From positions 1 through 56,116 of the forward strand of contig JACVJF010000005.1 in NCBI GenBank assembly GCA_015711855.1: a DNA stretch of 56,116 bases. Direction: 5' to 3'. The DNA is from Candidatus Solincola quzhuomuensis (GTDB lineage: Bacteria > Actinomycetota > Geothermincolia > Geothermincolales > RBG-13-55-18). The position numbers and the translations under genes are program-made. Below, in pieces: positions 1 through 56,116 of this stretch; position 1 is the stretch's first letter; the number at the start of each line of letters is the position of its first letter. The notes beneath the pieces were generated by a model that did not search any database, had not been told where the DNA came from, and saw only the letters and a list, made by a program, of their open reading frames with translations.

Positions 1-164
1 GCCGCGAGCCGAAACTCTTCTGGGGACTGGCTTCTTTCCCCGACGAGGTGCGTCTCCCGGAGAGACTCTACCCCAGCGCCGTGGAGGCCCTGCGGGAGTC
101 GCGAACCCTACCCCGGGGCGAGGTGGCCGTTTTCCGCTCCCAGGAGGGATCGGAAGGAGGCTGA
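1..164 (+). CDS. C-terminal end of an unidentified protein (partial)
   Basis: An open frame runs from the left edge (first complete codon at base 3) to a TGA at 162-164 and gives about 53 residues ending in SQEGSEGG. No start lies inside the window. The tail includes a stretch reading LFWGLASFPDEVRLPERLYP. I recognise no family. The stop is two bases before the TTG of the next gene, and that gene's ribosome site (GGAAGGAGG, about 152-160) lies inside this one, so the two are probably in one operon. Confidence 0.6.
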   Translation, partial: REPKLFWGLASFPDEVRLPERLYPSAVEALRESRTLPRGEVAVFRSQEGSEGG

Positions 165-166
165 TC

Positions 167-937
167 TTGGCAATAAAGCTGGTTTCCGACCTGCACGGCC
201 GCTTCGCAGACCTCCCCGCGGCGCTAAAAGAAGGAGACGTCCTCATAGTCCTCGGCGATATCCTGGACCTCATCGACTGGGCGGACTGGAGCGGCATACT
301 GCCCGAAGTGGTGGGGCGAGAGAGGCTCATGGAGGGATTGAGCCGGGTCATCAGGGAAGGCCCGCAGGCGGCCGTCCGTCTGCGCGAGGCCATCCTCTCC
401 CCACAGGGAGAGTACTATCACCGGATAAGGATACGCGCCAGGGAACAGTACGCCCGCTTCGCCGACGCCTTGCGGCGCGCGGAATGCCGCGCCTACGTGA
501 TCTACGGGAACGGAGACCTTCCCGATCTCTTGGCGGAAGCCCTGGATGGCCTGGAGAACGCGGTGCTCGCCCGCGGGCGGGAGGACATCGACGGGGTGCG
601 CTTCGGTTTCGTACCCGGTGCGGTGCATTCCCCGTTCCGCATGCCTTCGGAGATGGGCGAGGAGGACTACGGCCGTTGCCTGGAGGATCTGGGAGGGGTG
701 GACGTGCTCTGCACCCATATACCTCCCCGGGTGGAAGAAGCCGTCTTTGACGTGGTGGCCGGAAGACCGGTGGAGGGGAGCGTCTCCCTTCTCCGCTACT
801 TGGAGGAGCGGCGACCGTCCTACCTTTATCACGGGCATGTCCACCAGCCGGCCCGGAAGGAACTGCTTATAGGCGAGACCAGAGTGATAAACGTGGGTTA
901 TTACAAACGTGAAGGGAGCGTGCACCGGCATCCATGA
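167..937 (+). CDS. Calcineurin-like metallophosphoesterase
   Basis: This 256-residue protein has the calcineurin-like metallophosphoesterase metal-site motifs in order: D8-x-H10 (SDLHG), G30-D31, G114-N115-G116-D117, T183-H184 and H222-G-H224-V-H226. Proteins of this fold hydrolyse phosphomono- or phosphodiesters at a two-metal centre. The third motif is GNGD, not the usual GNHD/E, so the residue that normally carries the catalytic histidine is glycine. The TTG start has a strong GGAAGGAGG site about 7 bases upstream. Its stop overlaps the hisC start (ATGA, 934-937), which implies translational coupling. The substrate is unknown; the two nearby glycosyltransferases make a sugar-phosphate one possible, but that is inference. 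Confidence 0.85.
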   Translation: MAIKLVSDLHGRFADLPAALKEGDVLIVLGDILDLIDWADWSGILPEVVGRERLMEGLSRVIREGPQAAVRLREAILSPQGEYYHRIRIRAREQYARFADALRRAECRAYVIYGNGDLPDLLAEALDGLENAVLARGREDIDGVRFGFVPGAVHSPFRMPSEMGEEDYGRCLEDLGGVDVLCTHIPPRVEEAVFDVVAGRPVEGSVSLLRYLEERRPSYLYHGHVHQPARKELLIGETRVINVGYYKREGSVHRHP

Positions 938-2037
938 TCTTCGACGCGTGGTCCCTGCTCAGGGAGGAGGTAAGGGAGCTCCCCGTGTACAGCCCCGGGA
1001 AGAGCCCTGAGGAGGTGGCCCGGGAATGGGGCATCTCCGAGTGCGTGAAGATGGCCTCCAACGAGAACCCCCTTGGGCCCTCGCCACGGGCTCTGCAGGC
1101 CCTGCAGGAGGCCCTTCCCACCGTTCATCTCTATCCTGATGGGAACTGTTACCAGCTGCGGGAAGCCCTTTCCCGGCGACTGGGCGTGGGCATGGAATGC
1201 CTCCTGGTAACCCATGGGGCGGACGAGGCGTTCGACCTTCTGGCCTACGCCTTCTTGAACAGGGGTGACCAAGTTGTGGTGGGGGACCCCACCTTCTCCT
1301 CCTACGAGCTGGCGGCGCGGACCATGGGGGCCGAGGTCAGAAAGGTCCCCCTGCGCGATTACCGTCAGGACATACCGGCCATGCTAGAGGCGGTTAGCGA
1401 ACGCACCAAGATGATGGTCCTCTGCTCCCCCCTCAACCCCACCGGTACCACGGTCAGCGCTCCCGAGCTGGAGGAGGCCGCATCCCGCCTTCCGGGCCAC
1501 GTACTCTTGGTTCTCGACGAGGCCTACCGGGAGTACGTCGACGATCCCCGCCATCCGGATGCTCTGGAATATTTCTCCAGATATCCCCATATGGTGGTGA
1601 CCCGCACCTTCTCCAAGATCTACGGATTGGCCGGGTTGAGGGTAGGTTATGCCGTCTGTTCCCCGGCGGTGAGGGAGGCCCTGGAGAAGGTGAAGCTGCC
1701 CTTCAACGTCAACCGCTTGGGACAGGTGGCCGCCCTGGCCGCCTTGGAGGACGAGGAACACGTGGAGAGGTCCAGGGAGGCGAACCGCAGGGGGAAGAGC
1801 GCGCTCTATCGGATACTGGAGGAGTGCGGTTTCCGATACGTGCCCACCCAGGCCAACTTCATCCTGGTGAACAACGGGGACCGGCCTCATCTTTTCCTGG
1901 AGCTTTTACGACGGGGCATAATCGTCAGGGACGGAGAGGCCTTGGGAGTGCCCGGGCACGTGCGCATAACCATCGGGAACGAGGATCAGAACCGAAGGCT
2001 GGGGGAAGCCCTGCGGGATATAGTCGAGAGAGGGTGA
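934..2037 (+). CDS. hisC: Histidinol-phosphate aminotransferase-like PLP enzyme
   Basis: This is a 367-residue fold-type I aminotransferase of the HisC branch. It converts histidinol phosphate and 2-oxoglutarate to imidazole-acetol phosphate and glutamate in cytosolic histidine synthesis, in either direction. Seen in the sequence: the N-terminal SNENPLGPSP substrate motif, the cofactor-binding D195 in LDEAYREYV, the Schiff-base lysine K228 in FSKIYGLAGLR, and a C-terminal R-x-T segment (HVRITIG). Length is normal for HisC. The ATG overlaps the previous stop by four bases. No other his genes are in the window, so a related role (aromatic or threonine-phosphate type aminotransferase) cannot be excluded. 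Confidence 0.85.
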   Translation: MIFDAWSLLREEVRELPVYSPGKSPEEVAREWGISECVKMASNENPLGPSPRALQALQEALPTVHLYPDGNCYQLREALSRRLGVGMECLLVTHGADEAFDLLAYAFLNRGDQVVVGDPTFSSYELAARTMGAEVRKVPLRDYRQDIPAMLEAVSERTKMMVLCSPLNPTGTTVSAPELEEAASRLPGHVLLVLDEAYREYVDDPRHPDALEYFSRYPHMVVTRTFSKIYGLAGLRVGYAVCSPAVREALEKVKLPFNVNRLGQVAALAALEDEEHVERSREANRRGKSALYRILEECGFRYVPTQANFILVNNGDRPHLFLELLRRGIIVRDGEALGVPGHVRITIGNEDQNRRLGEALRDIVERG

Positions 2038-2046
2038 CGGCGGTAG

Positions 2047-3078
2047 ATGCCGCTTTGGGGAGAGCGCGCGGGAAAAGGCGTCGGGGCGGACAGGACCTTC
2101 GTCTTCCTGGACGGCCTGGAGTTCATAGCCGGAGAATCCGAATACCAACGCGTCCTGGAGCCCCTGCTGGAATTCGGGGCTTACCGGTACTACAAGAACC
2201 GCCTGGAGGAAAGCGATCTCCTTCTGGAGAGGATAAGCGACGCCCATGCCGTATTCCTGGATTGGTCCAACCTGGACGCCCGCGTGCTGTCATCTTGTCC
2301 GCGTCTGGAAATAGTTTCCTATATAGGCGTGGGCGCGGCCAACTTCGTCGATCTGGAAGCGGCCACCGAGCTGGGCATCGTGGTAACCAACACCCCGGAT
2401 TACGGCAACCGCTCGGTGGCCGAACATGCCTTGGGCCTCATCCTGGCCGTGGCCCGGCACATCGCCAGGGGCGACCGGGATATCCGCAAGGGCCGCTGGA
2501 CCTCCGCGGAGAGGGAGGGGGTGCAGGTTTCCGGACGGCGCATCGGCTTGGTGGGCCTGGGGTCCGTGGGCCGGGAGATGGCCCGCCTCTGTCACGCCCT
2601 GGGCATGCAGGTGTTCTATTACGACCCGCGCCGGCAGCCGGAGATGGAGGACCTGGCCACCTTCTTGGAATTTGAAGAGCTCCTTTCCGCGTGTGAGATC
2701 ATCAGCCTGCACGTGGCCTACACTCCGGCCACCCACGGCCTCATCGGGAAGAGGGAGCTGTCCCTCATGCGGCCGGGAACCATCCTGGTGAACACCAGCC
2801 GCGGCGAGGTGCTGGATCTGGAGGCCCTGGCCGAGGCCCTGCGGGAAGGGAGGCTGTGGGGAGCGGGGCTGGATAATTTCCCCCACGAACCCAACCCCGA
2901 TCTAAGCGGGCTCATAGGCCTGGAGAACGTGGTCCTCACCCCACACATAGCCTTCAACACGCGGGAGGCCAAGGACCGCATGACGGCCATCGCCGTGGAC
3001 AACGTGGTGTCCTTTTACCGCGGCAGTCCCCGCAACGTGGTGAACCCCGAAGCCCTTTCCCGCTGCAGGAAGCCGTAG
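2047..3078 (+). CDS. D-2-hydroxyacid dehydrogenase (SerA/phosphoglycerate dehydrogenase-like)
   Basis: A 343-residue NAD-dependent D-isomer-specific 2-hydroxyacid dehydrogenase. The Rossmann motif GLVGLGSVGREMA is followed about 20 residues later by an acidic residue (YYDP). The catalytic triad is visible: R252 (NTSRGE), E281 (HEPNP) and H300 (TPHIAF). This family includes 3-phosphoglycerate, glycerate and lactate dehydrogenases. There is no C-terminal ACT or ASB domain, so it is the short form. It begins 9 bases after hisC. A serine-pathway or glycerate role is plausible next to an aminotransferase and 3-phosphoglycerate-type glycosyltransferases, but the substrate is inferred only. Confidence 0.85.
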   Translation: MPLWGERAGKGVGADRTFVFLDGLEFIAGESEYQRVLEPLLEFGAYRYYKNRLEESDLLLERISDAHAVFLDWSNLDARVLSSCPRLEIVSYIGVGAANFVDLEAATELGIVVTNTPDYGNRSVAEHALGLILAVARHIARGDRDIRKGRWTSAEREGVQVSGRRIGLVGLGSVGREMARLCHALGMQVFYYDPRRQPEMEDLATFLEFEELLSACEIISLHVAYTPATHGLIGKRELSLMRPGTILVNTSRGEVLDLEALAEALREGRLWGAGLDNFPHEPNPDLSGLIGLENVVLTPHIAFNTREAKDRMTAIAVDNVVSFYRGSPRNVVNPEALSRCRKP

Positions 3079-3085
3079 GCATCCT

Positions 3086-3150
3086 CTCCGCCGGGCTCCT
3101 TCGAAGGGGTGGGCACGATCGTCCCTTCGGAGAGGGAACCGTCGGCGGAG
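3086..3150 (+). ncRNA. Nested inverted repeats, candidate structured leader RNA
   Basis: Two nested stems lie in the 220-bp gap before the glycosyltransferase gene. The outer arms CTCCGCCG (3086-3093) and CGGCGGAG (3143-3150) are perfect complements. The inner arms CTTCGAAGGG (3099-3108) and CCCTTCGGAG (3123-3132) form ten pairs with one G-U. No T-run follows, so it does not look like a simple terminator. Function unknown; it could be a leader or attenuator, or a chance product of GC-rich DNA. Confidence 0.35.
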
Positions 3151-3298
3151 AAGAGTAGGCAAACGGTGGCGGTCAAGGGCGGGAAAGGGGCGGTCGATGA
3201 AGAAGGGGGTCGATGCGTAATTAGTGAAGGTTTTGCCGGGCGGTACCTTGCCCGTGGAAGACTCGAGAAATGGAGGGGAAAAAAGGAAGGAGGTACCC

Positions 3299-4528
3299 GT
3301 GGCCGACATCATCCCCCTGACGCTGATCGTGCCCTCCTACTGGGGCAGGAGGATGGGTGAGCCCTTCCATCCCGAGGACGCCGTGTACGATCATCCCACT
3401 CCCGTCGACGCGCCGGGAACCCTGTCCAGGGCCCTGGAGAGCATACGCCTCCTACGCTACCCGGAGTTCCGGGTGGTGGTCCTGGGGGCCGCCACCCACC
3501 CGGACCTTGAGGCGGAGGCGGAAAGGAGACTGCGGGAGATAGTGGAACCGTTTAGGAGATATTACCCGCTGGCCCTCTTCACCCACCGCCAGGAGCGGGA
3601 GCTGAAGAGGATCATGGAGGAGAAGGGCCGATCCGAAGAGGCGGGGATGCTCGTCCTTCGCGGTTATTCCAACATACGCAACCTGTGCCTGGTGGCGGCT
3701 TGCCTGAGCGGGGGGGAGGCGGCGGTCCTCTTCGACGACGACCAGGTCTACGAGGATCCCCATTATCTGGAAAAGGTTGCCGAACTCATAGGCAAAGAGG
3801 TGGGGGGACGCCGCGTCTGCGGGTTGGCTGGATATTACGTCAACCCCGACGGCCACTACCGCTTACCGACGACCAAGGAGAGGGTGTTCGCGGAATGGCC
3901 GGCGGTGGAGGCCATGAACCGCGCCTTCGACATCGTGGAGGGCCCGGACCGCCTAACGGTGACCCCTTGGGTGTTCGGAGGGAACATGGTCATCCACCGC
4001 ACCCTCTTCACCCGAGTGGCCTTCGATCCCCACGTGCCTCGCGGCGAGGATATCGACTACCTCATCAACGCCAGGTTCTTCGGTTTCGATTTCCTCCTGG
4101 ACAGGACCCTGTGGATTCGTCACCTTCCCCCTCCCAAGACCGCACCCCTATGGCGGCGCTTCCGGGAGGACCTGGACCGCTTCCTGTACACGCGGCTTAA
4201 ATTGCGCACCCAGGAACCCGTCCCGGGCTGTCGCCGGGTCGAGGTGGAGGAACTCGATCCGTACCCGGGGAGGTTCCTGCGGGACGATCTGGAGGAGCTC
4301 GTATTCCGGACCTGCGTGCTCATGGGAATGGAATATCTTTCCTTGGGAGACCGTGATGGTTACGAGGAGAGCATGACCAACCTGCTGCGTGTCCGGGATC
4401 TGGAGCGTTTCCCGGCCTCGCCCTTCCTCTGGTATTTGGACTGGTGCCGTCGCTGGGAGGAGTGCATGCGCTTCCTCTCCGGGGACGAGGACCTGCATGA
4501 ATTCATGGCGGGCCTATTCTCGGACTGA
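3299..4528 (+). CDS. GT-A fold glycosyltransferase (family 2-like)
   Basis: The chosen GTG start at 3299 (409 residues) has AAGGAAGGAGG just upstream; the open frame extends back to 3224 but that extension looks non-coding. The protein opens with a GT-A type strand (PLTLIVPSYWG), has a metal-binding FDDDQVYEDP motif near residue 140, and a later PRGEDIDYLINARFF segment resembling the acceptor-side acidic motif of family 2 enzymes. No membrane segment is seen. It would transfer a sugar from a nucleotide donor in the cytosol. It is followed 54 bases later by a second glycosyltransferase of a different subfamily. Donor and acceptor are unknown. Confidence 0.75.
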   Translation: MADIIPLTLIVPSYWGRRMGEPFHPEDAVYDHPTPVDAPGTLSRALESIRLLRYPEFRVVVLGAATHPDLEAEAERRLREIVEPFRRYYPLALFTHRQERELKRIMEEKGRSEEAGMLVLRGYSNIRNLCLVAACLSGGEAAVLFDDDQVYEDPHYLEKVAELIGKEVGGRRVCGLAGYYVNPDGHYRLPTTKERVFAEWPAVEAMNRAFDIVEGPDRLTVTPWVFGGNMVIHRTLFTRVAFDPHVPRGEDIDYLINARFFGFDFLLDRTLWIRHLPPPKTAPLWRRFREDLDRFLYTRLKLRTQEPVPGCRRVEVEELDPYPGRFLRDDLEELVFRTCVLMGMEYLSLGDRDGYEESMTNLLRVRDLERFPASPFLWYLDWCRRWEECMRFLSGDEDLHEFMAGLFSD

Positions 4529-4582
4529 GGGCCGTGGATACGTCGGGAACATTGCGCGGGGACGCCAGGAGGCCTATCTTGG

Positions 4583-5896
4583 TTGATGGTGGTGATCATG
4601 AGGCACGATGAGGCGCACGGCGTATTGGACCCTCCGGTGATCCAGCGCTGCCGGGAGATAGGACATGCCGACATACTGGTGGGCATCCCCAGTTTCCGGA
4701 ATGCGGACACCATAGCCCACGTGGTGCGCACCGCTGCGGAGGGCATGGTGAGGTACTTCCCCGGTCTCAAACCGGTGTTGGTCAACTCCGACGGCGGCTC
4801 CACGGACGACACGGTGCAGGTGGTCCTGCAGACCCCCGTCCCGCCGCAGGTGGAGAAGATCGTGACCCCCTATAAGGGACTCCCCGGTAAGGGGTCGGCC
4901 TTCCACGCCATATTCGAGATCGCCGTGCTTTTGCGGGCGCGCATCTGCGTGGTGGTGGATTCCGACCTGCGGAGCATAACCCCGGAGTGGATCCGGCTCC
5001 TGGGGGAACCGGTGTGGAAGAGCAGCTACGGTTTCGTGGCCCCCTACTATATAAGGCACAAGTACGACGGGACCATCACCAACAACCTGGCCTATCCGCT
5101 GACCCAAGCTCTTTACGGGAGGCGCATAAGACAGCCCATCGGTGGCGATTTCGGCTTCACCGGTTCTTTGGCCCTCATCTATTCCCACATGGATGTGTGG
5201 AAATCGGATATCGCCAAGTTCGGCATCGACATCTGGATGACCACCACGGCCATAACCGAGGGTTTTCGCATCTGCCAGTCGGCCATGGGGGTGAAGATAC
5301 ACAACGTCAAAGATCCGGGCAGCGATCTGGGATCCATGTTCACCCAAGTGGCCTCCACCATCTTCTATCTCATGGGAGAACACGAGGTGAAATGGATGCG
5401 GGTGAGGGGCTCCACGGCCACCCGCATCTTCGGCGACGTCCATTATCAGGAACCGGCGAGCATGGACATCAACGTGGAGAACCTCATAGATCACTTCCAG
5501 ATCGGCTACCGGGAGTACCTGGAGATATGGGAGAGGGTCCTGGAGCCGGCCAATCTCATGGAGGTCTCCTTCGCCGCCCGGTCCAAGGAAGAGGAAGATT
5601 TTTCCTTTCCGGAGAGCCTGTGGGCCAAGGTGGTCTACGATTTCGCCGTGGCCTACAACTTCGACTGCGAGATCTCCCGCCGGGAGCTGGTGGAGGCGCT
5701 GGTCCCCATCTACTGTGCGCGAACGGCGGACTTCGCCCTGCGCACCCGCAACATGTCCAACCTGGAGGCCGAGTACTTGGTACAGAGGCAGGCGGAGGAG
5801 TTCGAGTGGCTGAAGCCCTACCTGGTGGAGAAGTGGCTGAAGGCCAAGGCCTCGGCCTCCGGCGAGCCGCAGGACCTACTCCCGGTGAACGGCTAG
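4583..5896 (+). CDS. Glycosyltransferase resembling glucosyl-3-phosphoglycerate/mannosylglycerate synthases
   Basis: A 437-residue GT-A enzyme. Start taken as TTG 4583, ten bases after AGGAGG; ATG 4586 is equally possible. Visible motifs: LVGIPSFRNADTI at the nucleotide-binding strand, NSDGGSTDDT, VVVDSDLRSITPEW as the metal-binding DxD-like site, and QPIGGDFGFTG. The last resembles the GGDFG-type motif of glucosyl-3-phosphoglycerate synthase (GpgS) and mannosylglycerate synthases, which glycosylate 3-phosphoglycerate or glycerate to make compatible solutes. It is longer than GpgS. The family call is by motif memory, not alignment. A transcription break probably follows, because mraZ has its own operator region. 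Confidence 0.7.
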   Translation: MMVVIMRHDEAHGVLDPPVIQRCREIGHADILVGIPSFRNADTIAHVVRTAAEGMVRYFPGLKPVLVNSDGGSTDDTVQVVLQTPVPPQVEKIVTPYKGLPGKGSAFHAIFEIAVLLRARICVVVDSDLRSITPEWIRLLGEPVWKSSYGFVAPYYIRHKYDGTITNNLAYPLTQALYGRRIRQPIGGDFGFTGSLALIYSHMDVWKSDIAKFGIDIWMTTTAITEGFRICQSAMGVKIHNVKDPGSDLGSMFTQVASTIFYLMGEHEVKWMRVRGSTATRIFGDVHYQEPASMDINVENLIDHFQIGYREYLEIWERVLEPANLMEVSFAARSKEEEDFSFPESLWAKVVYDFAVAYNFDCEISRRELVEALVPIYCARTADFALRTRNMSNLEAEYLVQRQAEEFEWLKPYLVEKWLKAKASASGEPQDLLPVNG

Positions 5897-6189
5897 CCCT
5901 CCCCGGAGCACCCCTTTCCCGGCTGATGTCGGTCCGCGCGCGACGATTTGCCCCGCCCTATCCATATTTTGTATGCAAGGCCGAGATTTGACATCCCCAT
6001 CTTGCGTTTTGACCTTTTTTGCCTAAAGGGGGTTGATTTTTTCCGGCCTGAGGTCGAGAATGGTAGCGAGTGGAGAAAAGTGGAGGGAAGTGGGACATCT
6101 GGGATGGATGGTAATCGATACCGGAAGGGGTGTGGTGGAGGGGATTTCCGCATGAGGGCGGATTCCCGACCGGCGCGTGGAGGCCGGAA
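5897..6189 (+). other. Intergenic region upstream of the division/cell-wall cluster
   Basis: This 293-bp gap holds no convincing gene. It carries TTGACA at 5988-5993 and TTGACC at 6009-6014, but neither has a good -10 hexamer at 16-18 bases, so the promoter cannot be placed with confidence. The 3' part contains the ten-base-periodic MraZ boxes listed separately. Confidence 0.5.
6061..6105 (+). promoter_or_regulatory. MraZ-binding box array (TGG repeats, 10-bp period)
   Basis: TGG begins at 6061, 6071, 6081, 6091 and 6100, giving TGGTA, TGGAG, TGGAG, TGGGA and TGGGA with ten-base spacing (nine for the last). Two units read AAGTGG or AAAGTGG. Known MraZ operators are direct TGGGN-type repeats spaced by five bases, or AAAGTGG units in Mollicutes, upstream of mraZ. 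The array ends 84 bases before the mraZ start, so autorepression of the dcw operon by MraZ is the natural reading. This is pattern-based. Confidence 0.75.
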
Positions 6190-6630
6190 ATGGATTTCAT
6201 GTTCCTGGGCACGCACGAACACAACCTGGACGACAAGGGGAGGATAATCCTTCCCGCTCGCTTCCGGTCCAAACTGGAGGAGGGCGCCATTATGGTCTTC
6301 TGGTTCGAGGAGTGCGTGGCCGTCTTCCCCCGCGAGGAGTTCGCCAGGCTGGCGGCCAAGATGCGATCCCTTCCGGAGGGGAGCAAGGAGCAAAGGCTAA
6401 TGCTGCGGGTTCTTTCCGGCAACGCCTACGAGGCCGTGCCCGACCGGCAGGGTCGCCTGACCATACCCCCTCACCTCCGCCATTTGGCGGGTTTGAACCG
6501 GGAAGTGGTAGCCGTAGGGGTCATGAACCGGGTGGAGATATGGGACCGTGCTCGTTGGAAGGAGACCATGCAGGGGGGGATCGAGAGGTTGGAGCAGAGC
6601 GCGGAGAAGTTGGCCGAGTTGGGGTTCTGA
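6190..6630 (+). CDS. mraZ: Transcriptional regulator MraZ
   Basis: MraZ is a DNA-binding regulator of the dcw cluster with two AbrB-like SpoVT/MraZ half-domains that assembles into a ring. Seen here: the first half (GTHEHNLDDKGRIILPARFR) and a second half with the paired signature (PDRQGRLTIPPHLR). The product is 146 residues, the family's usual size. ATG 6190 is chosen because GGAGG (6179-6183) lies six bases upstream; ATG 6199 would give the more usual MFLG start but with poor spacing. It is the first gene of the cluster, downstream of its presumed binding boxes. Confidence 0.93.
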   Translation: MDFMFLGTHEHNLDDKGRIILPARFRSKLEEGAIMVFWFEECVAVFPREEFARLAAKMRSLPEGSKEQRLMLRVLSGNAYEAVPDRQGRLTIPPHLRHLAGLNREVVAVGVMNRVEIWDRARWKETMQGGIERLEQSAEKLAELGF

Positions 6631-6722
6631 CCACAGGAGGGGGTTCCCGCAATAGGGGCCAAAAGGGCGGACGGAACTATGTTGGAGATGGTGGTCAAGG
6701 GGAGGAGGAGTTGGTCCCGCAG

Positions 6723-6742
6723 GGTGGGGGAACACCCCCACT
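6723..6742 (+). other. Short perfect hairpin in the mraZ-rsmH gap
   Basis: In the 136-bp gap between mraZ and rsmH the arms GTGGGGG and CCCCCAC pair perfectly around an AACA loop. No T-run follows, so it is not a canonical terminator. The gap also has a purine-rich GGGGAGGAGGAG upstream and CCACCTCC just before rsmH; these could pair and hide the weak rsmH ribosome site (GGAG, 6759-6762). That is inference only. Confidence 0.3.
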
Positions 6743-6766
6743 GCTTGCGCCACCTCCTGGAGTCTA

Positions 6767-7708
6767 ATGGGCGAAGGTGATGCACGGCATGTACCGGTGC
6801 TGTGCCGGGAGGTCTTGGGCTATCTCCGCCCCCTTCCCGGTTCCGTCCTGGTGGACGCCACGGTGGGAGAAGGCGGACATGCCCTGGCGATCCTTCAGGA
6901 GCTGGGGGGAGAAGGTTGCCTGATAGGCCTGGACCGGGACGAGACGGCCTTGAGGATCGCCCGAGAACGGCTTCGGGAGTACGCCTCTCGGGTCGTCCTG
7001 AGGCGGACGGACTTCGCCTCTTTGCTGGACGTACTGGGGGAACTGGGGGTGGAGGAGGTAGACGGCGTCCTCCTCGATCTGGGCGTCTCCTCCCTCCAGT
7101 TGGAATCCGCGGAGCGGGGTTTTTCCTACCGGCTGGCGGGTCGATTGGACATGCGCATGGATACCGGGCAGGAACTGGATGCCTGGAAGGTGGTGAACGA
7201 GTATGAGGAGAGAGAGCTGGCGCGTATTATCCGCGAGTACGGCGAGGAGCGTTGGGCTTCCCGTATCGCTCGGAGCATCGCTCACCAGAGAGAGCGCGCG
7301 CCCATCGACACCACGGATAGACTTGCTGAGATTGTGAAGGGGTCCATCCCCGCCGCCGCGCGGCGGCGGGGCGGACACCCGGCGCGGAGGACCTTCCAGG
7401 CCCTACGCATGGAGGTGAACAGAGAGCTAAGCAGCCTGGAAGAAGTTCTCCCGCAGGCCGTCCGGGCTTTGAAGAAGGGGGGTAGGTTGGTGATCATTTC
7501 CTACCATTCCCTGGAGGACAGGATGGTGAAGAATTTCATGAGGTCTCACGGGTCGCGGTGTTCCTGCGAGCTGGATCGCCCTTGTCGTTGCGGACGTTCC
7601 GAGGAGCTGCGTATCCTGACCGCCGGCCCCGTTAGGCCCGGACGCGAGGAGGTTACGTCCAACCCCCGCTCGCGCAGCGCCAAGCTGCGGGCGGCGGAAA
7701 GAAGGTGA
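6767..7708 (+). CDS. rsmH: 16S rRNA (cytosine1402-N4)-methyltransferase RsmH
   Basis: RsmH (MraW) N4-methylates C1402 in the decoding site of 16S rRNA using S-adenosylmethionine. The 313-residue protein shows HVPVLCREVLGYL at the N-terminus, the SAM-binding VDATVGEGGHA motif, LLDLGVSSLQL, DMRMD, and the C-terminal signature LVIISYHSLEDRMVKNF. Length is typical. The ATG is preceded by a modest GGAG. Its stop overlaps the ftsL GTG (GTGA), implying translational coupling. Position between mraZ and ftsL is canonical. Confidence 0.96.
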   Translation: MGEGDARHVPVLCREVLGYLRPLPGSVLVDATVGEGGHALAILQELGGEGCLIGLDRDETALRIARERLREYASRVVLRRTDFASLLDVLGELGVEEVDGVLLDLGVSSLQLESAERGFSYRLAGRLDMRMDTGQELDAWKVVNEYEERELARIIREYGEERWASRIARSIAHQRERAPIDTTDRLAEIVKGSIPAAARRRGGHPARRTFQALRMEVNRELSSLEEVLPQAVRALKKGGRLVIISYHSLEDRMVKNFMRSHGSRCSCELDRPCRCGRSEELRILTAGPVRPGREEVTSNPRSRSAKLRAAERR

Positions 7709-8190
7709 GGACGGTCATGTCCCTGGCGTTGGAATGGAAGAGTCTGTCGTCGCCCGCCCTGCGGGAGGAAACACGGCGCCTGGAGGCCGAAAGGCGGCGA
7801 GAGGAGCTGCGCCGAAGGCAGCTGGAAAAAGCTCGCCGCTCCCGTCTGGTTTTCGCCGCTTTCATGTTGGTGGTGGCCCTGGTGTCCGGCATACTCTTCC
7901 TTTCCATATTCCTCCAGGTGATGACGGCGCAGAACGAGATGAGGACCCGGGAGGCCAGTCGGCAGGTGGAACTGGAAAGGCGTCGACAGGACGTCCTGAG
8001 AACGGAGATATCCGCGCTGGAATCCCCGGGCAGGGTGGAAAAGACGGCTGCCGAGAAGCTCGGCATGGTACTGGCGGATAGGGCGGAATACCTGGAGGCG
8101 CCCGCCTACCGGGCGGCCCGCCTTAAGGGCGAGGAGAGCCTACCGGAAGCGCAAGCCAGGGCGGAAGAGGCGAAGAAGGAGGGGATGTAG
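7705..8190 (+). CDS. ftsL: FtsL-like septum-formation protein
   Basis: A small bitopic membrane protein of 161 residues. It has a highly charged cytoplasmic segment (RRLEAERRREELRRRQLEK), one transmembrane helix at about residues 47-72 and an extracytoplasmic coiled coil ending in a LGMVLADRAEYLE motif like that of FtsL/DivIC proteins. FtsL bridges FtsQ and FtsB/DivIC and activates the FtsWI synthase. FtsL sequences diverge strongly, so the name rests mainly on topology and position between rsmH and ftsI. Start taken at GTG 7705 (overlapping the rsmH stop); ATG 7717 is an alternative. Confidence 0.85.
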   Translation: MRTVMSLALEWKSLSSPALREETRRLEAERRREELRRRQLEKARRSRLVFAAFMLVVALVSGILFLSIFLQVMTAQNEMRTREASRQVELERRRQDVLRTEISALESPGRVEKTAAEKLGMVLADRAEYLEAPAYRAARLKGEESLPEAQARAEEAKKEGM

Positions 8191-8289
8191 CCCCGGCAGC
8201 AGAGCGAGCTTGAAGGGTTGAAAAAGCCACGCGGCGAAAAATCATTTGACGGCTCAATGCCGTAGAGAAGGGCATCCAAGGAGGACGAG

Positions 8290-10005
8290 GTGTCGAAGGA
8301 AAAGGGTAGGGATGCCAGGATGAACCTGGCAGCCTTGGCAATATTTGTCGCCACTTCCATCATCTCCTACCGTCTGGTCCATCTCCAGATCTTCAAGGCC
8401 GACCGTTACAGCGCTCTGGCCCAGGAGCAGAGGCTGCAGATGACCGACCTAAATCCTCGGAGAGGATGCATCCTCGACCGGGACGGGGAAGTACTGGCCA
8501 TAAGCCAGGAAGCATATTCCATCTACGCCGTACCTTACCTGGTGGAGGACAAGGCCGCCGCGGCCGCCGAGCTCTCCCTGTTGCTGGAAATGCCCCGGCA
8601 GGACATCGAGGAGAAACTGGGCGCCCAGGCCGGGTTCGTCTACCTGAGGAGGAAGGTGAGCCCGGACGTGGCGGAGGAAGTGGAGGCCTTGAGGATCCCG
8701 GGAATAGGGCTGGAGAAGGAGAGCAAGAGGCACTATCCCCAGGAAGATCTCGCCTGCCAAATCCTGGGTTACGTAGGTACGGACAACGTGGGGCTGGCCG
8801 GCCTGGAGCTCCAGTACGAGGAGTTATTGTCCGGGCAGCGCGGGGAGGCGGAGTTGGAAGTGGACCCCAGGGGTGATCCCATACCGGGAGTGACCAGGAT
8901 CACCAAGCAGCCCGTGGACGGGAGCGACATACAGGTGACCATCGATTCCGAGATTCAGTTCAAGCTCCAGGAGCAGCTGGCCGCCTCCGTGCAGAGCAGC
9001 GGCGCCAAGTCGGGCACGGGGTTGATCATGGATTGCCGGTCCGGCGAGATCCTGGCCATGGCCACCTATCCCTTTTTCGACGTGAACGATTTTCCCACCG
9101 TGGACCCGGCATTGACCAGGAATCGAGCGGTGACCGACGCTTTCGAGCCCGGCTCGGTCCTCAAGGTACTCACGGCCATGGCCGCGCTGCAGGAACAAGT
9201 GGTCTTCCCGGAAACGGTGATCAACATCCCGCCCGCCCTGAAGATCGGCGAGTACGAGTTCAAGGACGACCACCCCATGCCGAGGAGCGATCTAACCTTC
9301 ACCGAGGTCATCGCCCACTCCTCCAACCTGGGGACCATCAAGACGGCCATGGCCCTGGGCAAGGACCTGATGCAGGAATACATAAACCGGTGCGGACTGG
9401 GCCGCGCGACGGGTGTGGATTTTCCCGGTGAGGCCGCCGGGGTGGTTCCGGAGGAAGGCAAGTGGACGGCCACCACCCTGCCCACCGTGGCTATAGGCCA
9501 GGGCATCTCGGTAACCCCCCTGCAGCTGGCTGTCGTCATGTCCGTCGTGGCCAACGGCGGCTTTCTGGTACAGCCCCATTTCCTGCAGCGCGTGATACAT
9601 CCGGATCGTTCCGTGGAGGAGAAGGCGATAGAACCCGGAAGACAGGTAATATCCCCGAACACGGCAGCCTCCTTGAGGTACGTCCTGGGCGAAGTGGTCC
9701 GGATGGGGACGGGAACCCGGGCGGCCATGGCCCTGTACAACTGCGGGGGGAAGACGGGCACGGCCCTGAAGGCGGATCCGCGCGGCGGATATCGCGAGGC
9801 CCACATAGCCAGTTTCGCCGGCTTTGCGCCCGCCGAGAACCCGCGGCTGGTGGCGGTCATAACCCTGGACGAACCCCTGGAGGTGTACGGGGGGCTTGCC
9901 GCCGCTCCCTGTTTTTCCCGGGTCATGGAATTTGCCCTGCAACACTTGGAAATAACTCCCAGCATGGATAAGAAGAACACCAGGGACAGGGTGGTACCGC
10001 AATGA
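8290..10005 (+). CDS. ftsI: Septal peptidoglycan transpeptidase FtsI/PBP3
   Basis: A class B penicillin-binding protein of 571 residues that cross-links septal peptidoglycan with FtsW. There is one N-terminal membrane helix (about residues 12-30), a dimerisation region containing RGCILDRDGEVLA, and a transpeptidase domain with all three active-site motifs: S289-x-x-K292 (EPGSVLK), S344-S-N346 and K488-T-G490. There is no C-terminal PASTA domain. The GTG start has AAGGAGG five bases upstream (8278-8284). The stop overlaps murE by ATGA. A 99-bp gap separates it from ftsL. Confidence 0.95.
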   Translation: MSKEKGRDARMNLAALAIFVATSIISYRLVHLQIFKADRYSALAQEQRLQMTDLNPRRGCILDRDGEVLAISQEAYSIYAVPYLVEDKAAAAAELSLLLEMPRQDIEEKLGAQAGFVYLRRKVSPDVAEEVEALRIPGIGLEKESKRHYPQEDLACQILGYVGTDNVGLAGLELQYEELLSGQRGEAELEVDPRGDPIPGVTRITKQPVDGSDIQVTIDSEIQFKLQEQLAASVQSSGAKSGTGLIMDCRSGEILAMATYPFFDVNDFPTVDPALTRNRAVTDAFEPGSVLKVLTAMAALQEQVVFPETVINIPPALKIGEYEFKDDHPMPRSDLTFTEVIAHSSNLGTIKTAMALGKDLMQEYINRCGLGRATGVDFPGEAAGVVPEEGKWTATTLPTVAIGQGISVTPLQLAVVMSVVANGGFLVQPHFLQRVIHPDRSVEEKAIEPGRQVISPNTAASLRYVLGEVVRMGTGTRAAMALYNCGGKTGTALKADPRGGYREAHIASFAGFAPAENPRLVAVITLDEPLEVYGGLAAAPCFSRVMEFALQHLEITPSMDKKNTRDRVVPQ

Positions 10006-11498
10006 GGCTTTCCCGGCTGGTAATGGGCATACCCGGCCTGCGAGTGGGGAGTGGGGAGGACCCGGAAGTGAAGGGGATCGCCTACCATTCGGCTCGCGTT
10101 CGACCCGGGGATCTCTTCGTGGCCGTGAGGGGTTTCCGTACCGACGGCCATCTTTTCCTGCGGGAGGCCGTGGAGCGGGGAGCGTGCTGCCTGGTGGTGG
10201 AGGAAGGCGAGGGCGGGGTAGACCGTTTCGTCGGAGACGTTCCGGTCGTCCGCGCCGAGAACACCCGCAGGGCTCTGGCGCTATTGAGCGACCGCTTCTG
10301 GGACCATCCCAGCGGCAAACTGGCCCTGGTGGGGGTGACCGGTACCAACGGGAAGACCACCACAACCCATTTGGTGGAAGCGGCCGTATCCCGAGCGGGA
10401 CTCGCCGCCGGTCTCATCGGAACGGTCAGCTACCGGATCGCCGGACGGGAGCTGCCGGTGGGCCGCACCACCCCGGAATCCGCCGACCTGCAGAGGATGC
10501 TGGCCTCCATGGTGGAGGCGGATTGCCGTGTCGTTTCCATGGAGGTCTCCTCTCATGCCTTAGCCCTGCACCGGGTGGAGGGCTGCGACTTCCGGGTGGC
10601 CGTTTTCACCAACCTAAGTCAGGACCACCTGGACTTCCACGCCGACATGGAGGAATACTACCGGGCCAAGGAGAGACTTTTCCTGCCCGGCGAACGAGGC
10701 GGCCTGGGGGCACGAGCGGCGGCGGTGAACGTGGACGACCCCTTCGGACGCCGCCTGGCCGAGAGAGTGGAAGGCCGGCTGTTGACCTTCGGGACCGGAC
10801 CGGGAGCAGAGCTGCGGGGCAGGCTACTCGAAGCGGGATTGAAGTCGTCACGCGTAAGGGTGAAATGCGGGGATTGGCAGGAGGAGGGCGAGACACGGCT
10901 CACCGGCGCCTTCAACCTTTACAACATCCTTGCCGCTCTGGCCTCCTGTCTGCTTCTGGATCTCGACCCCTCGGTCTGTCTGGAGGGCATCCTTTCCCAT
11001 CCCGGCGTACCCGGTCGCTTCCAGGCCGTGGAAGAGGGTCAGGACTTCGCCGTGCTGGTGGACTACGCCCATACTCCCGATTCCTTGCGGCGGGTTCTGG
11101 AAGCCGCGAGGGAAATATGCGCGGGAAGGCTCATCGCCGTTTTCGGGTGCGGCGGAGACCGAGACCGAGGCAAGCGGCCGATGATGGGAGAGATAGCGGT
11201 GCGCCTGGCCGACATAACGGTGATCACCTCGGACAATCCGCGCAGCGAGGATCCGCTGGCCATCATCGAGGACATCCTGGAAGGGGCGAGGGCGGCCGGA
11301 GGGCCCGGGAAATACCGCGTGCAACCCGACCGCCGACTGGCCATTCGGGAGGCGGTGGAGGAAGCGGGACGGGGTGACGTGGTGGTGATCGCCGGGAAAG
11401 GACACGAGAAGGGACAGATATTCGCCGACCGCGTGGTCCCCTTCGACGATGTGGAGGAGGCCAGGGAAGCTCTTCGGAGGAGGTTGAAGCGCGTATGA
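10002..11498 (+). CDS. murE: UDP-MurNAc-tripeptide ligase MurE (meso-DAP type)
   Basis: MurE adds the third residue to UDP-MurNAc-L-Ala-D-Glu with ATP in the cytosol. The 498-residue protein has the Mur-ligase P-loop GVTGTNGKTTTTH, the EVSSHALAL segment, and D411-N-P-R414. The DNPR motif is the known signature of meso-diaminopimelate ligases, whereas L-lysine enzymes have a different residue, so this cell wall probably contains meso-DAP. The ATG overlaps the ftsI stop, and its own stop overlaps murF, so the block is translationally coupled. Confidence 0.96.
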   Translation: MRLSRLVMGIPGLRVGSGEDPEVKGIAYHSARVRPGDLFVAVRGFRTDGHLFLREAVERGACCLVVEEGEGGVDRFVGDVPVVRAENTRRALALLSDRFWDHPSGKLALVGVTGTNGKTTTTHLVEAAVSRAGLAAGLIGTVSYRIAGRELPVGRTTPESADLQRMLASMVEADCRVVSMEVSSHALALHRVEGCDFRVAVFTNLSQDHLDFHADMEEYYRAKERLFLPGERGGLGARAAAVNVDDPFGRRLAERVEGRLLTFGTGPGAELRGRLLEAGLKSSRVRVKCGDWQEEGETRLTGAFNLYNILAALASCLLLDLDPSVCLEGILSHPGVPGRFQAVEEGQDFAVLVDYAHTPDSLRRVLEAAREICAGRLIAVFGCGGDRDRGKRPMMGEIAVRLADITVITSDNPRSEDPLAIIEDILEGARAAGGPGKYRVQPDRRLAIREAVEEAGRGDVVVIAGKGHEKGQIFADRVVPFDDVEEAREALRRRLKRV

Positions 11499-12895
11499 TC
11501 CCCATGTCCCTGGAGGAAGTGGTCCACGCTCTCGATGCCGAGCCGGTGGGAAAGGCGGTGGGACTGCGCCGCAAGGTCTCCAGGGTCTCCACGGATACGC
11601 GCACCTTAAGAAAGGGGGACTTGTTTTTCGCCCTGCAAGGTGAGCGCTACGACGCGCACGATTTTCTTCCTCAAGCCTTGCAGAAGGGAGCGGCCGCCCT
11701 GGTCGTGACCCGTGTGGATTCGCGGGTGAGAAGGCAGGCGGTCCGCTTGGGCGTGCCCCTTTTGCGAGTGGGAGACACCCTGAAGGCCCTCAGCCGACTG
11801 GCGGCAAGGCAGCGAGACTTGCTCCATGCCCGGGTGGTGGGCATAACCGGCTCCACGGGAAAGACCATCACCAAGGATTTCACGGCAGCGGTGCTCTCCA
11901 GGAGCGGAAGGACCGTGCGCCCGCGATCCAGCTTCAACAACGAGGTCGGCGTGCCCCTGACCGTGCTGGAGGCGAGTGCGGAAACCGATTTCCTGGTCCT
12001 GGAGATGGGCGCGAGGAAAAAGGGGCATATCCTCGAGCTGTGCGCCGTCTCCCGCCCGGAGGTGGGAGTGATCACCAATATCGGTTACGCCCACCTGCTT
12101 TATTTCCGGACACGGGAGAACCTGGCGGCGGCCAAAGGAGAGCTGCTGCAGGGCTTGCCGCCGCAGGGAAGGGCTGTGGTGAACGCCGACGACGAGTTCG
12201 CGCCCTTCTTGAGAAGGCTGGCCCCGTGCCCGGTGATCGGGTTTGGGATTTCTTCCGGGGCGGAGGTAAGGGCGGAAAAAGTTGCCCTGGACGAAGAGGG
12301 CAAGGCCAGATTCATCCTGAGGTTGAGGGGAGGTGATAGAGAAGAGGTGCGGCTGCCGCTGCCCGGCCGACACAATGTGGAAAACGCGCTGGCGGCGGCG
12401 GCAGTGGGAGAGATCATGGGAGTGAGAACGGAGGATATAGTGACGGGACTGGCGGAAGCCAAGGTGACGGGATGGAGGATGGAAATGATTACCAAACCTG
12501 ACCAGATCACCATCATAAACGACGCTTACAACGCCAACCCCGTTTCCATGCGCTCGGCCCTCATGGCCCTAGGGGACCTGGCCAAGGGGAAAAGGGCCAT
12601 CGCGGTACTGGGGGACATGGCGGAACTGGGTCCCATCTCCGAGAAAGCCCACCAGGAGGTGGGCAGGATGGCCGTGGAGTACGGGACGGACATCCTGATC
12701 ACCGTGGGGCGTAGGGCGCGCAAGATCGCTCAAGCCGCTCGCGAGAAGGGTTTGCCCCGCGGAAGCGTCTTCGCCGTGGAGAAGGTCGACAAGGCGGCAG
12801 AGATCCTGCGTGCCATCATGGAGCCCGGAGACGTGGTGCTCATAAAGGGTTCTCGCTTCTTGGGCCTGGAAAAGCTGGTGGAGCTGGTGGCCTGA
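11495..12895 (+). CDS. murF: UDP-MurNAc-tripeptide:D-Ala-D-Ala ligase MurF
   Basis: MurF joins D-Ala-D-Ala to the UDP-MurNAc-tripeptide, the last cytosolic ligation step. Visible: the P-loop GITGSTGKTITKD, the FNNEVGVPLT segment, an EMGA motif followed by GHI, GRHNVENALAAAA for the central domain, and NDAYNANPVSM at the start of the C-terminal domain. It has 466 residues, a normal MurF length. The ATG overlaps the murE stop by four bases. An 87-bp gap follows before mraY. Confidence 0.95.
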   Translation: MIPMSLEEVVHALDAEPVGKAVGLRRKVSRVSTDTRTLRKGDLFFALQGERYDAHDFLPQALQKGAAALVVTRVDSRVRRQAVRLGVPLLRVGDTLKALSRLAARQRDLLHARVVGITGSTGKTITKDFTAAVLSRSGRTVRPRSSFNNEVGVPLTVLEASAETDFLVLEMGARKKGHILELCAVSRPEVGVITNIGYAHLLYFRTRENLAAAKGELLQGLPPQGRAVVNADDEFAPFLRRLAPCPVIGFGISSGAEVRAEKVALDEEGKARFILRLRGGDREEVRLPLPGRHNVENALAAAAVGEIMGVRTEDIVTGLAEAKVTGWRMEMITKPDQITIINDAYNANPVSMRSALMALGDLAKGKRAIAVLGDMAELGPISEKAHQEVGRMAVEYGTDILITVGRRARKIAQAAREKGLPRGSVFAVEKVDKAAEILRAIMEPGDVVLIKGSRFLGLEKLVELVA

Positions 12896-12982
12896 TCGGG
12901 CGCGACGGTGATATAGTGGCCGGATGACGGGCCGATCGAGTCGGACGAAAACGGCGGCGAATGAAAAAAGGAGCGGAATCCC

Positions 12983-14002
12983 GTGTACCGGGTCATGGGA
13001 GCGCTGCTGATCAGCCTGGTGGTGTGCATCTTCGGCATGCCCCTTTTCATGGGTTGGCTGCGCAAGAGAGGAATAGGCCAGTACATAAGGGAGGACGGCC
13101 CCCAGGCTCACTTGGCCAAGGAGGGAACCCCCACCATGGGGGGCGTACTCATGGTCGTCTCCACGCTGGTCGGATTCCTGATCATGGCCGTGAGGCTGTC
13201 TTCGGGAACGGGTTTCGCCCTGGGGCTGGCCCTCCTGGGTTGCGGGGCGCTGGGTTTTGCCGACGATTACACCAAGTTGCGCTACGCCCGTTCCCTGGGT
13301 CTCAAAGGCCGACACAAATTGCTCTGGCAACTGCTGCTCTCCGTGGCCCTGGCCTACCTGGCCACTCGTCATTTCGGGGTGGACACCAAACTGTATTATT
13401 TCCGGAACGATTCGGTGTTGTGTGATTTGGGACCCTTTTATTTCCTTCTGATCTATCTCATGATCATCGGGTTCTCCAACGCGGTCAACCTCACCGACGG
13501 CCTCGACGGGCTGGCCTCGGGGACCAACATCCTGGTGATGACCGCGTACGTACTGATCACCTTCATACAATTCCGCAACCATCAGTTTCTCTACCACCAT
13601 GTGCAAGGGTCCTTGGACGTGGCTATATTCTCCGGGGCGGTAATGGGAAGCTGCATAGGATTTCTTTGGTGGAACGCCCCACCCGCCCGGATCTTCATGG
13701 GGGACACCGGGTCGCTGGCCCTGGGAGGGAGCCTGGCCACCATAGCCATGCTCTCCAAGACGGAGCTGCTGCTCCTGGTGCTGGGCGGTCTTTACGTCGT
13801 GGAGGCGGCCTCGGTGATCATCCAGGTCCTGGTCTTCAAGGCCACCCGGAAGAGGGTTTTTCGTATGGCTCCCTTGCACCATCATTTCGAGCTCAAGGGT
13901 TGGTCGGAGGTGACCACGCTGATCCGGCTGTGGATCGTGGCCGGTTTCTGTGTGGGGATCGGGTTCCTCCTATTCTACATAAATTACGTGGGCGGTAAAT
14001 AG
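12983..14002 (+). CDS. mraY: Phospho-MurNAc-pentapeptide-transferase MraY
   Basis: MraY transfers phospho-MurNAc-pentapeptide to undecaprenyl phosphate, forming lipid I in the membrane. The protein has 339 residues and about ten hydrophobic segments. Family motifs are present: ADDYTKLRY, the acidic NLTDGLDGLASG loop, FMGDTGSLALGG, and the HHHFELKGWSE histidine motif near the C-terminus. Start taken as GTG 12983 with AAGGAG (12968-12973) nine bases upstream; ATG 12995 is an alternative. It lies between murF and murD as in most dcw clusters. Confidence 0.96.
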   Translation: MYRVMGALLISLVVCIFGMPLFMGWLRKRGIGQYIREDGPQAHLAKEGTPTMGGVLMVVSTLVGFLIMAVRLSSGTGFALGLALLGCGALGFADDYTKLRYARSLGLKGRHKLLWQLLLSVALAYLATRHFGVDTKLYYFRNDSVLCDLGPFYFLLIYLMIIGFSNAVNLTDGLDGLASGTNILVMTAYVLITFIQFRNHQFLYHHVQGSLDVAIFSGAVMGSCIGFLWWNAPPARIFMGDTGSLALGGSLATIAMLSKTELLLLVLGGLYVVEAASVIIQVLVFKATRKRVFRMAPLHHHFELKGWSEVTTLIRLWIVAGFCVGIGFLLFYINYVGGK

Positions 14003-14144
14003 ATCGGAGGCGGGTGGATCATAAAAGGGGCGTGAAAGACCGTTTCGGAGAGTGGGATCGGACGGAAAACATCTCCTTCCGCCCGAAAGACTAGACGTAG
14101 ACTGTCCGCGGAGGAAGGGGCATGAGGATAAGGTGAAGGGGCGT

Positions 14145-15548
14145 ATGTCCGTGAGACTGGAAGCGGAACGCGTGCTGGTTCTGGGGCTGGGGGTGTCGGG
14201 CCGTGCGGTGGCGGATCGGCTCCTCCGGGAAGGGAAGGAGGTCAGGATAAACGACGTCTCCACCTCCCCGGAGATGCGGGAAGTCGCCGGGGAATTCGCG
14301 GGTAGGGGTGCGGAGGTGATCCTGGGCCATCACCGTCCGGAAGTCCTCGAAGGGGTGGACCTGGTGGTGGTGAGTCCCGGTATCCGATCGCGGCTTCCCG
14401 TTCTCCTCGAGGCGGAGAGGAGGGGAATACCCGTCTGGAGCGAGATAGAGCTGGCTTGGCGCTTCGCCCGGGGTCCAGTGGTAGCCGTGACCGGCACCAA
14501 CGGCAAGACCACCACGGTGAGCATGATCGAGGGCATCCTGCGGAAGGCGGGACTCGAGGCCAGGGCGGCGGGCAACATCGGCCATCCCATGATATACGCC
14601 GTGGAGGAGACGCCCCAGGGCGTCCCCCTGGTGGTGGAGGTCTCCAGTTTCCAGCTCTTCTATGTGCACGAGTTCAGGCCGAGGGTGGCGGTGCTCCTCA
14701 ACGTGGCCGAGGACCATTTCGACTGGCACGAAGATCTGGAGGACTACCTGAGGGCCAAGTGCCGCATCTGGATGAACCAAGGCGGGGAGGACTGTGCGGT
14801 GATCAACCTGGATGACCCCCTCAGCGTGCGGGCGGCGCAGACGGTGCCCGGAAGAAAGCGGTTCTTTTCCCGACGTCCGAGGAGGGAGGCGGAGATTTTC
14901 CGGGAAGGCGACAGGATCTACTGGAGGGATCCCGTTGGGGGAGGCGTGCAGACGGCGATCATGGAGGTAGGGGAGCTGGGGCTTTCCGGGGAACACAACC
15001 TGGAAAACGCGCTGGCGGCGGCGGCGGCGACCCTTTCCCTGGAAGTGCCGCCGGAGGCGGTGCGGGAAGGTTTGAGGGAATACCGGGGGTTGCCTCACCG
15101 CCTGCAGTTCGTGGGGAAGGTGGAAGGAGTGGATTTCTACGACGATTCCAAGGCTACCAACCCTCACGCCGCACTGCGCGCCCTGAGCGCCTTCTCTCGA
15201 CCTCTGGTGATGATCTTGGGAGGCAGGAACAAGGGTTTGTCCTTCCGGGAGCTGGCCGAAGAGCTTAGCGTGCGCGCGACGAAGGGAGAGGTGCGCATGA
15301 TCTATTCCATCGGGGAAGCCGCGGAGGAGATCGCCTCGGCGCTGAGGGAAGTGCGGCCTCCGCTCCCGGTGCGCGTCCTGGCGGGCTTGGAGGAGGTCTT
15401 CGACGATCTCCCAGATGTGGTCAGGGAGGGCGACGTGGTGCTGTTCAGCCCGGCTTGCGCCTCCTTCGACCGTTACCGGGACTATCGGGAAAGAGGAGAT
15501 CATTTCCAAGAAATGGTAAGGATGTTCGGAGGTAGATCCCGTGGTTGA
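14145..15548 (+). CDS. murD: UDP-MurNAc-L-alanine:D-glutamate ligase MurD
   Basis: MurD adds D-glutamate to UDP-MurNAc-L-Ala. ATG 14145 gives 467 residues beginning just before the N-terminal nucleotide-binding LVLGLGVSGRAVADRL motif; the open frame extends to 14052 but that part lacks family character. The P-loop AVTGTNGKTTTVSM, the VEVSSFQL segment, EHNLENALAAAAA and DDSKATNPHA are all typical. A GAAGGGG site precedes the start; GTG 14133 is a possible alternative. The stop lies inside the ftsW start region (overlap 15541-15548). A 142-bp gap separates it from mraY. Confidence 0.95.
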   Translation: MSVRLEAERVLVLGLGVSGRAVADRLLREGKEVRINDVSTSPEMREVAGEFAGRGAEVILGHHRPEVLEGVDLVVVSPGIRSRLPVLLEAERRGIPVWSEIELAWRFARGPVVAVTGTNGKTTTVSMIEGILRKAGLEARAAGNIGHPMIYAVEETPQGVPLVVEVSSFQLFYVHEFRPRVAVLLNVAEDHFDWHEDLEDYLRAKCRIWMNQGGEDCAVINLDDPLSVRAAQTVPGRKRFFSRRPRREAEIFREGDRIYWRDPVGGGVQTAIMEVGELGLSGEHNLENALAAAAATLSLEVPPEAVREGLREYRGLPHRLQFVGKVEGVDFYDDSKATNPHAALRALSAFSRPLVMILGGRNKGLSFRELAEELSVRATKGEVRMIYSIGEAAEEIASALREVRPPLPVRVLAGLEEVFDDLPDVVREGDVVLFSPACASFDRYRDYRERGDHFQEMVRMFGGRSRG

Positions 15549-16905
15549 TCACGTCGGCGGGCGGAAAGGGAAGCGCCGCCAACCCCCACCGGCGCTGGTG
15601 GAGGCGCGCCGCCGTGCCCAAGAGCGCGGGTGTAAACGCAGCCAGGCGAGGAGCGCCGGCGCAAACAAGGTGGTCCCTATATCACCCAGGGAAAGCGGGA
15701 GGAAGAGAGGGATAAGCAGCACGGGGTACACCCTGCTGGCCGGGGTCATTCTCATGTCCATGTACGGGATGGTGATGATATTTTCGGCCAGTTCGGGATC
15801 CGCCCTGCAGGCGTACGGGTCCAGCTACTATTTCCTCTTACGCCAGGCCATGTGGTTCGGGGTGGGGATGGTAGCCTTGGCGGCCCTGGCCAGGCTGGAC
15901 TACCGACGGCTACTGGGCTTCTCCCCCCTTCTCATGGGTATTTCCCTGGCGGCCCTCCTCGCCGTCCTCTTTTTCGGGCAGATGACCTACGGGTCCAGGA
16001 GGTCCCTTAACCTGGGGCCCTTGGTCATTCAGCCCTCGGAGCTGGCCAAGATGGCCACCCTCCTCTTCGCCGTCAATTATTACCAGCGGCGCAGGGACAG
16101 ACTGGACAGTTGGCGGGAGATATTCTTCCCGGTCCTGGCGACCACCGCCCTGGCCTGCTTGTTCATACTCCTGGAACCCGATCTCGGGAGCATGATCGTA
16201 GTGGGCTTGAGTGCCTTCGTGATACTGTTCCTGGCCGGAGCCCCTTGGAGGAAGGTCTTCGCCCTCGTGCTAGGCGGGCTGGCGGCCACGGCCGTTTTCA
16301 TATACAGCAGCCCCTATCGCCGCGTGCGGTTCCTTTCCTTCCTTGACCCCTGGAGCGCTCCGCGCGAGGGGGGGTTTCACATAATCCAGTCCATGGTAGC
16401 CCTGGGTTCGGGGAGGATAACCGGCTTGGGCCTAGGGATGAGCCGCCAGAAGTTCTTTTATTTGCCCAATGCGCATACCGATTTCATCTTCTCCATCATC
16501 GGGGAGGAATTGGGACTGGTGGGGACCCTGACCGTGGTGGGCCTCTTCGTCATGCTTCTTTACCTGGGCCTGAAGATAGCCCGCCGGGCAAAGGACGAAG
16601 GCGGACGGATTTTGGCCATGGGTATCACGTGTGTTTTGTGCATCCAGGCGGTGGTGAACATGGGCGCCGCCACCGGACTGCTGCCCATAACCGGCATCAC
16701 CCTCCCCTTCTTGAGCTACGGCGGGTCGTCACTGGTGATTTGCTTGAGCCTAGTCGGTATACTCTTAAACGTCTCTCGTCAGGAAGACCGGAGGGCGTCG
16801 GCCGGGAACAGGAGGGAAAGGGTTGAGAGTGGCCATATGCGGAGGAGGCACCGGGGGACACCTGCACCCCTTGCTCGCCCTGGCCGAGGAACTCGCATCG
16901 CGTGA
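15541..16905 (+). CDS. ftsW: Septal peptidoglycan polymerase FtsW
   Basis: A SEDS-family glycosyltransferase that polymerises lipid II at the septum with FtsI. The 454-residue protein begins with a basic, probably cytoplasmic tail of about 55 residues, then has about ten transmembrane helices. Family motifs: GPLVIQPSELAKMA, LLEPDLGSM, PNAHTDFIFSIIGEELGLVG and LPFLSYGGSS. The GTG start follows GGAGGT (15527-15532). Past the last helix there is a basic tail of about 40 residues whose final 28 codons overlap the murG coding sequence in another frame (83 bases, 16823-16905), which is unusually long for this junction. Confidence 0.95.
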   Translation: MVDHVGGRKGKRRQPPPALVEARRRAQERGCKRSQARSAGANKVVPISPRESGRKRGISSTGYTLLAGVILMSMYGMVMIFSASSGSALQAYGSSYYFLLRQAMWFGVGMVALAALARLDYRRLLGFSPLLMGISLAALLAVLFFGQMTYGSRRSLNLGPLVIQPSELAKMATLLFAVNYYQRRRDRLDSWREIFFPVLATTALACLFILLEPDLGSMIVVGLSAFVILFLAGAPWRKVFALVLGGLAATAVFIYSSPYRRVRFLSFLDPWSAPREGGFHIIQSMVALGSGRITGLGLGMSRQKFFYLPNAHTDFIFSIIGEELGLVGTLTVVGLFVMLLYLGLKIARRAKDEGGRILAMGITCVLCIQAVVNMGAATGLLPITGITLPFLSYGGSSLVICLSLVGILLNVSRQEDRRASAGNRRERVESGHMRRRHRGTPAPLARPGRGTRIA

Positions 16906-17917
16906 GGGAACGCACCTCGTCCTCTTTTTAAGCCGCAAGACCCCCTCCGTGGAGTTGCCCCCGGATTGTCGGGCCGTCTTTTTGAAGTTGAGCGGGTTTT
17001 CCCGCCGGCCGGATGCCCGCAACCTGAAGGCCGCAGCTCAACTCCTGAGCGCCTTCCGCATCTGCCGCCGGATGATGCGCAAAGAACGCCCCCAAATAGC
17101 TGTGGGTTTCGGTGGTTATGCCAGCGTTCCTGGACTCCTGGCTGCCTGGACCCTGGGGGTCCCGCTGCTCCTTCACGAGCAGAACGTGGTTCCGGGCACC
17201 GCCAATCGACTCCTGGCTCCTCTCGCTCGGGCCATAGCCGTGTCCTTCCCGGAAACCCTGGCGCTGATCCCCCGTTGGGAGAGAAAGGCCGTGGTAACCG
17301 GCAACCCACTCCTATCGAGGGGGAAGGGAAAAGGGGATCCCCACGCCTTCTTCGGCCTGCAGCCGGGTAGGAAAACGGTGGTCGTTATGGGTGGGAGCCA
17401 GGGCGCCGCCACTTTAAACAGGGCGGTCCTGGAAGCGCTTCGGCGTTGGAGCGGGCGCGAGGACCTTCAGGTCGTGCACGCCGTGGGAAGGGACAAGTAC
17501 CAGGAATTCGCCGAGGAGGCGGCGAAAGTGGATTACAGCGGCCTGATATACCGCTCGCTGGATTTCGTGGAGCGCATGGATCTCCTTTATAGGGTGGCTG
17601 ATCTGGTGGTGTGCCGAGCGGGGGCTTCCACCGTTTCCGAACTGGCGGCAGCCGGAAGGGGAGCGATACTGGTCCCTTATCCATACGCCACCGCCTCCCA
17701 CCAGGAAGCCAATGCCGAAGTCCTGCGAAAGGCGGGGGCGGCTGTGGTGGTGCCGGACCGGGAGATGAACGGCGAACGCTTGTGTCGCGAGGTGGACGAG
17801 ATCCTGAAAGACGAGGAGCGCGTAAAAGCCATGGGGGAAGCGGCTCGCCGCGTGGCCCGCCCCCAAGCGGCCCGACGGCTTGCGGACCTGGTCCTAAAGG
17901 TGGCCGAGGAGGCGTGA
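16823..17917 (+). CDS. murG: Lipid II-forming GlcNAc transferase MurG
   Basis: MurG adds GlcNAc to lipid I on the inner membrane face, giving lipid II. The 364-residue GT-B protein shows the N-terminal glycine loop CGGGTGGHLHP, GGYASVPG, HEQNVVPGTANRLL, the second glycine loop VVMGGSQGAATLN and a C-terminal CRAGASTVSELAA donor-binding segment. Start is TTG 16823 with AGGAGG upstream; no later start can retain the essential glycine loop, so the overlap with ftsW is real. It ends with TGATG shared with murC. Confidence 0.95.
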   Translation: MRVAICGGGTGGHLHPLLALAEELASREGTHLVLFLSRKTPSVELPPDCRAVFLKLSGFSRRPDARNLKAAAQLLSAFRICRRMMRKERPQIAVGFGGYASVPGLLAAWTLGVPLLLHEQNVVPGTANRLLAPLARAIAVSFPETLALIPRWERKAVVTGNPLLSRGKGKGDPHAFFGLQPGRKTVVVMGGSQGAATLNRAVLEALRRWSGREDLQVVHAVGRDKYQEFAEEAAKVDYSGLIYRSLDFVERMDLLYRVADLVVCRAGASTVSELAAAGRGAILVPYPYATASHQEANAEVLRKAGAAVVVPDREMNGERLCREVDEILKDEERVKAMGEAARRVARPQAARRLADLVLKVAEEA

Positions 17918-19311
17918 TGAAGGAGGCGGAAAAGGTACATTTCGTGGGAATCGGAGGGGCGGGGATGAGCGCGATAGCCGCCGTGCTCCTGGCCCGCGGG
18001 GTAAGGGTCAGCGGGTCCGATCTCAAGGAAACCCAATACACGGAGCGCCTCCGGGAACAGGGAGCGGAGATCTTCATAGGCCATCATCCCCGGAACGTGG
18101 AAGGCGCCAGCCTCCTGGTGGTGTCCTCCGCCGTGCCGGAGAGAAACCGGGAGGTCGTTCGGGCCAGGGAGCTAGGCATACCCGTGATACCCCGCGCCGC
18201 CATGCTGGCCGGGATCATGGAGAAGGGGAGGGGGATAGCCGTGGCCGGAACCCACGGCAAGACCACCACCACCTCCATGGTGGCCGTCATCCTCGGCCAC
18301 GCCGGGCTCGATCCCACCTATGTGGTGGGCGGAGAGCTCAACGACGTAGGGAGCAACGCCCATTCCGGAGGGGGCGACTTCGTGGTGGCCGAGGCGGACG
18401 AGAGCGACGGCTCCTTCCTGCTCCTCAAGCCCTGGGCGGCGATCGTGACCAACGTGGAGGAGGACCATCTGGACTACTACCGGGAGGCGAGGGAGATCCG
18501 GGAGCATTTCCGCCGCTTCCTGTCCCTGGTGGATCCGGGGGGGCTGGTGGTCCTGGGCGGAGACGACCCGGGTGCGCGGTCCTTGCGGGGAGCGAGCTCC
18601 GCCAGGGAGATAACCTTCGGGGAGGGTAAGGAGAACGATTACCGTTTCGAGGGATTGCGTCTTTTCCCCGGGGGGTGCGCCTTCAAAGTGGGAATACGAG
18701 AGAGGCTGCTGGGAGAGGTGGAGTTGCGCATCCCAGGGAGGCACAACGTCTACAACGCCCTGGCCGCGCTGGCCCTGACCCATGCCATGGGCGTGGAGTT
18801 CCGGGTGATTGCCGAGGCTTTAGGGTCTTTCCAGGGGGTGCGGCGGAGATTTCAAGAGATCGACCGGGTGGCTGGCGTAAGGATCGTCGACGACTACGCA
18901 CATCATCCCTCCGAAGTGCGGTGTACCCTGGAAACTGCCTCCCTCGAGGGGAACCGACGAGTGGTTTGTCTTTTCCAACCCCACAGGTATACGAGGACGG
19001 CGGCCATGTGGAGGGAGTTCGGAAAGGCTTTTTCCCGGGCGGATCTGTTGATCCTGACCGACGTCTACGCCGCGGGGGAGGAACCGCTTCCGGGAGTGGA
19101 TGGGAAACTCATCCTGAACGCGGTGCTGGAGGAAGAACCCCGGAAGAAAGTGGCTTACATACCAAGGAGGTCCATGCTCGGAGAGGCTGCGGTGAACTTT
19201 CTCCGCCCCGGAGACCTGGTCCTCACCATGGGAGCCGGAGACATATCCCTGTGCGCCCGTGAGCTGGTCCAATTGCTTAAGGAGAGGGATGGCCGGGATG
19301 AAGGGGGATGA
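17917..19311 (+). CDS. murC: UDP-MurNAc:L-alanine ligase MurC
   Basis: MurC ligates L-alanine to UDP-MurNAc, opening stem-peptide synthesis. ATG 17917 overlaps the last base of the murG stop and has GAGGAGG five bases upstream, giving 464 residues. Motifs: FVGIGGAGMSAIA at the N-terminus, the P-loop VAGTHGKTTTTSM, EADESDGSFL, GRHNVYNALAALAL and the C-terminal DDYAHHPSEV plus FQPHRYTRT. The open frame continues upstream to 17611 inside murG, but that part has no MurC character. Its 3' end overlaps the chosen murB start by 23 bases. Confidence 0.96.
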   Translation: MKEAEKVHFVGIGGAGMSAIAAVLLARGVRVSGSDLKETQYTERLREQGAEIFIGHHPRNVEGASLLVVSSAVPERNREVVRARELGIPVIPRAAMLAGIMEKGRGIAVAGTHGKTTTTSMVAVILGHAGLDPTYVVGGELNDVGSNAHSGGGDFVVAEADESDGSFLLLKPWAAIVTNVEEDHLDYYREAREIREHFRRFLSLVDPGGLVVLGGDDPGARSLRGASSAREITFGEGKENDYRFEGLRLFPGGCAFKVGIRERLLGEVELRIPGRHNVYNALAALALTHAMGVEFRVIAEALGSFQGVRRRFQEIDRVAGVRIVDDYAHHPSEVRCTLETASLEGNRRVVCLFQPHRYTRTAAMWREFGKAFSRADLLILTDVYAAGEEPLPGVDGKLILNAVLEEEPRKKVAYIPRRSMLGEAAVNFLRPGDLVLTMGAGDISLCARELVQLLKERDGRDEGG

Positions 19312-20251
19312 AAGACACGGGACGGTACGGGACGTCCGAGAGAGGCTCAAAGGTCGCTTGAAGGGAGCGATACTGGAAGACGTTCCCTTGTCCGGTTACA
19401 CCTCATTTCGCATAGGTGGCCCAGCGGACCTCCTGGTGCTGCCCAAGGATTGGGAAGATCTCGTGCTTTTGACCTCGGTCCTGGTCGAGGAGGAATGCAA
19501 GTATGTCGTCTTGGGGAGGGGCACCAATGTCCTGGTGTCGGATGAGGGGTACAGAGGGGTGGTCATAGTTCTCTCCGGTGGATTAAGGAGGCTGATCGTC
19601 AGAGGTGAAGGTGAAGTAGAAGTTGAAGCTGGCTATGATTTGAACCACCTGATCTTGAGATGCATGGATTACGGATTTAGCGGATTGGAGAGATTGGCGG
19701 GAATACCAGGCAGTGTGGGAGGGGCCGTGCGCATGAACGCCGGAGCCCAAGGAGAGTGTATAGGTAATTGGGTAAGGGGAATCAAGCTGTTGAGAATCGA
19801 TGATGGAGAGGTGACGGATAAAGAGATCACCGGACAGCAAGCTGGGTTCGACTACAGGAAAGCCGGAAATCTAAAGAACAAGGATATCATATATCTAGTT
19901 AAACTAAAACTTGACATTGATGATGTCGAGGAGATCGGAAAACGTCGACAGGAAGCCCTGAGATGGCGAAGAGAGACACAACCATTGGAAAAGCCCTCGG
20001 CGGGGAGTGTTTTCCTCAACCCGCCCGGCGGAAGCGCTGGGGCGATGATCGAAAGATGCGGATTGAAGGGGTTGAGGGTTGGAGATGCGGCGGTTTCCAT
20101 GAAGCACGCCAACTTCATCGTCAATCTGGGAAAGGCCACCGCGGATGACGTCGCCAGGCTCATAGACAAGGTCAGGGAGGAGGTCCTCCGAAGGGAGGGT
20201 GTGGAGTTGCGGGAGGAAATCGTGAGGATAGGCTTCCCCGAGGAGGGGTGA
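19289..20251 (+). CDS. murB: UDP-N-acetylenolpyruvoylglucosamine reductase MurB
   Basis: MurB is the FAD/NADPH enzyme that reduces UDP-GlcNAc-enolpyruvate to UDP-MurNAc. ATG 19289 gives 320 residues and follows AAGGAGAGGG. Visible: YTSFRIGGPADLLV and VLGRGTNVLVSD of the FAD domain, GLERLAGIPGSVGGAVRMNAGA, the catalytic-serine region PSAGSVFLNPPG, and KHANFIVNLGKATADDV. The central part is markedly AT-rich against its neighbours: 18 of 60 bases are G/C at 19861-19920 and 25 of 60 at 19621-19680. The reading frame is intact and conserved motifs continue through the patch. Position between murC and ddl is normal. Confidence 0.95.
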   Translation: MAGMKGDERHGTVRDVRERLKGRLKGAILEDVPLSGYTSFRIGGPADLLVLPKDWEDLVLLTSVLVEEECKYVVLGRGTNVLVSDEGYRGVVIVLSGGLRRLIVRGEGEVEVEAGYDLNHLILRCMDYGFSGLERLAGIPGSVGGAVRMNAGAQGECIGNWVRGIKLLRIDDGEVTDKEITGQQAGFDYRKAGNLKNKDIIYLVKLKLDIDDVEEIGKRRQEALRWRRETQPLEKPSAGSVFLNPPGGSAGAMIERCGLKGLRVGDAAVSMKHANFIVNLGKATADDVARLIDKVREEVLRREGVELREEIVRIGFPEEG

Positions 20252-20252
20252 G

Positions 20253-21218
20253 GTGAAACGGGTAGGAGTACTCATGGGGGGCATATCCGGGGAGCGGGAG
20301 GTGTCCCTGAAATCCGGGAAAGCGGTGGCTCGTTCCCTGCGTGAGGGGGGTTACCGGGTGGAAGAGGTGGATCTGGGCATTTCCATGGTAGAGCAGCTGA
20401 TCGCCCTGAGGGATCGGATAGACGTGGCTTTTATAGCCCTGCACGGCCGCTTCGGAGAGGACGGGACGGTGCAGGGCGTGCTGGAACTCCTCGGCATTCC
20501 CTATACCGGTTCGGGGGTGCTGGCCAGTGCCTTGGCCATGGACAAACGCATGTCCAAGACGGTCTTCCGCTCCCAGGGAATTCCCGTGGCCGAGGATGTA
20601 GTGGTTTCCGCGGCGGAGGTGGAGACCATCGGACTGCGCCGGGTTGCGGAGGGGGTGGCCGTCGACCTCGGCTTTCCCTGCATGGTCAAGCCCAACCGCG
20701 AGGGTTCGACCTTGGGTTCGACGAGAGCCAATAATACCGAGGAGCTGGAGAGGGCCATTCAAGAAGCGCTGGCCTTCGACGATCTGCTCCTGGTCGAGAG
20801 GTACATCCGGGGAAGGGAGCTCACGGTGGGATTGTTGGGCGAGAGACCCGAAGCCCTTCCCGTTCTGGAAGTAATTGCCAGCAAGGGGATCTACGACTAT
20901 CAGTGCAAGTACACCAAGGGCATGACCGAGTACATTGTCCCTGCCCCCATATCCGGGGGGCTGGCGCAAGAGCTGCAGAGGTTGGCAGTTCGGGCTCACC
21001 GGGCTCTGGGATGCGAGGGAGTCAGCCGGGTGGATTTCATGGTTGACGAGAACGGGAAGGTTTATTGCCTGGAGATAAACACCATACCGGGGATGACCGA
21101 GCTCAGCTTGGTGCCCAAGGCCGCGGCAGCGGCCGGGTATACCTTTCTGGAGACGGTGGAAACCATCCTGAGAACGGCTCGGCTCAAGGGTGGGGCAAGA
21201 AAGGGGACGGAAGGGTAA
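20253..21218 (+). CDS. ddl: D-alanine--D-alanine ligase
   Basis: Ddl makes the D-Ala-D-Ala dipeptide used by MurF. The 321-residue ATP-grasp protein has MGGISGEREVSLKSG at the N-terminus, ALHGRFGEDGTVQG, YTGSGVLASALAMDK, the ATP-binding VKPNREGSTLG loop and the C-terminal metal-binding EINTIPGMTELSLVPKAA. The segment EYIVPAPIS is as expected of a D-Ala:D-Ala enzyme; the tyrosine in YTKGMTEY matches the usual YxxK-type loop. GTG 20253 lies one base after the murB stop with GAGGAGGGG upstream. Confidence 0.95.
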   Translation: MKRVGVLMGGISGEREVSLKSGKAVARSLREGGYRVEEVDLGISMVEQLIALRDRIDVAFIALHGRFGEDGTVQGVLELLGIPYTGSGVLASALAMDKRMSKTVFRSQGIPVAEDVVVSAAEVETIGLRRVAEGVAVDLGFPCMVKPNREGSTLGSTRANNTEELERAIQEALAFDDLLLVERYIRGRELTVGLLGERPEALPVLEVIASKGIYDYQCKYTKGMTEYIVPAPISGGLAQELQRLAVRAHRALGCEGVSRVDFMVDENGKVYCLEINTIPGMTELSLVPKAAAAAGYTFLETVETILRTARLKGGARKGTEG

Positions 21219-21268
21219 CTCGGTAAATCTCCGCGATCGGATAGCGACACGCGTGAAGGAGCGCTTGT

Positions 21269-22489
21269 TTGACCATGAGCCTTTGGAAAAAGAGGACTTC
21301 TAAAGGATCGCGGGTAACGGGCGGGACGAAGGCGAGGAGAAAGGCCCGCCCTGTAGGCCGCAAGCCCCTGAGCCGAGAGGAAAGCGTGGCCCAAAGGGCG
21401 AAAAGCCCTTCCCTTCGTTCCCGTGCCGAGAGGAGCGAGGCGACGGGAGAGGCGTCCGGCGTAACTTCTAAAGGATCGCGGGTAACGGGCGGGACGAAGG
21501 CGAGGAGAAAGGCCCGCCCTGTAGACCGCGAGCCCCTGAGCCGAGAGGAAAGCGTGGCCCAAAGGGCGAAAAGCCCTTCCCTTCGTTCCCGTGCCGAGAG
21601 GAGGGAGGCGACGGGAGAGGCGTCCGGCGGGACTTCTAAAGGATCGCGGGTAACGGGAAGGGGAAAGGAAGGATCGACGGGCTTTGCGCGGGAAGGGCTC
21701 CGGGCCGTAAGGAGACGGGGCCGGGGACGGACAACCGCGAGGAGAAAAGAGGGCGACACGGAAACTTCGAGGGCGGGATCCCGCAGGGCACTGCGAGTTT
21801 TCTTGGCAATATTTCTAGTTCTGTCGCTGGGTGCCATGGTGTGGGTGTACGTTTTCACCGGGACGCTCAACGTCCGCAACGTGGTGGTGACCGGGAATGA
21901 ACGGCTGGAGGCCGATTACCTGCGCGCAATTTCCGGGATTACGCCCGAGACCCATCTTCTCCGCATGGATACGGGGGCGGTGAGGAAGGCTTTGCTGGCC
22001 GAACCCTACGTGAAAGAGGCGAGGGTCAAGCGCCGTTTCCCGGCAACGGTCGTCCTGGAGATACGGGAACGGGAGCCGCTCTTGTACTTCGAGCAGAACG
22101 GCCGTTACCACCTGGTTGACGAGGAGGGAGTAGTCCTGGAGAGCCGAGATGCGCCGGTGGCCGGTTTGTTGGAAGGAGAGGGGGTAGAATTACCCCTGCT
22201 GTATCCGGGAGTGAAAGTGGAAACCGCCGTATTTTCGGAGATGGCCTCGCTTATCGAAGAACTGCCGGAGGCTTTAAGGCGAGAGGCTTGGCGGGTGGGT
22301 TGGCGGACGGGGGAGGGGTTTTACCTCATAGTTCCGGCTACCAGGATAATCTTCGGGTCAAGTAGCGACATTGCCCGCAAGGGCGATATAGCCTATATGG
22401 CCCTACAGGAAACCCTCCCCCGTTATGGCGAACTGGAATACGTGGACGTGACTTATCCGGATCATCCGGTCATCAAACCGTCCTCTTGA
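21269..22489 (+). CDS. ftsQ: Cell-division protein FtsQ with a repeat-expanded cytoplasmic tail
   Basis: FtsQ is a bitopic divisome protein. The conserved part is ordinary: one membrane helix at about residues 175-197, a POTRA domain starting LNVRNVVVTGNERL and a beta domain. The N-terminal cytoplasmic part is about 170 residues, far longer than usual, and is built from two full copies and one partial copy of a 56-residue, very basic Arg/Lys/Ser/Gly unit beginning TSKGSRVTGGTKARRK, encoded by a 168-bp tandem repeat. Start TTG 21269 lies seven bases after AAGGAG; ATG 21275 is an alternative. The gene follows ddl by 50 bases and precedes ftsZ. Confidence 0.88.
   Translation: MTMSLWKKRTSKGSRVTGGTKARRKARPVGRKPLSREESVAQRAKSPSLRSRAERSEATGEASGVTSKGSRVTGGTKARRKARPVDREPLSREESVAQRAKSPSLRSRAERREATGEASGGTSKGSRVTGRGKEGSTGFAREGLRAVRRRGRGRTTARRKEGDTETSRAGSRRALRVFLAIFLVLSLGAMVWVYVFTGTLNVRNVVVTGNERLEADYLRAISGITPETHLLRMDTGAVRKALLAEPYVKEARVKRRFPATVVLEIREREPLLYFEQNGRYHLVDEEGVVLESRDAPVAGLLEGEGVELPLLYPGVKVETAVFSEMASLIEELPEALRREAWRVGWRTGEGFYLIVPATRIIFGSSSDIARKGDIAYMALQETLPRYGELEYVDVTYPDHPVIKPSS
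21296..21659 (+). repeat. In-frame 168-bp tandem repeat within ftsQ (two copies plus 28 bp)
   Basis: The motif ACTTCTAAAGGATCGCGG starts at 21296, 21464 and 21632, an exact period of 168 bases (56 codons). The first two copies are nearly identical; the third breaks off after about 28 bases. Each unit contains two potential hairpins: GGGCGGG paired with CCCGCCC, and AAGGGC-GAAAA-GCCCTT. The period keeps the frame, so copy number can vary without destroying FtsQ. Confidence 0.92.
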
Positions 22490-22988
22490 GGGACGGGAAG
22501 GTCGATCGCCCGTCGAAAAAAGTGCTTGTAAACATTTATATCGAGACTTAACATTTAGAATTGATATCAAGTATAATCTTTTTCTAGAGGTATAAATCAT
22601 CAGGTATTAAAACGCGACGGGAAACGCGCGGAAAGGGGAAACCCGCTAAAAAAGAACGTGGGACGGGCCCTATCGCATGAGAGGAACATATCGTGAAAAG
22701 CGGGAAAGATTGGAATGGACGAGACCGGAGTTATGAATTGAACCCTTGGAAGATCGGATACCCTGCTCACCGATAAAGGGTAGGAACGGTTGAGCGTAGG
22801 TCGATTCGAAATAGGAAAAAAGGGATGTGGAAGGATTATCCTATTGACCCGTCGTAGTAATTTACTGACATTACAGGAAGAAACAGGAAACCCGAAAACC
22901 GTAAAGTAATGGTTGAGAAAATGTTCGGCTAGATGCCGAGCGCTGTGCCCAAGAATTCGACGGGCACGGGGTAAAGGAGGGACGGGAA
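22490..22988 (+). other. AT-rich 499-bp intergenic leader before ftsZ
   Basis: This gap is conspicuously AT-richer than the flanking genes. It holds the promoter candidate listed at 22548-22577, a second TATAAA at about 22591, and otherwise no convincing gene. A 27-codon open frame at 22693-22776 (GTG start, AGAGGAAC upstream) could encode a small peptide but has no supporting similarity that I can recognise. The very strong AAAGGAGG before ftsZ lies at 22974-22981. Confidence 0.5.
22548..22577 (+). promoter_or_regulatory. Candidate promoter for ftsZ
   Basis: TTAACA (22548-22553) and a perfect TATAAT (22572-22577) are separated by 18 bases, a good sigma-70/SigA pattern within an AT-rich gap. 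It would give an mRNA leader of about 400 bases, so regulation in the leader is possible. Confidence 0.5.
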
Positions 22989-24050
22989 ATGCCGGAGACC
23001 GCGACCAATTACCTGGCAGTGATCAAGGTGGTCGGCGTGGGGGGAGGCGGCACCAACGCCATCAACCGCATGATAGATGCCGGGCTCAAAGGGGTGGAGT
23101 TCGTGGCCATAAATACGGATGCCCAAGCCCTCCTCATGTCCGATGCCGACGTTAAGGTCTATATAGGGGGGAACATTACCCGTGGTCTGGGAGCCGGTTC
23201 CAACCCCGAGGTCGGCGAGCAGGCCGCCCTGGAAAACAGGGAGGCCATCGCCGAGGCCATCAAGGGGGCAGACATGGTGTTCATCACCGCCGGGAAGGGC
23301 GGGGGTACGGGTACGGGGGCTTCGCCCATAGTGGCGGAGATCGCCAAGGAGCACGGCGCATTGACCATCGGCGTGGTCACCCGCCCCTTCTCCTTCGAAG
23401 GTCGTAAACGCGCTCAGCAGGCGGAGATGGGTATCGAGAAACTGCGGGAGAAGGTGGATACCCTGATCATAATCCCCAACGATCGCCTTCTGGAGGTCGC
23501 CGAGCAGAAGACGTCTATAATAAACGCCTTCCGCATGGCCGACGATATCCTGCGCCAGGGGGTGCAGGGAATCACCGATCTCATCACCGTGCCCGGGCTT
23601 ATAAACCTGGACTTCGCCGACGTACGGACCATCATGTCCAACGCGGGTTCGGCCCTCATGGGTATAGGTTCGGCCTCCGGCGAGAACCGGGCTTCCGAGG
23701 CGGCGCGCGCGGCCATCTCCAGCCCCCTGCTGGAGGCCTCCGTGGAGGGAGCCAAGGGAATACTCCTCAACATCTCCGGCGGTTCGGACCTGGGACTTTT
23801 CGAGGTGAACGAGGCCGCGGAGATCATCGCCAGCGTGGCTGACCCGGACGCGAACATCATCTTCGGAGCGGTCATCGACGATTCGCTGGGAGACGAGCTC
23901 AAGGTCACCGTGATCGCCACCGGTTTTGAGTACGGGACGGGTCCCAGCCGCACCGGAAGGAGGCCCCTGAAAGCCGAGGCCGCTCCGGAGAGGACCATGG
24001 TTTTCGAGTCCGAGGAACTGGATATACCCGTTTTCCTGCGCAACAAGTAA
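22989..24050 (+). CDS. ftsZ: Cell-division GTPase FtsZ
   Basis: FtsZ polymerises into the cytokinetic ring. The 353-residue protein has [22 protein letters not shown], the tubulin signature GGGTGTG inside [12 protein letters not shown] (about residues 101-112), NDRLLEV for the T7-like region, and the C-terminal partner-binding tail DIPVFLRNK after a short linker. In most FtsZ the signature context is [12 protein letters not shown], so lysine and serine replace methionine and alanine here. The ATG has AAAGGAGG seven bases upstream. No ftsA, sepF or ylm genes follow; the next gene is a radical SAM protein. Confidence 0.97.
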
Positions 24051-24356
24051 GAGGTGGGGCTGGGACGATTCGGCTCGTTGTGTGGGTTTCCGCGGGCGGC
24101 CCGGAAGGTCGCCCTTCTTCCTGCGCGAACCCTCGGTCATGCCACCATAGGCTACGGTGCTCCCTACAAGACAGATGGGACCACGGAACGGAAAGGAGAG
24201 CGCGCATCTCGCTCGTTGCCGTCTTTAGCCCGATGACCTTAATATGAATTGGTCGAGTCCCCGCGCAACGTGAGGGATGAAGGGCCGGAGCGGGTCAACC
24301 GTGGAGGCGGTCCCCGGAAGAAAGAAGAACGGTGCCAAGGGAGGATGAACGGCCTG
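24051..24356 (+). other. Intergenic region between ftsZ and the radical SAM gene
   Basis: About 300 bases with no convincing gene. A short GGGCG/CGCCC hairpin around 24094-24115 followed by TTCTTCC could be a weak terminator for ftsZ. A promoter candidate is at 24216-24245. The open frame that reaches 24249 from the next gene has no family similarity in its first 30 or so codons. Confidence 0.45.
24216..24245 (+). promoter_or_regulatory. Candidate promoter for the radical SAM/RNase operon
   Basis: TTGCCG (24216-24221) and TAATAT (24240-24245) with an 18-base spacer lie about 110 bases before the radical SAM start. Hexamers match four of six and five of six consensus bases. Confidence 0.4.
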
Positions 24357-26234
24357 ATGGAAAAGGTTGCCACTGAAACGGAGGATGCCGTAAGGTCTTT
24401 CCTTGCCGAGGAGTTGGGCGAGGTATCCCGGCCAGGGCGCTACTTGGGGATCGAGGTCAACGCCTATCGAAAGCCATTCACCCCGGGCGGCCTCAATTGC
24501 GTGCTCGTCTACCCGGACGTTTACGAGATAGGCATGTCCCATCTGGGCCTGGCCGTCCTTTACGAGGAGATAAACGAAAGGGAGGACGCCATGGCCGACC
24601 GCGCCTATCTCCCCTGGGTGGATATGCAGGAACGAATGCTTAAGCGGAAGATCCCGCTTTTCGGCCTGGAAAGCCGGGTCCCCCTTTCCCGCTTCGATCT
24701 GGTGGGCATAACCCTCCAACATGAGCTGACCTACACCAACGTGGTGAGGATACTTTCCCTTTCCGGGATATCCCCTTTTGCGTCCCAGCGGGATGACGAG
24801 CTTCCCCTGGTGGTGGGAGGGGGGCCGGGCGCTTTCAATCCCGAGCCTCTGGCCGAGATCTTCGATTTCTTGGTGCTGGGGGAGGGGGAAGAGGTCGTCC
24901 ACGAGATCCTGGAGGCGGTTTCCGAATGGAAGAAAGCCAGAAAAAGGGATCGGCGAGGGTTTCTGAGGAGTTGCGCTTCCATTGCCGGGGTCTACGTGCC
25001 TTCGCTCTACGAGGTGGATTACCACCCGGACGGGAAAGTGGCGGAGATCAGGGCTCGGGAGGGCGCCCCTTTCCCGGTGTTGAAACGGGTGGTGAAGGAC
25101 CTGGATGTCCATACCCGGCCCAGGAGACCGGTGGTCCCTCTGGTGGAGTCGGTACATGACCGTTGCAGCCTGGAGATCTTTCGCGGATGTACCCGGGGTT
25201 GCCGCTTCTGCCAGGCGGGCATGATCTACAGGCCCTTGAGGGAGCGGGGAGAGGAGGTCCTCCGCCGCTGGGGAGTGGAGATGATCGACGCCACCGGGAG
25301 CGACGAACTTTCTCTATCCTCCTTGAGCAGCGCCGATTATACCCGCATCCTTTCCCTGGCGGAAAGCCTTTCCGGGGAGCTGGGCCGCAGATGCGTGGCC
25401 GTGTCCTTGCCCTCCCTGCGCACGGACACCTTTTCCGTGGAATTGGCCACCCGCCTGGGGAAGGTGAGGAAGACCGGCCTGACCTTCGCTCCCGAGGCGG
25501 CCTCGCCACGCCTACAGGCGGCGATCAACAAGGGGGTGTCCGACCAGGACCTCCTGGAGGCGGTGTCCGCCGCTTACTGCGGGGGTTGGCGGAAGATGAA
25601 GATCTATTTCATGGTCGGACTGCCGGGTGAGGAGGAGGAAGACGTGGAGGCCATTTGCCACCTGGTGAGAAGGATCATGCGTGAGGGGGACGGAGGCCGC
25701 CCGCCCAAGGGCCTGCGCCTTTCGGTGAGCGTTTCCACGTTCGTACCCAAGCCGCACACGCCCTTTCAGTGGGCGAGGCAGCTATCCCTTCCCGATACCG
25801 CTCGCCGCCATTTCATCCTCAAGGAGGGACTGCGCATGCGGGGCGTGACCTGGAAGTGGCATACCCGGGAGATGAGCTACCTGGAGGGCGTGCTGGCTCG
25901 GGGCGACCGAAGGCTGACTCCGGCGGTGGTGGCCGCAGCGGAGGAGGGATGCCTGGACAACTGGAGCGAGTTCTTCTCCTGGGAGCGGTGGAGGAAGGCC
26001 CTGGAGAAAGCGGGTCTGGATCCGGCCTGGTACGTGGAGAGGGAGAGGGACTCGGAGGAGATCTTTCCCTGGGATCATCTCTCCGCGGGACTGGACAAGT
26101 CCTTCCTGTGGGAGGAGTACAGCAAGGCCCTGCGCGGGGAGACCACGCCGGATTGCCGTTTCGGCGAATGCGTTTCCTGCGGCGTTTGCCCCCACACGGG
26201 GACGGAGACCAGGCTGGCGAAGGAGGTAGGGTGA
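24357..26234 (+). CDS. Radical SAM protein of the TIGR03960 type
   Basis: A large radical SAM enzyme (625 residues from ATG 24357; ATG 24345 is also possible but sits directly on the GGAGG). It has an N-terminal B12-binding-like region, then the cluster motif C-x3-C-x2-C in RGCTRGCRFCQAG, followed by SLSSLSSADY, FAPEAASPRLQAAINKG and MKIYFMVGLPGE typical of radical SAM domains. The C-terminal part contains further cysteines (FGECVSCGVCPH). Proteins of this family are regularly found beside a DUF2344 protein and RNase E/G, as here; their substrate is not established. The stop overlaps the next GTG (GTGA). Confidence 0.85.
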   Translation: MEKVATETEDAVRSFLAEELGEVSRPGRYLGIEVNAYRKPFTPGGLNCVLVYPDVYEIGMSHLGLAVLYEEINEREDAMADRAYLPWVDMQERMLKRKIPLFGLESRVPLSRFDLVGITLQHELTYTNVVRILSLSGISPFASQRDDELPLVVGGGPGAFNPEPLAEIFDFLVLGEGEEVVHEILEAVSEWKKARKRDRRGFLRSCASIAGVYVPSLYEVDYHPDGKVAEIRAREGAPFPVLKRVVKDLDVHTRPRRPVVPLVESVHDRCSLEIFRGCTRGCRFCQAGMIYRPLRERGEEVLRRWGVEMIDATGSDELSLSSLSSADYTRILSLAESLSGELGRRCVAVSLPSLRTDTFSVELATRLGKVRKTGLTFAPEAASPRLQAAINKGVSDQDLLEAVSAAYCGGWRKMKIYFMVGLPGEEEEDVEAICHLVRRIMREGDGGRPPKGLRLSVSVSTFVPKPHTPFQWARQLSLPDTARRHFILKEGLRMRGVTWKWHTREMSYLEGVLARGDRRLTPAVVAAAEEGCLDNWSEFFSWERWRKALEKAGLDPAWYVERERDSEEIFPWDHLSAGLDKSFLWEEYSKALRGETTPDCRFGECVSCGVCPHTGTETRLAKEVG

Positions 26235-26833
26235 GGCGTCTACTTGTCAAATTTTACAAGAAAGGGGAGGCCGCGCTTCTCTCCCACCGGGAGACCATGC
26301 GGGCCATGGAGCGCGCCCTGCGCCGTTCGGGATTGCCCTTGGCCTACACCGCCGGATACCATCCTCACCCCAAGGTCAGCTATTCGCCGGCCCTCCCCCT
26401 GGGAGTCGCCGCCGAAGCCGAATATCTCGAGGTGGCTGTGGAAGGGGATGTGGATCCGAAGGAGGCGCGAGAGATGATGAACACCGCCCTGCCGTCCGGC
26501 CTGGGAGTAGTTTCCATAGAAATCCTTCCCCCTAGCATGCCCCGTCTCTCCCGGTGGACGCGTTACGGCCTCTACCGGGTAGAAGCGGGAGATGCCGTCC
26601 TTCACCTTTGCCTCCGCCTCAGCGGGGAGGGCGGAGGGCGTTTGAGGGACGCCCTGGAGAGGCTGGAGAAGGAGACGGGATTGAACTTGAAGGGATCTTA
26701 CATTACCCGGACGGGCATATTCGCCTCCCGGGAGGAGGTGTTGGAGGAAGCGCCACGACCAGTGTATTTTTACCGTGGGTCGGACGGCCGCCTGGAAAAA
26801 GCGGGCCAAGAAGAAGACCCGGTGGGAGAGTGA
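26231..26833 (+). CDS. DUF2344 (TIGR03936) protein, radical SAM partner
   Basis: A 200-residue protein starting at GTG 26231 with AGGAGG four bases upstream. It opens with LVKFYKKGEAALLSHRETMRA and continues with PLAYTAGYHPHPKVSY and PLPLGVAAEAEYLEV-like residues, the pattern of the DUF2344 family. In many genomes this family is fused to or directly follows the radical SAM protein just upstream, so the two probably act together, perhaps on RNA or a ribosomal target; the role is not known. An open frame reaches back to 25769 but that part is a shadow of the radical SAM gene. Confidence 0.83.
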   Translation: MRRLLVKFYKKGEAALLSHRETMRAMERALRRSGLPLAYTAGYHPHPKVSYSPALPLGVAAEAEYLEVAVEGDVDPKEAREMMNTALPSGLGVVSIEILPPSMPRLSRWTRYGLYRVEAGDAVLHLCLRLSGEGGGRLRDALERLEKETGLNLKGSYITRTGIFASREEVLEEAPRPVYFYRGSDGRLEKAGQEEDPVGE

Positions 26834-26872
26834 AGTACTCCACAGGACGAACAGATACGGAAGTGAGCGAGG

Positions 26873-28162
26873 ATGGCCGTATTGGACAAGCGCTGGAGAC
26901 GTATCCCGGAGGCGAGTTCCGTAAAGCCGGCGAAGAAGGAGATCGCCGTAGCCGTATATGACGGGGAAACCAGGGTAGCGGTCCTGGAGCAGGGGATCCT
27001 TCAGGAAATATTCGTGGAACACGCCGACCGCCGCAGCATCGTAGGAGATATCTACAAAGGGAGGGTGCAGAACGTACTGCCGGGAATGGAAGCCGCCTTC
27101 GTGGACATAGGTCATAACCGCAACGCACTGCTTTACGTGGGCGACATCTTCGTGGATAAAGCAAAACCCGGCGAGAAGCCGGACATCACCAAGCTGTTGA
27201 AGCCGGGCCAGTCGGTTATGGTGCAGGTGACCAAGGATCCCATGGGCGGCAAGGGGGCTCGCCTTACCACTTACCTTTCCATACCCGGTCGTTACCTGGT
27301 CCTGCTTCCCCAGGTCAGCACGGTGGGAATCTCCCACAAGCTGAGCGAGGAGGAGAGGGAGCGTCTTCGTAAACTGGTGGACGAGGTCAGGCCCCGAGAG
27401 GTGGGGCTCATCGTGCGCACGGCGGCCAAGGATGCGGAAGCCACCGAGCTGAGGAAGAGCCTAAGCTACCTGAGCAAGGTATGGCACCAGGTACGCAGGA
27501 ACGCGGAGAAGAAACGGGCGCCTGCCATCCTCTACCAGGAACCCGAACTGGAGATCAAGGTGGTGCGGGACATCATGGATGCCAGCTACGAACGGGTTAT
27601 CGTCGACTCGCATCGTTCTTTCCGCCGCGTTCGTCAATACCTGAAATCGGTGGCGCCGGCCCTGGCCGACCGGGTGATCCGTTACACAGGGGAAGTACCG
27701 CTTTTCGAGGCCCTGGACATAAACCGCCAGATCAAGGAAGCCCTACGACGGGAAGTGCCCCTTCCCTCCGGGGGGTACATAGTGATCGACAAAACGGAGG
27801 CCTTGACGGCCATCGACGTGAACACGGGACGTTTCGTCGGCCAGAGGTCGCTTGAGGAAACCGTCCTCCAGACGAACATCGAGGCGGTAAGCGAGGTGGT
27901 GCGCCAGCTCCGTCTGCGAGACATAGGAGGAATAATAATCATCGACTTCATAGACATGAACGAGGCGCGCAACCGCAAGGCGGTCCTCAGGGCCCTCGAC
28001 AGGGAGCTGGAGAAGGACCGCACCAAGACCTACGTGGTCGAGCTGACCAAGCTGGGCTTGGTGGAGATGACCCGCAAGAACGTCTCCGAAGGGCTGATCG
28101 AGGCCTTTGGGGAGACCTGCCCGGTATGCAAGGGCAGGGGGATCGTCTTCCGTGAGCCCTGA
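26873..28162 (+). CDS. rng: Ribonuclease E/G family protein
   Basis: A 429-residue RNase G-like endoribonuclease, the short form without the RNase E scaffold. Visible: the S1-like RNA-binding part with GDIYKGRVQNVLPGMEAAFVD, then the DNase I-like catalytic domain with metal-binding aspartates in TAIDVNTGRFVG and IIIIDFIDM, and a zinc-link CPVCKGRG near the C-terminus. It processes rRNA and mRNA 5' ends. It follows the DUF2344 gene by 39 bases, a common association with rplU-rpmA downstream, although here a sortase and a CAP protein intervene. Confidence 0.93.
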   Translation: MAVLDKRWRRIPEASSVKPAKKEIAVAVYDGETRVAVLEQGILQEIFVEHADRRSIVGDIYKGRVQNVLPGMEAAFVDIGHNRNALLYVGDIFVDKAKPGEKPDITKLLKPGQSVMVQVTKDPMGGKGARLTTYLSIPGRYLVLLPQVSTVGISHKLSEEERERLRKLVDEVRPREVGLIVRTAAKDAEATELRKSLSYLSKVWHQVRRNAEKKRAPAILYQEPELEIKVVRDIMDASYERVIVDSHRSFRRVRQYLKSVAPALADRVIRYTGEVPLFEALDINRQIKEALRREVPLPSGGYIVIDKTEALTAIDVNTGRFVGQRSLEETVLQTNIEAVSEVVRQLRLRDIGGIIIIDFIDMNEARNRKAVLRALDRELEKDRTKTYVVELTKLGLVEMTRKNVSEGLIEAFGETCPVCKGRGIVFREP

Positions 28163-28174
28163 GGAGGTGTAACC

Positions 28175-28861
28175 TTGGAACCCGTGGAGGGAGCGGAGGG
28201 GGAGCGGGGAGAACCCTCCGCGGAGGGAAGTGCCCCCGAAGGGGACGGAGGGGAGAAGAAGGGACGCCGGAAAGGAAGGGTCCTTATCTGGACGGGCGTT
28301 TCCCTGGTCCTCTGCGGCCTGCTGGTGCTGGCGGGAGTCTACGCCTATATCCATTACACCAACCGCCGGGCGGCAGCCGCCCAGGAGGAGCTCTTCCGTC
28401 GATGGGAACAACACCCCGCCGCCCCGGAAAAGGAAAGGGTATCCGTGGGCGACGGCATCGCCCGCGTCCGGGTCCCCCGCTTGAAACTGGACGCCATAGT
28501 GGTTGAGCTGAACGGGCTGGACGATTCCGTGAACCTGAAGCGTGGACCGGGACATATACCCGGCACCGCCTATCCGGGGCAACAGGGGAACTGCGTGATA
28601 TCCGGTCATCGCACCACTTACGGGGCACCCTTCCGCCACATAGAAAGACTGGCTCCGGGGGACGAGATCGTCCTGGAAACGGCCCTAGCACGCTACACCT
28701 ACCTGGTTTACGAGCAACGGATCGTCCTTCCCTCCGACCTTACCGTCCTGGAGCAAGGGGGGGAACCCAAGGTCACCTTGACCGCCTGCCATCCCTGGTA
28801 CAGCGCGGCCCAGCGCATCGTGGTCATCGGGCGCCTGTACACCGCGGAGGAGTTGCCGTAG
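28175..28861 (+). CDS. Sortase family transpeptidase (class E-like)
   Basis: A 228-residue membrane-anchored sortase. A charged N-terminus precedes one transmembrane helix (about residues 37-60), then a sortase barrel with the catalytic histidine in VISGHRTTYG (near residue 145), the catalytic cysteine in LTACHPWY (near residue 204) and an arginine about nine residues later. The TLTAC/H-x-W spacing resembles class E sortases of Actinobacteria. Sortases attach surface proteins at LPXTG-like motifs; no such motif is evident in the CAP protein downstream. TTG start with GGAGGTG upstream, 12 bases after rng, so co-transcribed with it. Confidence 0.85.
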   Translation: MEPVEGAEGERGEPSAEGSAPEGDGGEKKGRRKGRVLIWTGVSLVLCGLLVLAGVYAYIHYTNRRAAAAQEELFRRWEQHPAAPEKERVSVGDGIARVRVPRLKLDAIVVELNGLDDSVNLKRGPGHIPGTAYPGQQGNCVISGHRTTYGAPFRHIERLAPGDEIVLETALARYTYLVYEQRIVLPSDLTVLEQGGEPKVTLTACHPWYSAAQRIVVIGRLYTAEELP

Positions 28862-29289
28862 GGTTCTCACCGGTAGTTCGCCTACGGCGACGGTACGGCG
28901 GGGGTCTCCGAGGCTCCTACCCCGGAAAGGGGAGAGGCAGGCCGGTCGAAAGGCCCTCGGGAACCGTTGAGGGGTGCGGATAAGGCGGAATTTGTAAGGA
29001 CGCGCTTCCTGAAATAGTCGGCTTGAGGTCGGCCGGCGCGATGGCGGAAGCGACATCTGGAGGAAGGCACGCGGAAAAAAAGTGGACCGGAAGCGGACAG
29101 CTTCCCGGTCCGGGCCAAAACTCACTCGGCGCAGCTATTTTGGCGATAGTTTATTCGGCTTTTCCCGCCTCAGACTTTATACCTTTTCGGCGTTTTCGCA
29201 GGAGCTCCTAAGGGGGGGAGCATACAGGCTAAAGGCTTCTATATATATTGTCGATAACCCATTTGAGATTTGAAAACCGCATATCCTCG
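28862..29289 (+). other. Intergenic region upstream of the riboswitch
   Basis: This stretch holds no convincing gene. The first half is GC-rich; the second half (about 29150-29280) turns AT-rich with TATATATATT at 29242-29250, a plausible -10 zone for the riboswitch transcript, but I see no good -35 partner. Confidence 0.4.
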
Positions 29290-29382
29290 AAGGTGAAAAA
29301 GGCAAACTCTTCCGAAAGGAGAGGGCGCAAAGCCATGGGTCTAAGGCCGCGGAAGCGGCTATGATCGCCAGGCTGCCGCCTT
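29290..29382 (+). ncRNA. Cyclic di-GMP-I (GEMM-I) riboswitch aptamer
   Basis: The conserved GEMM-I core is clear: GGCAAAC, a GAAA tetraloop closed by TCTTCC/GGAGAG-type pairs, GCGCAAAGCC, a GGGTCTAAGG receptor segment, a variable hairpin (GCCGCGGAAGCGGC), TATGAT and GCCAGGCTGCC. The closing P1 helix is AAGGTG (29290-29295) with CGCCTT (29377-29382), one G-U. The base I align with position 20 of the Vibrio Vc2 aptamer is G, which favours cyclic di-GMP over the cGAMP variant, but that alignment is from memory. It lies upstream of the CAP-domain surface protein. Confidence 0.88.
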
Positions 29383-29390
29383 GATAGCGA

Positions 29391-29427
29391 CGCCCTTTCC
29401 GAAAGCGGAAAGGGCGGTTTCGTTTCG
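29391..29427 (+). terminator. Intrinsic terminator, riboswitch expression platform
   Basis: CGCCCTTTCCG (29391-29401) and CGGAAAGGGCG (29406-29416) form a perfect 11-bp stem with an AAAG loop, followed by GTTTCGTTTC. It starts nine bases after the aptamer P1 and about 50 bases before the CAP gene, the normal place for a transcription-terminating platform. The direction of control (on or off) is not decidable by eye. Confidence 0.8.
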
Positions 29428-29478
29428 GGGGACGGGAAGAGTTGCCACCACCCCTCGGGGACAAAAGGAGCGTGGCAA

Positions 29479-30981
29479 ATGAAGGGGCTCGTTCGGTGGC
29501 AGAAGGGCGCGATTTGTCTGGTCGCAATCCCCCTTCTCGCGTTGGCCGTGCTGCTGCCCGACATGGTCGCCGGGGGCGAGGCACAGGCCGCGGTGAACGT
29601 CTCCTCCGAGGAGGCGAGGATGCTGGAGCTGGTCAACCAGGCCCGCAACAGCGTGGGCCTTCCTTCCCTTTACGTGGAACAACGCCTGACCGATTTTGCC
29701 AGGTCCTATTCCCAGGAGATGATCCAATACAACTTCTTCGGTCACGTTTCACCCGTGTCCGGCAACCTGCAACAGCGCATTCAGGCGAGGGGGATAACCG
29801 GTTGGACCCTCGCCGGAGAGAACATCGCCAAAGCCCCCAACGTAGAGGTGGCCTTCCAGGCGCTTATGAACAGTTCTTCCCACCGGGAGAACATCCTTCG
29901 GCCCGAGTTCAACTGCATCGGAATAGGGGTGGTCGCCGGCCCCGGAGGCCTGTATATAACCCAGGAGTTCATGCGCTTCACCACCATCCCGGCCACCGCC
30001 GACCGGGGCGTGGCCACGCCAGCGCCCACTGCTCCCGCCACCACTTTCGACACCTTCGTGCTGGTCATGAACCCCAACCGGCAACCGGCTAAAGTGGAGG
30101 TATCCTTCCAGGGAGAGGACGGTGAAGCGCGCTCCTTTACCTACCAGGTGGCGTCGGCCAGCCGTTTCACCGTTCCGGTGAGGAACACGGTGGGCTCCGG
30201 GAGTTACTCCGTTCAGCTGAAAAGCGACCTGCCCGTGCTCGCCGAGCGGGCCATGTATTTCGACTACGCGGGAAAGAAGGGCGGTTCCGATTCCATCGGC
30301 ACTCCCTCCCCCTCCAACACCTGGTTCTTCGCCGAGGGGTACACGGGAGGAGACTTCGACACCTGGGTGCTCCTGCAGAACCCCAACGAGAGCGCGGCCA
30401 CGGTGACCCTGAACTTCATGCGCCCCGACGGACAGGTGATCACCCGGAGGGTAAGCGTGCCCGCCCGGCGACGCCATACGGTGTCCGTGGATTCCATCCC
30501 GGGGCTGGAGAACACCGACGTTAGCACCCAGGTGACCTCCGACCTGCCCATCGTGGCCGAGCGGGCCATGTACTTCAACTTCGCCGGGCGCTCGGGCGGC
30601 CACAACACCATTGGTGCCCGTACCCTCCGGGAGGAATGGTATCTGGCAGAAGGTTACACCGGAGGGAATTTTGACCTTTACCTCCTCTTGTTCAACCCCG
30701 GCGCCGATCCCTCCCGGGTGACCCTGAGCTTCATGCGCCCCGACGGGCAGGCGGCGGAAAAGAGCGTGGTAGTTCCCGCCCACGCGCGCTTTACCCTGCA
30801 CGTCGACGATGTGGAGGGTTTTCAGTCCACCGAGGTGTCCACCCAGGTGAGAGCATCGCGTCCCGTGGTGGCGGAATTGGCCGAGTATTTCGTCTTCGGC
30901 AACTTAGCCGACGGGAACAGCTCCATCGGGGCGGATCAGCCCTCCACCGACTGGTTCTTCGCCGAGGGTTGCGTCCTCTGA
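29479..30981 (+). CDS. Secreted CAP/SCP-domain protein with tandem surface repeats
   Basis: A 500-residue exported protein. Signal peptide: residues 1 to about 37, ending near AEAQA-like residues. A CAP domain (about 45-165) follows, with FGHVSP, GENIA and SSSHRENIL, the bacterial YkwD-like pattern. Then there are about three repeats of roughly 120 residues, each marked by AEGYTGG(D/N)FD, NPN, FMRPDGQ and (V/L)AERAMYF. The protein ends at WFFAEGCVL, just where another repeat would begin. There is no LPXTG motif or C-terminal helix. RBS AAAGGAG is upstream of ATG 29479. The riboswitch in its leader links production of this surface or adhesion-like protein to a cyclic dinucleotide. Confidence 0.85.
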   Translation: MKGLVRWQKGAICLVAIPLLALAVLLPDMVAGGEAQAAVNVSSEEARMLELVNQARNSVGLPSLYVEQRLTDFARSYSQEMIQYNFFGHVSPVSGNLQQRIQARGITGWTLAGENIAKAPNVEVAFQALMNSSSHRENILRPEFNCIGIGVVAGPGGLYITQEFMRFTTIPATADRGVATPAPTAPATTFDTFVLVMNPNRQPAKVEVSFQGEDGEARSFTYQVASASRFTVPVRNTVGSGSYSVQLKSDLPVLAERAMYFDYAGKKGGSDSIGTPSPSNTWFFAEGYTGGDFDTWVLLQNPNESAATVTLNFMRPDGQVITRRVSVPARRRHTVSVDSIPGLENTDVSTQVTSDLPIVAERAMYFNFAGRSGGHNTIGARTLREEWYLAEGYTGGNFDLYLLLFNPGADPSRVTLSFMRPDGQAAEKSVVVPAHARFTLHVDDVEGFQSTEVSTQVRASRPVVAELAEYFVFGNLADGNSSIGADQPSTDWFFAEGCVL

Positions 30982-31002
30982 CCGGTTGAAGGTCTTTATA
31001 TG

Positions 31003-31034
31003 GGGGCCGTCCGCAAGAGCGGGCGGCCCCTTTT
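31003..31034 (+). terminator. Intrinsic terminator after the CAP gene
   Basis: GGGGCCG (31003-31009) pairs with CGGCCCC (31024-31030), extended inward by CCGC/GCGG across one G-T pair, and is followed by TTTT. It lies 22 bases after the stop codon. Confidence 0.8.
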
Positions 31035-31099
31035 CCCCGCTTGGCGAACCCGGATGGCGCAAGGCCTAGCCGTAGAGGATTCCTTTACATAGCGTATAG

Positions 31100-31130
31100 G
31101 CCGTGTTAATCTTTAAAGCCGTGTTAAAAT
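31100..31130 (+). promoter_or_regulatory. Direct repeat and candidate -10 upstream of rplU
   Basis: GCCGTGTTAA occurs exactly twice (31100-31109 and 31118-31127), 18 bases apart. TAAAAT (31125-31130) is a fair -10, and the first repeat would then cover the -35 position. The pair could be an operator or part of the promoter. The rplU start is only about 20 bases downstream. Confidence 0.4.
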
Positions 31131-31148
31131 ATGGCTGGAGGTAAGGAG

Positions 31149-31529
31149 ATGTTCGCGGTAATAGAGACGGGTGGCAAGCAGTACCGAGTGGAAGGCGGCT
31201 CCGTCATCCGGGTGGAAAAGATCGATGTCCCGGAGGGAGAGAGGATAGTCTTCGACCGGGTGCTCATGCTGGGCGAGGGCGGTCGAGTTCTCGTCGGAAA
31301 GGAGGTCGGGGGAGCCCGGGTGGAGGGCACCGTCCTCAGGCACGGGAAGGCCAGGAAGATAATCGTATTCAAATACCGTCCCAAGAAGGGATTCCATCGC
31401 AAGCAGGGTCACCGGCAGCTCTTCACCGAAGTCAGAGTGGACAGCATAACCGGCGGTTTTCCTGCCGACGAGGAGGGGAGGAAAGAGGAAAAGACGGCGG
31501 AAGCGGAGGCTTCCGAAGGGAGTGAGTGA
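31149..31529 (+). CDS. rplU: Large-subunit ribosomal protein bL21
   Basis: bL21 binds 23S rRNA in the large subunit. ATG 31149 (126 residues) gives the family start [18 protein letters not shown] and is preceded by GGAGGTAAGGAG; the open frame reaches six codons further upstream. The core [21 protein letters not shown] is diagnostic. A C-terminal acidic extension of about 20 residues ([17 protein letters not shown]) is longer than in most bL21. It precedes rpmA by two bases, the usual rplU-rpmA-obg order. Confidence 0.96.
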
Positions 31530-31531
31530 GG

Positions 31532-31798
31532 ATGTCCAGCAAGAAAGGCGTCGGCAGCTCGCGCAACGGGCGGGACAGTCATTCCAAGCGATTGGGGGTC
31601 AAGAGCTTCGGCGGCCAGTACGTGACCGGAGGTTCCATCCTCGTCCGCCAGAGAGGGACCAAGGTCAAGCCGGGCGAAAACGTGGGCCTGGGAAAGGACT
31701 ACACCCTTTACGCCAAGGTGGACGGTTACGTAAGATACCATCGTTCCGGCGAACGGCATTTCGTGAGCGTGATCCCCGCAGAGCGCGCCGAGGGATGA
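31532..31798 (+). CDS. rpmA: Large-subunit ribosomal protein bL27
   Basis: bL27 reaches toward the peptidyl-transferase centre. The 88-residue protein begins [20 protein letters not shown], close to the usual [16 protein letters not shown] start, so ATG 31532 is chosen over GTG 31526. The remaining [18 protein letters not shown] and [10 protein letters not shown] segments are typical. There is no N-terminal extension of the cleaved Firmicutes type. A terminator follows at 31848. Confidence 0.96.
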
Positions 31799-31847
31799 GC
31801 GCCTGTCCCGCTTAAGGAAAGCGGCACGAGCACGATCTTTCGTCGAC

Positions 31848-31871
31848 GGCCCCGGAACCTCCGGGGCCTTT
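31848..31871 (+). terminator. Intrinsic terminator after rpmA
   Basis: GGCCCCGG (31848-31855), loop AACCT, CCGGGGCC (31861-31868) and then TTTCCC: a perfect 8-bp GC stem with a short T-run, 50 bases after the rpmA stop. Confidence 0.75.
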
Positions 31872-31965
31872 CCCGTTGGGCGTAACACCTCTCCGTGCCC
31901 TGCGGGTGGCCCTCTCGAGCGGGGTTGTCAAGGTACCTTTTTTTCCTTTGGCTCTAGCCGGGTGA

Positions 31966-33465
<1,500 letters not shown>

Positions 33466-33654
33466 TCGGACATAAGAAGGCGACCGGATCCGGGCGAGGG
33501 AGCCGGACGCAGGGGGGCGATATTGGCCTCCGAAGGGGAAGGCCTTGTGCTACCCTATGGGGTGAGGCAGAGGCCGGGGTATACGGTCGCACGGGGCGCA
33601 TCCTCCGGCAACTGGGCCGGACCCTATGCTGTTTGGGCTGGAGGTGAAAGGGTT

Positions 33655-34794
33655 TTGGAGCACCGCAAGCTGCCCCGGGTGAGACGTCTGGTGGTCAAGG
33701 TGGGGACCTATACACTTAGCGATCCCCAGGGCCGCCTGGACCGGAGACAGGTGAAGAACCTGTCGGACCAGATAGCTGCCATAAGGCGAAGGGGCTTGGA
33801 AGTGGTCCTAGTCTCCTCCGGGGCCATCGCCGCTGGCGTGGAGATGTTGGGTTTGCCGGAGCGGCCCAAGGACATACCCTCTCTGCAGGCCGCCTCCTCG
33901 GTGGGGCAGGGGATGCTCCTTCGCACCTACGCTGATTTCTTGGCCCGGCACGGCATACTGGTCGGGCAGGTCCTCTTCACCCAGTACGACTTCGCTCACC
34001 GCCGCCAGTATCTCAACGCCCGCAATACCTTCCGGCGTCTCCTCCAGCAGGGGGTTCTGCCTTTGGTGAACGAGAACGACGCCGTGGCCGTAGAGGAGAT
34101 ACGCTTCGGGGACAACGACCGCCTGGCTGCTCTGGTGGCCGTTCTCACGGGAGCCGATCTTCTGATCATGCTCTCCGACATCGCCGGGCTGTACAACGCC
34201 GACCCCCTTTTGGTGCGGGACGCCGAGTTGATCCACGAGGTGGAGAGAATAACGCCGGAGCTGGTCCGCGCGGCGGGGAAGGCGGGCAAAGAGCACGCTT
34301 CAGGCGGGATGGCGGCCAAGTTGGAGGCGGCGCGAATCGCCAACGCCGCCGGTATAGGGGTGATCGTGGCTCCGGGGCGGGAAAGTCGCGTGCTGGAGAG
34401 GGTCCTGGAAGGGGAAAGGCTGGGCACCTATTTTCATCCGGCGGGAAAGAGGATGAGGGGGCAGAAACACTGGATCGCCTACGGTTCTGCGCCTAAGGGC
34501 GCCATAGTGGTGGACGACGGGGCTCGGGAAGCCATCCTTCGCGGCGGGAAGAGCCTCCTTCCCGCCGGGGTACTGGAGTGCAGAGGTGACTTCGGCGCCG
34601 GTGATCCGGTGGAGGTGTTGGACAGGCAGGGGAGAAAGATCGCGCGGGGTATATGCGGCCTCTCTTCCTCGGATCTGGAGAGGGTCAAGGGATTGCATAC
34701 CCGGGAGGCCGCCCGCAGGCTGGAGGGTATCTGTGAAGAGGTGATCCACCGCGATTACCTGGTGGTTCTGGAGAAACCCGAGAACGGGAGGTGA
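33655..34794 (+). CDS. proB: Glutamate 5-kinase with PUA domain
   Basis: ProB phosphorylates glutamate in the first step of proline synthesis. TTG 33655 gives 379 residues and has GGAGGT nine bases upstream; the frame continues to TTG 33523, where a GGGGGG site makes a longer form conceivable. Motifs: LVVKVGTYTL, LVSSGAIAAGV, PLVNENDAVA, FGDNDRLAALVA and GGMAAKLEAA. A C-terminal PUA domain (about residues 280-370) is present. It precedes proA, but three 106-bp repeats lie between them. Confidence 0.94.
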   Translation: MEHRKLPRVRRLVVKVGTYTLSDPQGRLDRRQVKNLSDQIAAIRRRGLEVVLVSSGAIAAGVEMLGLPERPKDIPSLQAASSVGQGMLLRTYADFLARHGILVGQVLFTQYDFAHRRQYLNARNTFRRLLQQGVLPLVNENDAVAVEEIRFGDNDRLAALVAVLTGADLLIMLSDIAGLYNADPLLVRDAELIHEVERITPELVRAAGKAGKEHASGGMAAKLEAARIANAAGIGVIVAPGRESRVLERVLEGERLGTYFHPAGKRMRGQKHWIAYGSAPKGAIVVDDGAREAILRGGKSLLPAGVLECRGDFGAGDPVEVLDRQGRKIARGICGLSSSDLERVKGLHTREAARRLEGICEEVIHRDYLVVLEKPENGR

Positions 34795-34860
34795 GAACAT
34801 TTTCCCACGTGAAAATGACGGTCGCTGCGCGACGACCGGAAGGAAAAAAACGAGGAAGGG

Positions 34861-35170
34861 CCAACTTGGTTATAAGGGATGGTGAGGAAATACCGGTGGC
34901 GTATGGAAGGCCGTGCGGCGGACGTGGTGGGATGAGGTCCGGAGGACGAGGAGGCAAAGAGAGGAGCCAACTTGGATATAAGGGATGGTGAGGAAATACC
35001 GGTGGCGTATGGAAGGCCGTGCGGCGGACGTGGTGGGATGAGGTCCGGAGGACGAGGAGGCAAAGAGAGGAGCCAACTTGGATATAAGGGATGGTGAGGA
35101 AATACCGGTGGCGTATGGAAGGCCGTGCGGCGGACGTGGTGGGATGAGGTCCGGAGGACGAGGAGGCAAC
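34861..35170 (+). repeat. Three 106-bp tandem repeats in the proB-proA gap
   Basis: ATAAGGGATGGTGAGGAAA begins at 34872, 34978 and 35084, an exact 106-base period. The copies are almost identical (GGTTATAAGG against GGATATAAGG in the first). The last copy ends at AGGAGGCAAC, directly before the proA ATG, so proA's ribosome site GAGGACGAGGAGG is itself part of the unit and occurs three times. 106 is not a multiple of three, so the units are not read in one frame. The whole 376-bp gap (34795-35170) holds no other feature. Confidence 0.93.
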
Positions 35171-36418
35171 ATGCAGATCTTGGAGGAGATGGGGAAAAAG
35201 GCCAAACAAGCCGCCCTGGAACTGGGAGTGCTGACCACTCAGGTCAAGAACCGGGCCCTGGAGGAGATGGCCGGGGCCCTGCTCTCCCGGGAGAAGGATA
35301 TCCTGGAGGCCAATCGGTTGGACCTTCAGGCGGGAAGGGAAAGCGGTATGAGCGCTGCCCTGATCGACCGCCTTACCCTCGATTCCAAGCGAGTGGCCGA
35401 GATGGCCCAGGGCCTGCGCGAGGTGGCGGCTCTTCCCGATCCGGTGGGGGAGATCGTGGCCGGGTGGAGGCTACCCAACGGGCTGGAGATACAGAAGATA
35501 AGGGTTCCCCTCGGAGTGGTGGGGATAATATACGAGGCCCGGCCCAACGTGACCGTGGACGCCGCCGGGCTGTGCGTAAAGTCGGGAAACGCGGTGATCC
35601 TTAGGGGAAGTTCGTCGGCCATCAACTCCAACCGCATCCTAACCGAGATCATCGCCGGGGCGGCGGAAAGGGCTGGTCTTCCCGCCGGGTGTATCCAACT
35701 AGTGCCCCTGACCGACCGGGAATCGGCTCGGGAGCTCATGCGCCTGCGTGAATATCTGGACGTACTCATCCCCAGGGGAGGGGCGGGCCTAATCCGCACC
35801 GTGGTCGAGGAGAGCACCGTCCCGGTCATCGAGACCGGGGTAGGGAACTGTCATACTTATGTGGACGCCACCGCCGATCTGGATATGGCCCTGGAGATAG
35901 TCATCAACGCCAAATGCCAGCGTCCGGGGGTCTGCAACGCCATGGAGACCATGCTGGTGCATGCGGAGGTGGCCGAAGAGTTCCTCCCGCGCGCGGCGCA
36001 GGCCTTGCGGGAGAGAGGCGTGACCCTGAGAGGTTGTGCCCGTACGCGGGAGATAATCCCAGACGCCGAGGAAGCCACCGAGGAAGATTGGTACGAGGAA
36101 TACCTGGACCTCATACTGGCGGTAAAGGTGGTGGAGGACCTGGAGGAGGCCATCCGGCACATCAATAAGTATGGTTCCAAGCACTCCGAGGCCATTGTGA
36201 CCAGGGATTACCGGGCGGCGAGGCGTTTCGTCAGCCTGGTGGACTCCGCCGACGTATACGTGAACGCCTCCACCCGCTTTACCGACGGAGGCCAGTTCGG
36301 CCTGGGGGCGGAGATAGGCATATCCACCCAGAAACTCCACGCTCGAGGACCCATGAGCCTGCGGGAACTGACCTCCACTAAGTTCATAATCTACGGGGAT
36401 GGGCAGGTGCGAAGCTGA
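35171..36418 (+). CDS. proA: Glutamate-5-semialdehyde dehydrogenase (gamma-glutamyl phosphate reductase)
   Basis: ProA reduces gamma-glutamyl phosphate to the semialdehyde with NADPH, the second step to proline. ATG 35171 (415 residues) is preceded by AGGAGG at 35161-35166; the frame is open a further 31 codons into the repeat array, but that part is not family sequence. Motifs: the cofactor loop [29 protein letters not shown], the catalytic-cysteine region [14 protein letters not shown], and [23 protein letters not shown]. The order proB-proA is conserved. Confidence 0.96.
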
Positions 36419-36419
36419 G

Positions 36420-37049
36420 ATGGGCCGGTTGAGGTACAAGCGCATCGGGGTCATGGGGGGTACTTTCGACCCCATTCACAACGGACATTTGGTGACCGCC
36501 GAGGAGGCCTGGAAACAGTTCCGGTTGGATCTGGTTCTCTTCGTCCCCAGCGGCCATCCACCCCACAAGGAAGACCGTCGGAGCCTGGACGCCGAGAATC
36601 GCTATCTCATGACGGTCATAGCCACGGCCAACAACCCCCATTTCCAGGTCTCCCGCATGGAGATAGACCGTCCCGGCCCCTCCTACACCATTGACACGAT
36701 CCGAGAGCTGCACCGCGTATACGGGAAGAACACGGAGATTTTCTTCATCACCGGTGCCGACGCCATATTGGAAATTCTTACCTGGAAGGATCCGGAAAGG
36801 ATACTCGAGGAATGTGTGTTCATCGCAGCCACCAGACCGGGTTACGACCTGCGTCGGCTGGAAGAGTCGCTGCCGGAGACGGAGCGGGCAAGGCATGCCA
36901 CCGATCCCCGGGTGCTGGTCATGGAGATACCCGCCCTGGCCATCTCCTCCACCGACATCCGGAGAAGGGTTAGCGAGGGCAGACCCATCCGTTATCTCGT
37001 TCCGGAGGGGGTTTGGGAATTTATCGAGAAGAACGGTTTTTATCGGTGA
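36420..37049 (+). CDS. nadD: Nicotinate-nucleotide adenylyltransferase NadD
   Basis: NadD adenylates nicotinate mononucleotide to deamido-NAD. The 209-residue protein shows GGTFDPIHNGHL (the H-x-G-H nucleotidyltransferase motif), PSGHPPHK, and the C-terminal ISSTDIRRRVSEG signature. ATG 36420 lies one base after the proA stop; the open frame extends seven codons further into proA. It commonly precedes an LCP protein and rsfS in Firmicutes and Actinobacteria, as here. Confidence 0.95.
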   Translation: MGRLRYKRIGVMGGTFDPIHNGHLVTAEEAWKQFRLDLVLFVPSGHPPHKEDRRSLDAENRYLMTVIATANNPHFQVSRMEIDRPGPSYTIDTIRELHRVYGKNTEIFFITGADAILEILTWKDPERILEECVFIAATRPGYDLRRLEESLPETERARHATDPRVLVMEIPALAISSTDIRRRVSEGRPIRYLVPEGVWEFIEKNGFYR

Positions 37050-37130
37050 AACCGGCACGGCGATGAGGCGGCGATTTCGTGCACTTATCCCTTTAACGGT
37101 AGGGAAAGTCAACGGAGGAAGTCCAACGGG

Positions 37131-38435
37131 GTGAGAGCGAGGGCTGACGGGAAGGACCTGCAGGAGAGCGGATTTAAACTCGCTCCCAAGGACAAACCCT
37201 CCCGGGCAGCGCGAGTCCGGGAGAGAAAGTCTCGGAAGAGAAGGCGCGCCGCGGCCGCGGTGGTTACGGTGGTCGCCTTGTTGCTCATCCTGGGGGGAGC
37301 CCTGGACCTTCCCTACCTCAACATAGCCCGCCGCGGGCTTACCCTGGTCGGGGAGAGGATATGGCCCTCCGCGGGTAAGCGGAAATCGGAGAGGCCGGAA
37401 TACGCCTTCTTCACGTTGCCGGGCACGAAGAGCCGTGTCGGCAAAGAGGTCTCGGTCCTTCTAGGAATATATGGAAACAACGACCGCGGATCGGCCGAGA
37501 TTCTGTACATCCTACTCTTCTCCTACGCGACCGAAGAGGGAAAAGGGGAAATTTACCTTATACCGGAGCAACTCACCGCCTACGACGCCGCCGGGGAGAG
37601 GAGACAGCTGCGGGCCGTCCTCTCGGCCCAGAAGGGCGAGGAGCTTTTCCGGTCCACCGTGGAAAACATGTCCGGATCCAGGGTGGATTACCTGGTGCTC
37701 TGCGATTTCCAAAAAGCGGTCCGAATCTTACAGGGTTTCCGCCCGCCTCCCGTGCGCATCGAGGAGGAATTGGATTTGAGGGACCCTTTGGGCGGGGAAG
37801 TGGATTCGCTCTTCGCCGGGCAGGAGATCGGGGATGCCGACCGCCTACTCCTCTATCTCCTGGCCACGGACCGCTCCGATGTCTGGGAGGCCTACTATAC
37901 GCGGCTGGAGCGCCTGGTGCGCTACCTGCCGGAATTGCAGCGAGCCCTGGCCGCTTTCGGTGAAGGACCGTCCGTGAGGGAGTTCTCGGAAGGAGGCGAA
38001 GGCCTGCGCATGGTCCCCGATGCCGGATCGCCGGAACGAAACGCCGCTTACCTGCATTCCATGCTCCGAGCGCTGGCGGAGGCGGGGGAGGGTGACGTGC
38101 GATGCCTGGGGGTGCCCCGGGTGGAGGTCCTCAACGGGTGCGGGGTGCCCGAACTGGGAAAGACGGTGGGGGAGAAGTTGAGCGAGCTGGGGATCCCCGT
38201 GGCGGGGACGACCGGAAACGCCAAAGTGGTGGTGAACGGGGAAGAGGTTAACGACTTCGGTCATCAAGCGAGTGAGATCGTCTGCCGGGGTGGAGATCGA
38301 CGGTTTATGGCTTTCGCCCGGTATTTGGGCGTGCTCCTATCCATCCAGAACATAAGGGAGGAAGCCGGCTCCGATACGGGCTTGACCGTCGTCTCCGGAA
38401 AGGACCTGGCCTCTCGCTTCCTTGGGGTTCCCTGA
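37131..38435 (+). CDS. LCP-like membrane protein with LytR C-terminal domain
   Basis: A 434-residue protein with a basic cytoplasmic N-terminus, one membrane helix at about residues 37-57, a middle region resembling a degenerate LytR-CpsA-Psr fold (LLGIYGNND to LIPEQLTAYD) and a clear LytR_C domain (VEVLNGCGVPELGKTV to TVVSGKD) at about 330-430. LCP enzymes attach teichoic-acid-like polymers or arabinogalactan to peptidoglycan. The conserved arginine/aspartate phosphate-site pattern of active LCP domains is not evident, so catalysis is doubtful. The context nadD-LCP-rsfS is common. Confidence 0.75.
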   Translation: MRARADGKDLQESGFKLAPKDKPSRAARVRERKSRKRRRAAAAVVTVVALLLILGGALDLPYLNIARRGLTLVGERIWPSAGKRKSERPEYAFFTLPGTKSRVGKEVSVLLGIYGNNDRGSAEILYILLFSYATEEGKGEIYLIPEQLTAYDAAGERRQLRAVLSAQKGEELFRSTVENMSGSRVDYLVLCDFQKAVRILQGFRPPPVRIEEELDLRDPLGGEVDSLFAGQEIGDADRLLLYLLATDRSDVWEAYYTRLERLVRYLPELQRALAAFGEGPSVREFSEGGEGLRMVPDAGSPERNAAYLHSMLRALAEAGEGDVRCLGVPRVEVLNGCGVPELGKTVGEKLSELGIPVAGTTGNAKVVVNGEEVNDFGHQASEIVCRGGDRRFMAFARYLGVLLSIQNIREEAGSDTGLTVVSGKDLASRFLGVP

Positions 38436-38439
38436 GCTG

Positions 38440-38445
38440 TATAAT
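38440..38445 (+). promoter_or_regulatory. Candidate -10 element for rsfS
   Basis: A perfect TATAAT lies just past the end of the LCP gene and about 20 bases before the rsfS ribosome site. There is no good -35 at the expected distance (TTCCTT, 38418-38423, is the nearest at 16 bases), so support is modest. Confidence 0.3.
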
Positions 38446-38488
38446 ATTATGATCTCGAAGAGAAAGGAGGTCGATAACGGCGGAAAGC

Positions 38489-38851
38489 ATGAAGATGGCC
38501 GTGGCGGCGGCGCAGGCGGCCTCGAGCAAGAAGGCTCGCGACGTGCTGGTCCTGGACATGAGGGAGGTTTTCCTCCTCACCGATTTCTTCGTCATCTGCA
38601 GCGGGAACACTGACCGCCAGGTGGCCAGCATCCAGGAGGCGGTGGAGGAACGACTTGCCGCCGAAGGCCGAAAGCCCGTGCGTCGGGAGGGCGTACAGTA
38701 TAGGCGCTGGGTTCTCCTGGACTATCTGGACATAGTGGTCCACATTTTTCGTCAGGAGGAACGAGATTATTACGAGATCGAGAGGCTTTGGAAGGACGCC
38801 CCCCTGGTGGAATGGGAGGATGACGCGGACCAAGCCGCTTCCCGTGCCTGA
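38489..38851 (+). CDS. rsfS: Ribosomal silencing factor RsfS
   Basis: RsfS binds bL14 and blocks subunit joining when nutrients are low. The 120-residue protein has KARDVLVLDMREVFLLTDFF, ICSGNTDRQVASI and the YRRWVLLDYLDIVVHIF core of the family. The first ATG (38489) is 18 bases from a very strong AAAGGAGGT (38463-38471). Family members usually have about five more residues at the N-terminus. In-frame ATA 38474 and ACG 38477 lie closer to the ribosome site, so a non-canonical start is possible. Confidence 0.92.
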   Translation: MKMAVAAAQAASSKKARDVLVLDMREVFLLTDFFVICSGNTDRQVASIQEAVEERLAAEGRKPVRREGVQYRRWVLLDYLDIVVHIFRQEERDYYEIERLWKDAPLVEWEDDADQAASRA

Positions 38852-38883
38852 TGTGGAGGGCAGCGGAAGAAGTCTCCCTCGCG

Positions 38884-38912
38884 TTGACGCAATCCAAGCG
38901 GGATTCTATACT
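38884..38912 (+). promoter_or_regulatory. Promoter for tRNA-Ala
   Basis: TTGACG (38884-38889) and TATACT (38907-38912) with an ideal 17-base spacer. The predicted start (about 38919) is some 20 bases before the mature tRNA 5' end. Confidence 0.8.
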
Positions 38913-38939
38913 TTAAAAGGGTATTTTCCCAGCAGTCAC

Positions 38940-39014
38940 GGGGCCGTGGCGCAGTGGGAGCGCGCTACCTTGGCATGGTAGAGGTCACGGGTTCAAGTCC
39001 CGTCGGCTCCACCA
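38940..39014 (+). tRNA. tRNA-Ala (anticodon GGC)
   Basis: A full cloverleaf can be drawn. The acceptor stem is GGGGCCG with CGGCTCC, including the G3:U70 pair that identifies alanine tRNA. The D stem is GCGC/GCGC. The anticodon stem CTACC/GGTAG holds the loop TTGGCAT, anticodon GGC at 38972-38974. The T arm is ACGGG-TTCAAGT-CCCGT. CCA is encoded (39012-39014). It reads GCC and probably GCU codons. It stands alone with its own promoter and terminator. Confidence 0.97.
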
Positions 39015-39377
39015 GGTATTAACCTTATTCACCGGGAAGCCGCACGGTTTCCCGGTCTTTATTTCCGGAATCGGTGAGGTTGGGCAAGATGGCCGTGGCC
39101 TGGGCGGTCGCGGGGCCAGAGAGACGAGACCCAGATACGGAGAAGGGAAGGGAATCGGGGGACGAGTAGAACTAGATGACGGGGACCACTCCCGTCTTAT
39201 AGGATGCTGTTTTATTCTAGCAAGCTTTTTGGGGTTTGAAGAGATCAAGGAGGCCGCCATGTGCCCAGGTTCAGAAACATGGTGGACAAAAGAGGACCCG
39301 GCTGACATGATTAGATGTGGGCGAGGTTTCCAATTCGGGCGAAGCAGGATAACGCCCGGACGGAGAAAGGAGGGAAA
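39015..39377 (+). other. Intergenic region between tRNA-Ala and the first lipoprotein
   Basis: Apart from the terminator at 39031 I see no gene or convincing promoter in this 363-bp stretch. It becomes more AT-rich around 39205-39240 (TTTTATTCTAG), where a promoter for the lipoprotein might lie. Confidence 0.4.
39031..39064 (+). terminator. Intrinsic terminator after tRNA-Ala
   Basis: ACCGGGAA (39031-39038) and TTCCCGGT (39049-39056) pair perfectly, the stem extends inward through GCC/GGT-type pairs, and CTTTATTT follows. It lies 16 bases after the tRNA CCA end. Confidence 0.82.
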
Positions 39378-39875
39378 TTGAAGAAGTTTCTGATCGTGCT
39401 TCTCGGCCTTGGGCTGGCCGCAGGACTGATGTTCCTCGGCGGGTGCGGCAAGAAGGAGACCACCATCAAGACCCCGGAGGGTGAGGTGAAAGTGGAGGAA
39501 GAAGGGGGAGAGGTGACCATAAGGACGGAGGAAGGGGAGACCGTCTACAGGCAGACGACCGAGGCCCCCACCGAGGAGGAACTGGGAGCTCCCATTTACC
39601 CGGATGCCGAGTACGTTCCCGGGAGCGGAGTAACGGCGACCGGGGCCGGTGAAGGCCAGAAGATCAGCACGGCAGCGGCCGAGTTCCGCACCGAGGACGA
39701 TTTCGATGAGGTGCTCGCCTGGTATGAAGGAAAGCTGGGAAAGGCGGATATAGAGACCAGCGAGCCGCGGGCGGCGATGTGGGGTAAGTATGAAGATACG
39801 GGAGGAGTCACGGTAAGGATAGAGGAGCAGGAAGGGGAGGTCGTCATATACATAGAGAAGTATACCAACGAATAG
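39378..39875 (+). CDS. Small lipoprotein, paralogue A
   Basis: A 165-residue exported lipoprotein. TTG 39378 follows AAAGGAGG. The signal peptide KKFLIVLLGLGLAAGLMFLGGC ends in a good lipobox (FLGGC, Cys at about residue 20). The mature protein has an acidic segment with short beta-like repeats (EGEVKVEEEGGEVTIRTEEG) and then a conserved module: GAPIYPDAEYVPGSG, a phenylalanine-rich stretch, and YEGKLGKAD. The same module occurs in the next gene, so the two are paralogues. I know no function for it. A hairpin that may terminate transcription follows. Confidence 0.7.
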   Translation: MKKFLIVLLGLGLAAGLMFLGGCGKKETTIKTPEGEVKVEEEGGEVTIRTEEGETVYRQTTEAPTEEELGAPIYPDAEYVPGSGVTATGAGEGQKISTAAAEFRTEDDFDEVLAWYEGKLGKADIETSEPRAAMWGKYEDTGGVTVRIEEQEGEVVIYIEKYTNE

Positions 39876-40206
39876 AAGCCCTCTTTCGGGTGGGGCCGGG
39901 AGCATTCCGGCCCTCTCGTATTTATAGAAGCAAAGGCGCGAAGCGGGCCTTCCGTTACGCTCGCCTTGTCGAGGAGCGATAATTTAGGGTTGTAAAAGAC
40001 GGGTAGCTTAAAAAGGACTGCGGTCTTTTCCAAGAAAACGCGCTTCGAAGGCCGATGGGCACGGGATTGCCTGCGGGGTGGCGAGCAGGACCGACTTGGA
40101 GGGTGACGGCGGCGGGCGGCGCGGGAAAAGCGAGCGCGCAGGCGCGCCCGGAGAGACGGCGAGTTATGGTCCTTAACGTAAACGTATAGGGCAAAAGGGA
40201 GAAGAC
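39876..40206 (+). other. Intergenic region between the two paralogous lipoproteins
   Basis: This 331-bp gap holds the terminator candidate at 39893 and no gene that I can support. AT-rich stretches at 39975-40015 may contain a promoter for the second lipoprotein, but no hexamer pair has acceptable spacing. Confidence 0.4.
39893..39922 (+). terminator. Probable intrinsic terminator after lipoprotein A
   Basis: GGGCCGG (39893-39899) and CCGGCCC (39907-39913) form a perfect 7-bp stem with a GAGCATT loop. The tail TCTCGTATTTAT is only partly T-rich. Confidence 0.5.
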
Positions 40207-40827
40207 TTGAGAGCATCACGAGCTTGCATCGAGAAAAGGATGACGGCCGAATCGATCGCGGTGACCGCGGCCATGTCGGTGACATTGCTGCTTTTCGCCA
40301 TTATCGCAGGAGGGTGTGGAAGGGGCCGGGAAGCGCCCGATTCCTCGGGAGTCACGGATGCGGGGACCGCGCTCTCCGAGTATCAGGAGCCATCCGCATC
40401 AGGGAGAGGTGACGTCCCCGAAAGCCCTGCCGAGGAAGAAGGACCGGTGACCTATAAAACGGGACAGGGAGAGGTCACCTACGACGTGAGCAAGGAGCCC
40501 GTCCCCGAGGAAAAATTGGGAGTTCCCGTTTACCCGGCTGCTTCCTACGTTCCCGGGAGCGGGGGAACCGTAAGCGAATCATCCCCCGAGGGAGAGTGCA
40601 CGGTCGTCGGAGGCCAGTATCAAACGAGGGACGGGTTCGATAGGGTGTTCCAGTGGTATAGGGAAAGGTTGGGAGAGCCCACCTACGCGGACCTCGACGG
40701 CGGCGTGGCGACTTGGAACAGGATGGAGGAGGGACGGGTGATAACCGTGGGGGTGAGGAGGGAGACCGATCACACCTCCATCATGATCTATTCCTTACAG
40801 GGCGACCCGGGGATCATGAACCCCTGA
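40207..40827 (+). CDS. Lipoprotein, paralogue B
   Basis: A 206-residue lipoprotein related to the preceding one. TTG 40207 follows GGGAG; ATG 40240 is an alternative start nearer the signal peptide. The hydrophobic segment AAMSVTLLLFAIIAGGC ends in a lipobox. A low-complexity Ser/Glu/Pro linker follows, then the shared module: GVPVYPAASYVPGSGG, a QTRDGFDRVFQWYRERLGEPTY-like segment and a C-terminal RRETDHTSIMIYS strand. Compared with paralogue A it has an added linker. Function unknown; probably cell-surface. Confidence 0.65.
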   Translation: MRASRACIEKRMTAESIAVTAAMSVTLLLFAIIAGGCGRGREAPDSSGVTDAGTALSEYQEPSASGRGDVPESPAEEEGPVTYKTGQGEVTYDVSKEPVPEEKLGVPVYPAASYVPGSGGTVSESSPEGECTVVGGQYQTRDGFDRVFQWYRERLGEPTYADLDGGVATWNRMEEGRVITVGVRRETDHTSIMIYSLQGDPGIMNP

Positions 40828-41271
40828 AAATAGGGCCTTCATGACATCTACGCTCTTCGTCCCGGAACGGAAGCCGGACGTTAAACAAAGGCTCCTTAAA
40901 CGTTTGATCCCCTCAGGCTGGAACCATCTCCATCGGCCAAGAGGCAACGCAGCGCGCCAGCATTGACTGGTTGGTAACCTGCATTTATAGTAATGACGTG
41001 TCAGTTCAATTATTTACGCGGGGCGGATGGTTAGTGAAGCCTCGTCTGAAGGCAATTCCCCGTTCCTGTTTATAAAGCTTCAAGCCCAAATGGGGGCCTC
41101 GGAGATGCAGCAAGCCCGTATCGAAATTGTCAGTGGGGAAAAGGACGCACGAAGTTGGGGGTGGAAGGTCTTTGCTTATACTGAACATAGAACGTTTATA
41201 ATGTATTATTAGTATTATTACAATGGATGCGGAAGAAGTAAGGTCGTCTTCTAATAAGGGGGGTTGCTCCG
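40828..41271 (+). other. Intergenic region before the acyl-CoA synthetase
   Basis: This 444-bp stretch is AT-richer than its surroundings. A 61-codon open frame at 41027-41212 has no ribosome site and no recognisable family. The promoter candidate is at 41172-41202. Nothing else is supported. Confidence 0.45.
41172..41202 (+). promoter_or_regulatory. Candidate promoter for the acyl-CoA synthetase gene
   Basis: TTGCTT (41172-41177) and a perfect TATAAT (41197-41202), spacer 19 bases, about 70 bases before the start codon in AT-rich DNA. The long spacer weakens it. Confidence 0.4.
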
Positions 41272-43128
41272 ATGGAATACCCGTGGTTCAAGGAGTATGA
41301 CTTGTGCCGAATACCCAGGACCCTGGAACCCTACCCTTCGATTCCCACCCACGGCCTTCTGGACCAGGCGGCCGGGAAGTTTCCCCGTATGGGATGCGTT
41401 CAGCTGGGCCTGGAGATGACTTATCCCGAGATCAAGGAACACGCCGAGCGTCTGGCGAACGCCCTCGCTTCTTTGGGGGTTAAGAAAGGCGACCGCGTGG
41501 TGACCCTTCTTCCGTCCTCCATTCAGTTCGTGGTGGCCGATTCCGGGATATCCAAGGCCGGTGCGGTTCATGTGCCCTGCAGCTTCTTGGAAGCCAAGGA
41601 CGCGCTGGCTCACAAGTTCACGGAGAGTTCTCCCAAGGCCCTGATCTGCCTGGAAGATCACCTGGCCACGGCCGAGTACCTGAAGGAATACATGGTTACC
41701 CCCCATATAATCCTCACCAAGCTGAGCGACTATTCGGGGTGGTCCAGTCGACACACCGAACTCCCCGACGTGCTGTGGATGACGGACCTCATTGAACAGG
41801 CCAGGCCCGAGCCTCCCGGAGTGGCCATCGATCCCGCCCGGGATCTGGAGACCCTTCTTTTCACCGGAGGGACCACGGGAATGCCCAAAGGGTGCATGCT
41901 CACCCACCGCAACTTGGTGGCCAACGTTCTGCAGAACATCGCCGTCTTTGGTCCCGTAACCAAGGTGTTGAAGGGAAACATAAACGTGATCATGGGGCTT
42001 CCCTTCTTCCATAGTTACGGCCACTGCATCATGCACACCATGATCGGAGGTATGGCCGCCACCATGCTCATCGTCCCCGATCCTCGGGACGTGAAAGCCA
42101 TGCTGGAGATCATGCGCAAGTACAACCCCGTCCTGCAGTTCGGGGTCCCCACCCAGTTCATGAAGATGCTGGAGGAGGACCTCCATGCCGCAAGGGTCAT
42201 AGGCATCTCCGGATCCGCCGCCTTGCCTCCCACGGTACAGGAGAAGTTCGAGGAGTCCAGCGCCGGCGGGTACGTCTCGGAGGGTTACGGACTCTCCGAG
42301 CTGTCCCCGGTGACCCATTTCAACGTCTCCACCAACATGAGGGTCATGGGCGGAAGGCGGGGGGTGAAGATCTTCAACGCACTTCTCTTCAACCCTTTGA
42401 GCATCGCCCTCACCCGTGCTCAGGCCAGATTGCTGGGACCGAAGCGTTTCGGCCGAATGTTCACGGGGATAATCGGCGCCCTAGCCAGGCGCTCCCGGAA
42501 GTCCGGAGAGGCTCGGCAGGTGGAGAGGCGGGCCACCATCGGGATACCCCTGCCGGATACCGAGGTGCGGGTGATAGACGTGGACACCGGGCGCACCCTT
42601 TCCTTCGAGGAACTTTATCGGGACGGAAAGGTGGGCGAGATGCTCCTCAAGGGGCCGCAGCGCATGCTGGGATACTGGCCGGAGGAAAGAAAGGGCCTGG
42701 ATGAGGAGGGTTTCGTCCACACCGGGGACGTGGTCAAAATGGACGAGAACGGATACTTCTCCATCGTGGACCGTACCAAGGACATGGTCATCGTCTCCGG
42801 GTACAAGGTTTATACCAGGGAGGTGGACGACATCCTCTACGATCACCCGGCCACGAAGTTCGCGGCCACCATAGGGGTACCTGACCCCGAGAGGCCGGGA
42901 AGCGAGAGGATCTGGGTCTTCGTCCAGCTAAAGGAGGAATACCAGGGGAAGGTCACCGAGGAGGATTACATGAACTACCTCCGGGAGAAGGTGGCCAAGT
43001 ACGCCGTTCCCCGGGAGGTGGTTTTCCTGGATGAGATGCCCCTCACCGAGGTCTTTAAGGTGAACAAGAAGGCCCTCCGGGAGATGCAGTTGAAGAAGCT
43101 GCAACTCGACCAGGCCGTGGAGGGCTGA
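41272..43128 (+). CDS. Long-chain-type acyl-CoA synthetase (AMP-forming)
   Basis: A 618-residue ANL-superfamily ligase that activates a carboxylic acid to the acyl-adenylate and then the CoA thioester. Motifs: the ATP loop LLFTGGTTGMPKGCMLTHRN, GYGLSELSPVTH, HTGDVVKMDENGYFSIVDRTKDMV and the hinge/C-terminal VSGYKVYTREVDD with a lysine near the end (FKVNKKALRE). Between GYGLSE and IGIPLPDTEV there is an insertion of about 60 residues (about 355-418), basic with hydrophobic stretches, that most FadD-type ligases lack. It converges with the reductase-like operon at 43462, so it may feed acyl-CoA into it (inference). Confidence 0.88.
   Translation: MEYPWFKEYDLCRIPRTLEPYPSIPTHGLLDQAAGKFPRMGCVQLGLEMTYPEIKEHAERLANALASLGVKKGDRVVTLLPSSIQFVVADSGISKAGAVHVPCSFLEAKDALAHKFTESSPKALICLEDHLATAEYLKEYMVTPHIILTKLSDYSGWSSRHTELPDVLWMTDLIEQARPEPPGVAIDPARDLETLLFTGGTTGMPKGCMLTHRNLVANVLQNIAVFGPVTKVLKGNINVIMGLPFFHSYGHCIMHTMIGGMAATMLIVPDPRDVKAMLEIMRKYNPVLQFGVPTQFMKMLEEDLHAARVIGISGSAALPPTVQEKFEESSAGGYVSEGYGLSELSPVTHFNVSTNMRVMGGRRGVKIFNALLFNPLSIALTRAQARLLGPKRFGRMFTGIIGALARRSRKSGEARQVERRATIGIPLPDTEVRVIDVDTGRTLSFEELYRDGKVGEMLLKGPQRMLGYWPEERKGLDEEGFVHTGDVVKMDENGYFSIVDRTKDMVIVSGYKVYTREVDDILYDHPATKFAATIGVPDPERPGSERIWVFVQLKEEYQGKVTEEDYMNYLREKVAKYAVPREVVFLDEMPLTEVFKVNKKALREMQLKKLQLDQAVEG
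42928..43128 (+). repeat. Duplicated 3' segment, copy 1 (inside the acyl-CoA synthetase gene)
   Basis: Bases 42928-43128, the last 66 sense codons plus stop, recur at 43137-43337 with an offset of 209. The two copies differ at only six positions, all silent. Confidence 0.95.
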
Positions 43129-43136
43129 GGCCGTTT

Positions 43137-43337
43137 CTCAAGGAGGAATACCAGGGGAAGGTCACCGAGGAGGATTACATGAACTACCTCCGGGAGAAGG
43201 TGGCCAAGTATGCCGTTCCCCGGGAGGTGGTTTTCCTGGACGAGATGCCCCTCACCGAGGTCTTCAAGGTGAACAAGAAGGCCCTCCGGGAGATGCAGTT
43301 GAAAAAGTTGCAACTCGACCAGGCCGTGGAGGGCTGA
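43137..43337 (+). pseudogene. Duplicated 3' fragment of an acyl-CoA synthetase gene, copy 2
   Basis: This fragment repeats the final 66 sense codons and TGA of the gene just upstream. The six differences are CTA/CTC, TAC/TAT, GAT/GAC, TTT/TTC, AAG/AAA and CTG/TTG; every one is synonymous. The fragment has no start or ribosome site of its own in a useful position, so it is probably not translated. The synonymous-only pattern means the copies diverged while both were coding, which points to recombination between two related genes and not to a recent slippage duplication. The rest of the gap to 43461 holds nothing I can support. Confidence 0.85.
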
Positions 43338-43461
43338 AACCGTTTATATCCCGCCAGGCGCGAATGGAGGGGAGCCAGCCCGAACGGGATAATGTTTGAC
43401 CGGGTCGGATAGGCTCGGACAGGGCTTGTGGGACTCGTCCAGGGCCGGTGGGAAACGGGGA

Positions 43462-44223
43462 TCAGGAAGAGAGAAAGCCGCTCTCGAAGAGGCATTCGCG
43501 AACCGCCTCCAAAGCCGGGCAGGAAGGGATTTCCAGGAAGTTTCCCGCGGCGACGTCGAACTCCCTGACCATGTCGTCCTCCGGCAAGACACCCAGGAAG
43601 GGAAGGGAGGTGTTTTCAGCCAACCTACGGGCCTCTATTGTGTCCCTAACCCGATTGACCACGAGGCCCAGCTTCCGATACTCCACGGCTTCCTCGGCTA
43701 CCTCCCGGATGGACTCCGCCACACGCAACCCCTTGACCGTCACGTCGCTCACCAATAGAAGGTGAGAGACGGAGCGCATCACCCGGCGGTTCACCTGCTC
43801 CACACCGGCCTCGGCATCGATGAGGGTAAGGTCGAAGTGGGAGGAGAGGGACTCGATGGCTTCCCGCAACAGGGTGTTGAGCTGGCAATAGCAACCCTCC
43901 TCCTCCGGGCGGCCCACGGAGAGGAAAGCCAGGTTGTCCCGCTCCACGAGGATCTCCATCATCTTATAATCCACGGAGGCTGCCAGGTCTAACTGGTCGG
44001 TGGCGTGCTCGCGCACCGCGGAGAGTATCTCCTTGCGCACGTCGTTGACCGTCTTGGGGGGAAAGATGCGCAGGGCCATGCCTAGTCCCACCGCCGGGTC
44101 GGCGTCCACCACCAGAACGCGCCGCCCCCCGTCCTCTCGGAGAATCCGCGTTAGGAGAGCGGCCAAGGTGGTCTTCCCCACCCCGCCCTTCCCGCAGACG
44201 GCGATCACCTTGCTCCGGGTCAT
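43462..44223 (-). CDS. CooC/AcsF-type nickel-related ATPase (MinD/ParA family)
   Basis: A 253-residue deviant-Walker ATPase. KGGVGKT lies at residues 12-18, VVDADPAVG follows, and a C111-x-C113 pair sits in the segment GCYCQLN, the arrangement known for CooC, whose C-x-C at nearly the same position binds metal between two subunits. CooC/AcsF proteins use ATP to mature the nickel centres of CO dehydrogenase or acetyl-CoA synthase. It is the last gene of the minus-strand operon; its ATG overlaps the stop of the acetyl-CoA synthase-like gene by four bases. No CODH gene is in the window, so the client may be that neighbour. Confidence 0.83.
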   Translation of the reverse strand: MTRSKVIAVCGKGGVGKTTLAALLTRILREDGGRRVLVVDADPAVGLGMALRIFPPKTVNDVRKEILSAVREHATDQLDLAASVDYKMMEILVERDNLAFLSVGRPEEEGCYCQLNTLLREAIESLSSHFDLTLIDAEAGVEQVNRRVMRSVSHLLLVSDVTVKGLRVAESIREVAEEAVEYRKLGLVVNRVRDTIEARRLAENTSLPFLGVLPEDDMVREFDVAAGNFLEIPSCPALEAVRECLFESGFLSS

Positions 44224-44954
44224 CCGGGGTCGGCCTCCTTGCCGCCCCGTTCCGCCTGCAGGCGGTCGCGGATGCGCCGCAGCTCCACCACGCTGTCGCA
44301 GACCTCCACGTACTCGCAGGTGTCGCAGTCGAAGTTCATCTCCTCATACATCTTGATGAGCGCCTCCACGATCTCCTGCACCAGGTCGGCGGCCGGGGAT
44401 AGCTCCTCGATCTCCTCCCGGGAGGAGGTCACCAGGAGGACCTCGGCGGCTTCCACGTAATCCAGCTTCTTGACCGCTTGGATGAGGGCGCTTCCCAGGA
44501 TCTGGGCGTTAAAACCCCGCTGCATGGCCTCTCGGCTCACCCGGCACCAAACGCTCTGCCTGCCCGGGAAGACGCGAGTCATAAAGCCGCGCAGGCCCAG
44601 GTCGTAGGTGGCTTCGCGCAGGTCACGGTAGCAGTCGTATTCGTCGCTGAAGTGTCCCCCCACCATGATCACCTGGGCCAGAGGAGCTTTTCCGCCCGCC
44701 ATCTCCGGGAAATCCGGCCCCACCAGGGTGATCCGCCCGTCGACCACCGTCCCCGAGTCGTCCCAGAGAAGGAGGGAACGGGAGGCGGTATCCGGGCTTC
44801 CCAGCTCCAGGCCGGTGTCCTCGCTGAGGATTACCTGAGGGGAGGAGGTTCGAGGGAGAACGGGGATGAAGGAGAATTCCCTCGCTTCTCCCGAGGAGCG
44901 CTTCCGCTCCAGGTAGTTCCGGATGTCCTTTAGGGGTTCCTCGAAGAGTCCCAA
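44220..44954 (-). CDS. Truncated acetyl-CoA synthase beta-subunit (AcsB/CdhC)-like protein
   Basis: A 244-residue protein that I match to the middle of AcsB/CdhC. Corresponding segments are LSEDTGLELG (about 43-52), DGRITLVGPDFPEMAGG (72-88), PLAQVIMVGG (91-100), WCRVSREAMQRGF (136-148) and VEAAEVLLVTSS (167-178). In acetyl-CoA synthase this part forms the CoA-binding middle domain. It ends with a small cysteine set, C210-x2-C213-x5-C219, where real AcsB begins its A-cluster with C-x2-C-x8-C; the rest of the A-cluster domain and the N-terminal CODH-contact domain are missing. TTG start one base after the activase stop. A full A-cluster is unlikely; a CoA-binding or metal-delivery partner is possible. 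Confidence 0.72.
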   Translation of the reverse strand: MGLFEEPLKDIRNYLERKRSSGEAREFSFIPVLPRTSSPQVILSEDTGLELGSPDTASRSLLLWDDSGTVVDGRITLVGPDFPEMAGGKAPLAQVIMVGGHFSDEYDCYRDLREATYDLGLRGFMTRVFPGRQSVWCRVSREAMQRGFNAQILGSALIQAVKKLDYVEAAEVLLVTSSREEIEELSPAADLVQEIVEALIKMYEEMNFDCDTCEYVEVCDSVVELRRIRDRLQAERGGKEADPG

Positions 44955-44955
44955 C

Positions 44956-45726
44956 TCAGCTCGTTTCCACTAAAAGGGCGGCACCCACCGCCGCGGCCAG
45001 CATGGGATCCAGGGGAAAGGGTTGGAATTCTCCCTCCATGCGTTCCCGTATCAGGTCCACCACGGTGCGCACCCGGGCCACGCCGCCGGTAAAGGTGTAG
45101 CGGTTGCCCCCCCCGAAGCGGCGGGCCTGGGAGGTCACTATGCGGGCCACGGCGTCGCATAGACCGGCCACGATGTCCTGGGGAGGCTCTCCGTTGTTGA
45201 CGTGGGTTATAACCTCGCTCTCCACGAACACCCCGCACTGGGAACTGATTGGGACGCGCTTAGCGGCCCGAGAGGCCTCCTCGTCTATGCGCTCCACGGG
45301 GATGTCCAGGGCTCCCGCCATGACCTCCAAGAAGCGGCCGGATCCGGAAGCGCATTTGTCGTTGCGCATGAAGTCGATAACCTCCCCCTCGGGGTTGAGG
45401 AGGATGGAGGTGATGCTCTGGCCTCCGATGTCCACCACCAGGTCCACCTCGGGGAGGAAGCAGCGGGCCGCCCACCCGATGCAGGCCACCTCGTCCTCCA
45501 GAAGATCGGCATCTTTGAGGAACTCTGCGCCGCTTCCCGTGGCCACCATGCCGTCCAGGTTATGAGGGCTCACGCCCGCCTCGCGGCAAACCTCCTCGAT
45601 GAGGCCGTCTACCTCCCCGGCTATGTTGCCGGTGGTTTCCATTATCTTCCAAGCAAGAATGGTCTCTCCATCCATGATCACCGCTTTGGAGAAGAGGCTA
45701 CCGATGTCGCAACCCAGAGCTTTCAT
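44956..45726 (-). CDS. HgdC/BcrD-type ATP-dependent activase, second copy
   Basis: A 256-residue ASKHA-fold ATPase. It has the phosphate-binding DIGSLFSKAV at the N-terminus, VVDIGGQSITS, and C125 (NDKCASGSGRFLE) and C164 (SSQCGVF), matching the two cysteines per subunit that in HgdC bridge a [4Fe-4S] cluster across the dimer. Such activases hydrolyse ATP to drive one low-potential electron into the HgdAB or BcrBC partner. The sequence after IGGQ (SITS for DAK) differs from its neighbour, so the pair is not redundant. Its ATG overlaps the stop of the first activase by four bases. Confidence 0.88.
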   Translation of the reverse strand: MKALGCDIGSLFSKAVIMDGETILAWKIMETTGNIAGEVDGLIEEVCREAGVSPHNLDGMVATGSGAEFLKDADLLEDEVACIGWAARCFLPEVDLVVDIGGQSITSILLNPEGEVIDFMRNDKCASGSGRFLEVMAGALDIPVERIDEEASRAAKRVPISSQCGVFVESEVITHVNNGEPPQDIVAGLCDAVARIVTSQARRFGGGNRYTFTGGVARVRTVVDLIRERMEGEFQPFPLDPMLAAAVGAALLVETS

Positions 45727-46514
45727 AGCGACCCTCCCAATCGACGGGCGAGGATGGCGGCGCCCAGCGCCCCGACGATCTGCGGATCCACCGGACAGGG
45801 TACCATCCTCACTCCCAGGATGCGTTCCAACTCCGCCTTCACCGCGGCGTTTTTGGCCACCCCTCCGGACATGGTCACCTCCGGCTCCACCCCCACTCGC
45901 CGGGCCAGGGCGGCCACCCGCTCGGCCATGGCCCGGTTAACGCTGGCGGCGATGTCCGCCTTGTCCACCCCCCGCTGCATGTAATGAAGGACCTCCGTCT
46001 CGCAGAAGATGCTGCAGCGGCTGGAGAGGTTCACGGGATGGTGGGATTTGAGGGAGAGGGTGCCCAGCTCGTCCAGGGTGATGCCCAGAGTGCGGCACAT
46101 GACCTCCAGGAAGCGGCCCGTCCCCGCCGCGCACTTGTCGTTCATGACGAAGTCCTTGAGTTCCCCGGTGGGCTCCATGCGGATGACTTTGGCGTCCTGG
46201 CCCCCGATGTCGATGATGGTGCGGACGTTGGGTAGAAGCCAGAGCGCCCCCGTGCCATGGCAGGATATCTCGCTGACGTTGGACTGGGCCAAGCCTCTGG
46301 CCTGTACCTGCTCCCTGCCGTAACCCGTGCTCACGGTAAAGGTAAGGTCTTCTCGCCGCAACCCCAGTTCGTCGAGGAGCTCTCCCATGACCGTCTCCGC
46401 CGAGTCCACCGGGTTGGGCTTGACCCGGATGCTGCGGAAGCCGGCGATCTTGCCGTCCTCCATGATCACCGCCTGGGCGGTCAAGGAACCCACGTCGATG
46501 CCCCCGAAGCGCAT
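45723..46514 (-). CDS. HgdC/BcrA-type ATP-dependent activase, first copy
   Basis: A 263-residue ASKHA activase with GIDVGSLTAQAV, STGYGRE, IIDIGGQDAKV, and cluster-ligand cysteines C128 (NDKCAAGTGRFLE) and C167 (SSRCSIFCETEV), close to C127 and C166 of Acidaminococcus HgdC. TMSGGVAKN supplies the adenosine motif near residue 215. With the next gene it forms the two-activase arrangement of BcrA/BcrD; real BcrA is much longer. It is preceded by GAGAGGTGAG and by a 197-base leader from the strong minus-strand promoter at 46711-46739. A second cysteine (C171) sits near C167. Confidence 0.9.
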   Translation of the reverse strand: MRFGGIDVGSLTAQAVIMEDGKIAGFRSIRVKPNPVDSAETVMGELLDELGLRREDLTFTVSTGYGREQVQARGLAQSNVSEISCHGTGALWLLPNVRTIIDIGGQDAKVIRMEPTGELKDFVMNDKCAAGTGRFLEVMCRTLGITLDELGTLSLKSHHPVNLSSRCSIFCETEVLHYMQRGVDKADIAASVNRAMAERVAALARRVGVEPEVTMSGGVAKNAAVKAELERILGVRMVPCPVDPQIVGALGAAILARRLGGSL

Positions 46515-46710
46515 CTCTCACCTCTCTTTGCCGACTCGCCGGTCCCTACCGGGAACCGTCTTTGGGACTTTATACTCAAATTTTAGCCTATCGGTCGGCC
46601 GATTTTCGGGAAGTCCGGCGAGCATCGGCGGAAAGAGGACGCGGAAGGGTGCACTCTTTTCCCGGACCCCCCTCCCCGCGCATGCATCCGGACTTTTAAA
46701 GGATATTTGT

Positions 46711-46739
46711 ATATTATGACCGTGGTCATTTTTTGTCAA
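46711..46739 (-). promoter_or_regulatory. Strong promoter of the activase/ACS-like/CooC genes
   Basis: Read on the minus strand: TTGACA (46739-46734), a 17-base spacer, then TAATAT (46716-46711). The -35 is perfect and the -10 matches five of six after allowing one register. It lets the four downstream genes be transcribed apart from the two reductase-subunit genes. Confidence 0.72.
46716..46729. promoter_or_regulatory. Palindromic operator inside the activase promoter
   Basis: ATGACC (46716-46721) and GGTCAT (46724-46729) are perfect inverted repeats separated by two bases, lying between the -10 and -35. A dimeric repressor bound here would block RNA polymerase. TetR- or GntR-type acyl-CoA regulators use similar short palindromes, but no regulator gene adjoins. 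Confidence 0.55.
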
Positions 46740-46823
46740 TGACGCCCGCTTCGTGTCCTCCGCGAACCCCACGGGTTTCCACGAGTGAGAAAACGGCACC
46801 CGGATTCGCCGATTTAAGGCTAC

Positions 46824-48224
46824 TCATGCGCTACTCCCGATTCTCCGCCGACGTCGCCGGACCACGTTCTCCACGAAGGACTCTATCTCTTCCTGGAGGA
46901 CGCTGGTAGGGGTCATGCGCCGTATCCAGGAATCGCCCTGCAGACAGAGGACGGGGACCCCGGTGCGCTTCAGGATCTCCTGGCGCACCTGATTGATGAT
47001 GCTCCAGGTCTGCTTGCAGGCGTGGTGCCCGGAATATATGGCGCAGTCGGCGCGCAGGTCGCGGATGAAGCCGCACATGTCCTCTATCCAGGCCAGGGAC
47101 ATGGAGGAAGCTCCCATCTGCCTGGTCATGGGGTATTCGAAGCAGGATTCCGCCAGCCCCTCGAGCATGCTCTCCCGGCTGGAGGTGTCCACGAAGCGTG
47201 GCTGGCACAGGGATAGGATGTCGTTAAGGTAGGTTATGCCCCGCTCCTCCATCCAGTTGAAGAAGCCTAAAAAGTCGAAGTAATACCCGATGTATAGCCA
47301 CATGCACCGGGCCACCTCCTCGGGGGCCGGGTACTCCCCGGTCTCCAAGCGCCTTTTGGAGTGGTCCACCAGGGATTGCATCATCCGCGTCCCCTCCGGC
47401 CGCCCCCAGCGGGTGAAGCGAGCCCCATAGGTAAAGAGGGAGAAGATGTTGGGTACCGGACAGGGAGAGAACTTCCGCAGGTCATAGAGTTCGTAATAGA
47501 GTTCCGCGGCTCGGTTGGCCTCCTCGAGGACCTCCCTCATGCGCTCCTCTTTAAGCTCCTCGCCGATCATCTCCTCCAGGCGGCGGATGAACCCCAGAAA
47601 ATAGCGGCGATGGAGCTCTTTACCTCGTGGACCGCTGTCGGTGGGCTTTTCCAGAATCACCTGAGGGATGCCCATGTGCAAGGAGACGAACTCGTGGATC
47701 TTGGAGTTGGCGTCGCAAGCCCCGGGGGCCGACTGGACGATGATGTCCGGCTCGAAGTCCCTTCCGGTGAGGACGGAGCCCAGCTCGATGGTGGACGAGG
47801 AGCAGAGGAAGTCGGGTATGCCCAGGCCCATGGCGTAGTCCCAATACCGCTCCCCCTGTCCCTCCAGCATGGATACACCCAGGGTGGTGAGCACCTCGCT
47901 GGTGAGGGGGACGGCGTTGCGGAAGAGGTAGATTATCTCCGGAGGAAAGTTGAAAGGTACCAGGACCACTTTACGACCCTCCTCGCGGGCCCGGCGGGCC
48001 TCGCGTATCCAGCCCCCGATCATGGCTATGAAGTCCAGGCTCACCTCCCGGAAGCGGGAGGAAAGCAAGGCACGCATGGACCGAGAGGTGTCCCGAGGCA
48101 GCAAGTGCAGAAGCCCCTCCACCTCCTGGTCGCTCATCCCGCGCGGGAGCTGCAAGGCTACCTCGATGAGTTCCTCTGCCCTACGGAAAAGGCCGTCCCC
48201 GGTATCCCTGCCGCGCTTGTTCAT
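46824..48224 (-). CDS. BcrB/HgdA-like 2-hydroxyacyl-CoA dehydratase/benzoyl-CoA reductase subunit
   Basis: A 466-residue member of the HgdAB/BcrBC superfamily. ATG 48224 is preceded by GAGGTGG; the frame opens five codons earlier. Three well-placed cysteines fit [4Fe-4S] ligation: C141 (PDFLCSSST), C170 (APGACDANS) and C403 (GHHACKQTW), the last followed by the family pattern GVPVLCLQGD. Its size suits BcrB, which with BcrC binds the substrate ring or the acyl-CoA. It begins 11 bases after the BcrC-like stop, so the pair is co-translated. Substrate cannot be read from sequence; a 2-hydroxyacyl-CoA dehydratase or an ATP-dependent acyl-CoA reductase are both possible. Confidence 0.85.
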   Translation of the reverse strand: MNKRGRDTGDGLFRRAEELIEVALQLPRGMSDQEVEGLLHLLPRDTSRSMRALLSSRFREVSLDFIAMIGGWIREARRAREEGRKVVLVPFNFPPEIIYLFRNAVPLTSEVLTTLGVSMLEGQGERYWDYAMGLGIPDFLCSSSTIELGSVLTGRDFEPDIIVQSAPGACDANSKIHEFVSLHMGIPQVILEKPTDSGPRGKELHRRYFLGFIRRLEEMIGEELKEERMREVLEEANRAAELYYELYDLRKFSPCPVPNIFSLFTYGARFTRWGRPEGTRMMQSLVDHSKRRLETGEYPAPEEVARCMWLYIGYYFDFLGFFNWMEERGITYLNDILSLCQPRFVDTSSRESMLEGLAESCFEYPMTRQMGASSMSLAWIEDMCGFIRDLRADCAIYSGHHACKQTWSIINQVRQEILKRTGVPVLCLQGDSWIRRMTPTSVLQEEIESFVENVVRRRRRRIGSSA

Positions 48225-48235
48225 CTTTTTCCACC

Positions 48236-49396
48236 TCAAAGATTACCGAGTCCTGCGGAGGAGGCGTGTTTCCGAAAACCCCCTCGGCCGCCGATGCGTT
48301 CCAGGAAAGCCTGTATTCGAGTGCGTATCCGCCCCAGGTCGGCGGTGGAACCGTATTCCTTCTCCAGTACCAGCACGGGGATGCCGCGTTCTTCGAGGTC
48401 CAGGCGCAGGCGCACGTTCTCCACCCCGTGCAGGTCGCAGAACTTGTTGTACACCAGCACCGCACCGTCCACCCGGGCCCTCTCCGCCGCTTGGAGGATG
48501 AATTGCAGTCGGGAGGGATAGTCGTCGAACATGCGGGGGCAGAGCAGGTGCCTCAAATAGGCCTCGGCGAGGGCGTGGACGGGCTCCCCTTCCACCTCCG
48601 GGAGCTTCCAGAAGGCGCGGGTCCCATAGCACAAGGCGTCGGTGACCACCAGCCCTCCCAGGTCCTCGACTTCTCTAACCAGATCGGGTTCGTCGGTGGC
48701 GCTTCCGGCCAGGAGGAGACGCGCCCGGTATCCTCCGATCTCCCTTCCCTCGGCTTCCTGCAAGAGGTTTTCGAGCAGATCGTCGAACGCCGCGGGGGGA
48801 AGGGAGGATTCGAGGAGGAGCACGGCTAGGGCTTCTTGCCCGGTGAGGGCGGGATTCTCCCTCTCCCGCAGGGAGAAAAGCCGGCGCATGCGCTCTCGAC
48901 GGGAATTGGCGGACTTTACGGCCTCGGAGAGGGCCGCATCACCGATCTCCACCTGGAAATGATTGGAAAGAGATTCCCGGAGCAGTTCCAATTCCTCGGC
49001 GAAGAACTCCAGGGATTCCTCGGTAACCAAATGGGGGACCTTTAAATAATGGAAGAACCCCGGGTTCACCGCCTCTTGCCAGTTCTCGAACATCCCCCGC
49101 AAGTGGTCGCAGCCGTTGGTCTCCACCAGGCCGTCGAGAAAATCATAGGCCCCCTCCAGGGCCAGCTGGAGGCAGGCCCGGCAGAAGCCGCAATTGAAGC
49201 GGGAGAGATGGGCGTCGGCACGGTCGCGTTCCGGCTTACCCAAGGCGCGCACTCGGTAGGGGAGTATCCCGGCGGCGTCGAACAACTCTCGCGGGGTGGC
49301 CACGCAGGTGAAACCGACCACGTGTCCGCCGCTTTCCTTCCACTCCCGAAGCCGGGACGGTATCAACTCCCGGGCCGTGCTCAGGACTTCGTCCAT
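48236..49396 (-). CDS. BcrC/HgdB-like 2-hydroxyacyl-CoA dehydratase/benzoyl-CoA reductase subunit
   Basis: A 386-residue protein (ATG 49396 with AGGAG upstream; the frame runs back to 49468 without family character). It shows the family layout: C31 in GFTCVATPRELFDAAGI, a cysteine cluster C69-x2-C72-x2-C75, C96 in NGCDHLRGMFENW, and a late cysteine in YNKFCDLHGVENVR, followed by GIPVLVLEKEYGS. These are expected ligands for a [4Fe-4S] cluster. It is the first gene of the operon and of BcrC size. Extra cysteines C72 and C75 exceed the three needed, so additional metal binding is possible. Confidence 0.87.
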   Translation of the reverse strand: MDEVLSTARELIPSRLREWKESGGHVVGFTCVATPRELFDAAGILPYRVRALGKPERDRADAHLSRFNCGFCRACLQLALEGAYDFLDGLVETNGCDHLRGMFENWQEAVNPGFFHYLKVPHLVTEESLEFFAEELELLRESLSNHFQVEIGDAALSEAVKSANSRRERMRRLFSLRERENPALTGQEALAVLLLESSLPPAAFDDLLENLLQEAEGREIGGYRARLLLAGSATDEPDLVREVEDLGGLVVTDALCYGTRAFWKLPEVEGEPVHALAEAYLRHLLCPRMFDDYPSRLQFILQAAERARVDGAVLVYNKFCDLHGVENVRLRLDLEERGIPVLVLEKEYGSTADLGRIRTRIQAFLERIGGRGGFRKHASSAGLGNL

Positions 49397-49537
49397 GGTC
49401 TCCTTCCCGTCATCCTCACCCGACTCTTCGCGGCTTATCCCTTGAGGACCATCTCCACCCTTTCGCACGGGCGGAAAAGATGGAAAAGTACCTTCCTCAC
49501 GGCCGCAAGCGCCGGGACAGCCTCCCGTACGCGAACC

Positions 49538-49567
49538 ATTCTAATGTTCACTCGCGGGGAGCAACAA
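49538..49567 (-). promoter_or_regulatory. Candidate promoter of the BcrC/BcrB-like genes
   Basis: On the minus strand TTGTTG (49567-49562) and TAGAAT (49543-49538) are separated by 18 bases, about 140 bases before the start. No operator-like palindrome is evident. The rest of 49397-49679 holds nothing I can support. Confidence 0.35.
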
Positions 49568-49679
49568 GTGGGGATATCCCCATACCCAGCCGGGGGATTT
49601 CCCGCCTACTTTTACGAAAGCAGACGTACTCTTGTGGAGAAACGGGAAGCCTTTCTGTCGCTGGGGTAGGAAAGGATGG

Positions 49680-50618
49680 TTACTGCCCGAATATACCGCC
49701 CAGGATGCCTCCCGCCGGTCCGCTGTCCCCACTCTTCGGTCGCTGCAGGCTGGTTTTGGGCGCCTCCTCGCTGGGCTGAACGACCACATAACCGTTGCCC
49801 TGGAAAGCCAGCTGGAAAAGCTCCCCGTGGGTGGAGCCGAAGATCCCCTTGAGACTGGAGAGGTTGGCGTCCACGTGCACTGTGGGGTTGAGGGTCGGGG
49901 ACCAGGCGATGGTGGCGTTGGGGTCGGTGAAGACGGGCTGATCAGGGGTAACCTTGAGGGTCATGGGCTCTCCCTTGGAGATGAGGGCCAGATAGCCCGT
50001 ACCCTTAAGCTCCACCGTCCACAATCCCCCGGCCATCATACCCGCCGCACCCTTGATCATCTTTATGTCCCAGGAGATGCTGGGGGTGAAGGCCAGGAGG
50101 TTCAAGGCCTCTACGGTGACGGCCTCGTTGTTCAGATAGAGCAGAACGACGTCGTTGGCGGCGTCGGCTAGGAATAGGTCCCCGGTACCCTGGGCCAGCA
50201 TGAGGGTGAACGATTCGCCGGAAACGGCCTTCTTTATCCATTTGTCCACTCCGCCGCTTCCCAGGCGTGTGAAGTTAATCTGACCTTGGTAAGCGATCAT
50301 GGAGCCCGCTTTGGCCAGGACCTGTCCACCGCATGCCTGCATATTCACCCGGAGGAGTTTCTTGCTCTGTAGGCTGAAGGCGTTGGGGCTTTCCACCTCC
50401 ATGGATTTTTGCATCAAGGCCGCCAGGGTGGTGGGAGCGAGCTCGTCGCCACCGGAACGCTGCGCAGCCCGATCAACCTGGGTCGAATTCGTGGCGTGGG
50501 GACCCTCGACGGGAGCATGTTCGGCACCCGCTGCCGGCGATGGGGCCAGCTTTTGGCCGCAGAACCGGCAGAAGGAAGCGGAGTCGTCGTTTTCCTGTCG
50601 GCATCCGGGACACAGCAT
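49680..50618 (-). CDS. AIM24-family protein with N-terminal zinc ribbon
   Basis: A 312-residue protein. The first 25 residues form a zinc ribbon (CPGCRQEN...CRFCGQK). After a low-complexity linker a beta-rich AIM24/TIGR00266-type domain runs from about 75 to 290 (GGQVLAKAGSMIAYQG, GSGGVDKWIKKAVSGE, GTGYLALISKGEP). A glycine-rich C-terminus ends GGILGGIFGQ. The bacterial family has no established function; the yeast member is a mitochondrial biogenesis factor. ATG with AAAGGAGG seven bases upstream. Apparently monocistronic. Confidence 0.82.
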   Translation of the reverse strand: MLCPGCRQENDDSASFCRFCGQKLAPSPAAGAEHAPVEGPHATNSTQVDRAAQRSGGDELAPTTLAALMQKSMEVESPNAFSLQSKKLLRVNMQACGGQVLAKAGSMIAYQGQINFTRLGSGGVDKWIKKAVSGESFTLMLAQGTGDLFLADAANDVVLLYLNNEAVTVEALNLLAFTPSISWDIKMIKGAAGMMAGGLWTVELKGTGYLALISKGEPMTLKVTPDQPVFTDPNATIAWSPTLNPTVHVDANLSSLKGIFGSTHGELFQLAFQGNGYVVVQPSEEAPKTSLQRPKSGDSGPAGGILGGIFGQ

Positions 50619-51009
50619 CGCACGTCCTCCTTTTTCATCCGCGATCGGACATCGCCGCGGCCCTATAGTAAATAGATGTCAAGCGGCTGCTTGGTACACG
50701 ATCTTCATCTACGGGTACGCGCCGGCCGAGAAACCGTCCTGACTTCGAGCCTCGTCCTCGACTGAGCATAACAAAAACACGCGTTTTGTTAAAAGACACT
50801 TTTTTAAACGACATGTGATAGATATGCGATATCGCTTTGCGAAAGGTCTCTTGCGGGAACGGTTCGGGACGTGGGCCCGGGAAGTTTGACGCCCCCATCC
50901 ATCGTCGCGGAGCGGGCGTGCTAGAGCATCCGCCGTGTTTCGTGATCACCTGTGGAAGGGGTGAAGGACATGCGGGAAGGGACGGGGTGCCTGCTTGTCG
51001 GCATGGTGC
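50619..51009 (-). other. Intergenic region upstream of the AIM24 gene
   Basis: This 391-bp gap has no gene. It contains an AT-rich zone (50765-50830) with the promoter and inverted repeat listed at 50765-50792. Confidence 0.45.
50765..50792 (-). promoter_or_regulatory. Candidate promoter with inverted repeat, AIM24 gene
   Basis: On the minus strand TTAACA (50792-50787) and TATGCT (50770-50765) are 16 bases apart. TAACAAAA (50769-50776) and TTTTGTTA (50784-50791) are perfect 8-bp inverted repeats filling most of the spacer, so they may be an operator; they could also be a weak terminator of the gene at 51010. Confidence 0.35.
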
Positions 51010-51612
51010 CTATATCTCCAGGCTGCAGACCTCCAGTCTTTCGCCGAGTGAATCGACGAAGGTGAAGTCGATTTTTCCCCGGGGCCGAAAATCGAAACGT
51101 CGGGCCAACACCAGATGGTAAGGGCTGGTAAGCACCTGGGCGTTTACGCTCCCCGGCTCCGGTTCCAGGATTTCCACCTCCACCCGCACCTCGGTACCCG
51201 TCTGGACCGCCCCCACGATGGAGATGGCGTAACCGGATGTAGGCTTGGTCCCTTGCAGCGCCGCCAAGATGATGTGCTGGTCGAAGTCCACTTTCCCCTG
51301 GGGTAGCTCCAGACCGGTCAAGAACAGTAGGCGCTGAAGTCCTTGGTCGTCTCCGATCACCAGGCAGGAAGGCTTCGTTCCCTCACCGGCGGGAGAGGCC
51401 TGCTCGTAGCGTCCGTATTCGCAGATGGCACCCTGCAACAGGGTCTGCAAGGGGATGGACCTCCCCGCCTGTCCCTCTCCTTCGGGCGCCCGGCCGACTT
51501 CGTTTGCTTCTTTTCCTTCATTCCCACATCCGGAGAGTAGATACGGCGTGGCGAGAAGCAAAGCCAGGAAGATGAAGATGCGGACCACCTTTTCGATCCC
51601 CATGAACCTCAT
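51010..51612 (-). CDS. Lipoprotein with PrcB-like C-terminal domain
   Basis: A 200-residue lipoprotein. ATG 51612 (MRFMGIEK) is chosen; the open frame runs far upstream without coding character. The signal segment IFIFLALLLATPYLLSGC ends in a lipobox. The mature part has a PrcB-type fold signature: IILAALQGTKPTSGYAISI followed by VRVEVEILEPEPG and SPYHLVLA. PrcB proteins are partners of the PrtP protease in spirochaetes, and the domain is widespread in exported proteins of unclear role. It has two further cysteines, in ICEYG and near the C-terminus (EVCSLEI). Confidence 0.72.
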   Translation of the reverse strand: MRFMGIEKVVRIFIFLALLLATPYLLSGCGNEGKEANEVGRAPEGEGQAGRSIPLQTLLQGAICEYGRYEQASPAGEGTKPSCLVIGDDQGLQRLLFLTGLELPQGKVDFDQHIILAALQGTKPTSGYAISIVGAVQTGTEVRVEVEILEPEPGSVNAQVLTSPYHLVLARRFDFRPRGKIDFTFVDSLGERLEVCSLEI

Positions 51613-52268
51613 GTCCTCGCCTCCCCTCCTCGGGCGAGAAGCGTTTATCCTGCACCAACACTCCTCCCCGGAAAAAAGCGACCAAGAGCCAACGGACGGT
51701 CTCGCCGCACATGTCTCGTCCGTCGGGACGCATCTTTTATTCCGTGGTTTATTATACCTATTTACAATTCCCTCGTTTTCTGCGCATTCTCTCGGCGTTG
51801 CCGGGGGGTTGACGAGGGTCGTCGCGGTTCTCCCTGCTGGGCTGGCCTTCGTACGGACGCGACGCTTGTTGACGAGGGTAATTCTCGCCGCTAACTCTCG
51901 TCGAACCGGAGGATCCGGTGGAGAAGAAAGTTTCAACGTTCGTATAAAACGGGTGGGTTTAAGGAAAGATCTCCATAAAATGGGAGAGAAATTCTCCGTT
52001 ATCCCGATGGGAAACCAAACCAAAAAAGGAAAGGAGGTTTCTCTCCATGCACATGGTAGCGGAAATGGTGGGAAAGGTGCTCGTCCCGGAGATTGATTTT
52101 CCCACGGATTGGTAAGCGAAAGAAAATCCGTTATATAATTAAAAAGCCGTTCGTCGAAGGATCAAGGGTTAAGGGCGCCGGCCGGCTTTCCGGCCGGTGC
52201 CACGCAGGCCACTGTAAGGGCAGGGAAAAGCGGGGGGATTCCCCCGGAGGAAGGAAAGGAGAGGGTTT
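51613..52268 (+). other. 656-bp divergent intergenic region
   Basis: The gap lies between the minus-strand PrcB lipoprotein and the plus-strand SDR. Long open frames cross it on both strands but none has a ribosome site or family character. On the minus strand TATAAT near 51755-51760 may be a -10 for the lipoprotein. The 12-mer GTTGACGAGGGT occurs twice (about 51807 and 51868). The promoter and inverted repeat for the SDR lie at 52104-52139. Confidence 0.45.
52104..52139 (+). promoter_or_regulatory. Candidate promoter and operator of the SDR/MaoC operon
   Basis: TATAAT (52134-52139) is perfect; TTGGTA (52109-52114) lies 19 bases upstream. ACGGATT (52104-52110) and AATCCGT (52125-52131) are perfect 7-bp inverted repeats with a 14-base gap that overlap the -35 and spacer, so a regulator site is likely. 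The transcript would have a leader of about 120 bases. Confidence 0.42.
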
Positions 52269-53180
52269 ATGTCGGAGATAAGGTTTGACGGACGCGTCGC
52301 AGTAGTGACCGGGGCCGGCGGCGGCCTGGGTAGGGAATACGCCCTGCTCCTTGCCAGCCGCGGATGTAAGGTCGTGGTGAACGACCTGGGCGGCGCCATA
52401 GACGGCACGGGTTCGGGGACCACCGCAGCCGAAAAGGTGGTCCAGGAGATCAAGGACGCCGGCGGTGAGGCGGTACCCAACTTCGACAGCGTGGCCGATT
52501 GGGAGGGCGCCCAGAACATCATCAAGACCGCCATCGACAACTACGGAAAGATCGACATCCTCATCAACAACGCCGGCATACTGCGCGACAAGAGCTTCCT
52601 CAAGATGGAGCTGGAGGACTACGACAAGGTGATCGCCGTTCACCTGAACGGGACCTTTTACTGCTCCAAGGCGGCCTGGCCCTACATGCGCGAGAACAAT
52701 TACGGGCGGATCATCTCAGCCGCCTCCGCCGCGGGTGTTTACGGTAACTTCGGGCAGGCCAACTACGGGGCGGCCAAGATGGGTATCATAGGGCTCATGC
52801 ACGTGCTCAAGCAGGAGGGCGCCAAGTACAACATCCTGTGCAACGTAATCGTGCCCATAGCCGGAACCCGTATGACGGCTACCGTTCTTCCCCCCAACCT
52901 GGTGGAGATCCTCAAGCCTGAGTACGTGGCTCCCATGGTGGTCTGGGCCTGCTCCGATCGGTGCAACTTCTCGGGCTACACCTTCGTCGCCGGTGCCGGG
53001 TACTTCAGCCGCACGGCCTTCATGGAGGGACCGGGCGTGTTCTTCGATCCCTCGCAGGGAATAACCCTGGAGATGATCGACGAGAACATCGAAAAAATCG
53101 TCTCCCTGGAGGGTGCCCGGACGTTCGAGAACGCCACCGAGCAGACCGGCTACGCCCTGTCCAAGCTCAACCTGGGTTGA
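52269..53180 (+). CDS. Short-chain dehydrogenase, MFE-2-type 3-hydroxyacyl-CoA dehydrogenase
   Basis: A 303-residue SDR that resembles the dehydrogenase part of peroxisomal multifunctional enzyme type 2. Motifs: VAVVTGAGGGLGREYALLLA (NAD loop), VVNDLGGAIDG (NAD selectivity), NNAGILRD, catalytic S-x12-YGAAK (SAASAAGVYGNFGQANYGAAK spans it) and the tail typical of the MFE-2 subgroup. It would oxidise 3-hydroxyacyl-CoA to 3-ketoacyl-CoA. ATG with AAGGAAAGGAG upstream. The MaoC gene follows after 39 bases, so hydratase and dehydrogenase are encoded separately but together. Confidence 0.87.
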   Translation: MSEIRFDGRVAVVTGAGGGLGREYALLLASRGCKVVVNDLGGAIDGTGSGTTAAEKVVQEIKDAGGEAVPNFDSVADWEGAQNIIKTAIDNYGKIDILINNAGILRDKSFLKMELEDYDKVIAVHLNGTFYCSKAAWPYMRENNYGRIISAASAAGVYGNFGQANYGAAKMGIIGLMHVLKQEGAKYNILCNVIVPIAGTRMTATVLPPNLVEILKPEYVAPMVVWACSDRCNFSGYTFVAGAGYFSRTAFMEGPGVFFDPSQGITLEMIDENIEKIVSLEGARTFENATEQTGYALSKLNLG

Positions 53181-53219
53181 TACGGGCCAGGGCAAGGATA
53201 ACAGGAAGGGGTTGATAAG

Positions 53220-54071
53220 ATGCCTATCGATCTTTCCGTGGTGGGGAAAGAGCTCCCCGCTCTGGACTACGAGTATACGATCAGGGACGTGATACTTTAT
53301 GCCCTGGGTGTGGGAGCCGGGTACGAGGACGAAGACCTGAAGTTCGTCTACGAGAACGGACTTCAGGTGCTACCGACGTTCGGCGTCATCCCTCCTTTCC
53401 CGGCCCTCATGGGTCTGGTGAACGTGGAGGGGGTGAACATCAACCTGGTGATGCTGGTCCACGGGGAACAGTACCTGGAAGTGCGCAAACACCCCATTCC
53501 CACGCAGGGGAAACTCACATCCAAGCCCAGGATCGCCGCCGTGTGGGACAAGACCAAGGGTGCGGTCATCGACCTCGACGTGGAGACGGTGGACGAATCG
53601 GGCGAAGTGGTCTTCTTCAACACCTTCTCCAGCTTCATAAGAGGCGAGGGCGGCTTCGGTGGAGAGCGCGGGCCTGAGCCGGGGAACGAGCCTCCGGATC
53701 GCGATCCGGACAAGGTGGTGGAGATGAAGACCCTCCCCACGCAAGCCATGATCTACCGCCTTTCCGGGGATTACAACCCCCTGCACATCGACCCCAACTT
53801 CGCCAAGATGGCCGGTTTCGACCGCCCCATCCTGCATGGGCTCTGCACCTTCGGTCATGCGGGGCGGGCGGTGCTCAAGGAATATTGCGGCAACGACCCG
53901 GCAAAATTCAAGGCCATCAAGGTGCGCTTCAGCCGACCCGTTTGGCCGGGGGACACCATCGTGACCCAGATGTGGAAGGAGTCGGAGGAGAAGATAATCT
54001 TCAGGTGCACCACCAAGGAGCGCCCCGACGAATATTGCATCACCAACGCCGCGGTGTGGCTGAACGCATAG
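53220..54071 (+). CDS. MaoC-like enoyl-CoA hydratase 2
   Basis: A 283-residue double-hotdog protein. The N-terminal hotdog starts RDVILYALGVGAGYED, and the C-terminal one has the hydratase-2 motif YRLSGDYNPLHIDPNFAKMAGF followed by ILHGLCTFG, with the catalytic aspartate and histidine. It would hydrate trans-2-enoyl-CoA to the (3R)-hydroxyacyl-CoA used by the adjoining SDR. Together they equal eukaryotic MFE-2 without the sterol-carrier domain. ATG 53220 follows AAGGGG. A strong terminator ends the operon. Confidence 0.9.
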   Translation: MPIDLSVVGKELPALDYEYTIRDVILYALGVGAGYEDEDLKFVYENGLQVLPTFGVIPPFPALMGLVNVEGVNINLVMLVHGEQYLEVRKHPIPTQGKLTSKPRIAAVWDKTKGAVIDLDVETVDESGEVVFFNTFSSFIRGEGGFGGERGPEPGNEPPDRDPDKVVEMKTLPTQAMIYRLSGDYNPLHIDPNFAKMAGFDRPILHGLCTFGHAGRAVLKEYCGNDPAKFKAIKVRFSRPVWPGDTIVTQMWKESEEKIIFRCTTKERPDEYCITNAAVWLNA

Positions 54072-54081
54072 CGCGAACTTG

Positions 54082-54112
54082 AAAAAGGGCGGGTTTATCC
54101 CGCCCTTTTTCT
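54082..54112. terminator. Bidirectional intrinsic terminator
   Basis: AAAAA, then GGGCGGG (54087-54093), loop TTTAT, CCCGCCC (54099-54105), then TTTTT: a perfect stem with T-runs on either strand. It lies 11 bases after the MaoC stop and can also serve the minus-strand gene ending at 54200. Confidence 0.9.
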
Positions 54113-54199
54113 TTCTCCCTCGCCACGCGTGGCATCCTATGAGCGTCTAATTGTCGCCGCCCGACACTGCCGCCGGTACGGTGGACCGGCTTGTGACCC

Positions 54200-55201
54200 T
54201 TAGGACTGGGGGATGAAGTCCTCGTCTCGCACCAACTCCAAGGAGATGGCTTCCTCTGGGCAGGTGATCGTGCACAGCCCGCAACCCATGCATTTTTCCG
54301 GGTCCACCGAGCTCACCTCGGAGCCCTCCTCTCCGACCAGGGATAGGGCCCCGAAGAAACAGCGTTCCAGGCAAGTGCCGCAGCCCACGCATTTTTCGGC
54401 GTCCACTTTTGCCTGGAAACGGCTGGGATCGCAGAGATTTATCCCCTTGGATATGAGGGTGAAGGACATGCAGCAGTCGTCGCAGCAGTTGCAGATGAAG
54501 TGGCTATCCGTAGCGCGGTTCATGGTCACGTGGACCAGCCCGGCTTCCTCGCACTCCCGGATTATGCGCAGGGCTTCCTCCGTGCTCACCTCGCGGCCGC
54601 TGCCCCTCTCGATGGTATAATCCGCCGCCTTTCCCACTTGGAGGCATACTTCCACCGGTTTATCGCAGTTTCCCTCGATGAGGCGGCAGGTGCATTTGGT
54701 GACCGCCACCCTTCCGGAATCCCTTATGATGCGCTCCACGTCGTCATAAGCCAGGATGCGGGACCTCGCCTCCACCGGCTGCTGCACGGAGACGATGCGC
54801 GAGAACGGCTTGGGGAGCAACTTGGCTACCATACCGGCAAACTCCGGCCATTCCTCGGCCATGAAGCGTTTCCACAAGCGGTGATATTCCGGGGGTGCCT
54901 CCGGCCATAGTATGGAGGCGTCGTGGAATTGCACCAAGTCCCGGCACATGCGATACACCGTACCCTCGGGCTTTTCCGACTTGAAGATGAGGCCCTTGCG
55001 AAAGAGGGTTTTCAATCTCTCCGCCACTTCCGCCTCGGGAAGGCCCAGCTTCTCCGCAAGCTCCGGTAATGTCCCGGGAGTGGCCAGCAAGAGGCGGGCC
55101 TCTTCCTCGTCGGCGATCATGCGGAAAAGCTCGGGGATGAGCTTGCTCTGGGGCATGAGTACCCGGGTGGCCAGTTGCTGGTATAGGTCCTCGTCGTTCA
55201 T
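54200..55201 (-). CDS. Winged-helix-like/ferredoxin protein with two [4Fe-4S] motifs
   Basis: A 333-residue protein in three parts. The N-terminal 100 residues look like a winged helix-turn-helix (PGTLPELAEKLGLPEAEVAERLKTL, then a LIFKSEKPEGTVYR wing). A central cysteine-rich region follows with KCTCRLIEGNCDKPVEVC and CNCCDDCC. The C-terminus is a bacterial ferredoxin with CVGCGTCLERC and CMGCGLCTITCP. Related multi-cysteine ferredoxin-like proteins occur in anaerobes with acyl-CoA metabolism; no role is established. It could be an electron carrier or a redox- or cluster-sensing regulator. No DNA target is visible. Start ATG 55201 after GGGGAAGG. Confidence 0.78.
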   Translation of the reverse strand: MNDEDLYQQLATRVLMPQSKLIPELFRMIADEEEARLLLATPGTLPELAEKLGLPEAEVAERLKTLFRKGLIFKSEKPEGTVYRMCRDLVQFHDASILWPEAPPEYHRLWKRFMAEEWPEFAGMVAKLLPKPFSRIVSVQQPVEARSRILAYDDVERIIRDSGRVAVTKCTCRLIEGNCDKPVEVCLQVGKAADYTIERGSGREVSTEEALRIIRECEEAGLVHVTMNRATDSHFICNCCDDCCMSFTLISKGINLCDPSRFQAKVDAEKCVGCGTCLERCFFGALSLVGEEGSEVSSVDPEKCMGCGLCTITCPEEAISLELVRDEDFIPQS

Positions 55202-55248
55202 ATGCCTTCCCCTTTCTCCATCCTTAACCCGAAAGAAACTACGCGTTT

Positions 55249-55254
55249 ATTATA
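55249..55254 (-). promoter_or_regulatory. Candidate -10 for the ferredoxin-like gene
   Basis: TATAAT on the minus strand about 50 bases upstream of the start. TTGACC lies further upstream on the same strand but 21 bases away, too far for a standard promoter unless activated. Confidence 0.35.
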
Positions 55255-55322
55255 CTTCGGAAAGGACTTCATCGCGGTCAAAGCATAGTCGGGGGAATAG
55301 GGAACGACGCGCTAGGTCACGC

Positions 55323-55838
55323 TCAGTGCCCCTCCCGGTGACCGTCTTCACCGGTCGGAGCCGAGACCGGAGAGCCCTCTTCCTTGTCCTCACCGGCGGC
55401 GTGATCCTCTTCTTCCCGGGGCTCGCCCCCCTCTTCCTCGCCGCCGCCCGATTCCCATTCCTCCAAGCCGGGGTTGAGGGCCGAGGCCGCTTCCCGATGT
55501 CCCGCGGCCGTCCTAGAAAGAAGCTCGAGAAGGCTCGCGTGGGCCTCCTCGATGCCCGCCGGAACCCGTACTTGGCTCAGATCCCGGGCTCCTTCTTCCA
55601 GGATCGCGGCCATCTCCGTCAGAATCTCCGCCAGCTCTTGCTCTCGCCCTTCCTCCCCTTCATGTCGCAACTCGGCCAGCTCCTCCCCCAACCCTCCGAT
55701 CCTCGAGGCCAGCTCCTCGTTGATCTCGCGCATCTCCTTGAAGTAGGCTTCGCGGTCCGCGCTGCCGCATCCCGCCAACGGGAGGAGGACCGCGAGGGCG
55801 AGGACCAGTACCGCTCCCAAAAAGGTTTTCCCGCTCAT
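55323..55838 (-). CDS. Coiled-coil lipoprotein
   Basis: A 171-residue lipoprotein. The signal segment TFLGAVLVLALAVLLPLAGC ends in a lipobox. A helical region of about 90 residues rich in Glu, Leu and Arg (YFKEMREINEELASRIGGLG onward) suggests a coiled coil, followed by a disordered acidic tail (Glu/Gly/Asp/His) to the end. No enzyme motif is visible. ATG with GGAGG eight bases upstream. It may be a cell-surface or periplasm-like spacer protein; function unknown. Confidence 0.65.
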   Translation of the reverse strand: MSGKTFLGAVLVLALAVLLPLAGCGSADREAYFKEMREINEELASRIGGLGEELAELRHEGEEGREQELAEILTEMAAILEEGARDLSQVRVPAGIEEAHASLLELLSRTAAGHREAASALNPGLEEWESGGGEEEGGEPREEEDHAAGEDKEEGSPVSAPTGEDGHREGH

Positions 55839-55851
55839 TCGGTGTTCCTCC

Positions 55852-56116
55852 GTGATCTACCCCGCGAACTTAAAATAGGGCCGTTAAGCCGGAAACCGGA
55901 TGGTCGCCGTCGCTCGTTCCGATCGCCACCGTCCGCGGGCATTAGTATACATGAGGAGCGCCGGGGAGAGGGCCGAGACCGCCTCATGACCACGCCTCTT
56001 GCCGCAGCGGGCCTCCGCAGGGGATAAAGGTTTGCCGTGTACCCGCCTCCTTCCGTTTCCATGATCTACCCCGCCTACGTGAAATGAGGTCCTCTCGCGG
56101 GACATCGGATGATCGC
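55852..56116. repeat. Imperfect 56-bp direct repeat at the window edge
   Basis: GATCTACCCCGC begins at 55854 and at 56063, and GGATGGTCGCC (55898) matches GGATGATCGC (56107); the offset is 209 throughout. The second copy is cut by the window end. On the minus strand the first copy lies just upstream of the lipoprotein's ribosome site. No gene is seen in 55839-56116. Confidence 0.55.

Follow-up and report, generated by a model that had tools for sequence, protein, structure and literature searches.

Organization of the locus

The window considered here is the whole 56,116-nucleotide stretch of contig JACVJF010000005.1 from Candidatus Solincola quzhuomuensis. It harbours six open reading frames, designated A to F in order of transcription, which occupy positions 43,462 to 49,396 of the minus strand and were all confirmed in the window (Table 1). 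Genes C and D overlap by 4 bp (ATGA), as do E and F, and a single nucleotide separates D from E (TGA-G-TTG): the four-base or near-zero junctions that an earlier sequence-only reading had noticed among the last four genes are therefore in place. A further 4-bp overlap joins A to B, provided that B starts at TTG 48,239; the other option is ATG 48,224. The longest frame of gene A opens at GTG 49,468, with ATG 49,396 as the likely start. The sole real gap within the series measures 309 bp, is located between B and C and contains a strong promoter.

The six genes are flanked by a fatty-acyl-CoA ligase gene and an AIM24-domain gene. Across the host family the ligase, a short-chain dehydrogenase (SDR) and a MaoC/MFE-2-type hydratase are syntenic around the operon, which suggests a fatty- or related-acid context. 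Genes in the neighbourhood of loci of this kind include acyl-CoA dehydrogenases, enoyl hydratase and SDR.

Table 1. Genes and sequence features at the locus, with positions in the window.
Feature	Position	Strand	Description
Acyl-CoA ligase gene	41272-43128		Fatty-acyl-CoA ligase; flanking gene
Gene F	43462..44223	(-)	CooC-type MinD/ParA ATPase; CbiA/MinD-type by Pfam
F C111-Y-C113	43885..43893	(-)	Equivalent of the CooC1 Cys112/Cys114 metal site (PMC6006190)
Gene E	44220..44954	(-)	ACS middle domain (PF03598) as a stand-alone protein; C-terminal CxxC-x5-C
E C210, C213, C219 (CxxC-x5-C)	44298..44327	(-)	First two align with the first two ACS A-cluster cysteines
Gene D	44956..45726	(-)	Second, divergent activase
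Gene C	45723..46514	(-)	ATP-dependent activase, BcrAD/HgdC type
Promoter TTGACA-17-TAATAT	46711..46739	(-)	Sigma-70 type; between B and C, ahead of C-D-E-F
14-bp palindrome ATGACCACGGTCAT	46716-46729	(-)	Within the promoter spacer
Gene B	46824..48239	(-)	Catalytic-type HGD-D subunit (Pfam, 165 bits)
Gene A	48236..49396	(-)	BzdN-like double-cubane subunit, HGD-D (Pfam, 283 bits)
AIM24-domain gene	49680-50618		Flanking gene
SDR gene	52269-53180		Syntenic across the host family
MaoC/MFE-2-type hydratase gene	53220-54071		Syntenic across the host family

The probable reductase core: A, B, C and D

The nearest structure to A in the PDB is BzdN (E-value 5.9e-53), followed by HadC (8e-32) and DCCP. 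The [8Fe-9S] double cubane of BzdN is held by Cys36, Cys73, Cys100, Cys263, Cys293 and Cys327 (PMC11971306). All six cysteines are present in A of the window and in each of the 53 A proteins encoded at E-bearing loci, whereas HadC lacks a cysteine at the positions of BzdN Cys36 and Cys263 in the alignment. B of the window retains the three cluster cysteines and the glutamate of the HadB/BzdO-type subunits that carry the catalytic [4Fe-4S]-OH2 cluster; over 75 aligned B rows, the residues C84, C117, C346 and E55 of HadB are matched in 75, 75, 71 and 72 cases, respectively. Three residues past the matching Cys, B displays an Asn, to be set beside the active-site His131 of BzdO in a comparison made without a BzdO-level alignment. 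Judged by these residues, A bears the ligand set of an [8Fe-9S] cluster and B that of a catalytic [4Fe-4S] cluster.

The BcrAD_BadFG family is assigned twice by Pfam (207 and 146 bits). Both C and D possess HgdC-type cluster cysteines, in the motifs NDKCAAGTG and CSIFCETEV in the case of C and NDKCASGSG and CGVFVESEV in the case of D. In a tree of activases the two proteins of each locus split into separate clades according to their position, and C and D are two distinct activases, which presumably form a heterodimer. The BcrABCD-like 2+2 core that had been read from the sequence is thus borne out by two HGD-D subunits, two BcrAD_BadFG proteins and the cluster ligand sets.

The acetyl-CoA-synthase-derived pair: E and F

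E is a protein of 244 residues, of which residues 42–178 are covered by the CdhC family PF03598 (Pfam, 49 bits). Residues 42–183 align to acetyl-CoA synthase (ACS) positions 333–475 approximately, that is, to the middle domain only, and in profile comparison with hhalign the match continues into the A-cluster loop as far as its first CxxC. The structure predicted by AlphaFold2 (pLDDT 89) retrieves 22 significant matches from the PDB, all of them ACS/CdhC. The N- and C-terminal domains, the CGC motif and a complete A-cluster (four cluster cysteines plus CGC) are absent from E, which ends after CxxC-x5-C, and the score against the ACS/CdhC equivalog amounts to 57 bits with a cut-off of 372. As E is devoid of the CGC and of the rest of the A-cluster, the ACS reaction is excluded and an active acetyl-CoA synthase is ruled out. 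A proposed equivalence of E W136 with Trp418 of M. thermoacetica ACS was dropped, since the numbering gave no support. Contact between CoA and the middle domain has been observed in ACS (PMC12289521).

The C-terminal CxxC-x5-C of E is invariant in an alignment of 23 sequences. Among 61 E proteins, in all of which the motifs are intact, 43 exhibit the three-cysteine form, and the other 18 possess one more cysteine upstream of it. CooC is encoded at the locus for 42/43 three-cysteine proteins as opposed to 7/18 four-cysteine ones (Fisher P = 8e-7, a value that ignores phylogeny and contig ends), some four-cysteine loci having no F nearby. This pattern, which is only correlative, fits the loading by F of an incompletely ligated site in E; the three cysteines could also simply hold a [4Fe-4S] cluster or zinc. 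As a separate observation, the E homologue of genome G353 lies within a 571-residue open frame (L129:7777-9492), possibly a fusion or merely an open upstream frame.

F contains the deviant Walker A motif CGKGGVGKT and a CYC metal site, and its best PDB match is CooC (3kje, E-value 2.8e-15), with the CYC aligned. In CooC1 the CxC holds one nickel per dimer (PMC6006190). The C-x-C is found in 49/49 F proteins at E loci. These proteins group in one clade (support 99/98) that excludes the CooC/AcsF proteins encoded at true CODH/ACS loci, which were drawn mostly from the same or related genomes. The matches to PF03598 and 3kje agree with the AcsB/CdhC-like module and the C-x-C CooC ATPase described earlier from the letters of the sequence.

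Promoter, predicted regulon and proposed shared use of C-D-E-F

The promoter in the B/C gap encloses a palindrome in its spacer. The pattern TTGACANAAAATGACCNNGGTCATA occurs at two sites per genome in each of the four species of the host genus. One site immediately precedes C-D-E-F, and the other separates a TetR-family gene from an acyl-CoA dehydrogenase gene; the reversed-pattern controls returned zero matches. In genome G001 the second palindrome site heads a stretch of two acyl-CoA dehydrogenase genes, a further A'-B' pair and a ferredoxin gene, and in other genera the site between the TetR and dehydrogenase genes likewise has an A-B pair within a few kb. The palindromic promoter was also noticed at L156:704-728 and in L183-L200; in other genera it marks acyl-CoA dehydrogenase genes. 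The palindrome-marked genes are predicted to make up an acyl-CoA-responsive regulon, with TTGACAAAAAATGACCNNGGTCATAATAT as a candidate operator of the TetR regulator, for instance that of G001:C10. G001 encodes three A-B pairs of the clade, yet one C and one E. The separate promoter and the single C and E for several A-B pairs indicate that C-D-E-F is controlled separately, and the prediction is that it drives at least two reductases in an acyl-CoA pathway.

Conservation and distribution

The order A-B(-B')-C-D-E-F is found in most loci of the class and is kept across genera and phyla, which places the grouping of the six genes far beyond chance. In five genomes only D-E-F or E-F is present at the locus retrieved and an A-B-C-D-B' cluster is located elsewhere in the genome; in G004 the E-F pair is a few kb from the remaining genes, with the A-B-C-D-B' cluster on the same contig.

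E is present in 24 of 59 sampled relatives. When its occurrence is set against that of the close B clade, 24 genomes have both, 34 neither, one B only and none E only (Fisher P = 1e-15, or 1e-5 within the class, both ignoring phylogeny). G025, the single genome with the B clade and without E, has a completeness of 82%, and its lack of E may have technical reasons. A search of 395 genomes from the phylum of L073 (Desulfobacteraceae) found 30 with a match at an E-value of 1e-20 or lower, one of which is the query genome itself; about 29/395 sampled Desulfobacterota-type genomes thus contain E. Two Bacillota-type genomes also have it, one recovered by a genome scan and the other among 397 other genomes of the phylum sample, in which two weaker matches correspond to full-length ACS-sized frames. 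An HGD-D or activase gene is situated within 10 kb of E at 51 of 58 tallied loci (19/20 and 32/38), as against 0/15 true ACS loci, a comparison that ignores phylogeny; CooC is present at 12 of these 15 ACS loci.

The association of an ATP-driven enzyme set with ACS-derived E and F is therefore real and is conserved among anaerobes from three or more bacterial phyla, and we regard the anatomy and conservation of the six-gene system as close to certain. The sequence-only reading had proposed that the six families be sought together in this order, and had named two outcomes that would have undone it. Neither holds: the genes are conserved jointly in other genomes, and the families to which E and F belong stand apart from CODH operons.

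Several further observations concern individual loci. The most distant E homologues (L142, L143 and L145) have no HGD-D gene nearby, and those of L143 and L145 adjoin acyl-CoA dehydrogenase and DctP-type genes, which may reflect a different use of the fold. In Desulfobacterota (L072, L073, L113-L123) a second A-B pair and a third activase are often beside E-F, accompanied in some by a TRAP-type binding protein. Paralogous and Desulfobacterota loci contain frames of about 440–550 residues (L153:3687-5324, L162:5574-7082, L073:4377-5870, L120:3425-4756), most of which immediately precede A. Those scanned yielded no Pfam family above cut-off, and that of L153 none in NCBIfam either; the unaligned sequences look similar at the N-terminus.

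Comparison with known systems

The system resembles class I benzoyl-CoA reductase (BzdNOPQ/BcrABCD) in that two HGD-D subunits and two distinct activases are encoded together, and in the cluster ligands of A and B. It differs in the extra genes E and F, in the presence of several A-B pairs per C-D set and in the ring-cleavage hydrolase Oah (TIGR03200), which exceeds its cut-off in none of the 25 E-bearing genomes searched. No NCBIfam equivalog cut-off for the enzyme is reached (BzdN 168 of 454, BzdQ 215 of 380, BcrA 145 of 578, BcrD 131 of 313). With DCCP the system has in common the double-cubane ligand set of A and an ATP-driven activase; however, DCCP is a single self-sufficient reductase gene, whereas here the system is heteromeric, with a separate catalytic-type subunit B as well as E and F, and the DCCP model NF040772 scores 189 bits with A and 44 with B for a cut-off of 350. 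HadBC/HadI and HgdABC belong to the same superfamily, and B has the HadB cysteines and glutamate, but the cysteines of A are not HadC-like, there are two activases, and E and F are added.

E shares with ACS/CdhC the middle-domain fold, the VGPD and W-x-R motifs and the CxxC that opens the A-cluster loop, while lacking the remainder of the enzyme and residing outside CODH operons. F resembles CooC/AcsF in its deviant Walker A and CxC metal site, with CooC1 as the closest solved structure; in contrast to those proteins it forms its own clade and is tied to E rather than to CODH/ACS.

A proposed mechanism and its alternatives

We take the A-D core to pump electrons, at the expense of ATP, onto a double cubane and a [4Fe-4S] cluster with an open site, as is established for the class. 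Ferredoxin would reduce C/D, and ATP hydrolysis would drive electrons one at a time into the double cubane held by A and from there to the open-site cluster of B, which would reduce a CoA-thioester in an acyl-CoA pathway that includes two acyl-CoA dehydrogenases. F may load a metal into the three-cysteine site of E, nickel being the leading candidate by homology with CooC. E would bind CoA or an acyl-CoA and, together with the common C/D module, serve as a subunit for electron transfer or for gating of the substrate, and one C-D-E-F set would serve several A-B pairs of the same cell. The proposal as a whole, an A-D reductase powered by C/D with E/F as a metal-loaded, CoA-contacting partner, is one that the gene content and conserved residues lead us to favour by a small measure, and analogy with ACS and CooC inclines us just as slightly towards E as a metal-binding, CoA-contacting protein loaded by F. 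Nickel as the metal in E is a tentative suggestion drawn from the same analogy. The fullest version, in which E receives nickel or another heterometal from F, binds CoA-thioesters and is a subunit active in the turnover of an ATP-driven double-cubane reductase, is marginally more doubtful still.

E and F might instead be maturation factors only, F as an ATP-driven metal carrier and E as a scaffold or docking protein, that assemble or repair the clusters of activase and reductase. The single E-F pair for several A-B pairs would suit such a role, as would the persistence of E-F with D where A, B and C are elsewhere, and CooC proteins are maturases (PMC6006190). Against this, the BzdNO clusters, including the complete double cubane, were assembled in Escherichia coli without E or F (PMC11971306), so that these proteins are no general need of this enzyme class; moreover, E equals the enzyme parts in conservation and retains the CoA-contact domain of ACS, for which a scaffold has no obvious need. 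We hold maturation alone to be rather unlikely, and a radical 2-hydroxyacyl-CoA dehydratase of the HadBCI type, equipped with accessory proteins and using ATP only to start turnover, to be less likely again. HGD-D family membership, the residues that B shares with HadB and the neighbouring acyl-CoA dehydrogenase, enoyl hydratase and SDR genes are compatible with a dehydratase, but A has all six double-cubane ligands, two of them without a counterpart in HadC, and the HadC (120 of 700) and HadB (43 of 750) models remain far under their cut-offs. The earlier alternative of a low-potential reductase or a dehydratase is accordingly narrowed: the cysteine pattern of A supports its reductase half and disfavours the other, and a reductase is the probable identity on these sequence grounds.

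A further alternative is a true reductase of benzoyl-CoA, or of a substituted benzoyl-CoA, in a pathway of aromatic degradation. The 2+2 architecture and BzdN as closest structure would accord with such an enzyme, but the failure to reach any benzoyl-CoA reductase equivalog cut-off and the Oah result make it very improbable, and canonical ring cleavage is unlikely. The substrate is probably other than benzoyl-CoA. The neighbouring acyl-CoA dehydrogenases are all below equivalog cut-offs, the best being cyclohexane-1-carbonyl-CoA dehydrogenase, whose model gives a score of about 217 bits at most for a cut-off of 650, and on this basis we name no substrate. Finally, E and F could be remnants of a CODH/ACS operon that lie beside an unrelated reductase by chance, and the host genome does carry a genuine CODH/ACS locus that has a separate CooC. 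The gene order conserved across phyla, the near-perfect phyletic match of E and the B clade, the distinct F clade and the intact motifs of E refute this notion, to which we attach a negligible probability.

Significance

ATP-driven double-cubane reductases perform some of the hardest electron transfers known outside nitrogenase. The open-access literature, with subscription journals outside the scope of the search, yielded no description of such a reductase in combination with ACS-derived E and F. If E were a nickel subunit, the benzoyl-CoA-reductase superfamily would gain its first nickel site, and part of acetyl-CoA synthase would prove to have been re-used outside C1 metabolism. The predicted regulon offers a handle, as the acid that induces it should be the substrate family. 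In genome annotation, matches to 'CO dehydrogenase/acetyl-CoA synthase beta subunit' and CooC beside HGD-D genes are no evidence for carbon fixation. A conserved module derived from ACS and its nickel insertase, shared by three or more phyla, suggests an unrecognised step in this class of reductases, which may be a new metal site, a substrate gate or a maturation route.
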